Positions 1 through 64,000 of a stretch of DNA of 64,000 nucleotides are shown here, piece by piece. A model generated the notes under the pieces. That model was not told the origin of the DNA, did no database searches, and saw only the letters and a program-made list of their open reading frames with translations. This DNA is from Methylophilaceae bacterium LSUCC0717 (GTDB lineage: Bacteria; Pseudomonadota; Gammaproteobacteria; Burkholderiales; Methylophilaceae), in assembly GCA_024919195.1 (NCBI GenBank), contig CP103436.1, forward strand, positions 372,001 to 436,000, given 5' to 3'. Numbering within the stretch: position 1 is the stretch's first letter; the number at the start of each line of letters is the position of its first letter. The position numbers and the translations under genes were made by a program.

Positions 1-1547
1 GCTTGTCTGATAAATCAGCAGATATTTTAGGTGTTGATAAGCCTACAATTTTTGTCAGCAACATCAGCGAAAATAAGGACACACAACACGGGTATACGCT
101 GGCACAAAAGATGGTGGGCAGAGCATGTGGTGTGGAGGGAGTCTTGCCAGGAACCTACTGTGAACCAAAAATTACATCGGTTGGATCTCAGGATACCACT
201 GGAGCGATGACTCGAGATGAATTAAAAGAACTGGCTTGTTTAGGTTTTAGTGCTGACCTTGTCATGCAAAGCTTTTGCCATACTGCTGCTTATCCAAAAC
301 CAGTGGATATTGATCTGCAACATACATTACCAGACTTTATTAGTAGTCGGGGAGGCGTGTCTTTAAAAGCAGGTGATGGGGTTATTCATTCTTGGTTAAA
401 CCGAATGATTCTTCCTGATACAGTCGGTACCGGTGGAGATTCACATACAAGATTTCCAATCGGTATTTCATTCCCAGCAGGTTCTGGTTTAGTGGCTTTT
501 GCAGCTGCACTAGGTGTCATGCCGTTGGATATGCCTGAGTCTGTTTTGGTAAGATTCAAAGGCAAAATGCAGCCAGGAATCACTCTGAGAGATTTAGTCA
601 ATGCCATTCCATACCAGGCAATAAAAAATGGTGAACTGACAGTGGCTAAACAAGGTAAGAAAAATATTTTTAATGGCAGAATTTTGGAAATTGAGGGCTT
701 ACCCGACTTAAAAGTAGAGCAGGCTTTTGAATTTGCTGATGCGTCGGCTGAACGCTCTGCTAATGGATGTACTGTCAGATTAAATAAAGAACCAATTATT
801 GAGTATCTTGAGTCGAATATTGTATTGATGCAAAACCTAATTGCACAAGGCTACGAAGATAAACGAACCCTTGAGCGAAGAATTCAGAGCATGCAAGATT
901 GGTTGAAAAACCCAGAACTTCTTGAGCCTGATGAAGATGCACAATACGCTTCTATTATTGAGATTGATTTGAATGAAATTACAGAGCCTTTAATTGCCTG
1001 TCCAAATGATCCAGATAACATTAAAACTTTATCTGAAATTCAAAACAATAAGATAGATGAAGTTTTCATTGGAAGTTGTATGACCAATATTGGACATTAT
1101 CGTGCTGCAGGAAAAGTATTGGAAAACCAAGGAGCAATATCGACAAGATTATGGGTTGCCCCACCCACACGAATGGATGAGGTCCAATTGAGAAAAGAAG
1201 GGTACTACTCTGTATTCGGCCAAGCTGGAGCACGAACTGAGTTACCAGGATGCAGTCTATGTATGGGTAATCAAGCCCGTGTTGAAAATGATGCTCATGT
1301 CTTTTCGACTAGTACACGAAACTTTGATAATCGAATGGGTAAGGGTGCACAGGTGTATTTAGGCTCAGCAGAACTGGCAGCTGTGTGTGCATTATTGGGA
1401 AAAATCCCAACGGTTGAAGAGTATCACCAGATTGTGAAAGAAAAGATCTCACCAATTGAGGATAACATTTATCAATACCTAAATTTCCATTTAATGGATG
1501 ACTATGTGGGCGATAAAAAAGTTATTGGGATTGCTGCAGCAAGTTAA
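1..1547 (+). CDS. acnB: aconitate hydratase B, C-terminal part (cut by window start)
   Basis: TCA-cycle aconitase interconverting citrate and isocitrate through a [4Fe-4S] cluster. The frame is open at the left edge, so about 350 N-terminal residues (HEAT-like and swivel domains of a protein of about 865) lie outside the window. The 514 visible residues hold the catalytic domains. The cluster cysteines are in GSCMTN (visible residue 359) and CSLCMGN (417 and 420), and substrate-binding sequence GDSHTR is also present. The TTG at base 3 is an internal codon, not the start. The family assignment is secure. The next gene follows after 8 bases. Confidence 0.97.
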
Positions 1548-1555
1548 TTGATATT

Positions 1556-2185
1556 ATGCAATTTGATCCTAATTGCAAAAAATGTTCAAGGCTAGCAAAT
1601 TTTTTAGATAAGGTCAGTCAATCCAATCCAGATTACCATTGTCGTCCAGTGGCACCTTTTGGCGACATGAATCCTCAATTTTTAATTGTTGGACTTGCTC
1701 CAGGAATGCATGGCGCCAACAAAACTGGCCGGCCCTTTACGGGCGATTATGCAGGTATTCTTTTGTATGAGACCCTTAGTAAATTCGGTTTTTCTTCATC
1801 GCCAGAATCCGTCTCTGTAAAAGATGGGTTACAACTTTTTGGTGTTCGCATTACCAACGCAGTGAAATGTTTACCCCCAGAAAACAAGCCTACGACAAGT
1901 GAAATCAAACAATGCAACAATTACCTCGCTACTGAGATCAAGGAAATTAAAAATAAATTAATAATTTTGGCACTTGGGAAAATTGCCCATGAGGCGGTAT
2001 TAACCTCTCAACAGTTAACAAAAAATCATTTTAAATTCAGCCATGGTGCTAAACACATAATATCGGATCAGCAAATATTGTATGATAGTTATCACTGCAG
2101 TCGTTACAACACGCAGACAAAAAGATTAACTCAATCAATGTTTGAAGATGTTTTTTTTAAAATTAAAACAGAAATGGAGAACTAA
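1556..2185 (+). CDS. uracil-DNA glycosylase, family 5 (UdgB)-like
   Basis: DNA-repair glycosylase of the uracil-DNA glycosylase superfamily, which removes uracil or other deaminated bases. The 209-residue protein starts with a C-x2-C pair (CKKC, residues 8-11), consistent with the Fe-S cluster of families 4 and 5. Motif A reads GLAPGMHGANKTGRPF and continues to TGDYAG, the family-5 form that lacks the acidic catalytic residue of family 4. A later YHCSRYNTQT segment resembles motif B (HPS/CxxN-type loop). It follows acnB closely and precedes a tautomerase and uvrC, so it may share a transcript with another repair gene. Superfamily is sure; family 5 over family 4 is likely. Confidence 0.85.
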   Translation: MQFDPNCKKCSRLANFLDKVSQSNPDYHCRPVAPFGDMNPQFLIVGLAPGMHGANKTGRPFTGDYAGILLYETLSKFGFSSSPESVSVKDGLQLFGVRITNAVKCLPPENKPTTSEIKQCNNYLATEIKEIKNKLIILALGKIAHEAVLTSQQLTKNHFKFSHGAKHIISDQQILYDSYHCSRYNTQTKRLTQSMFEDVFFKIKTEMEN

Positions 2186-2186
2186 A

Positions 2187-2366
2187 ATGCCTTACATTAA
2201 CGTCAAGTTAGCTGGATCAATCAATAAAGAGCAAAAAGCAGAAATTGCTAAAGAAATAACCGACACAATGTCTAGAATAGCGAATAAGCCGGCATCATAT
2301 ACTTATGTAGTATTTGACGAAGTTGCCACAGAAGATTGGGCCATTGGAGGAAATTTGCTCGGCTAG
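2187..2366 (+). CDS. 4-oxalocrotonate tautomerase family protein
   Basis: Small tautomerase-superfamily protein of 59 residues, near the usual length of about 60. It begins MPYINVKL, so removal of Met exposes the catalytic N-terminal Pro that acts as general base. The open frame continues upstream to base 2142, but the ATG at 2187 is chosen because Pro must be residue 2. The start lies 1 base after the stop of the glycosylase gene, which implies translational coupling. The physiological substrate cannot be told from sequence. Confidence 0.85.
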   Translation: MPYINVKLAGSINKEQKAEIAKEITDTMSRIANKPASYTYVVFDEVATEDWAIGGNLLG

Positions 2367-2369
2367 AAT

Positions 2370-4166
2370 GTGGAAGAGATAAAAAATTTTATTAAGACAT
2401 TACCAACACATCCTGGCATCTATCGCATGGTGGATGAAAAAGATAAGGTCATATATGTTGGTAAGGCAAAAAACCTAAAAAAAAGAGTTGCCAGTTATTT
2501 TAATAAAAACATTCCTAGTCCTCGAACTAGGTTAATGGTCTCACACATCCAATCGATTCAATACACGGTGACGAACACCGAGGCCGAAGCATTAATTTTG
2601 GAAAATAATTTAATCAAGGAATTAATGCCTCGTTACAATGTTATTTTTAGGGATGATAAATCGTATCCCTATTTAATGATGACATCCCATGCTTTTCCAA
2701 TGCTCAAGTTTCATCGAGGAGTACAAAAAAAAGGAAATAAATATTTTGGACCGTTTCCAAATTCAAATGCTGTAAGAGAGAGTATCCAATTATTACAAAA
2801 AGTTTTTCTTCTTAGAAATTGCGATGATTCAACCTTCAATAATCGGGTTCGTCCATGTTTACAACATCAAATTAAACGATGCACAGCTCCTTGCGTACAG
2901 TTGATTGATGAGAAATCCTATGCTGAGGATTGTCGTCAAGCCGAACTGTTTCTTCTGGGAAAAGATAACGAAGTGGTTGAACAAATGACGGAACATATGA
3001 ACATCGCAGCGGAAAATGAGGAATACGAAAGAGCAGCCGTTTTCCGTGATCGCATTCAAAGCCTGAGACAGGTCAGGTTAAAACAGTTCGTCAGTGATTT
3101 TAGTGAAAATGATGCGGATATTATTGCCTTGGCAGAGGAGTCAGGGATGGTGTGTATTAATTTAGTCATGATCCGCGGCGGAAGACATTTGGGCGACAAG
3201 ACTTTTTTCCCAAAAAATGCCGGTGACTCTGATAATAATTTTACTGAGATTTTTTTATGTCAGCACTATGATGAACAGATGCCACCCCCAGTAATTGTTA
3301 CAGAAGGATCTTTTGACAAAGGTCTAGTGAGCTCATTTTTTAACCTTAAATTTCCTGATAAAAAATTTAAAATTATTTCGAAAGCAACGGGTGACAAAAG
3401 AATGTGGTTAAAGATGGCAAAAAGAAACGCCATGATCAATCTTAGACAAAAAAATCTGCTTGAGTCAGGTAAGGCCGACAAGATTGAGTCCTTAAGAAAG
3501 CTCCTCAACATGCCAGATTTAAATCGCATTGAATGTTTTGATATCAGTCACACCATGGGTAACCAAACGATTGCTTCATGCGTAGTTTATGATGATTTAG
3601 GTATGCAAAATAAAGAGTATAGAAGATTTAATATTAATGACATTACCCCAGGCGATGATTACGCTGCGATGTATCAAGTGCTAGAAAGGCGAGTCAAAAG
3701 AATCATAAATGAGGAGCAAACAAAACCTGACATGATGTTGATTGATGGCGGTAAAGGTCAATTAAAAATGGCTCTTGAAGTTTTCGATAAATATAATGTT
3801 GTAGGTATTCGTCTTGTTTCAATAGCAAAAGGTGAAGGAAGAAAGCCAGGGCTGGAGTCATTAATCCTTGATGATGGGGAGATTCTCAACGATATCCCAA
3901 AAAATAACATCGGTTTTCACTTGTTGCAACACATTAGGGATGAAGCTCATCGTTTTGCAATTACTGGACATAGACAAAAAAGGGCTAAAACAAATCTTTC
4001 ATCATCTCTTGAGGAAATTGAAGGTATTGGACCTAAAAAAAGAAAAGCCTTGCTTGTGTATTTTGGCGGTCTTGATGGTATCAGAAACGCCTCTGTTGAG
4101 GAGTTGTCTCAGGTCACAGGTGTTGATCAAAAGCTTGCTGAGATTGTTTATAACTTTTATCATTAG
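2370..4166 (+). CDS. uvrC: excinuclease ABC subunit C
   Basis: Nucleotide-excision-repair nuclease that makes both incisions in the UvrBC-DNA complex. The 598 residues match family length. An N-terminal GIY-YIG domain (HPGIYRM, VIYVGKAKNLKKR) comes first, then a UVR motif around residues 200-235 (YERAAVFRDRI). The RNase H-like C-terminal nuclease follows (FDISHTMG, MLIDGGKGQL), and helix-hairpin-helix repeats close the protein (EGIGPKKRKALL, VTGVDQKLAE). The start is GTG at 2370; the ATG two bases earlier hits a stop. pgsA follows after 3 bases. Confidence 0.97.
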   Translation: MEEIKNFIKTLPTHPGIYRMVDEKDKVIYVGKAKNLKKRVASYFNKNIPSPRTRLMVSHIQSIQYTVTNTEAEALILENNLIKELMPRYNVIFRDDKSYPYLMMTSHAFPMLKFHRGVQKKGNKYFGPFPNSNAVRESIQLLQKVFLLRNCDDSTFNNRVRPCLQHQIKRCTAPCVQLIDEKSYAEDCRQAELFLLGKDNEVVEQMTEHMNIAAENEEYERAAVFRDRIQSLRQVRLKQFVSDFSENDADIIALAEESGMVCINLVMIRGGRHLGDKTFFPKNAGDSDNNFTEIFLCQHYDEQMPPPVIVTEGSFDKGLVSSFFNLKFPDKKFKIISKATGDKRMWLKMAKRNAMINLRQKNLLESGKADKIESLRKLLNMPDLNRIECFDISHTMGNQTIASCVVYDDLGMQNKEYRRFNINDITPGDDYAAMYQVLERRVKRIINEEQTKPDMMLIDGGKGQLKMALEVFDKYNVVGIRLVSIAKGEGRKPGLESLILDDGEILNDIPKNNIGFHLLQHIRDEAHRFAITGHRQKRAKTNLSSSLEEIEGIGPKKRKALLVYFGGLDGIRNASVEELSQVTGVDQKLAEIVYNFYH

Positions 4167-4169
4167 AAT

Positions 4170-4721
4170 ATGAATCTCCCAAATTACATTTCATTATTTA
4201 GAATCATTCTGATTCCTTTTTTAATTCTGATCTTTTATCTTCCTCATTCTGTTATTGGTAATTTTGATAAAAATTTAATTGCTACCGGCCTGTTTATCCT
4301 TGCTGGAATTAGCGACTGGCTGGATGGATTCTTAGCAAGAAAGTTACAGCTAGAATCGAAGTTTGGAGCTTTTATTGATCCAGTTGCAGATAAATTAATA
4401 GTGATCGCATCATTAGTGTTATTGGTTGAGTTGGATCGGATCAGTGCATTAATTGCAATTATTATTATAGGTAGGGAGGTTGCTGTCAGTGCTTTAAGAG
4501 AATGGATGGCCGGTATTGGAAGTGCAGGAAGTGTTGCGGTAGCATTTGTAGGTAAATTAAAAACGACTATTCAGTTTATTGCGATAACTCTGTTGTTGTA
4601 TTTTGAAGATATTTATCTTATCCCAACTCGACTGCTTGGAGAAATAGCAATTAATCTTGCAGCAATTCTCACCATTATTTCTATGTTGTATTATCTGAAA
4701 AAAGCATTTGTCAGAAATTAA
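4170..4721 (+). CDS. pgsA: CDP-diacylglycerol--glycerol-3-phosphate 3-phosphatidyltransferase
   Basis: Membrane enzyme making phosphatidylglycerol phosphate, the committed step to phosphatidylglycerol and cardiolipin. The 183-residue protein has several hydrophobic segments and the CDP-alcohol phosphotransferase signature with D49, D52, G53, A56, R57, G66, D70 and D74. It follows uvrC as in many proteobacteria. It is the phospholipid-making counterpart of the lipid-remodelling island at 31-40 kb. Confidence 0.95.
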   Translation: MNLPNYISLFRIILIPFLILIFYLPHSVIGNFDKNLIATGLFILAGISDWLDGFLARKLQLESKFGAFIDPVADKLIVIASLVLLVELDRISALIAIIIIGREVAVSALREWMAGIGSAGSVAVAFVGKLKTTIQFIAITLLLYFEDIYLIPTRLLGEIAINLAAILTIISMLYYLKKAFVRN

Positions 4722-4744
4722 ACTAAATCATTTCTTCGCTGAGA

Positions 4745-4772
4745 TTGACATCACTTAAAAAAAAGCTAAAAT
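4745..4772 (+). promoter_or_regulatory. sigma70-type promoter of the tRNA cluster
   Basis: A consensus -35 (TTGACA, 4745-4750), a 16-bp AT-rich spacer and -10 TAAAAT (4767-4772) lie just upstream of tRNA-Gly at 4786. Expected transcription start is near 4779. This is one of the strongest promoter matches in the window and fits a stable-RNA operon. Confidence 0.75.
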
Positions 4773-4785
4773 ACTGCTTCTGTTT

Positions 4786-4861
4786 GCGTGAATAGCTCAG
4801 CTGGTAGAGCGCAACCTTGCCAAGGTTGAGGTCGCGAGTTCGAACCTCGTTTCACGCTCCA
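4786..4861 (+). tRNA. tRNA-Gly(GCC)
   Basis: The 76-nt cloverleaf pairs acceptor GCGTGAA with TTCACGC. The anticodon loop TTGCCAA gives GCC, the T arm contains GTTCGAA, and CCA is encoded at 4859-4861. It is the first of three clustered tRNAs. Confidence 0.97.
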
Positions 4862-4872
4862 AATTTTTTTAC

Positions 4873-4904
4873 AAAGGGGAGACAATACTCCCCTTTTATA
4901 TTTT
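4873..4904 (+). terminator. hairpin between tRNA-Gly and tRNA-Cys, terminator-like
   Basis: A 9-bp perfect stem AAAGGGGAG / CTCCCCTTT (4873-4881 with 4888-4896) encloses a 6-base loop. It is followed by TATATTTT, an interrupted T-tract. It could end some tRNA-Gly transcripts or act as a processing spacer, since tRNA-Cys starts at 4905 with no clear promoter of its own. Confidence 0.6.
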
Positions 4905-4978
4905 GGCGCGTTAGCAAAGTGGTTATGCAGAGGCCTGCAAAGCCTTAGACGCCGGTTCGATTCCGGCACGCGCCTCCA
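4905..4978 (+). tRNA. tRNA-Cys(GCA)
   Basis: The 74-nt cloverleaf pairs acceptor GGCGCGT with ACGCGCC. The anticodon stem-loop around CTGCAAA gives GCA, the T loop is GTTCGATTC, and CCA is encoded. Confidence 0.97.
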
Positions 4979-5017
4979 TTCTTTTTTATAAAGGATGATG
5001 ATAGAATACTTTTCGTT

Positions 5018-5104
5018 GCCCGGGTGGTGAAATTGGTAGACACAAGAGACTTAAAATCTCTCGATCTTACGATCGTGCCGGTTCGATTCCGGCCCCGGGC
5101 ACCA
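5018..5104 (+). tRNA. tRNA-Leu(UAA)
   Basis: Class II tRNA of 87 nt with a long variable arm. Acceptor GCCCGGG pairs with CCCGGGC. The anticodon loop CTTAAAA between AGAGA and TCTCT gives TAA. CCA is encoded. Confidence 0.97.
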
Positions 5105-5123
5105 CTTTTAATCTTTGGTTGTC

Positions 5124-5261
5124 ATGAGCGAAAAAGAATTAAAAAAAATTAATCAAAATTTACAAGCAATTTTAAAAACTTTAAAAATAGTTTTTCTCCT
5201 CATTGCTTTTTTTGCATTCTTATATTTTTCATTATTAATTTACTTGTTTGTTAGTGGATAA
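5124..5261 (+). CDS. 45-residue single-pass membrane peptide
   Basis: ATG at 5124 opens a 45-codon frame ending TAA at 5259-5261, immediately against the TTG start of the next gene. The product has a basic, helical N-terminus (MSEKELKKINQNL) and one hydrophobic stretch of about 22 residues ending in LFVSG. It would form an N-in/C-out or tail-anchored peptide. No family is recognised. Abutting the downstream gene and precise frame closure support it, but no homology does. Confidence 0.5.
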   Translation: MSEKELKKINQNLQAILKTLKIVFLLIAFFAFLYFSLLIYLFVSG

Positions 5262-6098
5262 TTGAAAAGCTTTGTTTTAATAAATCAACCCTCTCAAGAA
5301 ATAATTGATTCTCTTTATAATTGGCGTAATAGATTTAAAATAAAAAAAAATACTACTGACCTATTCACTATCTACAGTGATTTACTCATAGATCGTAATG
5401 CAGGGGTGTTTCCATCAGGAATTATTAAAGATCTTGAAGTTGAAAATCATTGGGTTTATCTGGCCTTACCTGCTAACTTTGAACTTCAGAGAGATTTATT
5501 TATTTTTACTGGTTTAAAAAATGCATCAAAAAACTTACTGTCAACATATTCTCGATTTATAAAAAGTGAACTGGACGAAAATCTTTTTGATTTTCAAAAC
5601 ATCGGAAAATTTATGTTTTTATTATCTAAAAGTAATTTAGATTTTTGTTATAACTCAATTTATGATTTAACAAAGAATCCGTATTGCATTAATGAGCATA
5701 GCTCAATTTCTCATAAAGTTTTCTTTAATAATATCTCAATGCTCACCCATGCATATTTTTCTAATAATGAAATTAATCAACCATTTAATAATTTAATATT
5801 TTTAAAAGCTGGCCTTTACTCAGACCAAAAAAATAAGATGACTGTATTTTCTGATGATGATGATTTCCCAGGCATAGATTGCAATCAAATAAGCGATAAA
5901 GAATTTGAAGATTCAGATAAGTTTATTATTTTTGGAGCACATTCCAATGAGCAGTTTGAAACTTATTTGAAAAAAAATATTAACGACATTGAAAAATTAA
6001 TTTTAGTTGTTGACGACACATCTTATACATTAGAAAAAACAAATAGATTTATTAATTTTTTTAACGGCTCAAGAAAATTCTGGAATGAAATTAATTAA
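5262..6098 (+). CDS. RpfE-like / phosphoglycerate mutase-like protein upstream of recJ
   Basis: Soluble 278-residue protein starting TTG at 5262 directly after the preceding stop; no signal peptide or membrane segment is evident. The HWVYLALPANFELQRDLFIF segment (near residue 65) resembles the conserved W-x-x-A-x-P-x-x-x-x-x-x-R-D core of RpfE-type regulatory proteins. Those proteins are often annotated as cofactor-independent phosphoglycerate mutase-like and are encoded next to recJ in xanthomonads and many betaproteobacteria. Its last 14 bases overlap recJ. The assignment rests on that motif plus synteny, and the biochemical role is unknown. Confidence 0.5.
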   Translation: MKSFVLINQPSQEIIDSLYNWRNRFKIKKNTTDLFTIYSDLLIDRNAGVFPSGIIKDLEVENHWVYLALPANFELQRDLFIFTGLKNASKNLLSTYSRFIKSELDENLFDFQNIGKFMFLLSKSNLDFCYNSIYDLTKNPYCINEHSSISHKVFFNNISMLTHAYFSNNEINQPFNNLIFLKAGLYSDQKNKMTVFSDDDDFPGIDCNQISDKEFEDSDKFIIFGAHSNEQFETYLKKNINDIEKLILVVDDTSYTLEKTNRFINFFNGSRKFWNEIN

Positions 6099-7776
6099 TA
6101 AAAAAATTGATGAAAGCATCAAACAACAACTCATCAATTCTGGACGTCATCCTTTAGTTTCACAAATCTTGGCCGCTAGAAACATTTCTTCTTCTAAAGA
6201 TGTTGAATACCCAATTGAACAGCTTCTTTCCCCAAATAAACTTTTAAACTGCAATGAAGCAGCAGATTTTCTTTCTGATGCCATTCATAAACAAAAAAAA
6301 ATTACCATTGTCGGTGATTATGATGCAGATGGAGCCTCAGGGTCATCAGTAGCAATACTTGGATTTAGGCTGCTAGGTATTGAAGTTGATTTTTTAATCC
6401 CTTCTCGTTTTAAAAATGGTTATGGATTATCTAGCGAGATTGTAGATATGGCGAACACAAAAAAGACAGATATCATAATCACTGTCGATAATGGAATTGC
6501 CAGCTTTGAGGGTATAAGCCATGCCAATGACCTTGGGATTGATGTGATCGTGACAGACCATCATTTACAAGCAGAAAATTTACCCGATGCAAAATTTATA
6601 ATTAACCCTAATCAAAAAAAATGTAGTTTTCCAAGTAAAAATTTATGTGGGGCAGGAGTGGTTTTTTATTTATTGATCGCAATAAGAAAAAAGCTGCGTG
6701 ATCAGAACTATTTTGATAATTTGAATCTAGACGAGCCAAACCTCATGCAACTTCTTGATTTGGTTGCTTTAGCCACCATTGCCGATATGGTGAAGATGGA
6801 TTTTAACAATCGTTTGCTTGTCCATCATGGGTTAAGAGTGATTCGATCTCAACAATGTAATTTAGGTTTAAAAAAACTGTTTCAGCTAACTAATAAATCT
6901 CACTTAACTGCATTAACGAGTGACCTTAGTTTTGTGATTGCACCAAAAATTAATGCAGCAGGAAGAATGGATGATATGAGTCTGGGCGTCGCTTGCCTTA
7001 CAGCTACAAATGAAAATGAAGCACATGAGTATGCCAGGCAGTTAATTGAGTTTAATTTTCAACGAAAAAAAACCGAAGCTGACATGCAGGAAGATGCTCA
7101 AGCAATCATGCGGGGATTTAATAATAGCAACAAAACAATTTGTTTGTTTAATGAAAAATGGCATCAGGGTGTAATAGGTATTCTCGCATCACGACTGAAG
7201 GAAAATTTCTATCGTCCAGTTATTATTTTTGCTCAAGATGAATCAGGATATCTCAAAGGGTCTGCACGCTCAATTGAGGGATTTCATGTTAGGGATGCGA
7301 TTGATCTTGTGGCAAAAAAAAATCCCGAAGTAATTGTTACTTTTGGAGGTCACGCAATGGCCGCCGGCTTGACCATTAAAAAAGATCGTTTTGACAGATT
7401 TGTACAATCTTTTGAGGAAGTTGCTGAATCCATTTTAAAGCCTGAGGACTTAAGTGAAATTATTGAGGTGGATGATAGTATTTTGCAAGATAATATTAAC
7501 GTTCATATTATTGATGAAATTAATCAGTTAGAGTGGGGAAATGGTTTTCAAAGACCATTATTTACAGACACATTTGATTGTGTTGATCAAGAGTTAATCA
7601 AAGGCCTTCACACTAAATTAAACTTAACTAAACATAATCAAACATTTGAGAGTATCTTTTTTAACTATCAAGAATCAATCCCAGATAGAGTAAAATGCTT
7701 ATATACAGTTGAAACTAACAAGTTTAATAATGCAAATAAAGTAACTTTAAATATAAAAAAAATTATCCATGAGTAA
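6085..7776 (+). CDS. recJ: single-stranded-DNA-specific exonuclease RecJ
   Basis: 5'-3' ssDNA exonuclease of recombination and mismatch repair, DHH superfamily. The 563-residue protein shows GDYDADGASG (77-86), VTDHH (DHH at 158-160) and FGGHAMAAGL of the DHHA1 domain, followed by a C-terminal OB-like region. ATG at 6085 overlaps the preceding gene by 14 bases, and its own end overlaps tpiA by 8. Confidence 0.96.
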   Translation: MKLINKKIDESIKQQLINSGRHPLVSQILAARNISSSKDVEYPIEQLLSPNKLLNCNEAADFLSDAIHKQKKITIVGDYDADGASGSSVAILGFRLLGIEVDFLIPSRFKNGYGLSSEIVDMANTKKTDIIITVDNGIASFEGISHANDLGIDVIVTDHHLQAENLPDAKFIINPNQKKCSFPSKNLCGAGVVFYLLIAIRKKLRDQNYFDNLNLDEPNLMQLLDLVALATIADMVKMDFNNRLLVHHGLRVIRSQQCNLGLKKLFQLTNKSHLTALTSDLSFVIAPKINAAGRMDDMSLGVACLTATNENEAHEYARQLIEFNFQRKKTEADMQEDAQAIMRGFNNSNKTICLFNEKWHQGVIGILASRLKENFYRPVIIFAQDESGYLKGSARSIEGFHVRDAIDLVAKKNPEVIVTFGGHAMAAGLTIKKDRFDRFVQSFEEVAESILKPEDLSEIIEVDDSILQDNINVHIIDEINQLEWGNGFQRPLFTDTFDCVDQELIKGLHTKLNLTKHNQTFESIFFNYQESIPDRVKCLYTVETNKFNNANKVTLNIKKIIHE

Positions 7777-8548
7777 AAAAATTATCATTGCAAATTTAAA
7801 AATGTATGGTTCCTCCTCATTTTATGAGGATTTGTTTGCACAAGTGAAATCTGCTCACCAACAATTAGCAGCAAATGATGTTGAGATTGTCATGTGTATT
7901 CCATACCCATACCTTTTTTTGGCAGAAAAAATTTTTGCAAATAGTGGAATTTCTTGGGGTTCACAAAATGTTGCTAAAGATATTGAAGGTCCATTTACTG
8001 GCGAGGTGAGTGTAACAATGCTGACAGATTTTTCCTCACAGTATGCCATTATTGGTCACTCAGAAAGAAATACAGCTTATTGTGAATCAGATTTAAACAT
8101 TGCAGAGAAATTTAAGAGATTAAAAGACCACCATGTCAGACCAATTTTGTGTGTTGGTGAAACTCTGATTGAGAGGGAAGCTGGTATGGAAAAAAAAGTG
8201 GTCCAAGCGCAGCTAGAGACAATCTTGAGCAATGGGCCAGAAATATTTACGGATTCTGTTGTAGCTTATGAGCCAATATGGGCAATTGGAAGCGATATGG
8301 CGGCATCACCTGAGCAGGCTCAAAATATGTGTTCTTTTATTAAAGATTTTATTCACTCTGAAGTGCTCACTAACGGTAATGATGATCAGAAAAAAATACC
8401 TCTAAAAGTAGTATATGGAGGCAGCGTAAATGAGAAAAATACGTTACAATTACTGTCTTTAGATGAGGTTGATGGAGCACTAATAGGCAGGTGCTCATTA
8501 AGTGCTGATAAATTTATTCAGATCTGTAACTTGGCTCATCAAATTTAA
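7769..8548 (+). CDS. tpiA: triosephosphate isomerase
   Basis: Interconverts dihydroxyacetone phosphate and glyceraldehyde 3-phosphate. The 259 residues match the family. N9 and K11 (ANLKMYG), H97 (IIGHSERN), E168 (AYEPIWAIG) and phosphate-binding GGSV are present. The usual NWKMN reads NLKMY here: catalytic Asn and Lys stay while the flanking Trp and Asn differ. The order tpiA-secG-tRNA-Leu-nuoA is typical of betaproteobacteria and several gammaproteobacteria. Confidence 0.96.
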   Translation: MSKKIIIANLKMYGSSSFYEDLFAQVKSAHQQLAANDVEIVMCIPYPYLFLAEKIFANSGISWGSQNVAKDIEGPFTGEVSVTMLTDFSSQYAIIGHSERNTAYCESDLNIAEKFKRLKDHHVRPILCVGETLIEREAGMEKKVVQAQLETILSNGPEIFTDSVVAYEPIWAIGSDMAASPEQAQNMCSFIKDFIHSEVLTNGNDDQKKIPLKVVYGGSVNEKNTLQLLSLDEVDGALIGRCSLSADKFIQICNLAHQI

Positions 8549-8567
8549 ACTTTTTTAAATAAATTTT

Positions 8568-8924
8568 ATGGAAACAATATTAATTATCTTGCACTTATTA
8601 GCAAGTATCGGTGTTATTGGTTTGGTTTTACTGCAAAATGGCAAAGGTGCAGATGCTGGATCAGCCTTTGGTGGCGGTAATTCAAGTGGTTCTTTTGGGA
8701 TCCAAGGCTCAGCAAATTTTATGACTAAAGCGACAGCTTTTTGTGTAACTCTGTTTTTTATCACCAGCATTAGTCTTGCTCTTGTCGCAAGCAATAAGCA
8801 TGGTGATAGAAGTGTTGTAGATGCATCTTCTATAGATACATTTGATACTTTGGACGATGGAAACTCTTTTGATGATGTTCAGTCAGAAGACTTGAGCGAG
8901 GAGCTCTCAGACATCCCTGATTAG
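8568..8924 (+). CDS. secG: preprotein translocase subunit SecG
   Basis: Small subunit of the SecYEG channel. The 118 residues have two membrane segments (about 3-22 and 52-72) flanking the conserved glycine-rich loop (LLQNGKGADAGSAFGGG). A long acidic Asp/Glu/Ser tail follows that is poorly conserved in the family. tRNA-Leu(GAG) begins 5 bases after the stop, so both are probably on one transcript. Confidence 0.95.
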   Translation: METILIILHLLASIGVIGLVLLQNGKGADAGSAFGGGNSSGSFGIQGSANFMTKATAFCVTLFFITSISLALVASNKHGDRSVVDASSIDTFDTLDDGNSFDDVQSEDLSEELSDIPD

Positions 8925-8929
8925 TTTTT

Positions 8930-9014
8930 GCCGTCGTGGTGGAATTGGTAGACACGCTATCTTGAGGGGGTAGTGACGAAAGTCGTGAGAGTTCGAGTCT
9001 CTCCGACGGCACCA
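8930..9014 (+). tRNA. tRNA-Leu(GAG)
   Basis: Class II tRNA of 85 nt. Acceptor GCCGTCG pairs with CGACGGC. Loop TTGAGGG between CTATC and GGTAG gives anticodon GAG, and a long variable arm is present. CCA is encoded. It lies between secG and nuoA. Confidence 0.97.
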
Positions 9015-9036
9015 TTAAATTAAACGATAGGTTTTG

Positions 9037-9393
9037 ATGTTAGATTCATATTTTCCGGTTTTACTATTTATTCTTGTTGGCTTGGGTGTTGGCATAGGCC
9101 CCCTTGTCCTTGGAAAAATCCTAGCACCCCATAAACCTAACGATCAAAAAAACTCACCCTATGAATGTGGTTTCGAAGCATTTGAAGATGCAAGAATGAA
9201 GTTTGATGTTCGATACTACCTCGTGGCTATTTTGTTCATCCTTTTTGACTTAGAAATTACTTTTCTCTTTCCTTGGGCAGTTGTGCTTGATACGCTGGGT
9301 TTGCAAGGATTTATAGTTATGATGATTTTTTTGGGCATTCTAGTTGTCGGATTTATATATGAATGGAAAAAGGGTGCATTGGATTGGGAATAA
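9037..9393 (+). CDS. nuoA: NADH-quinone oxidoreductase subunit A
   Basis: First gene of the 14-subunit complex I operon; NuoA is a small membrane subunit at the junction of the arms. The 118-residue protein has three membrane segments and the conserved loop [20 protein letters not shown] with the quinone-site Cys. A TTG three bases upstream is also in frame, but the ATG at 9037 is the simpler start. It lies 22 bases after tRNA-Leu(GAG), so transcription probably enters from secG or the tRNA. Confidence 0.96.
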
Positions 9394-9396
9394 GTA

Positions 9397-9873
9397 ATGA
9401 GTCTTGATGGTCTATTAGAAAAAGGGTTTATCACCACAAACCTTGATACCTTAATTAACTATACACGCACAAATTCAATGTGGCCTATGACCTTTGGGTT
9501 AGCATGCTGTGCTGTAGAAATGATGCATGCAGGTGCATCACGTTATGACTTGGATCGTTTTGGTATGGTTTTCAGACCTAGTCCGCGTCAGTCAGATTTG
9601 ATGATCGTTGCAGGAACATTGGTAAATAAGATGGCACCTGCGTTAAGAAAAGTCTATGATCAGATGCCCGATCCTAAATGGGTAATATCGATGGGCTCTT
9701 GTGCTAATGGCGGAGGCTATTATCATTACTCTTACTCCGTGGTGCGTGGTTGCGACCGTATTGTTCCAGTTGATGTTTATGTTCCTGGATGCCCACCCAC
9801 TGCAGAGGCGCTTATGTTTGGTTTACTTCAACTACAAAAGAAAATTAAAAGGACCAATACAATCGCGCGATGA
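9397..9873 (+). CDS. nuoB: NADH-quinone oxidoreductase subunit B
   Basis: Carries the terminal [4Fe-4S] cluster N2 that reduces quinone. In 158 residues the ligands are visible as the adjacent pair C37-C38 (GLACC), C102 (MGSC) and C132 (PGCPP). It overlaps nuoC by 4 bases (ATGA). Confidence 0.97.
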
Positions 9874-10457
9874 GTGATCTTAATAAACTAATATCCAATC
9901 TAAAATCAACTTTTCCTCAAGCTGTCGTAAATAAACAATTTAATGAGGCAACCTTATCGATTTATGGAAATGAAATCATTAAGACATTAAAGAAATTAAA
10001 AACAGGCTCACAATTTAAGTTTTTGCAGTTAATTGATATTGCTGCAGTAGACTATTCACAGTATCCACAAAAACTTTTTGATAATAATCGTTACGCTGTG
10101 GTTTACCATTTATTATCTATAAAGAACAACCAACGTTTACGAGTCAGGGCATTTGTTGAGGATAATAATTTTCCTGTTATAGAGACGGCCACAACCGTCT
10201 ATGCTAATGCGGATTGGTATGAACGTGAAGCCTTTGATTTGTTTGGAGTTATGTTTTTAAATCACCCTGACCTTCGAAGAATATTGACTGATTATGGGTT
10301 TATTGGACACCCATTTAGAAAAGATTTTCCAATGATCGGCAAGGTTGAGATGCGTTACGATCCTGAACAAAAAAGAGTGATTTACCAACCAGTTACAATA
10401 GAGTCGCGTAATAATGTCCCTCGCGTAATTGATGAGGAGGGGTTCCGTAATGGCTGA
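9870..10457 (+). CDS. nuoC: NADH-quinone oxidoreductase subunit C
   Basis: 30-kDa subunit of the peripheral arm, 195 residues, separate from NuoD rather than fused as in Escherichia coli. Family signature [14 protein letters not shown] and the downstream HPDLRRIL and GHPFRKDFP segments are present. The start overlaps the nuoB stop as ATGA. Confidence 0.96.
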
Positions 10458-11703
10458 AATTAAAAATTACACAATGAACTTTGGCCCTCAACACCCAGCA
10501 GCGCATGGAGTGCTAAGACTTGTTTTGGAGTTGGATGGGGAGGTTATTCAAAGAGCTGATCCTCATATTGGTTTATTACATCGAGCGACAGAGAAGCTTG
10601 CAGAAAATCGTACATACATTCAATCAGTTCCTTATATGGATCGATTAGATTATGTATCCATGATGATGAATGAGCATGCTTACGTTATGGCAATTGAAAA
10701 AATGTTAAATTTAAAGGTTCCTGTTCGTGCTCAATACATCAGAGTGTTGTTCGATGAGATTACAAGGTTGTTGAATCATTTATTGTGGCTCGGCTGTCAT
10801 GCACTCGATGTTGGAGCAATGTCGGTTTTCTTATATACCTTCAGAGAGCGTGAAGACTTATTCGATTGTTATGAAGCTGTCTCTGGAGCAAGAATGCATG
10901 CTGCCTATTATCGTCCGGGCGGTGTCTACAGAGATTTACCAGATCATATGCCTCAGTATCAAAATACCCGTTTTTCAAGACCCTCTGAGACACATAAGTT
11001 AAATGAAAATCGGCAAGGGTCTCTGCTTGATTTTATTGAGGATTTTGCCACGCGCTTTCCTGGATATATTGATGAGTATGAAACACTTCTAACGGACAAC
11101 CGTATTTGGAAACAAAGAACTGTTGGTATCGGCGTGGTATCTCCTGAGCGTGCAATTGAGCTTGGTTTTACAGGTCCTATGTTAAGAGGTTCTGGAATTG
11201 AGTGGGATTTAAGAAAAAAACAACCTTATGAAGTTTACGATAAATTAGATTTTGATATTCCTGTTGGAGTTGAAGGGGATTGTTATGATCGCTACCTGGT
11301 CCGAATTGAAGAAATGAGACAGTCTGTTCATCTTATAAAACAGTGCACAAAATGGCTGAGAGAAAACTCAGGTCCAGTTATTTCAGATAATCAAAAATTT
11401 GCACCACCCAAACGTACAGACATGAAAGAAGATATGGAGTCCATGATTCATCATTTTAAATTGTTCACAGAAGGGTTTCATCTTCCCAAGGGAGAGGCTT
11501 ATGCCGCGGTGGAGCATCCCAAGGGAGAGTTTGGAATTTATATGGTTTCTGATGGAGCAAATAAACCATACCGTTTAAAAATTAGAGCACCAGGATTTGC
11601 ACATCTTGCGTCTTTAGATGAGATGACTAAAGGGCACATGATATCTGACCTAGTAGCAATTATTGGTACTCAAGATATTGTATTTGGGGAAATTGATCGT
11701 TAG
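10450..11703 (+). CDS. nuoD: NADH-quinone oxidoreductase subunit D
   Basis: 49-kDa subunit forming the quinone pocket with NuoB. ATG at 10450 is chosen over an upstream frame extension to 10429. It gives the standard N-terminus [20 protein letters not shown] and has a GAGGAGG ribosome site (10434-10440) at proper distance. The 417-residue protein keeps GPQHPAAHG and [11 protein letters not shown]. It overlaps nuoC by 8 bases. Confidence 0.97.
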
Positions 11704-11705
11704 GC

Positions 11706-12176
11706 ATGAATTTAAAATTAAAAAAGTTAATCGATAAAGAATTAAAAAAATATCCATCCGATAAAAAACAGTCGGCTGTTATAGCTGCTCTTGCAATTAT
11801 GCAAAATGAAAGGGGATGGCTTTCTAAAGAGGATATAAGCGAGGTGGCATTATATTTAGATATGCCTGAAATTGCCGTCCTTGAGGTCGCTACTTTTTAT
11901 AACATGTTTGATTTAAAATCAGTTGGCAAATACAAGTTATCGATATGTACTAACATTTCTTGTATGTTAAGAGATGCCGATCATATTGTGAACCATTTAA
12001 AAGAAAAATTACAAATTGATTTCAATGAAGTTACTAAGGACGGCAAATTCTGTTTAAAAGAGAGTGAGTGTATGGGTGCGTGTGGAGGAGCTCCATTATT
12101 AACTGTTAATAATCAAAAGATGCATGAGAATTTAAACATTGATAAAGTTGATCAGCTATTAAAAGAACTTAAATAA
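11706..12176 (+). CDS. nuoE: NADH-quinone oxidoreductase subunit E
   Basis: 24-kDa subunit with [2Fe-2S] cluster N1a. In 156 residues the ligands are C81, C86, C122 and C126 (CTNISC, CMGAC). The stop overlaps the nuoF start as TAATG. Confidence 0.96.
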
Positions 12177-13489
12177 TGAACGATGTAATAGATAAAAATA
12201 TTCAGTTAGAAAATAATAACAAGCAGTTATTTAATATCTGCTTGAGAACTTCATCTCTTAAAAATCCAGGATCGATAAAAACATATCAATCCATTGGCGG
12301 CTATGAACAGATTAAGAGGATTTTAAAAAATAAAATTGACCCTAAACAACTAATTGATGAAATAAAAATTTCAGGCCTAAGGGGCAGGGGTGGAGCTGGT
12401 TTTCCGACTGGGGTGAAGTGGTCATTCATGCCCAGAGATTATGATGGTACCAAATATATTGTATGTAATAGTGACGAGGGAGAGCCTGGGACATTCAAGG
12501 ATAGGGATATCATTCGCTACAATCCACATCAACTAATCGAGGGAATGATAATCGGTGCATACATTATGAATGCTCAGGTGGGTTTTAATTACATTCACGG
12601 CGAGATTTGGGAAGACTACGTATCTTTTGAAAAAGCAATTGAAGATGCGCGAAAAGCCGGTTTTTTGGGAAACAATATACTAGGCTCAGGGTTTGATTTT
12701 GAGCTCCATGCTGTTCACGGTTATGGTGCTTATATCTGTGGAGAGGAGACAGCTTTAATTGAATCTATTGAAGGAAAGAAGGGTCAGCCAAGATACAAAC
12801 CGCCTTTTCCAGCAACCTACGGAATCTATGGTAAGCCTACAAATGTGAATAATACAGAAACATACGCTTCAATCCCATGGATTATTGAGCATGGCGGGCA
12901 AGAATTTATGAGTCATGGTGTTCCAAATTCTGGGGGAACCAAAATTTTCTCAGTTTCTGGCCATGTTGAAAACCCTGGTAATTATGAGATTCAGTTGGGA
13001 ATGCCATTTAGGCAATTACTTGCTGAAGCTGGCGGTGTATGGAAAAACAGACAGCTTAAAGCAGTTATTCCAGGCGGTCCGTCAACACCGGTAGTGCCAG
13101 CCAACATCATGATGGATGCGACACTTGATTATGATGGACTTGCTCAAATCGGCTCGAGTGTTGGGGCGGGTTCAATGATTGTCATGGATGATAGTACTTG
13201 TATGGTTCAGGCTCTAAGAAGATTATCCTACTTCTTTTATGAGGAGTCATGTGGGCAATGCACTCCATGTAGGGAGGGAACAGGATGGGTATATCGAATT
13301 ATTGATCGCATCTTTAAAGGACAAGCCACATTAGCTGATCTCGATCTTTTAACGGATGTGAGTAAAAAAATTTCTGGTAGAACTATTTGCGCACTAGGTG
13401 ATGCAGCTGCAACGCCTGTGCTTAGTTTTATAAAACATTTCAGAAGTGAATTTGAAAATTTTATTAAACATGGAAAATCATTAAATTAA
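12176..13489 (+). CDS. nuoF: NADH-quinone oxidoreductase subunit F
   Basis: 51-kDa subunit that binds NADH and FMN and holds cluster N3. The 437 residues contain the FMN/NADH glycine loop [10 protein letters not shown] (70-79), the GEPGTFKDR segment and the [4Fe-4S] motif [11 protein letters not shown] near residue 360. The N-terminus is about 20 residues longer than some homologues, but the start is fixed by the TAATG overlap with nuoE. Confidence 0.97.
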
Positions 13490-13494
13490 TTAAG

Positions 13495-15537
13495 ATGGTA
13501 AAAATTAAAATCAATGGCAAAACATTTAAGGCTCCTGAAAAAAGCACGATTATTCAGGTGGCCGATGACAATGGAATTGAAATTCCAAGATTTTGTTACC
13601 ATAAAAAATTAAGCATAGCCGCTAACTGCAGAATGTGCCTGGTGGAAGTTAAAAACTTTCCTAAACCCCTCCCTGCTTGTGCTACACAAGTGAATGAGGG
13701 AATGGAAATTTTTACTAAATCAAAACAAACAAAAGACTGCCAGCAAAGCGTGATGGAGTTTTTACTCATCAACCACCCGTTAGATTGCCCAATCTGCGAT
13801 CAAGGGGGCGAGTGTGATCTTCAAGACACAGCAATGGCGTATGGAAGTCCAAAATCAAGGTATCAAGAAGAGAAGCGAGTGGTCCTTAACAAAAATCTTG
13901 GTCCCTTAGTGTCAACAGATCTAAATCGATGCATTCAATGCTCCAGATGTGTTCGCTTCTTGAAAGAAGTTGGCGGAATGCAGGAACTGGGGTTGATCGG
14001 ACGCGGTGAACATGCAGAAATATCAGCCTATGTTGAAAAATCTGTAGATTCAGAAATATCAGGAAATATCATTGATTTATGTCCAGTGGGTGCTTTAACC
14101 TCAAAACCTTTTCGATATTCTGCACGGACGTGGGAAATGGTTAGAAAATCAACTATCTCACCCCATGACAGCCTAGGATCGCATTTAGAAGCTCATGTAA
14201 AAGATGGTAACGTCATGAGAGTCTTACCTATAGAAAATGAGGATATTAATGAGTGCTGGATATCTGACCGAGATCGTTTCTCATACATAGGGATTAATAG
14301 TGAGGATCGCATTAAAACACCATTATTAAAAACTGGATCAAATTTCAAACCCATTAGTTGGGATGAAGCATTTCATACCCTTGAAAGAGTATTTCATCCA
14401 TCTTTAAATAAATTTAAGGAAGACGAAGTTGCTATATTTTCCTCTAACCAAATGACTCTTGAAGAGGCTTATTTGCTAGATAAATTAGCGAGCTATGTTG
14501 GAACAAAGCAGGTTAAGTTTGATGTCGCTAATAATCCTAACTTAATTGCAAATCCATCATTAAATGGGATGATCGGTGATGTGGAAAGTTTTGAAAATAT
14601 TATTCTTTTGGGATCACAATTAAGAAATGAAAATCCATTGTTATTACAACGTCTTCGCAAGATGGGGAATGCTGGTAAGACCATTAACATAATCAATACA
14701 GTTGATTTTGATCTACAACTAACTGTTGCAAATAAAATTATTCAACCCATAAAAGATTTCCAAAAAACCTTTGAACATATTCATAAGATTCTATCTGCCA
14801 AAGTTACGAAAAAAGAAAATTCAACTGAAAAAAATATTGCGAATTTATTGTCGGATAAGACTTTGTTATTAGTGGGCGAAGATATTTATACTAATCCTGC
14901 TTTTATGAATTTGGCTAACGTCATTAATCAATTGATTGATCTAACAAGTATAAAAATTGGCTGCCTTCCAACAGGTTCCAATACAGTCGGTCTTCAACAG
15001 ATGTTTGGCAATTATGTTAACCATATTGATGATAAGAAATATCAAGCATCCATTAGTCTTAATTTAGAATTAGAAGATATCAAAGATAAATCATTATTTG
15101 AAAGAGTGTTAAAAAAATCTAAATTTAATGTTGGAGTTACACCATTTTTAAATAAAAATAGTAAGCAGTTTGATTTGATCTTGCCGTCTGTAACTCATTT
15201 TGAAAACGAAGGAACATTTGTCAATCTTGAATCTCGAGTACAAAGTTTTAGTCAAACTATAAGCCCAAAATTTGAATCTAAACCCATATGGAAAATACTC
15301 CGTGTTCTTGGTAACTTTATTGATTGCCCAGATTTTACATTTGAATCATGCAGCGAGATTAAAGAAAAAGCTGTTCAGAAACTATCCAAAAATAAATTAA
15401 AAAGATTTAATTTAATCAATCAGCAAGTGAAACACCATTCCAAAGATTTTTGGTTAAAAGATATCCACAATAGTGATGCGCTGGTAAGAAGATCAACGGC
15501 ATTACAAAACACAAAACGCTTAAGGAGTGAAAAGTAA
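13495..15537 (+). CDS. nuoG: NADH-quinone oxidoreductase subunit G
   Basis: 75-kDa Fe-S subunit, 680 residues, with the order ferredoxin-like, His-Cys box, 4Fe4S, and molybdopterin-oxidoreductase-like domains. The N-terminal [2Fe-2S] ligands are C34, C45, C48 and C62. The CPICDQGGECDLQD and CIQCSRCVRF cysteines follow. The C-terminal half is more diverged and Lys/Asn-rich, as expected in an AT-rich genome. Confidence 0.96.
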   Translation: MVKIKINGKTFKAPEKSTIIQVADDNGIEIPRFCYHKKLSIAANCRMCLVEVKNFPKPLPACATQVNEGMEIFTKSKQTKDCQQSVMEFLLINHPLDCPICDQGGECDLQDTAMAYGSPKSRYQEEKRVVLNKNLGPLVSTDLNRCIQCSRCVRFLKEVGGMQELGLIGRGEHAEISAYVEKSVDSEISGNIIDLCPVGALTSKPFRYSARTWEMVRKSTISPHDSLGSHLEAHVKDGNVMRVLPIENEDINECWISDRDRFSYIGINSEDRIKTPLLKTGSNFKPISWDEAFHTLERVFHPSLNKFKEDEVAIFSSNQMTLEEAYLLDKLASYVGTKQVKFDVANNPNLIANPSLNGMIGDVESFENIILLGSQLRNENPLLLQRLRKMGNAGKTINIINTVDFDLQLTVANKIIQPIKDFQKTFEHIHKILSAKVTKKENSTEKNIANLLSDKTLLLVGEDIYTNPAFMNLANVINQLIDLTSIKIGCLPTGSNTVGLQQMFGNYVNHIDDKKYQASISLNLELEDIKDKSLFERVLKKSKFNVGVTPFLNKNSKQFDLILPSVTHFENEGTFVNLESRVQSFSQTISPKFESKPIWKILRVLGNFIDCPDFTFESCSEIKEKAVQKLSKNKLKRFNLINQQVKHHSKDFWLKDIHNSDALVRRSTALQNTKRLRSEK

Positions 15538-16560
15538 TTGCAAGATTTTTTCTCACAATTTTTTAGTCCAGACGTTGCGTTAACTTTATCTTATCTTCTT
15601 AAGATCATCTTAATTGTTGTTCCGGTTATGATTTCTGTTGCTTATCTTACCTACTTTGAAAGAAGGGTGATTGGATTCATGCAATCTAGAATTGGACCAA
15701 ACAGGGTCGGTTATTTTGGCTTGCTTCAGCCGATCGCTGATGCCCTTAAATTGATGTTTAAAGAAATCGTCTTGCCATCAAAGTCTAATAACTTTTTATT
15801 TTTTCTTGCGCCATTATTATCAATTGCACCGGCTTTAGCAGCCTGGGCAGTGATTCCATTTGATTATGAAATGGCATTAGCCGATATCAATGCTGGTCTT
15901 TTATATGTATTAGCGATGACATCAATTGCAGTTTATGGAGTCATTATTGCTGGATGGGCATCTAACTCAAAGTATGCCTTTCTTGGAAGTTTGCGATCTG
16001 CGGCTCAAATCGTGTCATACGAAATCGCAATGGGATTTACCCTTGTTGGGGTGTTGATGTGTGCTAATAGTCTAAATCTTGGAGATATCGTGATAGCTCA
16101 AGAGGGAGGTATCTCACAATGGTATTGTTGGCCATTATTTCCATTATTTGTTATTTATTTTATTAGCGCTGTGGCAGAAACCAATCGAGCCCCATTTGAC
16201 GTTGCTGAGGGTGAGTCTGAGATCGTGGCAGGTTTTCATGTTGAATATTCAGGTATGGCTTTCGCCTTATTCTTTTTAGCAGAATATGCCAATATGATTC
16301 TGGTCAGTATTCTTGCTGTCATTATGTTTTTGGGAGGCTGGTTGTCACCAGTGTCTTTTATTCCGGATGGTATATTCTGGCTAATTATTAAGGTAGCTTT
16401 TGTGCTGTTCTGCTTTTTATGGTTGAGAGCTACATTTCCTCGCTATCGTTACGATCAAATAATGAGACTTGGGTGGAAGGTGTTTATCCCGCTCACTTTG
16501 GTATGGATTATTTTTGTAGGTGCTATGATGCAAACCAGTTATGCAGGATACTTTCATTAA
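15538..16560 (+). CDS. nuoH: NADH-quinone oxidoreductase subunit H
   Basis: Membrane subunit at the quinone entrance; 340 residues with about eight membrane helices and the motifs [18 protein letters not shown] and [16 protein letters not shown]. It starts with TTG at 15538 directly after the nuoG stop. A clear AAGGAG at 15522-15527, 10 bases upstream, supports this start. Confidence 0.96.
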
Positions 16561-17051
16561 TGAGAAAATTAATTTCAAATATTTCTAAAAGCCTATCTCT
16601 TTACGAACTTTTAAAGGGCATGAAATTAACTTTAAGTTATTTTTTTGCAAAGAAGGTTACGATCCAGTATCCCGAACAAAAAACACCTCAGTCTCCTAGA
16701 TTTAGAGGTCTCCATGCGTTGCGACGTTATCCAAATGGTGAAGAAAGATGTATCGCTTGTAAGTTGTGTGAAGCAGTGTGTCCCGCAATGGCAATCACAA
16801 TAGAATCTGAATTAAGGGAAGATAATTCGAGAAGAACAACTCGATATGATATTGATTTAACTAAGTGTATCTTTTGTGGTTTTTGTGAAGAGTCATGCCC
16901 AGTAGATTCAATCGTCGAAACGAGAATATTTGAATATCATGGAGAAGAGAGAGGTGATTTGCTTTACACCAAAGACATGCTTTTAGATGTGGGTAAAAAG
17001 TATGAAAAACAAATTGCAAAAGACCGTCAACAAGAGGCGAAGTACCGTTAA
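16560..17051 (+). CDS. nuoI: NADH-quinone oxidoreductase subunit I
   Basis: 23-kDa subunit carrying two [4Fe-4S] clusters N6a and N6b. Ligands are C64, C67, C70, C74 and C103, C106, C109, C113. The frame is open further upstream, but ATG at 16560, overlapping the nuoH stop as TAATG, gives the normal length of 163. The nuoJ start overlaps its last base. Confidence 0.97.
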
Positions 17052-17647
17052 TGATTTTCACAGACTATCTTTTCTATCTTTTTAGCAGCATTTTAGTTTT
17101 GGCGTCTTTGCGAGTTATTACAGCAAATAATCCTGTTTATTCTGCTCTTTCATTAGTCCTTGCTTTTTTTAGTGCAGCAGGAATCTGGTTGCTTTTACAT
17201 GCAGAATTTTTAGCTATTGCGCTGGTGTTGGTCTATGTTGGTGCAGTGATGGTGTTATTCCTATTTGTTGTGATGATGTTAGATATCAATATAGAAGCCC
17301 TCAGACAAAGATTTTGGAGTTATTTCCCAGTCGCTCTTTTAATTGCCTTGTTATTTATTTTTGAGATTTATTTAGTGGTAACGGATAAGTTTTTCAGCTC
17401 TTCGGATCCAGCTGGAATACCTTTAGAGAAAAGCAATACCCACTCTATAGGCAGTGTTTTGTATACCGATTATTTACTGCCATTTCAAGTTGCGGCAGTT
17501 ATTTTATTAGTCGCTATCATATCCGCTATTGTGCTGACTATGTATGGCAAGAAATCTCATAAAGCGATCGATCCTAAAGATCAAATTAAGGTGAATAGAA
17601 ATGATCGAGTCAGAGTAGTCAAAATGAAATCGGAGAAAAAGAAGTAA
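17051..17647 (+). CDS. nuoJ: NADH-quinone oxidoreductase subunit J
   Basis: Membrane subunit of 198 residues with about five helices and the conserved third-helix region [20 protein letters not shown] basic Lys/Arg-rich tail follows the last helix. It is coupled to nuoI and nuoK by one-base overlaps. Confidence 0.95.
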
Positions 17648-17952
17648 TGGTTACTTTGTCTCACTATCTATTTTTAGGAGGAATTCTATTTGCCATAAGT
17701 ATTCTAGGGATTTTTTTAAATAGAAAGAATATTATTTTAATTCTTATGGCGATCGAATTAATGTTGCTAGCAGTGAATATAAACTTTATTGCATTTAGTC
17801 ATTATCTCGGAGATCTATCTGGCCAAATTTTTGTTTTTTTTATTCTGACTGTTGCAGCAGCTGAGTCAGCGATAGGTTTGGCTATTATCATTTTAATTTT
17901 TAGAAACTATAAATCGATTAATGTAGCAGATGTGAATAGGTTAAAAGAATGA
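17647..17952 (+). CDS. nuoK: NADH-quinone oxidoreductase subunit K
   Basis: MrpC-like membrane subunit, 101 residues, three helices. Glutamates of the proton path lie in [11 protein letters not shown] and [11 protein letters not shown]. The start overlaps the nuoJ stop (TAATG) and the end overlaps nuoL by 4 bases. Confidence 0.96.
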
Positions 17953-19931
17953 CGTTAATGAAGCTGTACACTTTAATCCCGTTGATGCCACTTATTGCAT
18001 CAATTATTATTGGTCTATTTGGCCGTCAATTACCAAAAGCATTCTCACATTTAATTCCTATTGTCTTGGTGTTGGGAAGTTTTCTTTTATCTTTATACGC
18101 ACTATACATTTCCTATCATGGTTACGTGTTTAATGAGAATCTATTTAGGTGGATGACTGTTGGCCAGTATGATTTAAATATTGGTTTCATGGTCGACAAT
18201 CTGACCGCATTAATGATGTCTGTAGTGACGTTTGTTTCATTGATGGTCCATATATATACCATTGAATATATGGAAAACGACCCTGGATATAGTCGTTTCT
18301 TTAGTTTCATTTCATTATTTACATTTGCCATGCTGATGCTGGTGATGAGTAATAATTTTTTACAGCTCTTTTTTGGTTGGGAAGCTGTAGGTCTAGTCTC
18401 TTATTTGCTTATCGGATTTTGGTATAAAAAACCAACAGCCATTCACGCCAATATGAAAGCTTTTTTGGTGAACAGGGTCGGTGATTTTGGTTTTCTCTTA
18501 GGAATCGCCCTAATAATGTTTTATTTTGGAACCCTCGATTACAAGGAAGTTTTTTCAAGGGTAGATTCTTTGGCTGGTCAAGAATCTATGCTTATGGGCT
18601 CATCAGTTTCTCTAGTCACGTTAATTTCAATTTTGTTATTTATAGGCGCAATGGGTAAGTCTGCACAAGTGCCTTTGCATGTCTGGTTACCAGATTCTAT
18701 GGAGGGCCCAACCCCAATATCAGCTCTTATTCACGCAGCAACCATGGTAACGGCAGGAATCTTTCTTGTAACGCGTGTATCTCCGATAGTGGAGTTATCA
18801 AATACAGCACTATCTCTAATCTTAATTGTGGGGAGTATTACCGCTTTATTCATGGGTATTTTAGGAATTTTTCAAAATGACATAAAACGGGTTGTGGCAT
18901 ACTCGACCTTGTCGCAACTAGGCTATATGACGATTGCCTTGGGTGTATCAAGCTACTCCTTAGCAATGTTCCATTTATTTACGCATGCATTTTTTAAGGC
19001 TTTGTTATTTTTAGGTGCCGGTTCAGTAATAATTGGCATGCATCATGATCAAAATATTATGAACATGGGGAATCTAAAAAAATATATGCCAATTACTTGG
19101 ATAACATTTTTACTTGCCACCTTGGCCTTGGTTGGCATGCCACTTTTCTCAGGATTTTATTCTAAGGAATCAATCATCGAGGCGGTAAAATATAGTGAAA
19201 TTGTTGGCTCAAGTTTTGCATATTTTGCTGCTGTATTTGGTGTTTTTATCACTTCACTGTATAGCTTTAGGTTGTATTTTATTGTCTTTCATGGAGAGGA
19301 AAAGTGGAGAAATAAGCCTGTATCACACAACCATCATGACCATGGCTTAACTTCAAATCAATCACCCCATGAAACAACCTGGGTGGTAACGATACCTCTA
19401 ATTTTATTGGCCATTCCATCGGTCCTTATTGGATTTTTTACGATAGAACCAATTATCAAAAGTAGTTTTTTATTAAAAGATATCTTTATTTTGGATTCAC
19501 ATCTTGCTCTTCAGCAGGTCGCTGAACAGTTTCATGGACCTATAAATATGGCTCTGCACGCATTAGCGACACTGCCATTTTGGCTAATGGTATTAGGCTT
19601 TATCGTTGCTTATCTTTTGTATTACAAAAATATTAATTTTATAAAGACACCGAAGGTTTTGAAAAAAGTCATTGACCATAAATATGGTTTTGATAACTTC
19701 AATGAATACATTTTGGCACCTCTAACAATTAGGCTTGGAAATGTTTTATGGAAATATATGGATATAAAAATAATCGATAATTTCTTTGTTAATGGATCAG
19801 CTAGAACCATTAATCTTTTCTCACACATCACTAAAAAAATTCAAACTGGTTTTATTTCTCAATATGCCTTTGTGATGGTGATCGGATTATTGCTTTTCAT
19901 AAGCTATTTTATTTTGGGTGGTAAGTCATGA
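17949..19931 (+). CDS. nuoL: NADH-quinone oxidoreductase subunit L
   Basis: Antiporter-like proton-pumping subunit with the long lateral helix; 660 residues, many helices. The core [36 protein letters not shown] and HAATMVTAG motifs contain the conserved Glu and Lys of the proton channel. The end overlaps nuoM by 4 bases. Confidence 0.97.
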
Positions 19932-21403
19932 CCGGCATCCTATCCCTAGCAATTTGGACTCCGATTGTATTTGGTATAATTTTATTGTTGGTGCAAGATA
20001 AATTATCAACAACCCTAACATACCGATTAGGCAATTTATTTGGATTTATTTCTTTTCTTGTCACCCTGCCTTTGTATATTTATTTTGATAAAGGTTTTTC
20101 TGGTTTTCAATTTCAAGAAATCTATCCATGGATTAATCATTTTTCGATAAATTACCATCTTGGCTTGGACGGAATTTCTTTACCACTTGTGCTTTTAACA
20201 AGTTTTATTTCTTGGCTTGTGATATTTATTTCATCTAATTCAATTCAGCGAGCCATTGGCTTTTATATTTCAGCCTTCTTAATTCTTTCAGGACTAATGA
20301 TTGGTGTTTTTCTTGCCCTTGACGCAATCCTATATTATGTATTTTGGGAAGCAATGCTTATTCCGATGTTTTTGCTTATTGGCATCTGGGGTGGTCCAAA
20401 TCGCGTCTATGCCACCATCAAATTTTTTCTGTATACGGTGCTTGGCTCGTTGTTGATGTTGGTCGCATTTATATACCTTTATAACCAAACGGCAAGCTTT
20501 GCCATCTTAGATTTTTACACCAAACCTTTATCGCTTAATATCCAGGTATTGATTTTTTTAGCCTTCTTTATGGCGTTTGCGGTCAAAATTCCCATGTGGC
20601 CTGTGCATACTTGGTTACCTGATGCACACGTGGAAGCACCTACTGGAGGTTCGGTCATTTTAGCTGCGATTATGTTGAAATTGGGAGGCTATAGTTTTAT
20701 TCGATTTGCTATGCCAATTAGCCCTGATGCATTAATCTTTTTAAAACCTTTTTTAATTGGTCTGTCTTTGATCGCGATTGTTTATATTGCTTTCGTGGCT
20801 ATTGTACAAACAGATATTAAAAAATTAATTGCTTATTCATCGATATCACATATGGGGTTTGTAACGCTCGGCTTATTTATTTTAAATCCACTGGGATTTG
20901 AAGGTGGATACGTTCAGATGATTTCTCATGGATTTATTTCCGCAGCATTATTTTTTGCAATTGGCGTTCTCTATGACCGGATGCATTCGAGAAATATCAG
21001 TGACTACAGAGGGGTGATAAATAGTATGCCTATCTTCGGCTCCTTCTTTGTTTTATTTGCTATGGCTAACTCTGGGCTACCAGGAACATCAGGGTTTGTT
21101 GGAGAGTTTCTTGTCATTTTAGGGGCGATGCAAGATCATTTTTGGATTGCTTTTTTTGCTAGCCTGACCCTGATTTTTGGAGCAACATACTCTTTATGGC
21201 TAGTGAAAAGAATTATTTTTGGTGAGGTGAAAAATAAAAAAATCGCCGCACTCAAAGATTTAAATGGAAAAGAGTTTTTTGTAATGAGTGTATTGGCCCT
21301 GATGACTTTGGCTATTGGAATATATCCAGCACTGATTACCGATATTACGAATCAGTCATCCCAAATGATGTTGGGATTAATTCAACAATCAAAAATTTTA
21401 TAA
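19928..21403 (+). CDS. nuoM: NADH-quinone oxidoreductase subunit M
   Basis: Second antiporter-like proton-pumping subunit, 491 residues. Conserved FWEAMLIPMFLLIGIWG, VKIPMWPVHTWLPDAHVEAP and AYSSISHMGFV hold the channel Glu, Lys and His residues. ATG overlaps the nuoL stop; nuoN starts 4 bases after its end. Confidence 0.97.
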   Translation: MTGILSLAIWTPIVFGIILLLVQDKLSTTLTYRLGNLFGFISFLVTLPLYIYFDKGFSGFQFQEIYPWINHFSINYHLGLDGISLPLVLLTSFISWLVIFISSNSIQRAIGFYISAFLILSGLMIGVFLALDAILYYVFWEAMLIPMFLLIGIWGGPNRVYATIKFFLYTVLGSLLMLVAFIYLYNQTASFAILDFYTKPLSLNIQVLIFLAFFMAFAVKIPMWPVHTWLPDAHVEAPTGGSVILAAIMLKLGGYSFIRFAMPISPDALIFLKPFLIGLSLIAIVYIAFVAIVQTDIKKLIAYSSISHMGFVTLGLFILNPLGFEGGYVQMISHGFISAALFFAIGVLYDRMHSRNISDYRGVINSMPIFGSFFVLFAMANSGLPGTSGFVGEFLVILGAMQDHFWIAFFASLTLIFGATYSLWLVKRIIFGEVKNKKIAALKDLNGKEFFVMSVLALMTLAIGIYPALITDITNQSSQMMLGLIQQSKIL

Positions 21404-21407
21404 CACT

Positions 21408-22853
21408 ATGACGCTTTCAACATTATTGACCATTGCTGTTCCAGAAATTATTATCTTGATTGCTGCGATGAGTGTTCTTTTACTTGGTGTGTTTTATAAG
21501 AACACCACTTCATTATTTGGTATTACGCAGCTCACTTTACTGATTGCTGCTTACTTCACTGCACAATTACCTATTGATGTTAAGTTAACGGCATTTAATG
21601 AGATGTTTATTGCTGATAGCCTATCGATGTTTCTTAAGCTGCTCAGTTATTTTGCTTTGTCATTAGTGTTAATTTATAGCCGGAGCTTTTTACAAAGTCG
21701 CAATTTACATAATGGTGAATTCTATGCCCTGACGCTGTTTGCATTGTTGGGGATTAATCTGATCATTTCTTCCTGTCATTTATTGAGCCTATACATGGGC
21801 CTAGAGCTCCTTTCGTTAAGCTTGTATACCCTAGTGGCATTTGATAGAAATAGACCAGAAGCTACTGAGGCGGCAATGAAGTATTTTGTTCTTGGTGCAG
21901 TCGCTTCAGGATTTTTATTGTATGGTTTTTCTATGTTGTATGGCATTACTGGAAGCCTCCAGATTGCAGAAATTTCATCCAGGTTAGCAGATGCCTCAAT
22001 CAATCCAGTGGTCTTATCATTTGCTTTGGTATTTGTTGTTGTTGGGATTGCCTTTAAGTTTGGCGCAGCCCCGTTCCAATTGTGGGTACCCGACGTGTAT
22101 CAGGGGTCAGCAACTCCCATCACCATGTTTATTGGTTCAGTGCCAAAATTTGCATCTGTGGCCATGTTAATCCGGCTTTTATTTCAAGGTTTAGATCACA
22201 TGGTATTAGATTGGCAAGCAATGCTTCTGATTATGGCTATTGTGTCAATGTTATTTGGCAACATCACCGCCATAGCGCAAACAAAAATCAAAAGACTGTT
22301 GGCGTATTCAGCCATTTCTCATGTGGGCTTTATGTTTTTAGGTTTAGCTACCGGAACAATTACTGGCATAGCATCTGCCTTAATGTACATCGCCGTCTAT
22401 GTTCTTATGACCCTAGCATCATTCGGGTTAATAATCCATTTAAGCAACCAAGGTAAAGAACTTGACCAAATTACTGACCTCTCAGGTTTGGGAAAACACA
22501 AGCCATGGTGTGCTTTTTTGCTGTTGCTCATATTTTTAAGTTTAGCGGGAATTCCTCCAACCATCGGTTTTTATGCGAAGTTTTCAATTATCCAGGCAAC
22601 AATTCAGTTTGGTTGGATTTGGCCAGCAGTCATTGCAGTCATGAGTGCTCTCATTGGAATATTCTACTATTTAAGAATTATCAAAATCGCTTACTTCGAC
22701 GAACCAGGAAAAAATTTAAATCAAATCTCAAAATCATCGAATAATGAACTGAGTGTAACTTTATCAATCAATACTCTTTCTTTATTGATTATTGGATTGT
22801 TTCCATCTTCATTGATGGATATAGCGACACTGACTTCAGCACTTATATTTTAA
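21408..22853 (+). CDS. nuoN: NADH-quinone oxidoreductase subunit N
   Basis: Third antiporter-like subunit, 481 residues, about 14 helices. YMGLELLSLSLYTLVAF, FKFGAAPFQLWVPDVYQG and AYSAISHVGF are typical. Its stop overlaps the following DUF2818 gene as TAATG, showing that the operon continues past nuoN. Confidence 0.97.
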   Translation: MTLSTLLTIAVPEIIILIAAMSVLLLGVFYKNTTSLFGITQLTLLIAAYFTAQLPIDVKLTAFNEMFIADSLSMFLKLLSYFALSLVLIYSRSFLQSRNLHNGEFYALTLFALLGINLIISSCHLLSLYMGLELLSLSLYTLVAFDRNRPEATEAAMKYFVLGAVASGFLLYGFSMLYGITGSLQIAEISSRLADASINPVVLSFALVFVVVGIAFKFGAAPFQLWVPDVYQGSATPITMFIGSVPKFASVAMLIRLLFQGLDHMVLDWQAMLLIMAIVSMLFGNITAIAQTKIKRLLAYSAISHVGFMFLGLATGTITGIASALMYIAVYVLMTLASFGLIIHLSNQGKELDQITDLSGLGKHKPWCAFLLLLIFLSLAGIPPTIGFYAKFSIIQATIQFGWIWPAVIAVMSALIGIFYYLRIIKIAYFDEPGKNLNQISKSSNNELSVTLSINTLSLLIIGLFPSSLMDIATLTSALIF

Positions 22854-23131
22854 TGATTTTTCTACTCATACTTATCTTAATGATTTTTTTAGCCAACCTG
22901 CCATGGATGACAAGTAACTTCATGCTCCTTTTTCCTGCTAAAAAGTCCTTACCCATTATCATTCTTGAAGTTATCTTGTATTTTTTAATCTTTAGATTAA
23001 TCACCTATGCACTGGAGTGGACTATGATAGGATCGGTTCATAATCAAGATTGGCAGTTTTATGCGGCGCTCTTATCCCTATTTATCGTATCCAGCTCACC
23101 CGGTTTTGTGATCAAAGTATTGTGGAAATAG
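22853..23131 (+). CDS. DUF2818 family membrane protein downstream of nuoN
   Basis: A 92-residue protein with three hydrophobic segments; NLPW lies near the N-terminus. A DUF2818 gene is the usual companion directly after nuoN in betaproteobacteria, and position, size and topology fit. It is translationally coupled to nuoN. Its role is unknown; an accessory part in complex I assembly or stability is inference from synteny alone. Confidence 0.8.
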   Translation: MIFLLILILMIFLANLPWMTSNFMLLFPAKKSLPIIILEVILYFLIFRLITYALEWTMIGSVHNQDWQFYAALLSLFIVSSSPGFVIKVLWK

Positions 23132-23985
23132 CAAACCCTAAAGTTATTATCGTAGGCTGTGGTAATTTAGGAGAAAAAATTGGGGATATTTTTGCTCAGC
23201 ACACAAAATTTCAAGTTCTTGGTGTAAGAAGAAATCCGAGTGAGCAAGGCAATTTTCCAATTCTAGCCAAAGATATTTTTGCCGAAGATTTCTCTGCATG
23301 GATTGTTGCCGAAAACCCAAACTATATTATTTATTCAGCTACTCCTAGCACATCCAAACCATCGGATTATCAAAAAATTTATGTCGAAGGGTTAAGAAAA
23401 ATAACAGATGTAATTCAAAGCAATAATCTGCAGACCAGGGTATTTTTTGTTTCCAGTACCAGGGTTTTTAATGGCAGTTCTAAACTGGAGGCATTGGATG
23501 ATCATGATGAGATAAGTCCAAATGATGAGCAAGGTGAAATCTTAGGTCATGCGGAACGTATTGCGACTAACAACGGAAGGGGTAATGTTTTTCGTTTAAC
23601 AGGAATTTATGGGCTGGAAAGAACCATGATGCTAAAACTAGCTCAAGATCAAGAATCTTGGCCGGAAAATCGTTTTACCAATAGAATTTACGACGAGGAT
23701 GCAGCCAATATTATTGTAAAAATAATCAGCAGCAAGCACACAGACCCAAAATTTGACTTGCCCAAAATTATCAATGTAACTGACTCTCACCCAGTTGAGC
23801 TTTATTCAGTTTTAAGTTTTATTAGAAAAAAATTAAACCTTCCTGAGACACTTCTTGAATCCACTGATAAGGTCGTGGGGAAAAAAATTATTTCAACTTT
23901 TCTCTCTAAAAAGTTTAATTATCAATTTAAGCACCCAAGTTTTGAGACTGGTTACACGGAAATTATTCAAAATATGGAGAGGTAG
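23122..23985 (+). CDS. NAD(P)-dependent epimerase/dehydratase-like protein (SDR superfamily)
   Basis: Soluble 287-residue Rossmann protein with VIIVGCGNLGEKIG at the N-terminus. VSSTRVF and FRLTGIYG occupy the positions of the extended-SDR Ser and Tyr regions. GTG at 23122 is chosen because it places the glycine motif at the N-terminus and overlaps DUF2818 by only 10 bases. The frame itself is open to 23050. It resembles the YeeZ-type sugar-nucleotide epimerase-like family; substrate unknown. Confidence 0.75.
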   Translation: MEIANPKVIIVGCGNLGEKIGDIFAQHTKFQVLGVRRNPSEQGNFPILAKDIFAEDFSAWIVAENPNYIIYSATPSTSKPSDYQKIYVEGLRKITDVIQSNNLQTRVFFVSSTRVFNGSSKLEALDDHDEISPNDEQGEILGHAERIATNNGRGNVFRLTGIYGLERTMMLKLAQDQESWPENRFTNRIYDEDAANIIVKIISSKHTDPKFDLPKIINVTDSHPVELYSVLSFIRKKLNLPETLLESTDKVVGKKIISTFLSKKFNYQFKHPSFETGYTEIIQNMER

Positions 23986-23992
23986 TTATAGA

Positions 23993-24021
23993 TTGCTGTT
24001 GATGCGGTGATGATATAAAAT
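23993..24021 (+). promoter_or_regulatory. candidate promoter of tRNA-Val / thrS
   Basis: TTGCTG (23993-23998), a 17-bp spacer and TAAAAT (24016-24021) lie 20 bases before tRNA-Val. It would drive the tRNA and, 11 bases after it, thrS. Confidence 0.5.
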
Positions 24022-24041
24022 AATCGCTTATTTTTGACTTC

Positions 24042-24118
24042 AGGCGCGTAGCTCAGTTGGTTAGAGCACCACCTTGACATGGTGGGGGTCGTTGGTTCGA
24101 ATCCAATCGCGCCTACCA
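24042..24118 (+). tRNA. tRNA-Val(GAC)
   Basis: The 77-nt cloverleaf pairs acceptor AGGCGCG with CGCGCCT. Loop TTGACAT between CCACC and GGTGG gives anticodon GAC. CCA is encoded. thrS begins 11 bases downstream. Confidence 0.97.
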
Positions 24119-24129
24119 ATTTAAAAAAC

Positions 24130-26037
24130 ATGATAAAAATTACACTTCCAGACGGTTCGACTAAAGAGTTTGAGAACACTATTACTTTGTCTGATGTCGC
24201 TTACGACATTGGTGAAGGTCTGGGTCGGGCCGCATTGGCCGGTCATGTTGATGGCAAATTGGTAGATTTAACTCATGAAATAACCTCAGATGCGGCAGTC
24301 TCTATTGTGACTGCTAAAAATGATGAGGGTTTAGATATCATAAGACATTCCACAGCTCACCTTTTAGCGTACGCTGTTAAAGAATTATTTCCTGACGCCC
24401 AGGTGACCATAGGACCAACAATTGATGATGGGTTCTATTATGATTTTTCATATCATCGAGCGTTTACCCCAGAAGATTTAACTGCCATTGAAAAAAAGAT
24501 GGCTGAATTGGTCAAAGAAGACCACGCTGTTACTCGAGAAGTGATGAAGCGTGATGATGCAGTGAAGTTTTTTCTTGATCAAGGGGAAAAATATAAGGCT
24601 GAAATTATTGGCTCCATTCCTCAGGATGAGGAAGTGACTGTTTACCATGAGGGAAAGTTTTCTGATTTATGCCGAGGTCCTCACGTTCCGTCAACTGGAA
24701 AATTAAAAGTTTTCAAACTGATGAAAGTAGCTGGCGCTTATTGGAGAGGGGACTCTAATAATGAGATGCTGCAACGAATCTATGGAACAGCCTGGGCGTC
24801 CAAAGATGATCTTAAAGATTATCTGCACCGTCTTGAGGAAGCTGAAAAAAGAGATCACCGAAAACTTGGAAGACAGTTAGATTTATTTCACATTCAGGAC
24901 AATGCTCCCGGCATGGTATTTTGGCATTCCAAGGGATGGTCTTTATGGCAAGAAATAGAAAACTACATGAGAAAAAAATTTGTTGATTACGGATATCAAG
25001 AAATTAAAACCCCAACCGTGCTAGATAAAACATTGTGGGAAAAATCAGGACACTGGGAGAATTATCATGAAAACATGTTTGTGACTGCATCTGAGAATAG
25101 AGACTATGCGGTAAAGCCAATGAATTGCCCTGGTCATGTTCAAGTCTTCAATCACCACTTACACAGTTATCGTGATCTTCCTTTAAGGTTGGCTGAATTC
25201 GGTTCATGTCACAGAAATGAGCCATCCGGTGCCTTGCATGGGTTAATGAGAGTAAGGGGTTTTACTCAAGACGATGCTCATATTTTCTGTACTGAGCAGC
25301 AGATTCTAAGTGAAGTTGTTAATTTCAATAAGATGCTCATGGAGACCTATAAAGATTTTGGTTTTAATGATATCGAGGTCAAACTTTCTACTAGACCAGA
25401 GAAAAGAGTGGGTAGTGATGCAGTATGGGATCAGTCTGAAAAGGCCTTGGAGGAAGCGCTCAAGGCGACAGGACTAGACTACGAGATTCAACCAGGCGAA
25501 GGGGCTTTCTATGGTCCAAAAATTGAGTATGTCTTAAGGGATAGCTTGAATCGATTATGGCAGTGTGGCACCATTCAGCTCGATTTTAACCTGCCTGTTC
25601 GTTTAAATGCAGAGTACGTGGATGAAAATAGCAATAAAAAACATCCGGTGATGCTACACAGAGCGATTGTAGGCTCTATGGAAAGATTTATCGGTATTTT
25701 GATTGAACACTACGCCGGCAAGTTTCCGACTTGGCTTGCACCAGTTCAGGCTGTAGTGATGAATATATCGGACTCTCAGGCCAAATACGTTGGCGATGTT
25801 GTTGATTTTCTTAAGAAAAATGATATTAGATGCGAATCAGACTTGAGAAATGAAAAAATAACCTATAAAATACGCGAACATAGCATTTCTCGCATACCGT
25901 ATTTGTTAGTCATAGGTGATCGAGAGATGGAAAACAAACAAGTTGCCGTTCGTACTCAACAAGGTGAAGACTTGGGTGTAATGACTCTAGAAGAGTTTGT
26001 GGAAACTATGAACACACAAATTACAGCCAAAAGTTAA
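24130..26037 (+). CDS. thrS: threonyl-tRNA synthetase
   Basis: Charges tRNA-Thr. ATG at 24130 gives 635 residues and the normal N-terminal TGS domain ([14 protein letters not shown]); the frame extends upstream into tRNA-Val and that part is not coding. The editing domain carries HSTAHLLA. The class II core follows with zinc ligand Cys in MNCPGH and motif-2 loop [17 protein letters not shown]. The anticodon-binding domain is C-terminal. Confidence 0.97.
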
Positions 26038-26075
26038 AAAGTGAGTTAACGGCTTTATTTTTTTAGGGGTTAAGC

Positions 26076-26639
26076 ATAGCACAATCAAAAGACGCACGAA
26101 TTAACGGAGACATAACAGCCCAAGAAATTCGTTTAGTAGGTATAGAAGGTGAAGCTCTAGGAATTATGAGCTTATCAGAAGCTTTAGGAAAAGCAGATGA
26201 TTTTGATACCGATTTAGTTGAGATTGCACCAAAAGCTGAACCACCTGTTTGTCGCTTGATGGATTATGGGAAATTTAAATATGCCCAAAGCAAGAAGCTC
26301 CATGAAGCACGAATGAAACAAAAGAATGTTCAGGTTAAAGAAGTTAAATTTAGACCTGGTACAGACGAGGGTGACTACAACGTTAAATTGCGTAACTTAA
26401 TTCGCTTTTTAACCGATGGCGATAAAGCTAAAGTGACCTTACGTTTTAGGGGGCGTGAAATAGCCCACCAACAACTCGGCATGGATTTATTAAAACGAGT
26501 TGAAACAGATCTTGAGGAATACGCAGTAGTTGAACAGTTTCCAAAGATGGAAGGCCGTCAAATGGTTATGGTGTTATCACCTAATAAGAAACCTAAGAAG
26601 GTCGAAAAAAAGAAAGAAGAAGACGATACGGCTATTTAG
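26076..26639 (+). CDS. infC: translation initiation factor IF-3, AUA start
   Basis: Ribosome-binding initiation factor that discriminates start codons. Starting at the first ATG (26166) would delete the conserved N-terminal [13 protein letters not shown] segment. The frame is open only back to a TAG at 26064. ATA at 26076, 6 bases after AGGGG (26065-26069), is the only sensible start and gives 187 residues. Non-AUG starts of infC (AUU, AUC, AUA) underlie its autoregulation in other bacteria. The N-domain, basic linker and C-domain are all present. Confidence 0.9.
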
Positions 26640-26676
26640 GCATGCCTAAGCGTCTCTTAATAATAAGGAGAAAAAA

Positions 26677-26874
26677 ATGCCAAAAATGAAAACAAAAAGT
26701 GGAGCAAAAAAACGCTTCAAATTTCTAGGAAGTGGTGCGATCAAAAGAACGCATTCACATCTTCGTCATATCTTGACCAAGAAAACAACTAAACAAAAAA
26801 GACATCTTCGTGGTACCGAGATCATATCTTCTACTGATGTGAAACGTGTACGCGCCATGATGCCTACTCAATAG
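26677..26874 (+). CDS. rpmI: 50S ribosomal protein L35
   Basis: A 65-residue basic protein ([14 protein letters not shown], followed by [23 protein letters not shown]), standard length. AGGAG lies 6 bases upstream of the start. It sits between infC and rplT in the conserved order. Confidence 0.97.
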
Positions 26875-26896
26875 TTAAAGATATAAGGAGAAGATT

Positions 26897-27256
26897 ATGC
26901 CTAGAGTAAAACGTGGCGTTACTGCCAGAGCCAAACATAAAAAAGTATTAGATGCTGCTAAAGGCTACAGAGGAAGACGAAAAAATGTATTCCGTGTAGC
27001 TAAAGAAGCAGTAATGAAAGCGGGACAATATGCTTACCGCGACAGAAGACAAAAGAAAAGAGTATTCAGAGCATTATGGATTGCACGTATTAATGCCGGT
27101 GCTAGAGAATTTGGTTTAACTTACAGCCGTTTAATTAACGGCTTGAAAAAAGCTTCAGTAGAGGTGGATAGAAAAGTTCTAGCTGATCTAGCGGTATTTG
27201 ATAAAGCTGCATTTGAAAAATATGCGGAATTGGCTAAATCAAATATTGAAGCCTAA
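26897..27256 (+). CDS. rplT: 50S ribosomal protein L20
   Basis: A 119-residue basic assembly protein ([34 protein letters not shown]). AAGGAGA precedes the start. In other bacteria L20 represses the operon translationally. A strong terminator follows. Confidence 0.97.
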
Positions 27257-27273
27257 TTTAAAAATATCTTTTT

Positions 27274-27306
27274 AAAAAGGGGCTTTTAAGAAAGCCCCTT
27301 TTTTAT
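27274..27306 (+). terminator. rho-independent terminator after rplT
   Basis: A perfect 13-bp stem AAAAAGGGGCTTT / AAAGCCCCTTTTT (27274-27286 with 27291-27303) encloses a 4-base loop TAAG and runs into a T-rich tract. It separates infC-rpmI-rplT from pheST. Confidence 0.88.
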
Positions 27307-27315
27307 TTAAATATT

Positions 27316-28299
27316 ATGGACCAATTAAATCAACTTATTGATCAGGCAAAAAAAGATTTTGCTAGCTGCTCGAAGCTGGCGGAGCTTGACCACATCAAAT
27401 CCAAATTTCTTGGCAAGAGCGGCCCAATTACTGAGGCGATGAAATCATTAGCCAGCCTCTCACCTGAGGAGAAACCTAAAAAAGGTGCAGAGATCAATCA
27501 AGTCAAAAAACAAATAGAAGCCTTATTAGAAACTCGTAAACAAGAAATTTCAAATCTTGAGTTGAATGAAAAATTAGAAAAAGAAAAAATTGATGTCACA
27601 CTCCCATCTCGGCCGAAGATTAAAGGGTCGCTGCATCCAGTCATGAATACCATCGATGAAATCAGCACTATTTTTCATGGGATCGGGTTTGATGTGGCTA
27701 ATGGCCCAGAAATTGAAGATGATTTTCATAACTTTACTGCATTAAACATTCCTGAGTCCCACCCAGCCAGAGCGATGCATGACACTTTCTATGTTAACAA
27801 AGAGTATGTATTAAGAACGCATACTTCGCCAGTGCAAATTAGGTACATGGAAAATAATACGCCACCTATCCAAATCATATCGCCAGGCCGAGTATATCGC
27901 GTCGATTCTGATGCAACCCACTCACCAATGTTTCATCAGGTAGAAGGCTTGGTGATTAATGAAGATGTGAACTTTGCAAATTTAAAAGGTGTGGTGCAGT
28001 CATTTTTACAAAGTTTTTTCGAGGATGAAAATTTAACTATTCGATTTAGACCGTCTTATTTCCCATTCACAGAACCTTCTGCAGAAATTGACATGAGCTG
28101 GAATGATGGCTGGTTAGAGATAGGTGGTTGTGGAATGGTTCATCCGAACGTATTAAAGCATGTGAATATTGATTCAGAAATGTATCAAGGGTTTGCTTTT
28201 GGTCTGGGCGTTGAAAGGTTGACGATGCTGAAATATGGCATTAATGATCTCAGACATTTCTTTAATCACGACCTTAGGTTCTTGGAGCAATTCAAATGA
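27316..28299 (+). CDS. pheS: phenylalanyl-tRNA synthetase alpha subunit
   Basis: Catalytic subunit of the alpha2-beta2 enzyme, 327 residues. An N-terminal coiled coil is followed by the class II core with [24 protein letters not shown], the W[11 protein letters not shown] segment and [10 protein letters not shown]. The start comes 10 bases after the terminator. The end overlaps pheT by 4 bases. Confidence 0.97.
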
Positions 28300-30653
28300 A
28301 ATTCTCATATGCGTGGTTAAATCAATTATTTGCAAATAAATTAAATCTCAACGAGTTGGCTGATGACTTGACGATGGCAGGCCTTGAGATTGAGTCTATT
28401 CATAATCCTGGCGAATCTCTTCAAAATATCGTTGTAGGAGAAATTGTTAGCATTGAAAAACATCCTGATGCGGATCGATTAAATGTTTGTCAGGTGGATG
28501 TAGGCTCCGATAAACTACAAATTGTTTGTGGTGCTCCCAATGCAAGAGCAGGCATTAAAGTTCCATGTGCACTAATTGGTACAAAATTTCCAGAATTCAC
28601 GATCAAGAAGTCAAAACTTCGGGGCGTTGAGTCTTTTGGGATGTGTTGTTCAGCAAAAGAAATTGGATTGTCTGAAGAGGCCGATGGCTTAATGGAACTC
28701 AGTCTTGACCTCACTAATGGTGAGCCCATTGCAAAAGCGCTTAAGCTAAATGATTCTGTGATTGAGGTGTCACTCACTCCTAACCGTGCAGATTGTTTAA
28801 GTATTTTAGGTATCGCAAGAGAAGTCAGATCAATTAAAGGCTTAGCCTTTGATATGCCTAAAATTAATCAGATCACCTCAAGTGATAAATGCAAAATTAC
28901 TCCGAACGTGATAAATACAGAATCCTGTCCGGTATATAGTTATGCATCCATTTCCCAGATCAACAACTTAGCACAGCTTCCAGATGAGATTATTCATCGA
29001 CTAGACAGTGCCGATATTAAATCAATAAACCCTGTCGTTGATTTGGTGAATTATGTAATGTTAGAGACTGGTCAGCCAATGCATGCCTTTGATATGAATA
29101 AAATTAAGGGAAATATAGTTGTCCGAAATGCATCCAAACAAGAAAAGATGACCTTGTTAAATGATCAAACAATTGAGGTAATGGAAAATGATTTGGTGAT
29201 CGCTGATGATAATGGTCCACTCGCTTTAGCCGGAGTGATGGGTGGATTAGAGTCTGCTGTTGAAACCAATACCACTAATATTTTTATTGAGTCCGCATTT
29301 TTTACTCCATTATCTATGGCAGGTAAAGCCAGAAGTTATGGATTGAACACTGACTCGTCTCACCGTTTTGAAAGAGGTGTTGATTTCTCTCAGACAGAAC
29401 ATGCGCTAACCCGAGTCATCAATCTCATCAATGAGCATTGTGGTGGCCAAACAAGCCAAGTTTCAAGCGTCAGTCATGATTTACCGCAAAGAAACCCAAT
29501 CCAATTAAGGCCAAGTAAAGTCACCCGAATCTTAGGAAGAGACGTCAGTCAAGATGAGGTGGTTCAGATACTCAATAACCTTGATTTACCATTCACTTTA
29601 GATGACGGCGTTTTTACAGTCACTCCACCAGCTTATCGATTTGATCTAGAGATTGAAGAGGACTTAGTGGAGGAGGTGATCAGGGTTGCAGGCTATGACA
29701 ATATTGGCGCCACGAACCCGAAAATGATGCTATACCCCAGATCAAGCAAGGATAGATACTCTAATGTGCGCAAGATCAGGAACACGTTGTCAGACCTTGG
29801 GTATTCGGAGTTAGTTAGTTATAGCTTTATTGATGAAGCGATGGAGTCAACTGTGCATGGCAATGACAATTTGATTAAACTTGAAAACCCAATTGCTGAA
29901 AACATGAATACCATGCGAAGTCGTTTATGGTCTAGCCATATCGATGCATTAAAATTTAATACCAATCGTGGCCGTACACAAATAAAATTATTTGAGATTG
30001 CTAACAAGTTTACCCAAGACAATTCAAATTTCTCAGAGGAACAAGTGTTGAGCGGTCTGGTGTCAGGAGAGGCAATCCCTAAAAATTGGATTGAAAAAAA
30101 TAGAGCCCATGACTTTTATGATGTTAAATCTGATCTTGAGCAATTATTAGGTGATGGGATTACGATGAAACAATCAGCAGATACTATTAGCGCATTCCAC
30201 CCTGGACAGTCAGCAGATATTTTCAAAGGTAATAAAAAGATTGGGTGCTTAGGAAAATTACATCCATCCCTACAAAAACAATTAGACGTGGATCAGGAAG
30301 TGTATCTATTTGAAATTGGTTTAAATCATTTACCTGAAAATGATTTTAAACTGAATACCGAGATCCTTAAATCTGTTCCATTACAAAGGGACATTGCAGT
30401 TTTAGTGGATGAAGATGTGGTCGCCGGAGATGTGGTTGATGTGGTTAGAAAAAGAAACATTAACTTCGTTAAAAACTTCAGAATTTTTGATGTTTATCAG
30501 GGTCAAGGAATTGCTGAAGGGAAAAAAAGCCTTGCATTTCTGATACTTATGCAAGATACTTACAAAACACTTGAGGAAAAAGACGTTGAAAAAAGTGTGA
30601 CAGAAGTAATTAATTTATTAAAAAAAGAGTTTAATGCTGAATTAAGACTGTAA
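28296..30653 (+). CDS. pheT: phenylalanyl-tRNA synthetase beta subunit
   Basis: Editing/tRNA-binding subunit, 785 residues. Domains in order are an N-terminal tRNA-binding OB fold ([20 protein letters not shown]), B3/B4 editing, B5 ([19 protein letters not shown]), a class II-like core, and C-terminal FDX-ACB ([14 protein letters not shown]). Length and order are normal. Confidence 0.97.
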
Positions 30654-30658
30654 ATAAC

Positions 30659-30955
30659 ATGACATTAACCAAAGCTAATTTATCAAATTTATTATTCGAA
30701 CAAGTCGGTTTGAATAAGACAGAATCTAAAGAAATGGTAGAGGCTTTCTTTGAGCAAATTAAAATTGCTCTAGAGAATGGTGAAAGTGTTAAATTATCTG
30801 GTTTTGGAAATTTTGAATTAAGAACCAAATCAGAGCGACCCGGAAGAAATCCAAAAACTGGGGAAGAGGTTCCTATCAAAGCCAGACGAGTAGTCACTTT
30901 CCATTCTAGCCAAAAATTAAAGTCTAGTGTAGATGGTGGATCTTCTGGAAAATAA
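30659..30955 (+). CDS. ihfA: integration host factor alpha subunit
   Basis: Nucleoid protein of 98 residues that bends DNA as a heterodimer with Ihf[26 protein letters not shown] and the DNA-wedge arm [14 protein letters not shown] are present. It follows pheT as in most proteobacteria and overlaps the merR-type gene by 23 bases. Confidence 0.95.
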
Positions 30956-31358
30956 TAAATCTCAAATAAATTTACCTCCACTCCCTCAAAAAAGATATTT
31001 CGCAATCGGTGAGGTGAGTAAGCTGTGTGACGTTAAGCCTCATGTCTTAAGATACTGGGAACAAGAGTTTCCCAATTTATCTCCGAATACCCGTCGGGGA
31101 AATCGAAGATATTACCAACCTGAGGAAGTACTCCTTATCCGTAAAATAAGGGAGCTACTCTACGAAGAAGGGTATACAATTCAGGGAGCGAAACAAAAGT
31201 TATCTAATAAACAGTTTGTCAAAGAGACAACGTCACAAGAACAAATACAAAAGGCTCAGGCAGAACTTCCTTTATCGAATGAGCCATTAAATAGTAATGT
31301 TCCTGTTACTAATCTTAAAAATCAATTAGCAGAAATTCTAAAGATACTAAAAGGATAA
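30933..31358 (+). CDS. MerR family transcriptional regulator
   Basis: A 141-residue protein with an N-terminal winged helix ([25 protein letters not shown], then [19 protein letters not shown]) and a Gln/Asn-rich C-terminus without an obvious metal loop. The ihfA-merR-tRNA-Pro order is widespread in beta- and gammaproteobacteria. Effector and targets are unknown. Confidence 0.88.
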
Positions 31359-31359
31359 T

Positions 31360-31436
31360 CGGGGCGTAGCGCAGTCTGGTAGCGCACTTGTATGGGGTGC
31401 AAGGGGTCGTGAGTTCGAATCTCACCGTTCCGACCA
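31360..31436 (+). tRNA. tRNA-Pro(GGG)
   Basis: The 77-nt cloverleaf pairs acceptor CGGGGCG with CGTTCCG, including two G-U pairs. The loop ATGGGGT gives anticodon GGG. CCA is encoded. It starts 1 base after the MerR gene stop. Confidence 0.95.
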
Positions 31437-31448
31437 AAATTCTCTAAA

Positions 31449-31482
31449 ATGTCACAATAATGTCATGTTTTATATAAATAAT
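31449..31482 (+). promoter_or_regulatory. PHO box and -10 upstream of ppk2
   Basis: ATGTCAC-AATA-ATGTCAT (31449-31466) has the two-unit, 11-bp-period layout of the PhoB binding site (consensus unit CTGTCAT). AATAAT at 31477-31482 lies 10 bp downstream and could be the -10. The start codon in use may be 31487 or the ATG at 31511. Confidence 0.65.
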
Positions 31483-31486
31483 AGAT

Positions 31487-32338
31487 ATGAATAATACCGA
31501 TAAGCAATTTATGTTTGAATTTAATTTTCATGAGTATGGCAGTATTGATGCTAAAGACTATGAGAAGGAAAAAAAATTACTCCTTATAGAGTTGGCGAAA
31601 CTGCAACAGTGGGTAATTAAGAATAAAAAAAAGATTGCCGTCGTCTTTGAGGGAAGAGATACGGCTGGAAAAACAGGAAGCATCTCTACAATCTCAAAAT
31701 ACCTTATCCCAAAATTTTATCGACTAGTTGCCTTGGGGTACCCTAAACCTTCAGAATCTAAAAATTGGTTTAAAAGATATGAAAAACATTTGCCGAAAGA
31801 AGGCCAAATTGTTTTTTTTGACCGCTCCTGGTACACCCGTGCGTTAGTTGAGGCAACCATGAACTACTGTTCTAAAAGACAATATGCAAACTTCATGAAT
31901 AAAGTAGTTGGATGGGAAGAGAAGTTAATTCAATCCGGTACAGAGATCGTTAAATTTTATCTCTCCATCGATAAAAAAACCCAAGCCAGAAGAACTCAAG
32001 AGCGAGCAAATAGCCCTTTAGTCTATTGGAAGATCAGTGACAATGATTTTAAAATGCTTGAATCCTGGGATGTCTTTACTTTTTATAAACAACAGATGTT
32101 TGATAAGACCTCGCATGGATTATCTCCATGGGTTGTAATCAATGCAAACAACAAAAGGGTGGCAAGTTTAAATGCATTAAGATACCTTTTGATGCAAATC
32201 CCATATGATGGGAAAAATTTACCAAAACCAAAAAAATGGTCTAAGAGTATGAATAACTATGAAATCACTCTCAAAGGCCAACACTTTTCCGGATTAACAT
32301 TCGAACAATATAAGGTACTGAACGATCTAAAAAATTAA
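31487..32338 (+). CDS. ppk2: polyphosphate kinase 2 family protein
   Basis: Nucleotide phosphotransferase moving phosphate between polyphosphate and nucleoside mono- or diphosphates. The 283-residue single-domain P-loop protein has Walker A EGRDTAGKTG (55-64), Walker B-like VFFDRSWYTRA and the lid arginines ARRTQERANSPL. Class (I or III) and direction cannot be read safely. It is preceded by a good PHO box, consistent with use of polyphosphate in phosphate stress. The first ATG may be too close to the promoter; Met-9 (31511) is an alternative start. Confidence 0.9.
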   Translation: MNNTDKQFMFEFNFHEYGSIDAKDYEKEKKLLLIELAKLQQWVIKNKKKIAVVFEGRDTAGKTGSISTISKYLIPKFYRLVALGYPKPSESKNWFKRYEKHLPKEGQIVFFDRSWYTRALVEATMNYCSKRQYANFMNKVVGWEEKLIQSGTEIVKFYLSIDKKTQARRTQERANSPLVYWKISDNDFKMLESWDVFTFYKQQMFDKTSHGLSPWVVINANNKRVASLNALRYLLMQIPYDGKNLPKPKKWSKSMNNYEITLKGQHFSGLTFEQYKVLNDLKN

Positions 32339-33540
32339 TTAGTGATCTCGTTTGCTGCAAGCAATTTATTATTAGGCTTATCTGCAGAAAAATCGTGAAC
32401 AACTTCTTCATACAGCGCTATTAATTTTTCTGTTTGTGCCACAGAACCCCATTTTTGTTTAGCCTCTTTTTTTGCTTTCATAGACATTTGCCATAGTTTT
32501 TTCTTATTATTTAAAAGTGTGAGGCATGTTTTTGCAAATTCTTTTGGATCATCTTTTGCGATTATCGCACCCGGATTATTTTCAAGTATCGACTTCGTGC
32601 CATTTTCAGCTAAAGCTACAACAGGTAAACCTTGTGCCATTGCCTCAATTAGAACGAGACCTTGTGTTTCTGTTTTGGAGGAAAAAATAAACAAATCAGA
32701 TGAAGCGTAGCAGTTTAAGAGCTCATGGTCTGCTTCCAGATAACCGGTCAATATGACGGAATGTTCTAAATTCAAATCTTTAATTAATTTTTGAATATGC
32801 TCAAAAGCTGGGCCTTCCCCAGTAATTAGAAATTTAATAGATTTATTTTCCTTTGCGATATATTTGAACGCATGCAACAAAAAGTCTATATTTTTTTCAT
32901 GTGCGACCCGACCAACAAACAGTAATAATTGGTCAGTTGGTGAGATGTTGTATAACTTTCTGAAAGTATACTTGTCAGTCTTTTTAAAAGATTTATCTGG
33001 AAGGCCTGTGGGGACGACCTTAATCGGTTTAGTCACACGATAATTTTTTAAAGTTTCTTTTAGTTGTTCAGATGGGGAAATAATGCCGTTGCAATGGTTA
33101 CATAAATATTTAGCAATGTTTCTTGAAAGCCATCGTGCAAAACTTTCTGGAAGTATCGGCATATAAAGATGAAGGTAGTCTTCAAAGGATGTATGGTATG
33201 TTTCAACAATCGGTATATTTAAGATTTTTGCTAACTTTTTACCATAGTAGTGTGCAATAAACGGAGTCTGAATGTGAATCAAATCAAATTTTTGTTTTTT
33301 TATCCATTTTGTTTTTTTATTTAACTCTGACCATGACATTAAATGATCCTCAGGATCAAAAAAAATTGGTTTAGATTTAATGGTCGTTACTGTCTTATCC
33401 GTATTTGTTTCATTATAGGATGGACATATTAAATGCACTTCATGGCCTAATTTTATTAAATCATTTTTGAACACCTTGATTGAAGTCGACACCCCATTTA
33501 CCCTGGGAAAGTAAACATCAGATAAGAATAAAATTTTCAT
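32335..33540 (-). CDS. GT4 glycosyltransferase, candidate diacylglycerol glucosyltransferase
   Basis: A 401-residue GT-B fold enzyme. ATG at 33540 (MKILFLSDVYFPRVNGVSTS) is chosen over an upstream extension into the PAP2 gene. The N-terminal NGVSTS and YHTSFEDYLHLY segments resemble 1,2-diacylglycerol 3-glucosyltransferases of the GT4 family. The C-terminal half has the nucleotide-sugar site with VGRVAHEKN and the E-x7-E element ETQGLVLIEAMAQG. It is second in an operon after pap2, overlapping it by 23 bases. The lipid-acceptor role is inferred from motif and context. Confidence 0.75.
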   Translation of the reverse strand: MKILFLSDVYFPRVNGVSTSIKVFKNDLIKLGHEVHLICPSYNETNTDKTVTTIKSKPIFFDPEDHLMSWSELNKKTKWIKKQKFDLIHIQTPFIAHYYGKKLAKILNIPIVETYHTSFEDYLHLYMPILPESFARWLSRNIAKYLCNHCNGIISPSEQLKETLKNYRVTKPIKVVPTGLPDKSFKKTDKYTFRKLYNISPTDQLLLFVGRVAHEKNIDFLLHAFKYIAKENKSIKFLITGEGPAFEHIQKLIKDLNLEHSVILTGYLEADHELLNCYASSDLFIFSSKTETQGLVLIEAMAQGLPVVALAENGTKSILENNPGAIIAKDDPKEFAKTCLTLLNNKKKLWQMSMKAKKEAKQKWGSVAQTEKLIALYEEVVHDFSADKPNNKLLAANEITN

Positions 33541-34075
33541 AATTTTTGTAATACATAAATATATTAAAAATGATATAACCAATCAACCCACCAACAAATA
33601 CATCTGAGGGATAGTGCATTCCAAGAATCACTCTTGAAAGAGCTATCAGCATAGTAAAAATAAGTAATATTTCTGAAACAAATGAGAAATAAAAGATTAA
33701 TATCAGTGAAAAAATTACTGCATGTAATGTATGCCCTGAGGGAAAGCTAAATTGATCAAGAATTTTTCCTCCTAGGTATATAGATTGGTTTATTTTATAA
33801 GGCCTAGGTCGGTTGATTTTTTTCTTAAGTATTTTATAGATTGCTGTGCCAATCAAACCAAAACTAATCATTTCTATTGAGATAAGAATACCTCTGTCGG
33901 ATTTGAAGGGAATCAAAAAGATTATTAAATACCAGATCTTTCCATTACCTAACCAACTTATAAAATTGAAGAAGTATTGTATGTATAGTTTTTTAGATAG
34001 ACGATTAAGTTTTATGCACCAATCAGTGTCTACCTTATTGCATTGATTAATAATTGATCTAATGGTTTTTGGCAT
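33518..34075 (-). CDS. PAP2 family membrane phosphatase (candidate phosphatidate phosphatase)
   Basis: A 185-residue membrane protein with about five helices and all three acid-phosphatase motifs: KKKINRPRP, PSGHT and SRVILGMHYPSD. The family dephosphorylates lipid phosphates such as phosphatidate, phosphatidylglycerol phosphate or undecaprenyl diphosphate. Its place between a PHO box and a glycosyltransferase favours supply of diacylglycerol. First gene of a two-gene minus-strand operon. Confidence 0.85.
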   Translation of the reverse strand: MPKTIRSIINQCNKVDTDWCIKLNRLSKKLYIQYFFNFISWLGNGKIWYLIIFLIPFKSDRGILISIEMISFGLIGTAIYKILKKKINRPRPYKINQSIYLGGKILDQFSFPSGHTLHAVIFSLILIFYFSFVSEILLIFTMLIALSRVILGMHYPSDVFVGGLIGYIIFNIFMYYKNYENFILI

Positions 34076-34097
34076 AATTGCAGATTATTTAATGAAT

Positions 34098-34115
34098 GTG
34101 AAACTTTTATGACAT
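34098..34115 (-). promoter_or_regulatory. PHO box upstream of pap2
   Basis: Read on the minus strand: ATGTCAT-AAAA-GTTTCAC, two units at 11-bp spacing. AATAAT lies 8 bp further downstream (34089-34084) as a possible -10, and the pap2 start codon is at 34075. Confidence 0.6.
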
Positions 34116-34154
34116 CTTTAATTTTTTTTAAAAAATGTATTAATTTATTTCTCC

Positions 34155-34172
34155 ATGTCACAAAAATGTAAT
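34155..34172 (+). promoter_or_regulatory. PHO box upstream of the second GT4 gene
   Basis: ATGTCAC-AAAA-ATGTAAT, two units at 11-bp spacing, lies 24 bp before the start codon at 34196. It is divergent from the box at 34098-34115, so one short intergenic region carries a site for each direction. Confidence 0.6.
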
Positions 34173-34195
34173 ATTTAGATGAAAAAATTACCAGC

Positions 34196-35179
34196 ATGAA
34201 TAAGATACTTATTGCTACAGATACATACGAGCAGGTGAATGGTGTATCAACAACCTATAAGAATATTTTCAAATGTTCCAAAAAGAAAATAAAAATTATT
34301 CATCCAGCGTTGTTTAAATATAAATCTTTTAAAGCTTATCCAGAAATACAATTTTGTTTTCAATTCTTAAAAGTATACAAAGCAATTAAAAAATACAGTC
34401 CAACACATATTCATATTGCAACAGAGGGCCCCGTTGGACTGGTTGCGAGAATCTATTGCAAATTGAATAAACTAACTTTTACTTCTGCTTACCATACAAG
34501 ATTCCCAGAATATCTAGAGTCATATTTTGGACATTTTAAAAATATTGCTTACATGTATCTAAAATTATTTCATAAGAAATCAAAGATGATCTTTGTTCCA
34601 AGCAGGTCTTGTATGGATGATTTAAAAAATTTAGGATTTTCTAAGTTACATTTATGGACGAGAGGAGTATCTGAAGAATTAATTATTAATGCTCCTTATT
34701 CTAAAAAAAATGGAAAAAAAATTAAAGTATTGTATGTTGGAAGGGTTTCTAAAGAAAAAAATCTCTTAAAGCTTTGTGAGTTACATCAATATTTTGACAT
34801 CACCATCGTTGGTGATGGTCCAATTAAAAACGAACTTGAAAATAACTATAAAAATATTAAATTTGTTGGTTACAAATTTGGAAAAGAGCTAGCAAAGTTC
34901 TATCATTCGAATGATGTGTTTTGTTTTCCGAGTCTGACTGACACCTTTGGTATTGTCATCATTGAGGCGTTGTCGAATGGTCTTCCGGTCGCAGCCTATA
35001 ATGTTACAGGTCCAAAAGATATTGTCACACCTGGTGTTGATGGGTTTCTTGGATCTAATTTAAAAGAAAATATAGAGCTTGCTTTTAAATTAAATAGACT
35101 AAAAATAAAAAAAGAATCATCCAAAAAATGGTCATGGCAACAATGTCACGACATATTAATCTCAGGTCTTACACATTGA
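34196..35179 (+). CDS. GT4 glycosyltransferase, SqdX/MgtA-like, candidate lipid glycosyltransferase
   Basis: A 327-residue, rather short GT-B enzyme. ATDTYEQVNGVSTTY and YHTRFPEYLESYFG resemble the acceptor-side motifs of SqdX/MgtA-type lipid glycosyltransferases. VGRVSKEKN and DTFGIVIIEALSNG form the nucleotide-sugar site. The following ugd gene makes UDP-glucuronate, so a glucuronosyl transfer to diacylglycerol is a reasonable inference. No signal peptide. Donor and acceptor are unproven. Confidence 0.72.
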   Translation: MNKILIATDTYEQVNGVSTTYKNIFKCSKKKIKIIHPALFKYKSFKAYPEIQFCFQFLKVYKAIKKYSPTHIHIATEGPVGLVARIYCKLNKLTFTSAYHTRFPEYLESYFGHFKNIAYMYLKLFHKKSKMIFVPSRSCMDDLKNLGFSKLHLWTRGVSEELIINAPYSKKNGKKIKVLYVGRVSKEKNLLKLCELHQYFDITIVGDGPIKNELENNYKNIKFVGYKFGKELAKFYHSNDVFCFPSLTDTFGIVIIEALSNGLPVAAYNVTGPKDIVTPGVDGFLGSNLKENIELAFKLNRLKIKKESSKKWSWQQCHDILISGLTH

Positions 35180-36342
35180 AAATTGCAGTTGCGGGTATTG
35201 GGTATGTTGGGTTAGCAAATGCAATTATGCTCGATCAATCCTATCAGGTTACTTTGCTTGATTTAAATGATGCGAAAGTCGACCTTATCAATAAACATAT
35301 ATCACCCATTAAGGACTCAATGATTGATGAGTTTCTACCTAATGTAAGTAAATCATTTAAAGCAACGCATAACCTTGAAGAAGCATACTCTGATAAAGAT
35401 CTTGTAATAATTGCGACACCGACAAATTACGATGTTGAGACTAACTCATTTGACACTAGCTCCATTGAGATCACCATTAAAAATATACTTTTATACAACA
35501 AAAAAACCACCATCCTAATTAAATCTACAATTCCAGTTGGATATGTAAATCATGTCAGAGATATTTTTAAGTATGATGATATTTATTTCTCTCCAGAATT
35601 TTTAAGGGAGGGTACAGCCTTGTATGATTGTCTTAATCCCAGCAGAATTGTTATTGGAGGTAAAAATAAAAAAGCTAAAAAGATAGGAAAAATCTTTAAA
35701 AAGTTATCTTTAAATAGGACGGTTCCCGTGATTCATACAAATGCATCTGAGGCAGAATCAATCAAACTATTTGCTAATACTTATCTGGCCATGAGAGTCG
35801 CTTTCTTCAATGAATTAGACACTTATGCATGTAAAAAAAGTTTAGATACTAAGGATATTATCGATGGCGTTTGTACTGATTCAAGAATAGGCCATTTTTA
35901 TAATAATCCATCATTTGGTTATGGCGGCTATTGTTTACCTAAAGATACGAAGCAACTATTATCCTCGTATAATGAAATTCCTAATAATCTAATGAAAGCT
36001 ATTGTGGATAGTAATCATACTAGGAAAGAGTACATTGCAAGTAAGATCAAAGAAAGTAAATCTAAAATTGTTGGGATTTATCGGTTAGTGATGAAATCAA
36101 ACTCTGATAATTTTAGGGAATCTGCAATTTTAGATGTAATTGAACTATTAAAACAACATGGCCAAGAAATGGTTATCTATGAACCATTGTTGAAGGTAAA
36201 TCACATTGACAACATCCCGATAGTGAAATCATTCAAAGAGTTTGTAAACACTTCTAATTTAATTTTAGCCAATAGGGTTGATGCAACGCTAAAACCATAC
36301 TCTGAAAAAATTTTTTCTAGATCAATTTCTAATGAGAATTAA
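35176..36342 (+). CDS. ugd: UDP-glucose 6-dehydrogenase-type nucleotide-sugar dehydrogenase
   Basis: NAD-dependent oxidation of UDP-glucose to UDP-glucuronate. The N-terminal Rossmann glycines are in IAVAGIGYVGLANA. ATPTNYD, STIPVGY and SPEFLREGTALYD follow, then the catalytic Cys in GYGGYCLPKDTKQL. TTG at 35176, overlapping the preceding stop (TTGA), gives 388 residues; the frame is open further upstream. Short Ugd form. It is transcribed with the GT4 gene. Confidence 0.88.
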   Translation: MKIAVAGIGYVGLANAIMLDQSYQVTLLDLNDAKVDLINKHISPIKDSMIDEFLPNVSKSFKATHNLEEAYSDKDLVIIATPTNYDVETNSFDTSSIEITIKNILLYNKKTTILIKSTIPVGYVNHVRDIFKYDDIYFSPEFLREGTALYDCLNPSRIVIGGKNKKAKKIGKIFKKLSLNRTVPVIHTNASEAESIKLFANTYLAMRVAFFNELDTYACKKSLDTKDIIDGVCTDSRIGHFYNNPSFGYGGYCLPKDTKQLLSSYNEIPNNLMKAIVDSNHTRKEYIASKIKESKSKIVGIYRLVMKSNSDNFRESAILDVIELLKQHGQEMVIYEPLLKVNHIDNIPIVKSFKEFVNTSNLILANRVDATLKPYSEKIFSRSISNEN

Positions 36343-36347
36343 GAATT

Positions 36348-36369
36348 ATCATTTTAAAAAATGATTTTT
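36348..36369 (+). terminator. weak A/T hairpin at the ugd / olsB junction
   Basis: ATCATTTT-AA-AAAATGAT (36348-36365) followed by TTTT could end the ugd transcript. It lies over the 3' end of the convergent gene. The stem is only A/T-rich, so strength is doubtful. Confidence 0.35.
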
Positions 36370-37119
36370 ATATCTATCTGGTAAGTCATTAAGATCGAGT
36401 AAAGTTAAAAAATCAGCTGTTAGAAATTCTGGATCCCATGCAGGCTTTCCAATTATTTTTGCCCCAAGTTTAATATAGCCTGTAAGAAGGGGCGGTATAG
36501 ATGCCTGTTGATTATTAAATAATTTATTCACAGGGAGTGGATTCAAAGGTTTTACGTCTTCGATTTCAATGAATTGCTTGTGATCTTTTAAGGATTGATA
36601 AATATTAGCTGCATTATGCCCTCCATCTTTTACAGAAACGCTTGAACAACCGATGAGATACCTATAGTTATTAGTCAACATAAATTTTGCAATTTCTGCC
36701 CATAACATCATGATTACGCTACCTGTTCGATATTTTTTATCTATACAGGCTCGGCCAAGCTCAATCATGTTGTCTTTTAAATCTGATAAGGGTCCAATAT
36801 CAAATTCACTTTCAGTGTATAGAGATCCAAATTCTTTAGCTTTAAATGGAGTAAGAACTCTATAAGTGCCAACGGGCTTATCACTAAAACTATCCTTAAT
36901 AATTAAGTGTTCACAGTATTCATCAAGCTTGTCTCGATCAAGTGAACCCTTAATATTAGCCCCTAATTCTTTTTTAAATATTTTGTACCTTAGTTGCTGG
37001 ACCCTTTTTAGATCTATATCTGTTTGAACCCAGTCAGCAATAATCTCTGGTCTAATTTTTTTCTTTGTAACTTTTAAGGTAATATCTTGGTTTATTATTT
37101 CAGGAGTTAAATTTTTCAT
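36349..37119 (-). CDS. olsB: OlsB-like N-acyltransferase (hemolysin-like GNAT)
   Basis: A 256-residue GNAT-fold protein of the family that includes ornithine N-alpha-acyltransferase OlsB, which uses acyl-ACP for the first step of ornithine-lipid synthesis. RYKIFKKELGA, DEYCEHLIIKD, VGTYRVL, ELGRACIDKKYRTG and YLIGCSSVS follow the family pattern. It is the second gene after plcP, 16 bases apart, with olsA divergent. Amino-acid acceptor (ornithine, lysine, glutamine) is not readable. Confidence 0.78.
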   Translation of the reverse strand: MKNLTPEIINQDITLKVTKKKIRPEIIADWVQTDIDLKRVQQLRYKIFKKELGANIKGSLDRDKLDEYCEHLIIKDSFSDKPVGTYRVLTPFKAKEFGSLYTESEFDIGPLSDLKDNMIELGRACIDKKYRTGSVIMMLWAEIAKFMLTNNYRYLIGCSSVSVKDGGHNAANIYQSLKDHKQFIEIEDVKPLNPLPVNKLFNNQQASIPPLLTGYIKLGAKIIGKPAWDPEFLTADFLTLLDLNDLPDRYKNHFLK

Positions 37120-37135
37120 AAAATATCCTTTTTAA

Positions 37136-37873
37136 TTATTTAATTTCTTTCCAATAAACTAATTTCAATTTCCCATTTTTGTCTTCAACAAGAGCTGATA
37201 GACTTTCCACCCAATCTCCATCGTTGAAGTAGTCAATCCCATTAATTGTTTCTATTTCAGGGTAATGAATATGACCACAGATAACTCCATCACAATTATT
37301 TCTGATGGCCTCGTTTACCATAAACAATTTATATTTTTGAATATATTTCTTTACGTTTTTTGATTTCATTTTTACTTGAGCGGCAAAAGACCAGTGAGGA
37401 AGATTTTTTGCATTTCTCCAGTCTGTAATTTTGTTAGAAATTGAAATAAATAAGGTGTATAAAACATCACCTAACATATTCATAAAGTTTGAAATATTTC
37501 TTACTGAATCAAACTGATCTCCATGAGTTACTAAGATTTTTTTCTTATCTAATGTTTTGTGTATTACTTCTTTTTTAAAGCTAATTGAAGAAAACTTAAT
37601 TAAACCAAGAAAGTTTCTTAGAAATGAATCATGATTACCTGGGACGTATATAATTTTTGTTTTTTTTGATATTTTTAGAATAACTCTTAAAAGCTGATTG
37701 TGTGATTTTGGCCAGTACCATTTTTTATTTAGCTCCCAACCATCAATAATATCTCCAACTAAATAAATTTTATCGGCAGAATTGTGTTTTAGAAAATTTA
37801 TGAGATGGTTAACATTGGAAGCCTTTGTTCCAAGATGAATGTCAGAAATCCATATGGACCTATAATAATTCAT
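37136..37873 (-). CDS. plcP: PlcP-type metallophosphoesterase (candidate phospholipase C)
   Basis: A 245-residue calcineurin-like phosphoesterase. Metal ligands are visible in SDIHLGT (D11, H13), GDIIDGW (D41), PGNHDS (N80, H81), VTHGDQ and CGHIHYPE. The GDIIDGW-x6-WYWPKSHN arrangement matches the PlcP group, which removes headgroups from phospholipids in phosphate-starved rhizobia and marine bacteria, rather than LpxH, its near relative. A full Pho-type promoter lies upstream. PlcP over LpxH is also supported by the neighbours. Confidence 0.8.
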   Translation of the reverse strand: MNYYRSIWISDIHLGTKASNVNHLINFLKHNSADKIYLVGDIIDGWELNKKWYWPKSHNQLLRVILKISKKTKIIYVPGNHDSFLRNFLGLIKFSSISFKKEVIHKTLDKKKILVTHGDQFDSVRNISNFMNMLGDVLYTLFISISNKITDWRNAKNLPHWSFAAQVKMKSKNVKKYIQKYKLFMVNEAIRNNCDGVICGHIHYPEIETINGIDYFNDGDWVESLSALVEDKNGKLKLVYWKEIK

Positions 37874-37900
37874 TTTATTGTTACAAGTTTCATGTGTATG

Positions 37901-37934
37901 ATTCTAAAAAACAAATATGAAAAAAATATGACAA
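37901..37934 (-). promoter_or_regulatory. PHO box and -10 for plcP-olsB
   Basis: On the minus strand TTGTCAT-ATTT-TTTTCAT (37934-37917) is followed 10 bp later by TAGAAT (37906-37901), leaving a leader of about 20 bases to the plcP ATG at 37873. This is the most complete Pho-type promoter in the window. It overlaps the likely olsA start codon on the other strand. Confidence 0.6.
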
Positions 37935-38656
37935 TTAAAACATTAATAATCTACGTTCAAATCGTGGTTCATATTTTTTTAGGATTGATATGTATTATAT
38001 TTTTCCCAATATTAAAAATAAAATACCGAAATAAAGTTATTAAATTTTGGTGTTCAAGTCTATTAAAAATAATTTCTGTTAAGGTCAGCATAAAAAACTT
38101 TAAAGATGTTCGACTGAAGAATGTTATTTTTATGGCTAACCATATTTCATGGTTAGATATTATCCTTATCAACAGCATTAAGCCTTCTATTTTTGTTGCA
38201 AAGTCAGCAGTGAGAAATTGGCCTATATTTGGATTGATGGCCAGCGCATGCAATACAATTTTTTTGAATCGATCATCAAGAAATTCAATTGTTGAGGTTA
38301 CTTCTAAAATTAAAAAAAATATTAATACTAATTCAGTATTTATTTTTCCGGAGGGAACATCTACGCTTGGTTTATCTGTTGGTAAATTTCATAGCAATTT
38401 TTTTCAGGTTGCTGTAGATCTTAATAAATCAATTTATCCAGTATGTATTTGTTATAGAAAAAATAAAATATTCACAGATATTCCAGGGTATGTAGGCGAT
38501 GACACTTTAATGGAATCGATCGTTAAGATTGTTAATGCTGGTGGTTTTGAATCCCGTGTTACATTCTGTAAAAAGATATTATCAAAGAAATTAAATAGAA
38601 AAGAGTTGGCATTAAAAACGCAGGAAACAATTAAGAGTCATTTAAATCAAGACTGA
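37928..38656 (+). CDS. olsA: OlsA/PlsC-like 1-acyl acyltransferase
   Basis: A 242-residue lysophospholipid-acyltransferase-family protein with an N-terminal membrane segment, NHISWLDI (H-x4-D), FLNRSSR and FPEGTSTLG. Beside olsB it most likely adds the second acyl chain of ornithine-type lipid (OlsA), though a phosphatidate-forming PlsC is possible. ATG at 37928 is chosen. In-frame ATGs at 37892 and 37898 would extend it into the divergent leader. The last 26 bases overlap ppx, which is convergent. Confidence 0.75.
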   Translation: MTIKTLIIYVQIVVHIFLGLICIIFFPILKIKYRNKVIKFWCSSLLKIISVKVSIKNFKDVRLKNVIFMANHISWLDIILINSIKPSIFVAKSAVRNWPIFGLMASACNTIFLNRSSRNSIVEVTSKIKKNINTNSVFIFPEGTSTLGLSVGKFHSNFFQVAVDLNKSIYPVCICYRKNKIFTDIPGYVGDDTLMESIVKIVNAGGFESRVTFCKKILSKKLNRKELALKTQETIKSHLNQD

Positions 38657-40226
38657 TCTTAAATTTATCATTAATTTTTTTCCAATATGCTTTTTCTCTT
38701 TTCAGTCTAAATGCTAGGTATGGATTTTGATCAAGCCACTCTTTTTCAAATTTAATCTTTATTTTTTTATCTTTATTAATGACTTTCATTTGATCAAAGT
38801 TAATCAATTCTCTATTTTTACAAAGAATATAGCTAATCCGAATAACAAATAGCATGGACCAATCAATATACTTGATATTAAAATCATAATTACTCAATGC
38901 CGAGCGATGTGCATGCACAAGTGTGGATAATCTGATCTTTTCTTTATTAGTAAAACCATGCAATTCACTATTACTAATGATATAACTTGAATAAATTTGA
39001 TAATTTTTTAAATTAATAGACTTACCAATTTCCAGTAATCGGGTAGCCCATAATAAAATTTTTATATCGTGCTCATCATCTATTAGTTGGTCAGATAAAT
39101 AAGATGCTGTTAGAAGGACACGATTTGTTTGTTTTTCATCGACATAAAATTTATCCTCAAGGATTTTAATTTCTTCCTCGCATTGATCCTTTATCAAGGC
39201 ATGTGAATCGACAGGAATGATCTTTTTATAAGCCCCAATTACCTCATCCGGTTTGCTGATAAGGCTGAATAATTTTCTGTGAATCGATCCATAGAGCAGT
39301 GCGGACTCGGTGACCTCCATTTGCTTTATCTTTAATTCTTCAAATAGAGCAAAAAGGATTGATAAACCGCTCGCTATTACTGGTTTTCGTTCGCTTTTAA
39401 TACCACTAAGCGTTGAATTTTCAACATCACCAGCATTGAGCAACTCCTCTTTGATTTTATTCATACCCTTGAGTGTGATGAAGCCACCTATGTCATCTAT
39501 AGGGCTGTTGGTTGTGGTATCTAAGTTATTAAGTAAGATAATGTCCGCAATTGCTCGACATGTACCGGATGTCCCTATGACATTTTGCCAAGACTGAATT
39601 TTTTTTGAGATATTTTTTTTTATAATTTTTTTTGCATGCTCAACTGCACGATTGAATGATGTTTCAGATATTTTTGTCCCATCAAAAAAGCTTACAGCAG
39701 AGGTCACACAGCCTAGTGTGAGTGAGGTGGCGTCATGTATTTTGGCTCGATCACCTACAATGATCTCTGTTGATCCACCCCCAATATCTATAATAAGCTG
39801 ATTGCCCTCAGACTCTGGTGAAACATGCATGACCCCGTCGTAGATATATGCTGCCTCTTCCTCTCCAGAAATGATCTCAATATCAAACCCAAGAAGTTTT
39901 TGAGCGTTTTCAAGAAAGTTTTTATTTTTAATGGACCGTAAAGTAAAGGTGCCTACCGCAGTCACAGAGTTTTGATCGAATCGCCTCAACCGATCTCCAA
40001 AACGGATCAGTGTTTCATAAGTTTTTTTAAGGTATTTTTCTGACAGGATACCTTTATCATTGAGGCCTGAGGCAATCTTAATCGATTCTTTAATCGTGTC
40101 GAGTTCTTCAATATGGTAGATGCCATCGCTAGATACAATTTTCGCAATCATTAATTTAAAGCTATTGGAGCCTAAATCAATGGCCGCAACTAAATTCTCT
40201 GTTTTATTCGATATAAACGCATCCAT
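38631..40226 (-). CDS. ppx: exopolyphosphatase, Ppx/GppA family
   Basis: Hydrolyses terminal phosphates of polyphosphate (or pppGpp). The 531-residue protein has the ASKHA nucleotide-binding parts AAIDLGSNSFKLMI and IDIGGGSTEIIVG plus GTSGTC, and a C-terminal HD-like helical region. Length fits Ppx. It closes the phosphate-related cluster with ppk2 at the other end. Confidence 0.92.
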   Translation of the reverse strand: MDAFISNKTENLVAAIDLGSNSFKLMIAKIVSSDGIYHIEELDTIKESIKIASGLNDKGILSEKYLKKTYETLIRFGDRLRRFDQNSVTAVGTFTLRSIKNKNFLENAQKLLGFDIEIISGEEEAAYIYDGVMHVSPESEGNQLIIDIGGGSTEIIVGDRAKIHDATSLTLGCVTSAVSFFDGTKISETSFNRAVEHAKKIIKKNISKKIQSWQNVIGTSGTCRAIADIILLNNLDTTTNSPIDDIGGFITLKGMNKIKEELLNAGDVENSTLSGIKSERKPVIASGLSILFALFEELKIKQMEVTESALLYGSIHRKLFSLISKPDEVIGAYKKIIPVDSHALIKDQCEEEIKILEDKFYVDEKQTNRVLLTASYLSDQLIDDEHDIKILLWATRLLEIGKSINLKNYQIYSSYIISNSELHGFTNKEKIRLSTLVHAHRSALSNYDFNIKYIDWSMLFVIRISYILCKNRELINFDQMKVINKDKKIKIKFEKEWLDQNPYLAFRLKREKAYWKKINDKFKISLDLNDS

Positions 40227-40295
40227 CTTTGATAAACTATACCCGATATTTATTACATAATTATGTCATTAATTTTTATTTATAAGATTTAATTT

Positions 40296-41030
40296 ATGGA
40301 TCTATTCATTGATGTTGGGAATACAAAAACCAAGTGGTGTTTATCCTCCAAAGATGACGTTGAAAAAACTGGATCTATTTTCAATACAGAGTTAAATGAT
40401 TTAACCATTAAAGCGGAACGAATTGAAAATATCCTTATTTCAAGTGTCAATTCTGAAACTTTGGAGCAGCAAATTATTGAGAAGATAAAACCCTTATGCC
40501 CACATATCTCGTTTGCTGAAGTCAATAAACAATTTTTAAATACTAATTATTCGAATGAGTTAGGCATTGATCGCTGGTTGGGTGTCTTAGCACTTACTGA
40601 GAGAACTAAAAAAAATGCAATCATCATAGATTCAGGTACCGCGTTAACCATTGATTTGTTAATGTCTGATAACAATTCATGTCTGCATAAAGGTGGATTA
40701 ATCCTTCCAGGATTCCATTTGTTTAACCAGTCTTTGACACAAAACTCTGCTGCAATTAGATTGAAAAACAAAGACATGACTATAGATATTAATAATTCTG
40801 ATATGGCTTTACTGCACGGATTTTTAATGTCTGTCTCAGGTGCGGTTGAAAAATTTATCATGCATCATCATCTTGATTTTAATGAGATAGATATTTATCT
40901 CACCGGTGGCGATGCCAATATTATTTTTGATTCTCTTGAGGGGCAGATGCAGCATAAATATCACAAGATTGATAATGCTGTGATCGAGGGTTTAAAAATA
41001 TATAAAAAATTAACGCTTGCGGATAAATAA
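40296..41030 (+). CDS. coaX: type III pantothenate kinase
   Basis: First step of coenzyme A synthesis. The 244-residue ASKHA kinase shows DVGNTKTKW (P-loop-like), GIDRWLGVLAL and IIDSGTALTIDLL. The last 21 bases overlap the end of lpdA, which is convergent. Confidence 0.93.
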   Translation: MDLFIDVGNTKTKWCLSSKDDVEKTGSIFNTELNDLTIKAERIENILISSVNSETLEQQIIEKIKPLCPHISFAEVNKQFLNTNYSNELGIDRWLGVLALTERTKKNAIIIDSGTALTIDLLMSDNNSCLHKGGLILPGFHLFNQSLTQNSAAIRLKNKDMTIDINNSDMALLHGFLMSVSGAVEKFIMHHHLDFNEIDIYLTGGDANIIFDSLEGQMQHKYHKIDNAVIEGLKIYKKLTLADK

Positions 41031-42728
41031 ATCTGTAATTGTTCCTTCATAAACTTCAGAAGCCATAGCAACAGATTCTGATAGGGTGGGGTGAGGATGA
41101 ATGGTCAAGCCAATATCCTGGGCATCTGCACCCATCTCAATAGCTAAACAGGCCTCAGCGATTAATTCACCAGCGTTCACTCCGACAATACCTGCGCCAA
41201 TAAGGCGTTTGGTTTGTTTATCAAAGATGAGCTTGGTCAATCCTTCGGTTCTGTTATTAGACAGGGCTCGACCGCTAGCAGCCCATGGGAAAGCAGATTT
41301 TTCAATTTCTATGTTATTTTGCTTAGCCTCGTTCTCAGTAACACCAACCCAAGCAACTTCAGGATCAGTATAGGCGACGGATGGAATAACATTGGCTTGG
41401 TATTCGACTTTTTCACCTGCAATCACTTCGGCAGCAATTTTCGCTTCATGAGTAGCCTTATGGGCCAGCATCGGTTGACCGATAACATCCCCAATCGCAT
41501 AGATGTGCGGCACATTGGTCTTGAATTGTTGATCAACATTAATAAATCCTCTGTCATCCACATTGACACCTGCTAATTCAGCATCAATTAATTTTCCATT
41601 CGGAGTTCGTCCTACGGAGATAAGTACTTTATTAAAAGTGTCTTCAAATTGTCCATCCTTATTTTCAAAGGTGACTTTGAGATTATCTCCATCAGCTTTG
41701 ATCTCAACGACCTTGGTATTAAGAAAAATATTTTCAAATCGTTTTTCCATACGTTTTTGTAAAGGACGAACAAGATCACGATCACATCCTTGAATCAGGC
41801 CATCAGCAAGCTCAACAACTGTAATCTTGGAACCGAGGGCATCATAAACGGTACCCATTTCTAACCCGATAATACCGCCACCGACAATCAACATCCTTTC
41901 AGGAATATCCTTGAATTCTAGAGCAGCAGTGGAGTCAATGATGTTTGCATGATCTGGTGTGTTTGGAATGACAATTGGTTTGGAGCCAACCGCTATGATG
42001 GCTGAATTAAAATTCACTTTGGTGGTTTTTTTATCTTTATCTTCAACATCAATGGAGTTGGATCCGGTAAATTTTCCATAACCTTCAATTACGGTCACTT
42101 TTCTTTGGCCAGCCATTTGACTTAAGCCACCAGTAAGCTTACCAACGACATCGTTATTTTTCCATTCACGAATTTTTTCTAAATCAATCTCAGGCTTATT
42201 AAATTTAATCCCATGATGACCGGCATCTTCAGCTTCGGTGATAACTTTGGCCATGTGCAACAATGCCTTTGAAGGGATGCAACCGACGTTCAAACAAACA
42301 CCGCCGATGGAAGAAAATCTTTCAATTAAGGCCACTTTTAGACCAAGGTCCGCAGCTCTAAATGCGGCTGTATAACCCCCTGGACCTGAGCCTAGCACAA
42401 CAACATCGTATGCGTCGTCAATATTATTTGTTGGCTCATTAGGCTTGGTTGAGCTTGATTTTGTTTCAGCTGGTTTGGTTTCTTTAGCGCCACTGATGTC
42501 ATAACTGAGGATGCTGTCTCCTTGTTTTACCTTATCCCCAACTTTTAAAAGCAACTTTTGAACGACCCCATCAAAAGTAGCGGGGATGTCCATCGATGCT
42601 TTTTCTGATTCAAGAGTGATCAGGGCGTCATCAGTTTTGACTGAGTCACCAGCTTTCACATGAATTTCAATTACTTCAACCGAGTCAAAGTTACCTATAT
42701 CTGGGATAGTAAATGTTTTATTAGCCAT
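41010..42728 (-). CDS. lpdA: dihydrolipoamide dehydrogenase (E3) with N-terminal lipoyl domain
   Basis: FAD enzyme reoxidising lipoamide. The 572 residues comprise an N-terminal lipoyl domain (K43 in LESEKASMD), a linker rich in Lys/Thr/Ser/Pro, and the E3 core. The core has VVLGSGPGGYTAA, redox disulfide CLNVGC, an NAD site (VGGGIIGLEMG) and the C-terminal HPHPTLSE. Lipoyl-E3 fusions are usual in betaproteobacterial PDH operons. Third gene of aceE-aceF-lpdA. Confidence 0.97.
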   Translation of the reverse strand: MANKTFTIPDIGNFDSVEVIEIHVKAGDSVKTDDALITLESEKASMDIPATFDGVVQKLLLKVGDKVKQGDSILSYDISGAKETKPAETKSSSTKPNEPTNNIDDAYDVVVLGSGPGGYTAAFRAADLGLKVALIERFSSIGGVCLNVGCIPSKALLHMAKVITEAEDAGHHGIKFNKPEIDLEKIREWKNNDVVGKLTGGLSQMAGQRKVTVIEGYGKFTGSNSIDVEDKDKKTTKVNFNSAIIAVGSKPIVIPNTPDHANIIDSTAALEFKDIPERMLIVGGGIIGLEMGTVYDALGSKITVVELADGLIQGCDRDLVRPLQKRMEKRFENIFLNTKVVEIKADGDNLKVTFENKDGQFEDTFNKVLISVGRTPNGKLIDAELAGVNVDDRGFINVDQQFKTNVPHIYAIGDVIGQPMLAHKATHEAKIAAEVIAGEKVEYQANVIPSVAYTDPEVAWVGVTENEAKQNNIEIEKSAFPWAASGRALSNNRTEGLTKLIFDKQTKRLIGAGIVGVNAGELIAEACLAIEMGADAQDIGLTIHPHPTLSESVAMASEVYEGTITDLFIRKR

Positions 42729-42735
42729 AAATATT

Positions 42736-44052
42736 TTAAAGTAGTAGTCTTCGAACGTCAGATAACATCATGCGTAAGTGTGATGTAAATCTTGCTCCAT
42801 CAGCACCATCAATCACTCGATGGTCATAAGATAATGAAAGCGGCAATATTAATCTCGCCTCAAATCCTTTGGAATTGTTGTCATAGATGGGCTGCATTTC
42901 AGCTTTGGAAACGCCCAAAATAGCCACTTCTGGGCAATTAATGATTGGAGTAAATTTAGTGCCTCCAATACCACCTAGGCTGGATATGGTAAAGCATCCC
43001 CCTTGCATTTCATCAATCGTGAGCTTTCTTTCTCGTGCTTTTGCAGATAAGTCGGATAAATCTTGAGCAATTTCAAGAACGTCTTTCTTTTCGACACCTT
43101 TAACTACAGGAACAACTAACCCATCGGGTGTATCACAGGCAAAACCAACATTAAAATAATTCTTATAAATTAGACTCTCACCATCTGCAGCTAACGAAGT
43201 ATTGAAAATAGGGTAGGCTCTTAACGCATTCACTGCAGCTTTCATGAGGAAGGCTAATAGAGTTAATTTGGTACCACGTTTTTCTGCTTCAGCCTGCATT
43301 GATTTTCTAAAGGCTTCTAAATCAGTGATGTCTGCATTATCAAATTGAGTAACATGTGGCGCTGACACCCAGTTTCGATGAAGGTTTGATCCTGATATTT
43401 TTTTGATTTTCGAAAGCGGCTTCGTTTCGTTCGGACCAAATTTATCAAAATCAATGACGGGCATCGGGCTTGGTGCAAAATTGGCCCCCATGTTTTGTGA
43501 GCGTGGTTTGCTTAATTCACCCTTAACATAATTCTGAACATCTTCGATAAGGATTCTATTTTTACGCCCTGAACCGTTAATGAAGGATAAATCAACTCCT
43601 AACTCACGAGCAAATCTTCTGACCGAAGGTGAAGCATGACTTTTTTTACCTGGCTCGGCAACAATACTTTCTGCTACAGGCATTGGTTTGTTTTCAGGTT
43701 GAATTGTCTGAGGTGGCTCTGGAGCAGGCCGTGAAGGTTCGCTAATAATTTTGTCTTTTACATCATTACTAGCTTCTTTTTTCGCAGCTGGTTTTGACTC
43801 TACCTTCTTTTCATCGCTAGGCGCGCTTTCAAAAGTGGCGATGGCAATCCCTTCTTTTACCTTATCACCCACGCTGACCTTAATCTCTTTGATGATTCCA
43901 GACTCGGTGGCAGGGATATCCATTGAGGCCTTATCTGACTCTAGGGTTATGAGCGGATCATCTTTATTGACTTTATCACCTGGTTTAACCAGGATTTCAA
44001 TGACGTCAACACTATCAAAGTTACCAATATCAGGTATTAAAATTTCACTCAT
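42736..44052 (-). CDS. aceF: pyruvate dehydrogenase E2 (dihydrolipoamide acetyltransferase)
   Basis: Core of the PDH complex, 438 residues. One lipoyl domain (K41 in LESDKASMD), a Pro/Glu/Lys linker, a peripheral-subunit-binding domain (ASPSVRRFARELGVD) and the catalytic domain ending SYDHRVIDGADGARF. ATG at 44052 is chosen over the in-frame TTG at 44058. It follows aceE with a gap of 2 bases. Confidence 0.97.
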   Translation of the reverse strand: MSEILIPDIGNFDSVDVIEILVKPGDKVNKDDPLITLESDKASMDIPATESGIIKEIKVSVGDKVKEGIAIATFESAPSDEKKVESKPAAKKEASNDVKDKIISEPSRPAPEPPQTIQPENKPMPVAESIVAEPGKKSHASPSVRRFARELGVDLSFINGSGRKNRILIEDVQNYVKGELSKPRSQNMGANFAPSPMPVIDFDKFGPNETKPLSKIKKISGSNLHRNWVSAPHVTQFDNADITDLEAFRKSMQAEAEKRGTKLTLLAFLMKAAVNALRAYPIFNTSLAADGESLIYKNYFNVGFACDTPDGLVVPVVKGVEKKDVLEIAQDLSDLSAKARERKLTIDEMQGGCFTISSLGGIGGTKFTPIINCPEVAILGVSKAEMQPIYDNNSKGFEARLILPLSLSYDHRVIDGADGARFTSHLRMMLSDVRRLLL

Positions 44053-44054
44053 AA

Positions 44055-46709
44055 TCAACTCAATGCAGGATTAACTTTAGAAGGATTAATGTTGTACTTT
44101 TTAATCGCTTCGCTCATAACTTTTTTATCTATTTTTCCTTGATCCTTCAATGCTTTTAAGGCGGCCAGGACAACATAGTATCGATCAACCTCAAAGAATG
44201 ATCTCAATGCTTCACGGCTATCTGATCTTCCAAACCCATCTGTTCCAAGCGAGGTAAATGAGTTAGGAATAAAGTTAGCAATTTGATCTGAAAATGATTT
44301 CATATAATCTGTCGAAGCAATGATCGGTGACTCAGTGTCAGTAATTTGCTCTTGGATAAATGATCGTTGTTCATCATCAGGGTTTAATAGGTTATGCCTT
44401 TCAACACCCAAAGCATTGCGACGTAACTCAGTAAAGCTTGTCACGCTCCAGATATCTGATTCAACACCCCAGTCATTTTCAAGCAATTGCGCCGCTTCAA
44501 TGACCTCTCTTAAGATGACCCCTGAGCCCATAAGTTGAACTTTATTTTTTGCCTTGCCAGGTGCTTTGCTAAATTGGTACATACCTTTGATGATATGATC
44601 TTCCACACCTTTTGGCATGTCAGGGTGCGAGTAGTTTTCATTCATAATTGTGATGTAGTAGTAGACATCTTCCTGATTTTCGATCATGCGATATAGACCA
44701 TTTTGAACAATCACGGCCAACTCATAAGCAAAGCAAGGATCGTACGATACACAATTAGGAATGGTCGCTGATAATAAATGACTATGACCATCTTCGTGTT
44801 GAAGTCCTTCACCATTTAGTGTGGTTCGTCCTGCTGTGGCACCTAGTAAGAAACCTCTTGTTCTTGAATCACCAGCCGCCCAGGCAAGGTCACCAATTCT
44901 TTGGAAGCCAAACATAGAATAGAATATATAAAAAGGAATGGTTTGTATTCCTGTGGTGCTGTAAGAAGTACCAGATGCGATCCATGATGAGAATGATCCA
45001 GCCTCATTAATTCCTTCTTCAAGAATTTGTCCATCTTTTTGTTCTTTATAGAACATCACCTGGTCAGCATCTTGCGGTTCATACAATTGACCCACTGATG
45101 AATAAATTCCTAATTGTCTAAACATACCTTCCATACCAAACGTTCTCGCTTCGTCTGGAACAATCGGTACCACATATTTACCAATCTCTTTATCTTTCAC
45201 CATGGTGGTTAACATGCGAACAAATGCCATGGTGGTTGATATTTTTCTCTCACCTGTTGATGTTAGAAGATTTGAGAAACTGTCTAATCGAGGAACAGTT
45301 AATGAGTTACCTTTGGTTTTTCTTTGAGGCAATGATCCACCTAGCGCTTCTCTTCTCTCGCGCATATAAGTCATCTCTGGTGAGTCTGGTTCTGGTTTGT
45401 AGAATTTTAAATTTTCTACTTCTTCATCTGTAATAGGAAGATCGAATCGTGATCTAAATTTTTTCAGTGATTCAATGCCCATGCTTTTTTGCTGATGGCT
45501 AATATTGTGACCTTCACCAGCATCTCCCATACCATAACCTTTAACTGTTTTGGCAAGAATGACTGATGGCTGACCTTTGTGTGACGTTGCGGCAGCGTAA
45601 GCAGCATATACTTTATGCGGATCATGACCGCCGCGGTTTAGTCTCCATATGTCGCTATCTGACATGGCGGAGACCATCTCTTTTAATTCAGGATACTTAC
45701 CAAAGAAATGTTCTCTTGTGTAAGCCCCACCTTTGGCTTTAAAGTTTTGGAATTCACCATCCACACATTCTTCCATGCGTTTTTTAAGGAAGCCTTCTTT
45801 ATCCAAATTAAATAAAGGATCCCAGTAAGAACCCCAGATTACTTTCAGCACGTTCCAGCCGGAACCTCTAAAATCAGATTCTAGTTCTTGGATTATTTTT
45901 CCGTTTCCTCTAACCGGTCCGTCTAGGCGTTGCAGGTTACAGTTCACAACGAAAATAAGATTGTCTAGTTTTTCTCGTGCTGCGAGTGATATTGCACCTA
46001 GTGACTCTGGCTCATCCATCTCACCGTCACCACAGAACACCCAGACTTTACGATCGCTGGTGTCAGCAATTCCTCGGTCATGAAGGTATTTAAGAAAGCG
46101 GGCTTGATAAATTCCCATTATAGGACCGAGCCCCATAGATACCGTTGGGAATTGCCAGAAGTCAGGCATCAACCAAGGGTGAGGGTAGCTTGAAAGCCCT
46201 TGACCTGTTGATTCGAGTCTAAAGTTACTGAGTTGATCTTCAGTTAATCGACCTTCTAAAAAGGCTCTTGAATAAATGCCTGGTGAGCTGTGGCCTTGAA
46301 AGAAGACTAAGTCTCCATCAAAGTTTTCATTTGGCGCTCGGAAGAAGTGGTTAAAGCCAACATCATAAAGAGTTGCAGATGACTGAAAGCTTGCAATATG
46401 CCCACCGATTCCAGGAGATTTTTCGTTAGCACGTAACACTGTCATCACCGCATTCCAACGAATGATGGCCCTGATTCTTCTTTCCATATCAGGATCGCCT
46501 GGATGTTTTTGTTGTAAATGGGTTGGTATCGTATTTACATATGAAGTAGTAGCATTGTAAGGCAGATTAGATCCTGAGCGACGAGCCTGGTCAATCATCA
46601 TTTCGATCAGATAATGAGCACGCTCAGCTCCATCTGATTCGATGACTGAATTAAGTGAATCTATCCATTCCTGGGTTTCTTGAATATCTGTATCTGGATA
46701 CAACTCCAT
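44055..46709 (-). CDS. aceE: pyruvate dehydrogenase E1 component
   Basis: Homodimeric thiamine-diphosphate E1 of 884 residues, near the usual length of about 887. The TPP motif GDGEMDEP runs on to NLIFVVNCNLQRLDGP, with FFQGHSSPGIY and the typical RTTLNGEGLQHEDGHSH. First gene of the PDH operon. No PdhR gene is adjacent; a candidate operator palindrome lies upstream. Confidence 0.97.
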   Translation of the reverse strand: MELYPDTDIQETQEWIDSLNSVIESDGAERAHYLIEMMIDQARRSGSNLPYNATTSYVNTIPTHLQQKHPGDPDMERRIRAIIRWNAVMTVLRANEKSPGIGGHIASFQSSATLYDVGFNHFFRAPNENFDGDLVFFQGHSSPGIYSRAFLEGRLTEDQLSNFRLESTGQGLSSYPHPWLMPDFWQFPTVSMGLGPIMGIYQARFLKYLHDRGIADTSDRKVWVFCGDGEMDEPESLGAISLAAREKLDNLIFVVNCNLQRLDGPVRGNGKIIQELESDFRGSGWNVLKVIWGSYWDPLFNLDKEGFLKKRMEECVDGEFQNFKAKGGAYTREHFFGKYPELKEMVSAMSDSDIWRLNRGGHDPHKVYAAYAAATSHKGQPSVILAKTVKGYGMGDAGEGHNISHQQKSMGIESLKKFRSRFDLPITDEEVENLKFYKPEPDSPEMTYMRERREALGGSLPQRKTKGNSLTVPRLDSFSNLLTSTGERKISTTMAFVRMLTTMVKDKEIGKYVVPIVPDEARTFGMEGMFRQLGIYSSVGQLYEPQDADQVMFYKEQKDGQILEEGINEAGSFSSWIASGTSYSTTGIQTIPFYIFYSMFGFQRIGDLAWAAGDSRTRGFLLGATAGRTTLNGEGLQHEDGHSHLLSATIPNCVSYDPCFAYELAVIVQNGLYRMIENQEDVYYYITIMNENYSHPDMPKGVEDHIIKGMYQFSKAPGKAKNKVQLMGSGVILREVIEAAQLLENDWGVESDIWSVTSFTELRRNALGVERHNLLNPDDEQRSFIQEQITDTESPIIASTDYMKSFSDQIANFIPNSFTSLGTDGFGRSDSREALRSFFEVDRYYVVLAALKALKDQGKIDKKVMSEAIKKYNINPSKVNPALS

Positions 46710-46749
46710 AAACTACAACTCCAAAGTGAAAACGTAATAAAAAATAAAT

Positions 46750-46786
46750 CTTAAGTAGTTCTAATATAATATTAAGAACTTTAAGT
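46750..46786. promoter_or_regulatory. imperfect palindrome in the aceE / aminopeptidase intergenic region
   Basis: GTTCTAATATAATATTAAGAAC (46758-46779; one base bulged) is flanked by CTTAAG and TTTAAG, making a longer inverted repeat about 40-75 bp from the aceE start. It could be an operator or an untranslated-leader hairpin. It does not match the PdhR consensus. Confidence 0.35.
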
Positions 46787-46865
46787 GTGAAACATGTCTC
46801 GAAGAGTATAATTTTACGTTAAATATTCAATTTTTCATAAAAAAATTAAGGGGTGGAGTCTAAGC

Positions 46866-48305
46866 ATGAAAGTAAAAATTAATCTTCAAAAAAACTCAGC
46901 TAAAATGTCGCTAAAATCTGCGAAACATTATCTAAGTGTCATTAAAAATGATAAATCTGAATTATTTTCTGATATGGCAAAAGCTAAATTAAAGCGTTTA
47001 AATATGAAATTTAATGATTTAGAGACTAAATTTTTAAGTGTTGATGGGGATAATGCTGGTCATCATGTTTTTATAAAATACAGCTCTAAAAGTACTTTTA
47101 AAATACAGACACACTTAAGAAAAGGGCTAAAAAATCTTTTAACCGAAAACCCGGATACGATTAATTTGTATTGTGAAGATGATGATCCCACATGGAACCG
47201 TGAGCTGTTATATACAGCCCTTTTAAATTCTCAAGACCTACCTTCAAGAAAAAGTAAAACAGAAAGAAAACAACTTAAGGTAATTAATTTTTACGGTAAT
47301 TTATCTGCTAAGGATGTTGCAGAAATCGAAGCTTTGGTAGAGGGGAACACCTTATCCAGAATGCTTACGATGACCCCACCCAATGACTTGACCCCAACTC
47401 ATTATCGACGAGAAATAAAAAAACTGGCGACCAAAAGAAAATGGAAATTCAAAGAATACAACATGAGCCAATTAAAAAAAATGGGAGCTGGGGCCTTTGT
47501 TGCAGTGGGGCAAGGTTCGGAGCCACAAGATGCAGCCATCGTTCATCTGACTTATCAACCTAAAACTTTCAAAAAAACAATCACCCTTGTTGGAAAGGGT
47601 ATCTGTTTTGATACCGGTGGCCATAACCTAAAACCATCTAAATATATGTTTAGTATGCATGAGGATATGAATGGATCCGCTACTGCACTAGGGATCTTGG
47701 AGGCTGCCTCTCTTAACAAACTTCCTGTGAAAATTGATTGCTGGCTTGCTATCGCACAGAATCATATTGGACCAAAAGCTTATAAACAAAATGATGTAGT
47801 TAAAGCTTTAAATGGAAAGACCATTGAAATTATCCACACAGACGCTGAAGGTAGAATGGTGCTTGCTGACACTCTTACGTTAGCCACTAAAAAAAAATCA
47901 GATGCGGTTATTGATTTTGCCACATTGACCGGCTGTATGGCAGTTGCTATGGGAGATCGTTACAGCGGCATTTTCAGTAACAAACCAGAGCTTGCCTGTC
48001 TCGCAGTTGGATCAGGACAGCAAGCAGGAGAAAGAGTGTGTAGCTTTCCATTCGATGAGGATTATGAAGAAGATATTCAAAGCGATATTGCAGACATTAA
48101 ACAATGTACATTGGAAGGTGGGCCGGATCATATTCACGCGGCGCGTTTCTTAAGTCAATTTTTATCTGACTCTAAACAGCCTTGGCTGCATGTTGACTTG
48201 TCCTCAAGCAATACCAAAGGTGGGCTAGGTGCTGCAATGTCTGATGTTAATGGATTCGGCGTGAGGTTTGGTTTTAATTTGATACAGGATATTTTAAAAA
48301 AATAA
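46866..48305 (+). CDS. leucyl aminopeptidase family protein (M17)
   Basis: Cytosolic two-metal aminopeptidase of 479 residues. The catalytic half holds GKGICFDTGGHNLKPS, MHEDMNGSAT, HTDAEGRMVLADTL and DFATLTGCM, covering metal ligands and the catalytic Lys and Arg. The NTDAEGR signature reads HTDAEGR. The N-terminal domain is divergent and lysine-rich, so PepA versus PepB-type assignment is left open. A GGGGTGGAG ribosome site precedes the ATG. Confidence 0.92.
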   Translation: MKVKINLQKNSAKMSLKSAKHYLSVIKNDKSELFSDMAKAKLKRLNMKFNDLETKFLSVDGDNAGHHVFIKYSSKSTFKIQTHLRKGLKNLLTENPDTINLYCEDDDPTWNRELLYTALLNSQDLPSRKSKTERKQLKVINFYGNLSAKDVAEIEALVEGNTLSRMLTMTPPNDLTPTHYRREIKKLATKRKWKFKEYNMSQLKKMGAGAFVAVGQGSEPQDAAIVHLTYQPKTFKKTITLVGKGICFDTGGHNLKPSKYMFSMHEDMNGSATALGILEAASLNKLPVKIDCWLAIAQNHIGPKAYKQNDVVKALNGKTIEIIHTDAEGRMVLADTLTLATKKKSDAVIDFATLTGCMAVAMGDRYSGIFSNKPELACLAVGSGQQAGERVCSFPFDEDYEEDIQSDIADIKQCTLEGGPDHIHAARFLSQFLSDSKQPWLHVDLSSSNTKGGLGAAMSDVNGFGVRFGFNLIQDILKK

Positions 48306-48306
48306 A

Positions 48307-48474
48307 CTAGAAGGTCTTCCAGGTTTGATCAAATTCGAGATCATCTCCATATTTTGATCTCATCTCTAGAAGGCAACCCTGACAGAGAAAACTCCAGTCT
48401 TGTTTATTGTATTTGCATTTATACATAATACGGTCATGAAGGCCGCATTCATTACAATTCTTTTTTTCATCCAT
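48307..48474 (-). CDS. 55-residue zinc-ribbon microprotein
   Basis: ATG at 48474 to TAG at 48307 encodes 55 residues with cysteines at 7, 10, 20, 31 and 34 (CNEC, YKCKY, FLCQGC) and C-terminal TWKTF. The C-x2-C / C-x2-C layout suggests a zinc ribbon. The protein 60787-60969 has the same pattern (YRCRY, FLCKQC, TWK), so the two form a small paralogous family and this frame is very probably a real gene. Function unknown. The two genes converge, with 1 base between the aminopeptidase stop and this stop. Confidence 0.72.
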   Translation of the reverse strand: MDEKKNCNECGLHDRIMYKCKYNKQDWSFLCQGCLLEMRSKYGDDLEFDQTWKTF

Positions 48475-48535
48475 AAATTTATTTTTGCACAGAAAAAATA
48501 AGGTAACAACAATCAGGTTAAAATAACAACTTAAC

Positions 48536-48611
48536 GCCCTCGTAGCTCAGTGGATAGAGCATCCCCCTCCTAAGGGGAGGGTCGCACGTTCGATTCGTGC
48601 CGAGGGCGCCA
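48536..48611 (+). tRNA. tRNA-Arg(CCU)
   Basis: The 76-nt cloverleaf pairs acceptor GCCCTCG with CGAGGGC. Loop CTCCTAA between TCCCC and GGGGA gives anticodon CCT. CCA is encoded. Its 3' portion is repeated at 50853-50921, marking it as the attachment site of a small island. Confidence 0.97.
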
Positions 48612-48612
48612 C
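48544..48612 (+). repeat. 69-bp direct repeat, copy 1 (att-like, inside tRNA-Arg)
   Basis: From AGCTCAG of the D arm to one base past the CCA, these 69 bases recur without a mismatch at 50853-50921. This is the classic structure left by tRNA-targeting integration. Confidence 0.9.
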
Positions 48613-48684
48613 CTTTTCAAAAATTCAAAATGTATTTCAACACACTTTGAGCACACTCAGCTTAAAAATTAAAACTAATATTAA

Positions 48685-48713
48685 TTGATTTATACCCTAT
48701 AGGGGTATATAGT
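48685..48713 (+). promoter_or_regulatory. csoR promoter with CsoR-type operator in the spacer
   Basis: -35 TTGATT (48685-48690), a spacer of exactly 17 bp and -10 TATAGT (48708-48713). The spacer is filled by the palindrome TATACCCTATAGGGGTATA (48691-48709), which matches the TACCC-n4-GGGTA layout of CsoR-family operators. Repressor bound here would block polymerase. It lies 24 bp before the csoR start. Confidence 0.78.
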
Positions 48714-48736
48714 ATATTAATGTAAAGGAGTAAATT

Positions 48737-49012
48737 ATGAGTGACTGCAAACATCCAAACCATAATGAGCAATTACCAAGAATAAATAAAATTATTGGTC
48801 AACTGAATGGAATAAAAAAAATGATTGAGGAGAATCGTTACTGTCCGGAAATTATCACACAATTAAAAGCGGTCAGTTCCGCATGCCAATCAACTGAAGC
48901 ATTGTTATTAGAAAAACATTTAGCATCTTGCGTCTATGAGGCATTTCATTCAAATGACAAAGAAAGCCAAGAGCAAAAAATTAAAGAGTTAACAAAGCTT
49001 TATAAAAAATAA
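48737..49012 (+). CDS. CsoR/RcnR family metal-sensing repressor
   Basis: A 91-residue all-helical repressor that releases DNA on metal binding. The C36-H61-C65 ligand set (YCPEI, EKHLASC) coincides with the copper-sensing triad of CsoR. The N-terminus MSDCKHPNHN adds possible ligands. AAGGAG lies 6 bases upstream. Autoregulation and control of the downstream operon through the operator at 48691-48709 are predicted. Copper is the likeliest metal, but nickel/cobalt types cannot be excluded. Confidence 0.85.
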   Translation: MSDCKHPNHNEQLPRINKIIGQLNGIKKMIEENRYCPEIITQLKAVSSACQSTEALLLEKHLASCVYEAFHSNDKESQEQKIKELTKLYKK

Positions 49013-49020
49013 TAAATAAA

Positions 49021-49665
49021 ATGATTAAATTTATTTTTATTTGTTTTCTAAGCCTGCCTACGCTTCTTTTTTCAGCCCCAATGGGTTTTAAAGGCTCAGT
49101 CACATCCATGTCAGATATCAGCAAAAGGCATAGTTTTATCGAAACTAATTATGCATACGATGCAAAAAGTGCGATAGGGGTAAAGTTATTCCATATGGAT
49201 AATAACAACCGTATTCGAGATGGTATTGAAATAAATCATATCCACCGTTTATTTAGACAAAATACAAAATACTCACAAATGAATTGGTGGTTGTTTGGCG
49301 GCATAGGTTATCTCGAGGGCTCTAATGAAGCAATTAACGATAAAGAATTAAGTACAGCTTATGTAAGTCCCGGATTGCAATGGGATTATGAAACCAAAAG
49401 AGTTTATGCGTTGGCTAGTCATCAGCTCATTAGAGGTGATTCCACCAATCATGATACAACAAAGTTAAAAGCTGGATTTTCATTTTACGAAACAGGGTAC
49501 AACCAAACTCAACCTTGGTTTATTTTGGAAATGACTAATATCAATGGCATTACTCCTCAATTAGAAATTACCCCAACGATTAGATTAATAAACAAATCAC
49601 TGTATTTGGAAGGCGGCATATCAAATATGGGTAATCCCAAAATACATGTGATGTATACCTTTTAA
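49021..49665 (+). CDS. predicted outer-membrane beta-barrel protein
   Basis: 214 residues with a signal peptide (about 1-18, ending LFSA), alternating aromatic/polar strands and a C-terminal aromatic residue (HVMYTF), all typical of a small outer-membrane barrel. It sits 8 bases after csoR and 15 before the merP-like gene, so an outer-membrane step for the same metal is plausible. No family recognised. Confidence 0.65.
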   Translation: MIKFIFICFLSLPTLLFSAPMGFKGSVTSMSDISKRHSFIETNYAYDAKSAIGVKLFHMDNNNRIRDGIEINHIHRLFRQNTKYSQMNWWLFGGIGYLEGSNEAINDKELSTAYVSPGLQWDYETKRVYALASHQLIRGDSTNHDTTKLKAGFSFYETGYNQTQPWFILEMTNINGITPQLEITPTIRLINKSLYLEGGISNMGNPKIHVMYTF

Positions 49666-49680
49666 CAATTGGAGATTTAA

Positions 49681-49992
49681 ATGAAAAAAATACTTATTTT
49701 ATTTACCTTTTTAACTACCAGTGTTTTTGCTGCAACTCAAAAAATTGAAGTAAACGGGATGGTATGTGCTTTTTGTGCGCAAGGTATTGAAAAAAGCTTA
49801 TCCAAAATTGAAACCACTAAAGATGTCTATGTAAATTTAGATGAGGGTTTTGTTATTCTTGAGAGTACCAATGATGGTGTGAGTGAGGATAAAATAAAAA
49901 ACATCATTGTAGACTCAGGCTATGATGTCACTAAAATTTCATTGGTAAATGAAACGGCTGATTCCATCAGAAAGCAATATGAAAAAGAATAA
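49681..49992 (+). CDS. periplasmic heavy-metal-associated (MerP-like) protein
   Basis: 103 residues: signal peptide (1-17, SVFA) then an HMA domain with the metal pair in GMVCAFCAQGIEKSL (C29, C32). A short charged C-terminus extends past the HMA fold. MerP hands Hg(II) to MerT in mercury operons, but CsoR-type control here points to another soft metal such as copper. It overlaps the next gene by 14 bases. Confidence 0.82.
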   Translation: MKKILILFTFLTTSVFAATQKIEVNGMVCAFCAQGIEKSLSKIETTKDVYVNLDEGFVILESTNDGVSEDKIKNIIVDSGYDVTKISLVNETADSIRKQYEKE

Positions 49993-50377
49993 AGAGCTTA
50001 ATACGTTAAGCAATATTAAAAATTTATCCTTTTTAAGTTTATTTACCAGCACAGGAACGATTCTTTGTTGCGCGTTACCAGCATTATTGGTAACAGTTGG
50101 AGCAGGGGCTGCATTAAGTTCTTTGATATCAACATTCCCACAAATTGTTTGGGTATCAAAATATAAAGAATATATTTTCATAGCTGCTTTTATTTTAATT
50201 ATTCTTGCTGGTTACTTGCAGTGGCAGGCTAGAAAACTACCATGTCCAGCAGATAAATTATTGGCTGCTCAATGTATGAAAGCTAGAAAACTATCATTGG
50301 TAATATATTTTGTATCAGTGGTGATATTAATAATTGGGTTTACTTTTGCATTTGTACTTCCCTACTTGTTAAAGTAA
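49979..50377 (+). CDS. MerT-like membrane metal transporter
   Basis: 132 residues with three or four membrane helices. The first helix carries a vicinal Cys pair (TILCCALPALL, C30-C31) as in MerT, followed by GAGAALSS. A cytosolic-side loop has further cysteines (LPCPAD, AQCMKA). ATG at 49979 is chosen, overlapping the merP-like gene; the frame is open to 49949. Part of its 3' end is duplicated at 50941-50994. The gene end overlaps the convergent DUF3147-like gene. Confidence 0.75.
   Translation: MKKNKELNTLSNIKNLSFLSLFTSTGTILCCALPALLVTVGAGAALSSLISTFPQIVWVSKYKEYIFIAAFILIILAGYLQWQARKLPCPADKLLAAQCMKARKLSLVIYFVSVVILIIGFTFAFVLPYLLK
50302..50355 (+). repeat. 54-bp direct repeat, copy 1 (inside the MerT-like gene)
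   Basis: These 54 bases, coding for the last helix of the MerT-like protein, recur identically at 50941-50994 just after the truncated tRNA-Arg. Confidence 0.9.
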
Positions 50378-50725
50378 GTGAATACCAAACTTTTTTGTAA
50401 TGTTTGCAAAAACAACAAAAGATAAAATGGTTACAACGATTGAAATAATAATCGCAATCCAAAAACCATAATGCTTAACCACATATGGAAAAATTAAAAA
50501 CATCGGCAGAGTAGGGATAACATACCAAAAGGTATACCAAGCGTGATTAGCAATTTTTTCAACACTTTGTTTTTCAAAATATAACCAGAATAAAACTAAA
50601 ACAGTAACTAAAGGAAGGGCTGCAATTAAGCCCCCGAGTTTATCACTTCGCTTAGCAACTTCAGAAATAAGAACCACTAAAAAACTCGTGACAGCATATT
50701 TAAATATTAAGTAAACCATGCGCAA
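50369..50725 (-). CDS. DUF3147-like small membrane protein
   Basis: 118 residues (116 if the ATG at 50719 is used), four hydrophobic helices, with SEVAKRSDKLGGLIAALPLV after the first helix as in DUF3147 proteins. It is convergent with the MerT-like gene and overlaps it by 9 bases. It lies inside the tRNA-Arg repeats, so it is part of the cassette. Function unknown. Confidence 0.65.
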   Translation of the reverse strand: MRMVYLIFKYAVTSFLVVLISEVAKRSDKLGGLIAALPLVTVLVLFWLYFEKQSVEKIANHAWYTFWYVIPTLPMFLIFPYVVKHYGFWIAIIISIVVTILSFVVFANITKKFGIHLL

Positions 50726-50852
50726 ATATTATCACCGATTGATAAAAAATCTGAGCACAATTTGAGCACACTTGACAACAAAACTACCTCCAAATATACT
50801 GAATTTACATTTTATTAACCGCTTAAAGTGTAATAAAATCAATGACTTAATA

Positions 50853-50921
50853 AGCTCAGTGGATAGAGCATCCCCCTCCTAAGGGGAGGGTCGCACGTTC
50901 GATTCGTGCCGAGGGCGCCAC
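50853..50921 (+). repeat. 69-bp direct repeat, copy 2 (truncated tRNA-Arg, attR-like)
   Basis: Identical to 48544-48612 but lacking the first 8 bases of the tRNA (5' acceptor strand), so it cannot fold into a functional tRNA. It marks the right end of the 2.3-kb island. Confidence 0.9.
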
Positions 50922-50940
50922 TCTCCGATTCAATATTGAA

Positions 50941-51016
50941 AATATATTTTGTATCAGTGGTGATATTAATAATTGGGTTTACTTTTGCATTTGTTGTGCC
51001 TGCTTTTATGAGCTAA
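50941..51016 (+). pseudogene. MerT-like gene remnant (3' end only)
   Basis: The first 54 bases equal 50302-50355. The frame continues FAFVVPAFMS and then stops, whereas the intact gene ends FAFVLPYLLK. The tail therefore comes from a different, related MerT-like gene whose 5' part was lost. A TTG-started 26-codon frame remains, unlikely to be functional. Confidence 0.75.
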
Positions 51017-51113
51017 TTCTGAGCCCACAGAAAATAATCTCAATCTTGAAACATTAAACAAATTTTAGTGTCTTTAACCATGTACCTAATTGCAATAGAC
51101 AAGGACTATGGAG

Positions 51114-51602
51114 ATGAAAAATTACTTTTTTAATATCCTCTTTTTATTAGGATTTTTTGTATTCCCAACACATGCAGCTGAAAAATCAAAAGCACCAGGT
51201 AATGCCACTTTATATATCATTTCACCTATAGATGGTGAATCGGTCTCAAGCCCTGTCAAAATAGTTTTTGGATTAAAAGGTATGGGAGTAGCCCCTGCTG
51301 GCATAAAATTTAACAATACAGGGCATCATCACCTCTTAATTGATGTTGCTGAACTCCCTGATGTTAACTCACCAATTCCTAGTGATGACAATCACAGGCA
51401 TTTTGGCAAAGGTCAAACAGAAGCTGTTATTGAATTAGAGCCAGGTGAACATTCGCTTCAATTAATGCTGGGTGACCATATGCATATTCCACACGATCCA
51501 GTGGTTGTTTCAAAAAAAATAAAGATCAATGTAAAAGGCAAAGAAATGCCACCTCAGGAAGAAACAAAATGTATTTCTAATGGGTATGGTGGGTGTAAAT
51601 AA
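51114..51602 (+). CDS. DUF4399 domain exported protein
   Basis: 162 residues with a signal peptide (MKNYFFNILFLLGFF, ending THAA) and the DUF4399 signatures GHHHLLID, DDNHRHFGKGQTE and LQLMLGDHMHIPH. The His-rich pattern suggests possible metal binding. ATG at 51114 is preferred because AAGGA (51101-51105) is 8 bases upstream; the in-frame ATG at 51108 is too near it. Function unknown in the family. Confidence 0.85.
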   Translation: MKNYFFNILFLLGFFVFPTHAAEKSKAPGNATLYIISPIDGESVSSPVKIVFGLKGMGVAPAGIKFNNTGHHHLLIDVAELPDVNSPIPSDDNHRHFGKGQTEAVIELEPGEHSLQLMLGDHMHIPHDPVVVSKKIKINVKGKEMPPQEETKCISNGYGGCK

Positions 51603-51612
51603 AGATTAATAT

Positions 51613-52233
51613 ATGAGACACCTACTTTTAGTAAGTTTACTTTTTATAAATAATTTTTTTAATACTGCTATGGCGACTGAAGAACCAGAATTTAAACTTA
51701 TCTCGGAAGAGGGTGAGTTTCAAATAAGAGAATACGACCCAAAGATAATTGCTCAAGTCGAGGTAGAAGGAGATTTTGATGAAGCTTCATCCAGGGGGTT
51801 TAAACTATTAGCCGATTATATTTTTGGAAATAATATATTGGATGGAGGAAGTAAAAAAATTAGCATGACTACTCCAGTTGAGATGTCGCCAATGGCTGAA
51901 AATTTATTAATAACCAGTTCAATTTTGGATGACCAGGTCAATAACAAATGGTCTATTAATTTTGTTATGCCTCAAGAATTTAGTTTAGATACTTTACCTA
52001 AACCTAAAAACTCTCAAGTTAACATTATTGAAGTTCCTAAAGAAAAATATGCTGTTATTGTATTTTCAGGGCTTGTTCGAGAGTCTAGCTATGCTGAGAA
52101 AGCGAAACTGTTATCTAACTATCTTGAAGAGAATGGTTTAAAACAACAGGGCGCTATTAAGATTGCTCGATATAACCCACCCTGGACTCTACCTTTTTTT
52201 AGAAGAAATGAATTGATGGTAAGGATTGATTAG
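51613..52233 (+). CDS. SOUL family heme-binding-like protein
   Basis: 206 residues with a signal peptide (ending TAMA) and a SOUL domain: FQIREYDPKIIAQVEV, GGSKKISMTTPVEM, and the terminal ARYNPPWTLPFFRRNEL. Relatives bind heme or haem precursors. Export suggests a periplasmic or lipid-face role. It follows the DUF4399 gene by 10 bases. Confidence 0.88.
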   Translation: MRHLLLVSLLFINNFFNTAMATEEPEFKLISEEGEFQIREYDPKIIAQVEVEGDFDEASSRGFKLLADYIFGNNILDGGSKKISMTTPVEMSPMAENLLITSSILDDQVNNKWSINFVMPQEFSLDTLPKPKNSQVNIIEVPKEKYAVIVFSGLVRESSYAEKAKLLSNYLEENGLKQQGAIKIARYNPPWTLPFFRRNELMVRID

Positions 52234-52239
52234 GAATAA

Positions 52240-52452
52240 ATGATTAAAAATTTCTATATACCTTTGAGTTTAATTATAGGACTAATTAGCTTTTTAATAT
52301 GGATAGAGTCGGATAATGATAATTACGTTCATGAAGATACGTCAAATAGCAATGAAGCCAGGGGTGTTAAAAAAGAAAGACAAGGAGACTTTAAACCTCT
52401 TAATCCATCTGAAAATATAATTCCTCTCAGTGAGGTTGAAAATGGAAAATAA
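52240..52452 (+). CDS. small exported or membrane-anchored protein
   Basis: 70 residues: one N-terminal hydrophobic segment (about 5-22) and a hydrophilic, acidic and Asn-rich tail outside. It starts 6 bases after the SOUL gene and overlaps the next small gene by 11 bases, so it is probably in the same operon. No family recognised. Confidence 0.55.
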   Translation: MIKNFYIPLSLIIGLISFLIWIESDNDNYVHEDTSNSNEARGVKKERQGDFKPLNPSENIIPLSEVENGK

Positions 52453-52597
52453 ACTTTGGCAACTCTTTTTAATTTATATACTTATAGCTTGGGTTTGGTT
52501 ATTCACTCATTATAAAAACTTTGGTCAAACCAAGTATGTTCAATTGGTAAATCAAAAAAATGCAGAATGTCCGGTAGGTGAAATAATCGTTTTATAA
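52442..52597 (+). CDS. 51-residue single-pass membrane protein
   Basis: ATG at 52442 overlaps the preceding gene. MENKLWQLFLIYILIAWVWL forms one membrane helix, then a short polar tail with one Cys (AECPVGEII). Size and coupling suggest a small accessory subunit of an unknown complex; no family recognised. Confidence 0.5.
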   Translation: MENKLWQLFLIYILIAWVWLFTHYKNFGQTKYVQLVNQKNAECPVGEIIVL

Positions 52598-52633
52598 AGT
52601 AGTTTTTGATGAATTCAAAATGAAATATTTAAA

Positions 52634-52897
52634 CTACCAACTATTGGTTGTGCGACATCGCTTTGCAATAACTCTTTCCCAATTAGTTTTTTCTTTGTCA
52701 TATAGATTTAAGGCCCAGCTATCTTCAATAAACTTTTTTTCTTTAGTTGATAAACCATCTTTCCAGACATTAAATGACTTAAACGCTTCACCTTTTCTAA
52801 TGCAATCTTGGGTTGGTGAAAGCCAAAGATACAATGCAATGAGTAAAGCAACTACAAATAAGACTTTTCTTAAGTTTTTAAGATATGTTTTTATCAC
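52634..52897 (-). CDS. small membrane protein, SPxQxC...W-end family
   Basis: 87 residues: an N-terminal helix, LSPTQDCIR just outside it, and C-terminal RCRTTNSW. The protein at 59116-59340 has the same layout (FSPYQQCVR, ECANSHQW). The two Cys could form a disulfide in the periplasm. Function unknown; the paralogue supports it as a real gene. Confidence 0.6.
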   Translation of the reverse strand: MIKTYLKNLRKVLFVVALLIALYLWLSPTQDCIRKGEAFKSFNVWKDGLSTKEKKFIEDSWALNLYDKEKTNWERVIAKRCRTTNSW

Positions 52898-52907
52898 TTA
52901 GAGCTTC

Positions 52908-53276
52908 CTAATTACTTTCCACAATACGACACTTACCTTTAAACTGATTGACCGTTTCAGCTGAATTATCTTTTTTGGTTAGCGTAATGGTTTGCCTATA
53001 GTTAATATCTTTTCGACCAATAGTAACTAAATCTTGAATATCATCACTTTCATTTTCAAATTTACCTTTACAATTCATCACCCAATTATCTTTAACGCAT
53101 TGTAGAGGCTCCTTATACCTGCCAACAATCAGTGATTCTTTAGATGTGTCGTAGATAATACTTTCATTCATTTCTGTTGGTTGGTTATCGTCATTCGATT
53201 TATATTTACATTGAAATGTAATTTCTTCAGCAAAACTTGCTAACGGAAAAAGAATGAACACTAGATATTTATACAT
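52908..53276 (-). CDS. exported protein of unknown function
   Basis: 122 residues from ATG at 53276; the frame continues upstream but this start gives a signal peptide MYKYLVFILFPLASFA. The mature part is predicted beta-rich with paired cysteines (FQCKY, LQCVK, MNCKG, GKCRI). It follows the next exported gene by 1 base. No family recognised. Confidence 0.6.
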   Translation of the reverse strand: MYKYLVFILFPLASFAEEITFQCKYKSNDDNQPTEMNESIIYDTSKESLIVGRYKEPLQCVKDNWVMNCKGKFENESDDIQDLVTIGRKDINYRQTITLTKKDNSAETVNQFKGKCRIVESN

Positions 53277-53277
53277 G

Positions 53278-53598
53278 CTACTTATAGTTACAAACCTCTT
53301 TGAGAAGGGTGTATTCATTTGAGTGAGGTTTTGGTTGGAATACCTTTTCTGGGTCAGCATTTTCATCCAAAGATTTACCTTTTAAATCTGGAAACTGATA
53401 GGAGGTTGCCTTTAAGATTTTAAAATTTTCATTAACACAGTCGAACTCATAGTTTTTCGAGCGTGAAAACTGCATATTCTCGTCGTTAAAATAAGATGTG
53501 ATTCTTCTTTTCTTATCGCTTGTAATTTCGAGGGTATTTTCCCAGGCCAGCGACATGGACGGGATAAAAAATAGTAATAAAAGATATCGCATAGACAT
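53278..53598 (-). CDS. exported protein of unknown function
   Basis: 106 residues with a signal peptide (MSMRYLLLLFFIPSMSLA) and a mature region with two Cys (EFDCVNEN, KEVCNYK). Its ATG overlaps the stop of the AlpA-like gene (TAATG), so the three genes 53816-52908 form an operon. Confidence 0.6.
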   Translation of the reverse strand: MSMRYLLLLFFIPSMSLAWENTLEITSDKKRRITSYFNDENMQFSRSKNYEFDCVNENFKILKATSYQFPDLKGKSLDENADPEKVFQPKPHSNEYTLLKEVCNYK

Positions 53599-53816
53599 TA
53601 AATTAAGTCGATGTCGTTGTTATTGATGAAGTCTTGTGTTTGTTGTTGCTGTGCAATCCAATTCTCAATAACGGCATAACTCCAAATGCAGCTTCTTTCA
53701 TTGAGCCGATTTGGAGGTGGAAATTTACCATCTTTTACCCACTCTTTAATGGTGCCTCTATCCACCATCAGGAGCTTTGAAACTTCCTCTACAGAAATGT
53801 AACTTGTTTTTGTCAT
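53598..53816 (-). CDS. AlpA-family helix-turn-helix regulator
   Basis: 72 residues: ISVEEVSKLLMVDRGTIKEWVKDGKFPPPNRL is an excisionase/MerR-like winged helix, followed by SYAVIENWIAQ, as in AlpA-type phage and island regulators. It is unusual as first gene of an operon of exported proteins, with no integrase near. Confidence 0.75.
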   Translation of the reverse strand: MTKTSYISVEEVSKLLMVDRGTIKEWVKDGKFPPPNRLNERSCIWSYAVIENWIAQQQQTQDFINNNDIDLI

Positions 53817-53883
53817 CGCACTATGAGTATTAAAAGTAAAAAAAATTCACAGGAAAAATTCCTAATTGTTAAAAGTTGAAACT

Positions 53884-54702
53884 CTAGTCTTTGATGAAAC
53901 GCAGGGTCATACGATCTGATTCACCAATTTCGACCATTTTATCTTTATCTTTATCGGCAATATCTCGAAGGTTAGGGAGAAGATTCCACACACCACCGGC
54001 ATGATCTTTGGTATCTTTTGGATTGGAATTGATCTCAGATTTAGCATCCAAACGAAAACCAACACTTTCAGCCATTTGAATAACAAAATCTTCGGTCATA
54101 TAGCCACTTTTAATTTGATTTTCTAGTGATGTCCCTGGTATGGCACGATGCTCAACTAAACCAAGCACCCCTCCAGATTTTAAAGCTTTATAGAATCCCT
54201 CAAACATTGATTTTGTGGTTCCGGCTTGTGCCCAGTTATGAACGTTTCTAAATGTCACAACGGCATCTACTTTTCCATCTGGTGTTAACTGAGGGTCATT
54301 AGCTTCAAAGTGGACCCAATTTAATTTGTCATATACGTTTGGGTGTTGCTGCATTTTCTCAATGAACGCTTTTTCTACCTTTACAAAAAAAGGATTAATG
54401 CCGTCATTTAATTTATATGAGGCGTATATGTAGTTTCCATTGTCTCGAAGAAGAGGGGCTAGGATTTCAGCATACCAGCCGTAACCGGGTGTTATTTCGA
54501 CAACAGAATTTTCAGGCGTTATACCAAAAAATTCTAAGGTTTCTTTGGGGTGACGATATTTATCTCTTTTTATAAAATTAGCATCACGATGCTCACCGGC
54601 AAGAACCTCATCAATCAAGTTTTCGTTGGAGAGTGCCGGTTGAGAAAAAATTAAACCTAAAAATAAATTTAAAAAAAGGATTGTTGTTATTTTTATATTC
54701 AT
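53884..54702 (-). CDS. exported class I methyltransferase-like protein (COG4798-type)
   Basis: 272 residues with a signal peptide (IFSQPALS) followed by a Rossmann methyltransferase fold. VVEITPGYGWYAEILAP is motif I, DAVVTFRNVHNW motif IV and LKSGGVLGLVEHR post-motif. The family is annotated as predicted methyltransferase. S-adenosylmethionine is not expected in the periplasm, so catalytic activity is open. It follows the next gene with no gap. Confidence 0.78.
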   Translation of the reverse strand: MNIKITTILFLNLFLGLIFSQPALSNENLIDEVLAGEHRDANFIKRDKYRHPKETLEFFGITPENSVVEITPGYGWYAEILAPLLRDNGNYIYASYKLNDGINPFFVKVEKAFIEKMQQHPNVYDKLNWVHFEANDPQLTPDGKVDAVVTFRNVHNWAQAGTTKSMFEGFYKALKSGGVLGLVEHRAIPGTSLENQIKSGYMTEDFVIQMAESVGFRLDAKSEINSNPKDTKDHAGGVWNLLPNLRDIADKDKDKMVEIGESDRMTLRFIKD

Positions 54703-55347
54703 TTATTTCCAGAGAACCATCTTAAAACGCTCTTTATCTATACCAAAAAAATGAGTTTTCCATTCACTTTGTTCAAAAAATCCTAAAGAGTGCCAGTCTG
54801 CTTTTTGTTCTAACATTTTTTTTGCTCGCTCTTCCCAATCTTGCTTAATTAGAAAATCTTCCATGTGATCTTTTTTGTTATAGATTTCTTGATAATCGAA
54901 TCCATCAAATTCCCAGTGAAGCAACTCGAAAACATTTCCTTCTTCGTCACAGTAGTCGATTGAAAAATCTAAGCCCCATTTTGGACGCATGGCTATTAAC
55001 TTATACAACTGTGGTGATTGTTTAGCCCATTCTTTTAATTGTAAAAGAGCGTCGCCTGAAAATCCTTTTCTTTCAAACATCAAGGCATGATTAATATGCG
55101 CACCAAATGTTTTTGGTGCATCATCCTCAAACCATGTTTGTCTTAAAGTAATGTGCTCTGAATTTCTATGTACGGTTGTCTTCGCCTGATTAGCCTCAGC
55201 ATATATTTGTTCCAGCACGGTAAGGTCATACCCATTCTGATCAAAGAATTCAACAAGTTGATTCGATGGCGTATTGATATCACCTTCAATGGGTTGGTCC
55301 CAAAAAGGGTTCTGATTAAATTGGTTATCAGTGACGACTAATCTCAT
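54703..55347 (-). CDS. conserved-looking soluble protein of unknown function
   Basis: 214 residues, Trp- and acid-rich, no signal peptide or membrane segment. FGAHINHALMFERKGFSGDALLQLKEW and RPKWGLDFSIDYCDEEGNVFELLHWEFD look structured. The stop directly abuts the ATG of the methyltransferase-like gene, implying one transcript. No family recognised. Confidence 0.6.
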   Translation of the reverse strand: MRLVVTDNQFNQNPFWDQPIEGDINTPSNQLVEFFDQNGYDLTVLEQIYAEANQAKTTVHRNSEHITLRQTWFEDDAPKTFGAHINHALMFERKGFSGDALLQLKEWAKQSPQLYKLIAMRPKWGLDFSIDYCDEEGNVFELLHWEFDGFDYQEIYNKKDHMEDFLIKQDWEERAKKMLEQKADWHSLGFFEQSEWKTHFFGIDKERFKMVLWK

Positions 55348-55454
55348 AGGTTAAATATTTTTAAAAACTATGTGATTAGGAAGTGAACAAAATGTTCAAA
55401 AAAGCTTTTTAAACCTGATTAGTAAGTGAAAAATTAAATAAGATCAATAGTTTA

Positions 55455-56705
55455 CTAAAAAGCTACTCCGTATGCGACACCCAGGGAGTTTTGATACATT
55501 TCAAGATCAACTTCACCACCACCAAATCCAGCTGGAATAGACCCAGAACCTTTCACATCCTCTTTGAAGGCATGGGTATAGGCCAGAGTCAATTCGCGAT
55601 CTTCGGTAATTTTGTAGGTAAAGCCCAAAGATAAATGGTCTTTAATCACTCCAGGAGCCAAGATATTAAAGAATGTTTCAGAGCTTGGGATGGGTTGGGA
55701 GTTATGATTGTATCCTCCACGCAGCGTTAATTTATCATTCCATTGGTAATTAAATCCAATCTTAAATACATCGATATCACGCCAACCAAAACCTGCACCA
55801 TCTGCTTTTCCTAATTTGCTTGAAGTGAGATTTGGTACCAAAGGGTTATTGACTGATTTAATGTCGCTGTACTCAATTCTTTGGTAATCAAATGCCAATG
55901 TTAGGTCAGGCGTGGCTTGAAAAGAAAGACCTAGTCCATAGCTCGCAGGAATATCAAAATCACCACCTTCAGCAAATAAGCCAGCATACTTATCCAGTTT
56001 ACTCATGTACGTTTTAGAGTGATATGTTGCACCAAGAGTTAATCTTTCTGTAACCTTTCCCATCCAGCCAACCTTTACTCCGGCACCATAAGAATGATCA
56101 TGGCCATTATCATATACATTGCTCGGGCTATTTGAGTAGGTCGTATTAGCAAAGTTATCTAAACCTTTCGCTTGAAAACTTTGATAGGCAAAATTAATTG
56201 CTACACCAAAGCTTTGATTTGGCTCAGGCTTAAAAGTTACAGATGGTGTAAAAAAGATTTGCTTGAGGTCAACACCAGCACTGGGTGTCCCAAATAGAGA
56301 TACCCCATCTTTATAATTAGTGTTCATCCCTCCGTTAGAATACACACTGAGACCCACTGTGTATTTGTCACTCAGTACTTTGTTATAACCAAATTCTGGA
56401 ATAAGGAAGAACTCACTATCGTTACCATCATTTACTCTATTGTTAGATGGACTTGCATTCCCTGAAATCTCAGCCTCACGTTCTGGCCTAAAAATATTTA
56501 CTCCTAAGTCATATCGGTTGCCAATAAATCCCATACCAGCTGGGTTGGTTGCAGCAGCTAGGGCGTCTTGGGGAAGGGCTATACCCACACCACCCATGCC
56601 TTGTGCCTTCACGCCATAGCCATGTTGGAAATAGCCATTGGTTGCATAGGCATTTATTGATAAAAAAATAAATAAAAGAGACGATAATTTAGCTAATGAT
56701 TGCAA
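55455..56705 (-). CDS. FadL/TodX family outer-membrane transport protein
   Basis: 416-residue beta-barrel for hydrophobic compounds such as fatty acids or aromatics. Signal peptide ends AYA; the hatch sequence NGYFQHGYGVKAQGMGG and the NPAGM motif are typical, and the C-terminus ends VAF. It follows the YedE-like gene by 6 bases, so it is probably co-transcribed with that pair. Confidence 0.9.
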   Translation of the reverse strand: MQSLAKLSSLLFIFLSINAYATNGYFQHGYGVKAQGMGGVGIALPQDALAAATNPAGMGFIGNRYDLGVNIFRPEREAEISGNASPSNNRVNDGNDSEFFLIPEFGYNKVLSDKYTVGLSVYSNGGMNTNYKDGVSLFGTPSAGVDLKQIFFTPSVTFKPEPNQSFGVAINFAYQSFQAKGLDNFANTTYSNSPSNVYDNGHDHSYGAGVKVGWMGKVTERLTLGATYHSKTYMSKLDKYAGLFAEGGDFDIPASYGLGLSFQATPDLTLAFDYQRIEYSDIKSVNNPLVPNLTSSKLGKADGAGFGWRDIDVFKIGFNYQWNDKLTLRGGYNHNSQPIPSSETFFNILAPGVIKDHLSLGFTYKITEDRELTLAYTHAFKEDVKGSGSIPAGFGGGEVDLEMYQNSLGVAYGVAF

Positions 56706-56711
56706 AGTGGA

Positions 56712-57131
56712 TTACTTTCTAAAAAATATAGGAATTAAGAAAAGCCCTGGGATAAGGCCAATAAAAAAATAGACAACTTCAATTTTTAAACTACCTACGA
56801 GAACGAGAGCAGGGCCAGGACAAATTCCTGCAATTCCCCAACCTGTTCCAAATAATGCTGCACCTGCAAACAATTTTAAATCTAGTTGTTTTGTGTCTGG
56901 AAGCTGTACTGGATTATTAGCAAAACTCAACGATTTATTTTTAATAATTTGAAACGCCACCGCGCTAATGATGATTGATAAGATAAACGTGATCATCAAC
57001 CCAATCTTCCAATCACCAAAAATATCAAAAAATGAGAGCACGTTATTTGGGTTATAGAATCCTGAGACCAGTAATCCAAATCCAAAAATGGCTCCCGAAA
57101 GAAATGCGGTGATGTTTAAGGTCATTTTCAT
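56712..57131 (-). CDS. YeeE/YedE family membrane protein (DUF6691 half)
   Basis: 139 residues, about four helices, with the half-transporter motif GTGWGIAGICPGPALV carrying the conserved Cys. Pairs of such halves (PmpA/PmpB-like) are related to the thiosulfate importer TsuA/YeeE. It overlaps its partner by 4 bases. Confidence 0.85.
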   Translation of the reverse strand: MKMTLNITAFLSGAIFGFGLLVSGFYNPNNVLSFFDIFGDWKIGLMITFILSIIISAVAFQIIKNKSLSFANNPVQLPDTKQLDLKLFAGAALFGTGWGIAGICPGPALVLVGSLKIEVVYFFIGLIPGLFLIPIFFRK

Positions 57132-57526
57132 AAAATAAATTTCAACACATTAAAAGTAACAAATGCAAAACCCATCATGATCAGTGTGGCTAAAATCGAC
57201 CTGGGAGATAGACGTGATACACCACAAACAGAATGCCCGCTGGTGCATCCATTAGATAAGGATGCACCAAGGCCAACTAGGAAACCTGCAGCAATAAGAA
57301 GCAAAGGTGAGCTTAAAATTTCAAATGTGTTTAGATCGTAAAAGAGCTGATAGAGCATTGGGGATAATATAAGACCTAAAATGAGACTGAATCTCCAACC
57401 ATTTTCTGCAACAGGATTTTGCAGGAATCCTCGGATAATTCCGGAAACACCTAAAATTTTACCGTTGAATAAGATGAGGATAGAAATACCTAACCCAATT
57501 CCTAATCCACCTAAGATATATTCCAT
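57128..57526 (-). CDS. YeeE/YedE family membrane protein (first half)
   Basis: 132 residues, about four helices, with LVGLGASLSNGCTSGHSVCG holding the conserved cysteines through which thiosulfate or other sulfur compounds are relayed. First gene of the minus-strand set YeeE-YedE-FadL. Confidence 0.87.
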   Translation of the reverse strand: MEYILGGLGIGLGISILILFNGKILGVSGIIRGFLQNPVAENGWRFSLILGLILSPMLYQLFYDLNTFEILSSPLLLIAAGFLVGLGASLSNGCTSGHSVCGVSRLSPRSILATLIMMGFAFVTFNVLKFIL

Positions 57527-57628
57527 TATTTTTATTTGAATTTACTAAGAGCGTTATTGTAACTGAAGTTTTGTAGATTAGGATCCATAAAATAAACAAT
57601 CCATAATGTATGCATTAAAATAAAAAAC

Positions 57629-58162
57629 ATGAATAAATTAATCGCCAGCAGTATTATCCTTATTATTTTTTTGTCTAGCCACTTGTTAGCTGAACCTCAC
57701 ACCAACCTACAATCTCATTATTGTCATTCTTACCAAGATGTCCGTGAGTGCAGTGATCGATGTATCAACTACTATGAGCGCCAAATTACTTCTGAGGAAG
57801 AGATACTCAATCCCTATCAGTTCTTCTATCGTTTTCGCTATGATGAAATTTCCCAAAACTTGATCGAGCAAAGAGCTAAAACCCTAAAAGGTTCAACCCA
57901 AAAACCTCAAGATCAAGATTTCGAGGATTTTATTACAGTTGATTATTGTTCAGAGTTTAGCTTTACAGATATTAACAATTGGATATGCATTGAAGATTTT
58001 AATCCAGAAACTAATTTAACCTTTCGGCTGGGGATGAAGCAGGGTAAATTTTATCTCATCAATGAGGAGGCTTTTTTGGACCAGGCTAATCAAAATCAAA
58101 TAGAAAAAAATCCATCATCATTTAAAAAAAATGGCTCAACTTATCTTGAGTGTATGAAATAA
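57629..58162 (+). CDS. exported Cys-containing protein of unknown function
   Basis: 177 residues with a signal peptide (MNKLIASSIILIIFLSSHLLA). The mature part has several cysteines (HYCHSYQDVRECSDRC, DYCSEF, WICIED, YLECMK), suggesting disulfides in the periplasm. No family recognised. Confidence 0.6.
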   Translation: MNKLIASSIILIIFLSSHLLAEPHTNLQSHYCHSYQDVRECSDRCINYYERQITSEEEILNPYQFFYRFRYDEISQNLIEQRAKTLKGSTQKPQDQDFEDFITVDYCSEFSFTDINNWICIEDFNPETNLTFRLGMKQGKFYLINEEAFLDQANQNQIEKNPSSFKKNGSTYLECMK

Positions 58163-58228
58163 AAACTTATTGATCACAGCCATGTCATTAATTTAGAATT
58201 TAATCATTTCAACTATTAAATTATTACC

Positions 58229-59116
58229 ATGAACAGAATTTTTCTTTTTATTATCACCAACCTTGCAATAGTCTTCATTTTATCCATTACCCTGAGCCTC
58301 TTTGGATTTAAGGGGTATCTCAATGAAAATGGCATTGACTATCAGGGATTGTTGATCTTCACAGCATGTTTTGGATTCGGTGGAGCTTTTATTTCTTTGG
58401 CCATTTCCAAATGGACTGCAAAACGTATGTCTGGAGCACGGGTCATCACCCAAGCACAAAGTGATACTGAAAAGTGGTTAATGGAAAAGGTTGCCAGCCA
58501 GGCAGAGAGAGCAGGAATAGGGATGCCGGAAGTCGCCATTTTTCCATCACCTCAATTAAATGCATTTGCTACAGGAATGAATAAGAATAATGCCCTGGTA
58601 GCTGTCTCTCAAGGACTGTTGAATAATATGTCAAAAGATGAAGTGGAGGCAGTACTCGCCCATGAGGTATCACATGTCGCTAATGGAGATATGGTGACAT
58701 TGACTTTAATACAAGGCGTCGTCAATACATTCGTCATGTTTTTATCACGGGTGATTGGATACACAGTCGACAAAGTGATCTTTAAAACCCGTAACGGCGT
58801 AGGTCCCGGTTTTTATATCACTATGATCATTGCTGAAATTATTCTTGGTATCCTTGCTTCAATGATTGTGATGTGGTTTTCAAGACAAAGAGAGTTTAGG
58901 GCTGATTATGGCGGGGCGGCATTAACAGACAAGCATAAAATGATTGCTGCGTTATCGCGTCTTAAAAGTTATTATCAACCCTCAGACCTGCCAAGCCAGA
59001 TGAGCGCCCTTGGGGTATCAGGTACAAAGCAGGCCGGTTTTTTGAGATTTTTTTCGAGTCACCCACCCCTCGAGGAAAGAATTGAATACCTTCAAAGTTT
59101 AAATGAGTTAAATTAA
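58229..59116 (+). CDS. htpX: membrane zinc protease HtpX
   Basis: M48 family quality-control protease of 295 residues. Two N-terminal membrane helices, then HEVSHVANGD (zinc ligands and catalytic Glu), a second hydrophobic pair and the third ligand Glu in REFRADYGGA. Its stop overlaps the next small gene as TAATG. Confidence 0.96.
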   Translation: MNRIFLFIITNLAIVFILSITLSLFGFKGYLNENGIDYQGLLIFTACFGFGGAFISLAISKWTAKRMSGARVITQAQSDTEKWLMEKVASQAERAGIGMPEVAIFPSPQLNAFATGMNKNNALVAVSQGLLNNMSKDEVEAVLAHEVSHVANGDMVTLTLIQGVVNTFVMFLSRVIGYTVDKVIFKTRNGVGPGFYITMIIAEIILGILASMIVMWFSRQREFRADYGGAALTDKHKMIAALSRLKSYYQPSDLPSQMSALGVSGTKQAGFLRFFSSHPPLEERIEYLQSLNELN

Positions 59117-59340
59117 TGATGAGATTTATTAAGTTTTTAATAGCGGCCTTATTAATTTATTTTGTCGTCTACTATCTATTTTCACCTTACCAGCAATGTG
59201 TTCGGAGTTTTGATGGAAGCTCTATCGCAATTAATGATTTTGATGGGACACCAGATCAGATCCAAACGCAACGAAGGGAATTACTCAACATTGCTAAAGA
59301 CGGTCATAAATTAGAATGCGCCAACAGTCATCAATGGTAA
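59116..59340 (+). CDS. small membrane protein, SPxQxC...W-end family
   Basis: 74 residues: an N-terminal helix (about 4-22), FSPYQQCVRSF, a polar region and the terminal ECANSHQW. It has the same layout as 52634-52897. Coupled to htpX by TAATG; function unknown. Confidence 0.65.
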   Translation: MMRFIKFLIAALLIYFVVYYLFSPYQQCVRSFDGSSIAINDFDGTPDQIQTQRRELLNIAKDGHKLECANSHQW

Positions 59341-59344
59341 AGAA

Positions 59345-60790
59345 TCAGGTCCCACAAAAAGTTCGATAGCTTTGCTCATACTCTGGTGAAGGCGGCTCTA
59401 TATACATTGGATTTTCAGGCATGGAAAAAGGATGTTGGACGACATTAAGCAGCTCATGAAACGTTTCTAAATTTCCATTATTAGCATCGTCTAAACTTTG
59501 CTCCACCAAATGATTTCGTGGAATCACGCATGGGTTGATAGAATCCATCATCTTTTGACTGCTGCTCATATTTTGTTTACCGATCAAATTTATTCGCTGA
59601 TTATTCCATTGGACAAAGACCTCATCATTTATCAGAGTGTCTTGAAGCTGATTTAAGTTGTTAAGGTTTCTAAATGAGTTGGTAAAGTCAGCCTGGTGTT
59701 TTTCCAAAAGACTCAAGAAATCATTAATAAATTTTTCATCTATTTTTGAAGAATCCTCTATACCAATCTTCTTAGCCATCAAGCCCACCCAGCAGCTCAT
59801 ATATTTTTCTTTAAATAGAGACAGCATGCTCAACGCCTTTTCTTTGGCTATATCGATATCTTCATCAAATAAAATTAAAAGACTTTCAGCAAAACGTGCC
59901 AGGTTCCAATGGGCGATGATAGGTTGGTTACAATATGCATAACGCCCATTTCTATCAATGGAGCTAAAGACTGTATCGTGTTTGTAGTGATTCAAAAAGG
60001 CACAAGGCCCATAATCAATGGTTTCACCACAGATGGACATATTATCGGTGTTCATTACGCCATGAATAAACCCAACAGACATCCACTGGGCAATCAGTTG
60101 TGATTGCAAATCAATAACTCGTAGCAGGAGTGCTTCGAATTTCTCTCCTTGGTTCTTAAGATCAGGAAAGTGACGGTCGATTGTGTACTCAGCTAGAGCA
60201 CGAACATGATCTTTACCATTCAGGGAAGCGAATTGGAATGTTCCCACCCTGATGTGACTTTGAGCAACTCGGGTTAACATCGCGCCTTTTAAAGTCGTTT
60301 CTCTAAGTACCGGCTGACCTGTGGTGATCACCGATAAGCTTCTAGTGGTTGGTATACCTAAAGCATGAATCGATTCGCTGATTAAGTATTCACGGAGCAT
60401 TGGGCCGAGGGCAGCAAATCCATCACCACCGCGAGAGAACTCCGTTGGACCGGACCCTTTTAGTTGAATATCGTATCTTTTTTGATCGGGTGTGACATGC
60501 TCACCAAGCAGCAAGGCTCGGCCGTCACCCAGTTTTACAAAATGCCCAAATTGATGGCCACAGTAGGCTTGGGCAATTGAGCTTGACCCACGTGGAAGAT
60601 TATTCCCGTTTGCAAAAATGTAGTTGTTTTCTTTGATGGCTTTTTCATCGAGTCCTAATGAGACAGCTAGTGAAGTATTAAACATTTGATGCTGAGGGTT
60701 TTCAAAAGAATATAGCTCTGCTTTTTTCACAAACTCTTTTGGAAGTTGGGAGTAGGTGTCACTAAAATTAAAACCAAAAGTAGTAGTCAT
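59345..60790 (-). CDS. selO: protein adenylyltransferase SelO (YdiU)
   Basis: Pseudokinase-fold enzyme that transfers AMP to proteins. The 481 residues match the family. The nucleotide-binding KGSGPTEFSRGGDGFAALGP, LREYLISESIHALGIPTTRSL and catalytic HGVMNTDNM / TIDYGPCAF regions are present. ATG at 60790 overlaps the upstream microprotein stop (ATGA) and is preferred to the frame start at 60811. The family often ends in a Cys-x-Gly selenocysteine-type motif; here it ends FCGT. Confidence 0.93.
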   Translation of the reverse strand: MTTTFGFNFSDTYSQLPKEFVKKAELYSFENPQHQMFNTSLAVSLGLDEKAIKENNYIFANGNNLPRGSSSIAQAYCGHQFGHFVKLGDGRALLLGEHVTPDQKRYDIQLKGSGPTEFSRGGDGFAALGPMLREYLISESIHALGIPTTRSLSVITTGQPVLRETTLKGAMLTRVAQSHIRVGTFQFASLNGKDHVRALAEYTIDRHFPDLKNQGEKFEALLLRVIDLQSQLIAQWMSVGFIHGVMNTDNMSICGETIDYGPCAFLNHYKHDTVFSSIDRNGRYAYCNQPIIAHWNLARFAESLLILFDEDIDIAKEKALSMLSLFKEKYMSCWVGLMAKKIGIEDSSKIDEKFINDFLSLLEKHQADFTNSFRNLNNLNQLQDTLINDEVFVQWNNQRINLIGKQNMSSSQKMMDSINPCVIPRNHLVEQSLDDANNGNLETFHELLNVVQHPFSMPENPMYIEPPSPEYEQSYRTFCGT

Positions 60791-60969
60791 TTTTTCTTCA
60801 CAGCCTTCCATGTACCGCCGTATTGATAGGATTCCTGATATTCATTTTTAATATTTTCTAAACATTGTTTACATAAAAAATACCATGTCTTTGCCTTATC
60901 ATAACGGCAACGGTATAAAACGTCGTAATTGGCCATACAAACATGACACTGCTTGTCACGATTTCTCAT
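60787..60969 (-). CDS. 60-residue zinc-ribbon microprotein upstream of selO
   Basis: Cysteines at 8, 11, 21, 33 and 36 (CHVC, YRCRY, FLCKQC) and the ending TWKAVKKK match the microprotein 48307-48474. It is translationally coupled to selO by ATGA. Zinc binding is inferred. A role in the redox or AMPylation pathway of SelO is only suggested by linkage. Confidence 0.75.
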   Translation of the reverse strand: MRNRDKQCHVCMANYDVLYRCRYDKAKTWYFLCKQCLENIKNEYQESYQYGGTWKAVKKK

Positions 60970-60987
60970 TTTGTTTACACTTGAGTC

Positions 60988-61179
60988 ATGAAAAAATTAA
61001 TCATTTTTTTTATCTTAACAGTTATTGCAACCATCGCGATGCGTCAGCTCCCAAACATAGATAATATCTGGTACTTATATTTCTTAGTTTCCTCATTAAC
61101 ATACCTTTTGGGTATCATTCTATTGTTTAGAATCGTTCACCTTATCTTTATTAAGCTGGACTTAATCGGTTCCGACTGA
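60988..61179 (+). CDS. small two-helix membrane protein
   Basis: 63 residues with two hydrophobic segments (about 3-17 and 28-53). ATG lies 18 bases from the divergent microprotein start. No family recognised. Confidence 0.45.
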   Translation: MKKLIIFFILTVIATIAMRQLPNIDNIWYLYFLVSSLTYLLGIILLFRIVHLIFIKLDLIGSD

Positions 61180-61268
61180 AACAAATTATTAACAATTTTT
61201 AAAAATTATTGAACAAAATCAGGTGTCTACTTATCAGATATCAACTTTTTGAAGAGAGAGTATCTTTT

Positions 61269-61424
61269 ATGGATTACACCAGATATTTAATAGAGTTAAA
61301 TAATTTAAAAAAACCATCAGTTTGGGAAAGACTCAAGACGTCGGTACTTTTCTGGATTTTCGCTCTGATTATCATTAAATTGGCGGCGTGGTTTGTATAT
61401 ACCTTCAAAGATTTGATTTTTTAA
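61269..61424 (+). CDS. 51-residue single-pass membrane protein
   Basis: ATG at 61269 with GAGAGAG a few bases upstream is preferred over an upstream TTG at 61209. MDYTRYLIELNNLKKPSVWERLK is polar/amphipathic, followed by one membrane helix. Ends 1 base from the convergent 41-residue gene. Confidence 0.5.
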   Translation: MDYTRYLIELNNLKKPSVWERLKTSVLFWIFALIIIKLAAWFVYTFKDLIF

Positions 61425-61425
61425 T

Positions 61426-61551
61426 TTATCTAAGATGAGAATTGATCCAACTTTGGATTCGGTCTAACAAACCTATTTTCTTCAAAATAACGTAAATCAT
61501 CAAATAAATTCCTACTGCGATCAATACGGTCACAAAAACTTTATCCATCAT
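61426..61551 (-). CDS. 41-residue single-pass membrane peptide downstream of the ABC exporter
   Basis: ATG at 61551 overlaps the ABC gene stop (ATGA) and the frame runs to TAA at 61426. The product MMDKVFVTVLIAVGIYLMIY continues into a basic amphipathic tail with RIQSWINSHLR. Coupling and topology suggest a real small subunit, without homology support. Confidence 0.45.
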   Translation of the reverse strand: MMDKVFVTVLIAVGIYLMIYVILKKIGLLDRIQSWINSHLR

Positions 61552-63374
61552 AGGTTACCAATAAATCCTTCACTTTGTTTTTTCCACAGCTTGGCATACA
61601 ACCCTTTTTTTCTCACTAATTGAGCATGGGTTCCTTCTTCAATAATCTTGCCATTATCCAGGACGATTAGACGATCCATCATCGAGATAGTCGATAGCCG
61701 ATGGGCAATTGCAATAACAGTTTTATTAGCCATAAGACTTTGTAAGCTCTGTTGAATAATCATCTCCACCTCAGAGTCAAGTGCGCTGGTGGCCTCATCA
61801 AGGATCAGAATAGGGGCATTTTTTAATGCCAAACGAGCAATCGCAATTCTTTGCTTCTGACCACCTGATAACTTTACACCTCTCTCACCAACATGCGTGT
61901 CATAACCAGTTCGGCCATGTTGGTCTTGGAGTTGCATGATGAAATCATGACACTCTGCAACTTTGGCGGCCTTGATAATATCTTCCATCGAGCTGTCTGG
62001 TCTGCCGTAAGCAATATTTTCCTTAATTGAACGGTGAAGTAATGAATTATCCTGAGTAACCACTGAAATCTGGCTTCTCAAGCTGGTTTGTTTTAGGGAT
62101 TGAATATTTTGATTATTAATTCTAATCCTGCCGTCATCAAGCTCATAAAATCTTAGTAGAAGGTTAACTAAAGTGGATTTACCAGCCCCTGATTTACCCA
62201 CTAAACCAATTCGCTCATTAGGTTTTATCGTTAAATTAAAGTTATCAAATATTGGGTCTTGGTTATATGCGAATCGAATATTGCTGAATTCAATCTGTGG
62301 GGTTTTATTAATAGTCAGTGTTTTAGCATTAGGACTGTCATTGATAACAATTTTTTTTGAGAGCATATTGTACCCATCCTGAGTCACTCCAATGTTCTCA
62401 AAAAGACTGGCAATCTCCCACATGATCCAGTGAGATATCCCGTTTAGGCGTAAGGACATCGCAGTAGCTGCCCCAACAATACCGATATCAATTGTATTCG
62501 TGGTCCATAGGTAAATCGACAATGTTGTGGTTGAAATAATTAAAAAGACACTGAGAGAGTGATTAACTACCTCAATGAGAGTCACCTGTCTCATTTGTTT
62601 GTGAACTGTCAACATAAAATCTGACATCGATTTCTTTGCATAATCAGATTCACGTCCGGAGTGAGAAAATAACTTAACCAAGTTAATATTAGTATAGGCA
62701 TCAGTAATCCTTCCCGTCATCAATGATCTAGCATCTGCCTGATTTTTTGATAGCTGAATAAGTTTGGGCACGAAAAAAATAAGGGATAAGATATATAGCC
62801 CTAGCCAGATTAAAAATGGAACAGAAAGCAAGAGAGAAAAGGAACTGACAATACCAATCATGGTAAGGGTGTAAATGACTGCGTAAATTAAGATATCAGT
62901 CATGGTAAAAACTAGGTCACGAATGGAGACCGCTGTCTGCATTACTTTGGCTGAAATTCTTCCAGAAAATTCATTGCTGTAAAAATCAAAAGTTTGATTC
63001 AATAAATGTTTATGAAATTTCCATCGCAAGATCATCGGAATATTTCCTGCCAATGTTTGACGTTTTAGGAATGACTGAAATAAAACCAAGATGATTGTAA
63101 AAATAAAAATAAAGGCGATGATAAATAACTCGCCACCAAAGTCAGAAATAAATTTTTCAGGACCAGATGACACCATGTTGGTTATTATTAGGCCAACGAT
63201 TAGATACAGACCAGCTTCGATACTGGCAACCAAGGCTGTCAGCAGAGACATTCCCAGGATATATCGTTTAATTCCATTTAAACAATTCCAAATAAAACCG
63301 TTTAAAGAAAGATTCCCAACTTTGAGATTATCTTTGGGGAATGGGTGAATTAGATTTTCAAATATCTTAAACAT
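61548..63374 (-). CDS. ABC exporter, fused permease and ATPase
   Basis: 608 residues: about six membrane helices (1-330) followed by the nucleotide-binding domain. It has Walker A GLVGKSGAGKST, Q-loop, signature LSGGQKQR, Walker B ILILDEATSALD and H-loop IAHRLST. Half-size type I exporter (MsbA/multidrug-like); substrate not readable. It overlaps the PNPOx-like gene by 1 base. Confidence 0.92.
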   Translation of the reverse strand: MFKIFENLIHPFPKDNLKVGNLSLNGFIWNCLNGIKRYILGMSLLTALVASIEAGLYLIVGLIITNMVSSGPEKFISDFGGELFIIAFIFIFTIILVLFQSFLKRQTLAGNIPMILRWKFHKHLLNQTFDFYSNEFSGRISAKVMQTAVSIRDLVFTMTDILIYAVIYTLTMIGIVSSFSLLLSVPFLIWLGLYILSLIFFVPKLIQLSKNQADARSLMTGRITDAYTNINLVKLFSHSGRESDYAKKSMSDFMLTVHKQMRQVTLIEVVNHSLSVFLIISTTTLSIYLWTTNTIDIGIVGAATAMSLRLNGISHWIMWEIASLFENIGVTQDGYNMLSKKIVINDSPNAKTLTINKTPQIEFSNIRFAYNQDPIFDNFNLTIKPNERIGLVGKSGAGKSTLVNLLLRFYELDDGRIRINNQNIQSLKQTSLRSQISVVTQDNSLLHRSIKENIAYGRPDSSMEDIIKAAKVAECHDFIMQLQDQHGRTGYDTHVGERGVKLSGGQKQRIAIARLALKNAPILILDEATSALDSEVEMIIQQSLQSLMANKTVIAIAHRLSTISMMDRLIVLDNGKIIEEGTHAQLVRKKGLYAKLWKKQSEGFIGNL

Positions 63375-63904
63375 CAGGGGCTTACCCAGGACTGGGTATT
63401 ATTTTCAAAATCATGAGTAGCTCGAATATGACCTTGGTCAGACAGTTGTAATACATCCATTGATTTAAAAGTGAGATTGATTACTGTAAAACGATTCTGG
63501 TCACTAAACTCATAATCATCATGAGCTTTTATTTCTGATTTTGGTGGAGGGTTAACGGTGTAGTCTTTTTGTTGTCTATCATTAATCTTTGACCAATGTT
63601 GAGAGCTATCTATTTCTACATGAGATTTTGATTGGACGCTGATTTGAAGTTTTTTTCTAGGATCCCAAAATAGCAGACTGCACTCGGGATGGTTTATAAT
63701 TTGTCCAACTTTTTGACTTTTAGAGTCAGTGAAGATCACAATACTTTTTTTTTCATAATTAAATTCTCTCATCACTACAATTCGCTGAAAAATATTTGGT
63801 CCATCCGTTGAGGCTAAGACGGGGTGTCGAAAAAAAGATTTACGGTCCACAACCCCGCGTTGTATGTGCTTAATTGCACTTTCTATAAAGTTAACTAAAT
63901 TCAT
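63374..63904 (-). CDS. pyridoxamine 5'-phosphate oxidase-like flavin-binding protein
   Basis: 176-residue split-barrel protein. RIVVMREFNYEKKSIVIFTDSKSQKVGQIINHPECSLLFWDP matches the FMN-binding face of PNPOx-like proteins, but the pyridoxine-specific C-terminus is absent. It is therefore a general stress- or flavin-type homologue rather than PdxH. Beyond its start (63905-64000) nothing is seen. Confidence 0.8.
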   Translation of the reverse strand: MNLVNFIESAIKHIQRGVVDRKSFFRHPVLASTDGPNIFQRIVVMREFNYEKKSIVIFTDSKSQKVGQIINHPECSLLFWDPRKKLQISVQSKSHVEIDSSQHWSKINDRQQKDYTVNPPPKSEIKAHDDYEFSDQNRFTVINLTFKSMDVLQLSDQGHIRATHDFENNTQSWVSP

Positions 63905-64000
63905 TTGGATATTTGGCTGTTAATCCCTATTAATGTTCATTTATTTTAAAGATAAAAATAACTTTTTTTTATTTTATGAGTCCATGAAATTTTAAATGTT

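Follow-up and report, generated by a model that had tools for sequence, protein, structure and literature searches.

This locus raises the question of how a metal-gene package of about 2.3 kb, enclosed by a tRNA-Arg(CCU) gene and a partial copy of that tRNA, can have entered the tiny genome (1.27 Mb) of LSUCC0717, an ocean methylotroph of the OM43 clade (Methylophilaceae), and whether it is a satellite moved by an integrase supplied from elsewhere or a remnant. All coordinates given for LSUCC0717 are positions within the window, that is, the whole 64-kb stretch of DNA that was analysed.

Anatomy of the element and its ends

The features of the element are collated in Table 1. The direct repeat (48544-48612 and 50853-50921) comprises 69 bp that are 100% identical, with 0 mismatches and a spacing of 2309 bp; 3 mismatches in 69 bp were counted in the corresponding repeat of the relative KB13 (G015). 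The second tRNA copy lacks the 5' acceptor strand and was not called by ARAGORN. A repeat of such length cannot be due to chance. The intact tRNA and its perfect 69-bp copy, as described in the earlier sequence-only reading, were thus recovered by the ARAGORN call and by the repeat comparison, and its attL/attR layout gained support from two features that it had missed, namely arm repeats at both ends and a conserved right end (RE).

Table 1. Features of the tRNA-Arg(CCU) element of LSUCC0717 and of its right-hand neighbour.
Feature	Position	Strand	Evidence or remark
Intact tRNA-Arg(CCU), insertion target	48536..48611	+	ARAGORN; with 48612, left boundary (attL core)
CTCCTAA in the anticodon loop, putative crossover region, left copy	48567..48573	+	G007 split point; array junctions
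Left end with arm-type site, TTGAGCACACT exact at 48647-48657	48612..48660	+	sequence comparison
Palindrome TATACCCTATAGGGGTATA, probable CsoR operator	48691..48709	+	sequence; just upstream of csoR
CsoR-type metal-responsive repressor	48737..49012	+	PF02583, 1.6e-24
Secreted/outer-membrane-type protein, 214 aa, no family	49021..49665	+	
Periplasmic HMA/MerP-CopZ-like protein	49681..49992	+	PF00403
MerT-like membrane protein with Cys pairs, likely start 49979	49949..50377	+	weak MerT/MerTP matches only
DUF3147-like membrane protein	50369..50725	-	NF006751, 179 bits
Conserved RE: arms TGAGCACA (50752) and TTGAGCACACT (50762), then TTAACCGCTTAAAGTGTAATAAAATCAAT	50740..50858	+	alignment A1; model R1, E 5.1e-20
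69-bp copy of tRNA-Arg positions 9-77 (attR)	50853..50921	+	repeat comparison
CTCCTAA, inferred crossover, right copy	50876-50882		inside attR
Relic of second metal cassette: left-end start TCTCCGATTCAATA joined to MerT 3' end	50922..51046	+	

The arm repeat TTGAGCACACT lies inside both element ends. The RE, about 100 bp long, is conserved across the genus (alignment of 14 examples from eight genomes). Sites of the form TTGAGCACAC occur only four times in the LSUCC0717 genome, two of them at the ends of the element, which, to judge by its arms and core, is bounded by an intact lambda-type attachment site. The first ~46 bp after the tRNA are identical to the left end of another relative, G001, and the arm is common to the left ends of KB13 and of the integrase-bearing G010; the LSUCC0717 left end is of a type other than that of KB13 and G010: it is of the G001 type, and the metal operon adjoins it at the arm. 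In G007 (LSUCC0401) the tRNA-Arg is split at CTCCTAA by an element whose integrase is diverged, and this split marks an anticodon-loop crossover for that element. From the split, and from cassette-array junctions that keep ...CTCCTAAGGGG, the crossover in LSUCC0717 is predicted to lie at CTCCTAA as well.

Just outside the right tRNA copy a second repeat of 60 bp was found (50935-50994, 97% identical to 50296-50355, the MerT 3' end), likewise missed by the sequence-only reading, and the chromosomal flank common to relatives resumes at 51047. Decay is ongoing at this site, since the left end combines two left-end types by recombination and the cassette next to it survives only as a relic of deletion. 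An AlpA-like regulator (53598-53816), outside the element, is conserved in relatives at the same locus. About 70 bases past the tRNA 3' end, the left ends L036, L040, L041, L047, and L053 carry the motif TACGARGGC, a complement of tRNA nucleotides 1-9 (with a differing last base in L040) that tracks the host tRNA variant (GCCCTCGTA or GCCTTCGTA). Pairing of this motif with the 5' end of the tRNA is predicted for each of the five.

The five genes named by the sequence-only reading (CsoR, outer-membrane-type, MerP-like, MerT-like, and DUF3147-like) were confirmed by open reading frames and profile matches; the name DUF3147 for the product of 50369-50725 is the one used in that reading. Other csoR homologues of the genus are preceded by palindromes similar to the probable operator. 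Among NCBIfam models, that of the copper sensor RicR comes nearest to the repressor, with a score below the cut-off, so that copper or mercury handling is only a presumed function. Relatives of the metal operon are widespread in the genus, often away from tRNA-Arg. A CsoR-MerT operon in G002 follows a different tRNA, by eye tRNA-Ala (anticodon GGC; L147 around 1547).

Integrases and right ends in the host and the genus

No recombinase was found among the five cargo genes, in agreement with the first reading, and the search was extended to the whole LSUCC0717 genome: just two PF00589 genes are present, both XerC/XerD-like by score, and no PF00239 (resolvase) gene was detected. In the absence of any integrase or resolvase beyond XerC/XerD, the element cannot move alone. 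XerC/XerD were considered as the mover and set aside, since the tRNA-Arg core is presumably unlike dif.

A matching integrase at tRNA-Arg(CCU) is encoded by two of the 31 congeneric genomes (G018 and G010); the two proteins are 45% identical, and both genes adjoin the tRNA. Related integrases are located by tRNA-Phe and near tRNA-His in G001. In G010 (casp15-mb.134, a Caspian relative) the sequence after the tRNA runs through ...GATTTGAGCACACTTTGAGCACACTCAGAGGAGAGTTTTATC-ATG straight into the tyrosine integrase gene. The left end of the KB13 metal cassette aligns with that of G010 up to ...TTTGAGCACACTCAG and, after ...CACTCAG, is followed by the metal operon in place of the integrase. Past its MerT gene, KB13 retains a decayed second arm pair and a short sequence that looks like the beginning of an integrase gene, followed by SDR, hydrolase, and MarR-like genes and then by an RE. 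On the basis of the two left ends and of these remnants, the integrase-less cassettes were apparently built from integrase-bearing elements by replacement and deletion. On another contig of G010, metal and DUF3147 genes with a similar left end reach the same DUF4399 flank gene. The integrase element of LSUCC0401 (11.4 kb, L038 3378-14858), which splits tRNA-Arg(CCU) at the anticodon, carries a complete tRNA-Arg(CCU) of its own (L038 4755-4829).

Strong REs (E of 1.1e-7 or better with model R1) numbered 21, in nine of the 31 congeneric genomes, compared with the two matching tRNA-Arg integrases. Weaker matches (E > 9e-4) in G008, G013, G019, G022, and G018 were judged to be due to chance. No RE was found outside the genus in a 150-genome sample of the order, which held few members of the same family. 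A viral origin was rejected: a scan of IMG/VR with the RE pattern gave a single match, judged a chance hit, with no tRNA core in 1.4 kb and no PF00589 in the record, and relatives of the integrases were not found in IMG/VR.

In G018, six REs stand in a row with single-ended cassettes (L048 7842-17279 and L049 4040-7150), and four of the six RE cores (L048 7972, 10766, and 17258; L049 5792) keep ...CTCCTAAGGGG and then pass into non-tRNA sequence. The array junctions coincide, lying directly behind CTAAGGGG, and this genome has one integrase for its six REs. A wider proposal is that the tRNA-Arg integrase and the one-sided RE of ~100 bp form an integron-like system of the genus, in which arrays of integrase-less, RE-closed cassettes would build up next to a single integrase, with insertion occurring RE-to-RE as well as at the tRNA; we regard this as speculative and unlikely.

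Signs of movement and rival explanations

A precise filled/unoccupied pair is provided by KB13 and G001: KB13 carries a 4.17-kb insertion bounded by tRNA copies, where the tRNA of G001 continues directly into the next cassette. The comparison of relatives proposed with the first reading thus yielded a site in G001 free of the metal cassette that KB13 has there. Uniform vertical inheritance, in which every relative would have these genes together with both repeats, was not observed; different cassettes occupy tRNA-Arg(CCU) in six genomes (G000, G001, G005, G007, G015, and G018). G006 was dropped as an empty site, its contig starting exactly at tRNA position 9, the edge of the repeat.

The noncoding RE was compared with the Xer regions of the same genomes. 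The RE of G023 is 92-94% identical to those of G018, G016, and G022, versus 78-79% for the Xer regions, and the REs of G000 and G005 are 78-82% identical to that of G007, versus 68-71%. For closer pairs RE identity does not exceed that of Xer (for example, 84.6% versus 87-90% for G000-G005). G018 and G023, with Xer regions ~78% identical, share an integrase-less cassette that shows 99.4% identity over 1616 bp, reaching as far as the core; the pair rests partly on a MAG contig (G023) that is possibly misbinned, and the RE of the cassette differs more than its body. The cargo of this cassette (L049 4338-5405, L051 139-1206) is, by eye, a MarR-type regulator and globin-like, and chromosomal loci of many congeners match the cassette DNA. 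Related integrase-less packages outnumber integrase-bearing ones and appear to have moved recently between relatives.

The element of LSUCC0717 itself gives another picture of age. Relative to KB13 the metal operon is 95.3% identical, the left flank 93.3%, the right flank 89.8%, and the Xer regions 94.6 and 97.1%. Because the divergence of the operon is about that of the flanks, the cargo itself is not recent and has been in the lineage for long. The earlier suggestion of a recent insertion is hinted at only by the perfect repeat, which may reflect either recency or gene conversion, and is opposed by an operon as diverged as flank and Xer.

Taken together, these sequence comparisons make it probable that the element is a cis/trans-mobilizable, integrase-less element resembling a CIME, which lies in a tRNA-Arg(CCU) island of the additive kind in an OM43-clade host and is movable only with a helper integrase. 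A fixed remnant, in which an old element deprived of its integrase is now passed on vertically, its ends persisting by chance or through recent gene conversion, is rather unlikely, though it would account for the lack of a helper in the LSUCC0717 genome, for cargo and flanks equally diverged from KB13, and for the decayed neighbouring cassette; the c40-c43 cassette of G001 and KB13, with left ends lacking an RE, is such a remnant. Against it stand both arms and the core, which are intact, the perfect repeat, and the similar integrase-less cassettes that vary between close relatives, one of them near-identical across diverged genomes. On satellite versus remnant the evidence is divided: the att ends are intact and related cassettes show signs of transfer, but the helper is absent from the genome.

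It is less probable still that cassettes move mainly through homologous recombination after DNA uptake, with tRNA copies and REs as the sites of exchange and no integrase as the mover. The left end of LSUCC0717 and the neighbouring deletions do look like recombination in arm or tRNA repeats, and the RE is more divergent than the cassette body in G018/G023, but the G018 array junctions all lie at one point and the arms, not needed for this process, have been kept. A chance repeat or a segmental tRNA duplication is scarcely credible, since such duplications of tRNA genes exist but nothing more speaks for one here, the 69-bp repeat is perfect, and the sequence upstream of the copy, being an RE conserved in other genomes and not tRNA flank, already contradicts it.

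Comparison with known systems and proposed mobilization

The CIMEs of Streptococcus have lost integration and transfer genes, keep attL and attR in a tRNA site, and accrete in tandem (PMC5704250). The LSUCC0717 element likewise has no integrase, keeps attL and attR (perfect 69-bp repeat, arms, and RE) in a tRNA site, and stands in tandem with other elements; transfer genes were sought inside the element and integrases genome-wide, and neither were found apart from the two Xer-like genes. An integrase-bearing ancestor is suggested by the homology of the left end to that of G010, clearest in KB13. The differences are that no conjugative ancestor is seen here, that the integrase-less form dominates across the genus, and that the host is a streamlined marine/freshwater bacterium with very small cargo. 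The ssrA islands of Dehalococcoides also stand in tandem, separated by short copies of the RNA-gene 3' end, some being integrase-less and proposed to be cis-mobilizable (PMC3146451); they involve a serine recombinase and ssrA, as opposed to a tyrosine integrase, arm sites, and tRNA-Arg(CCU).

In the same organism group, the available part of one report describes the additive island fGI-2 of Ca. Methylopumilus at tRNA-Lys, where recurring tRNA fragments precede small variable cargo that includes metal genes; it states that small insertions in these taxa are no bona fide integrons, and the sole role it gives to tRNA-Arg(cct) is that of one border to the replacement island fGI-1, with repeats or att structure there not mentioned in that part (PMC10872708). 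fGI-2 resembles the present locus in its tRNA fragments ahead of small cargo and its metal genes, and differs in the tRNA used (tRNA-Lys there, tRNA-Arg(CCU) here). Repeated insertion with variable cargo at one site, as in additive flexible genomic islands, was found at tRNA-Arg(CCU) in six genomes. Integrons and CALINs do not fit, the sites being tRNA-derived with arms and IntI lacking from the genome. Nor do phage satellites (PICI, PICMI), which have their own integrase and satellite genes, only metal and DUF3147-like genes being present inside the element. Tycheposons are tRNA-bordered cargo elements of streamlined marine bacteria that were described with a tyrosine recombinase; the LSUCC0717 element encodes none.

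The ancestor of the mobilizable element would have been an integrase-bearing element with the tyrosine integrase gene just inside the left arm sites. Cargo would have replaced this gene, the P' arm (left), the P arm (in the RE), and the tRNA core staying intact. A matching integrase in the same cell would then attach to the TTGAGCACAC arms, and its recombination of one CTCCTAA core with the other would release a circle of 2309 bp (predicted attP junction: RE, tRNA copy, and CCTTTTCAAAAATTC) that could enter another tRNA-Arg(CCU); without a helper integrase, the element would stay put. Integrase action on the LSUCC0717 ends, circle formation, and the route between cells are putative steps of this scheme.

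The element may serve as a concrete example of the way in which very small genomes can acquire or shed a few useful genes at a time without keeping the recombinase; its att site is defined, and a filled/unoccupied site pair and a candidate helper integrase are at hand. Should the RE arrays move as cassettes, tRNA genes would host something integron-like.
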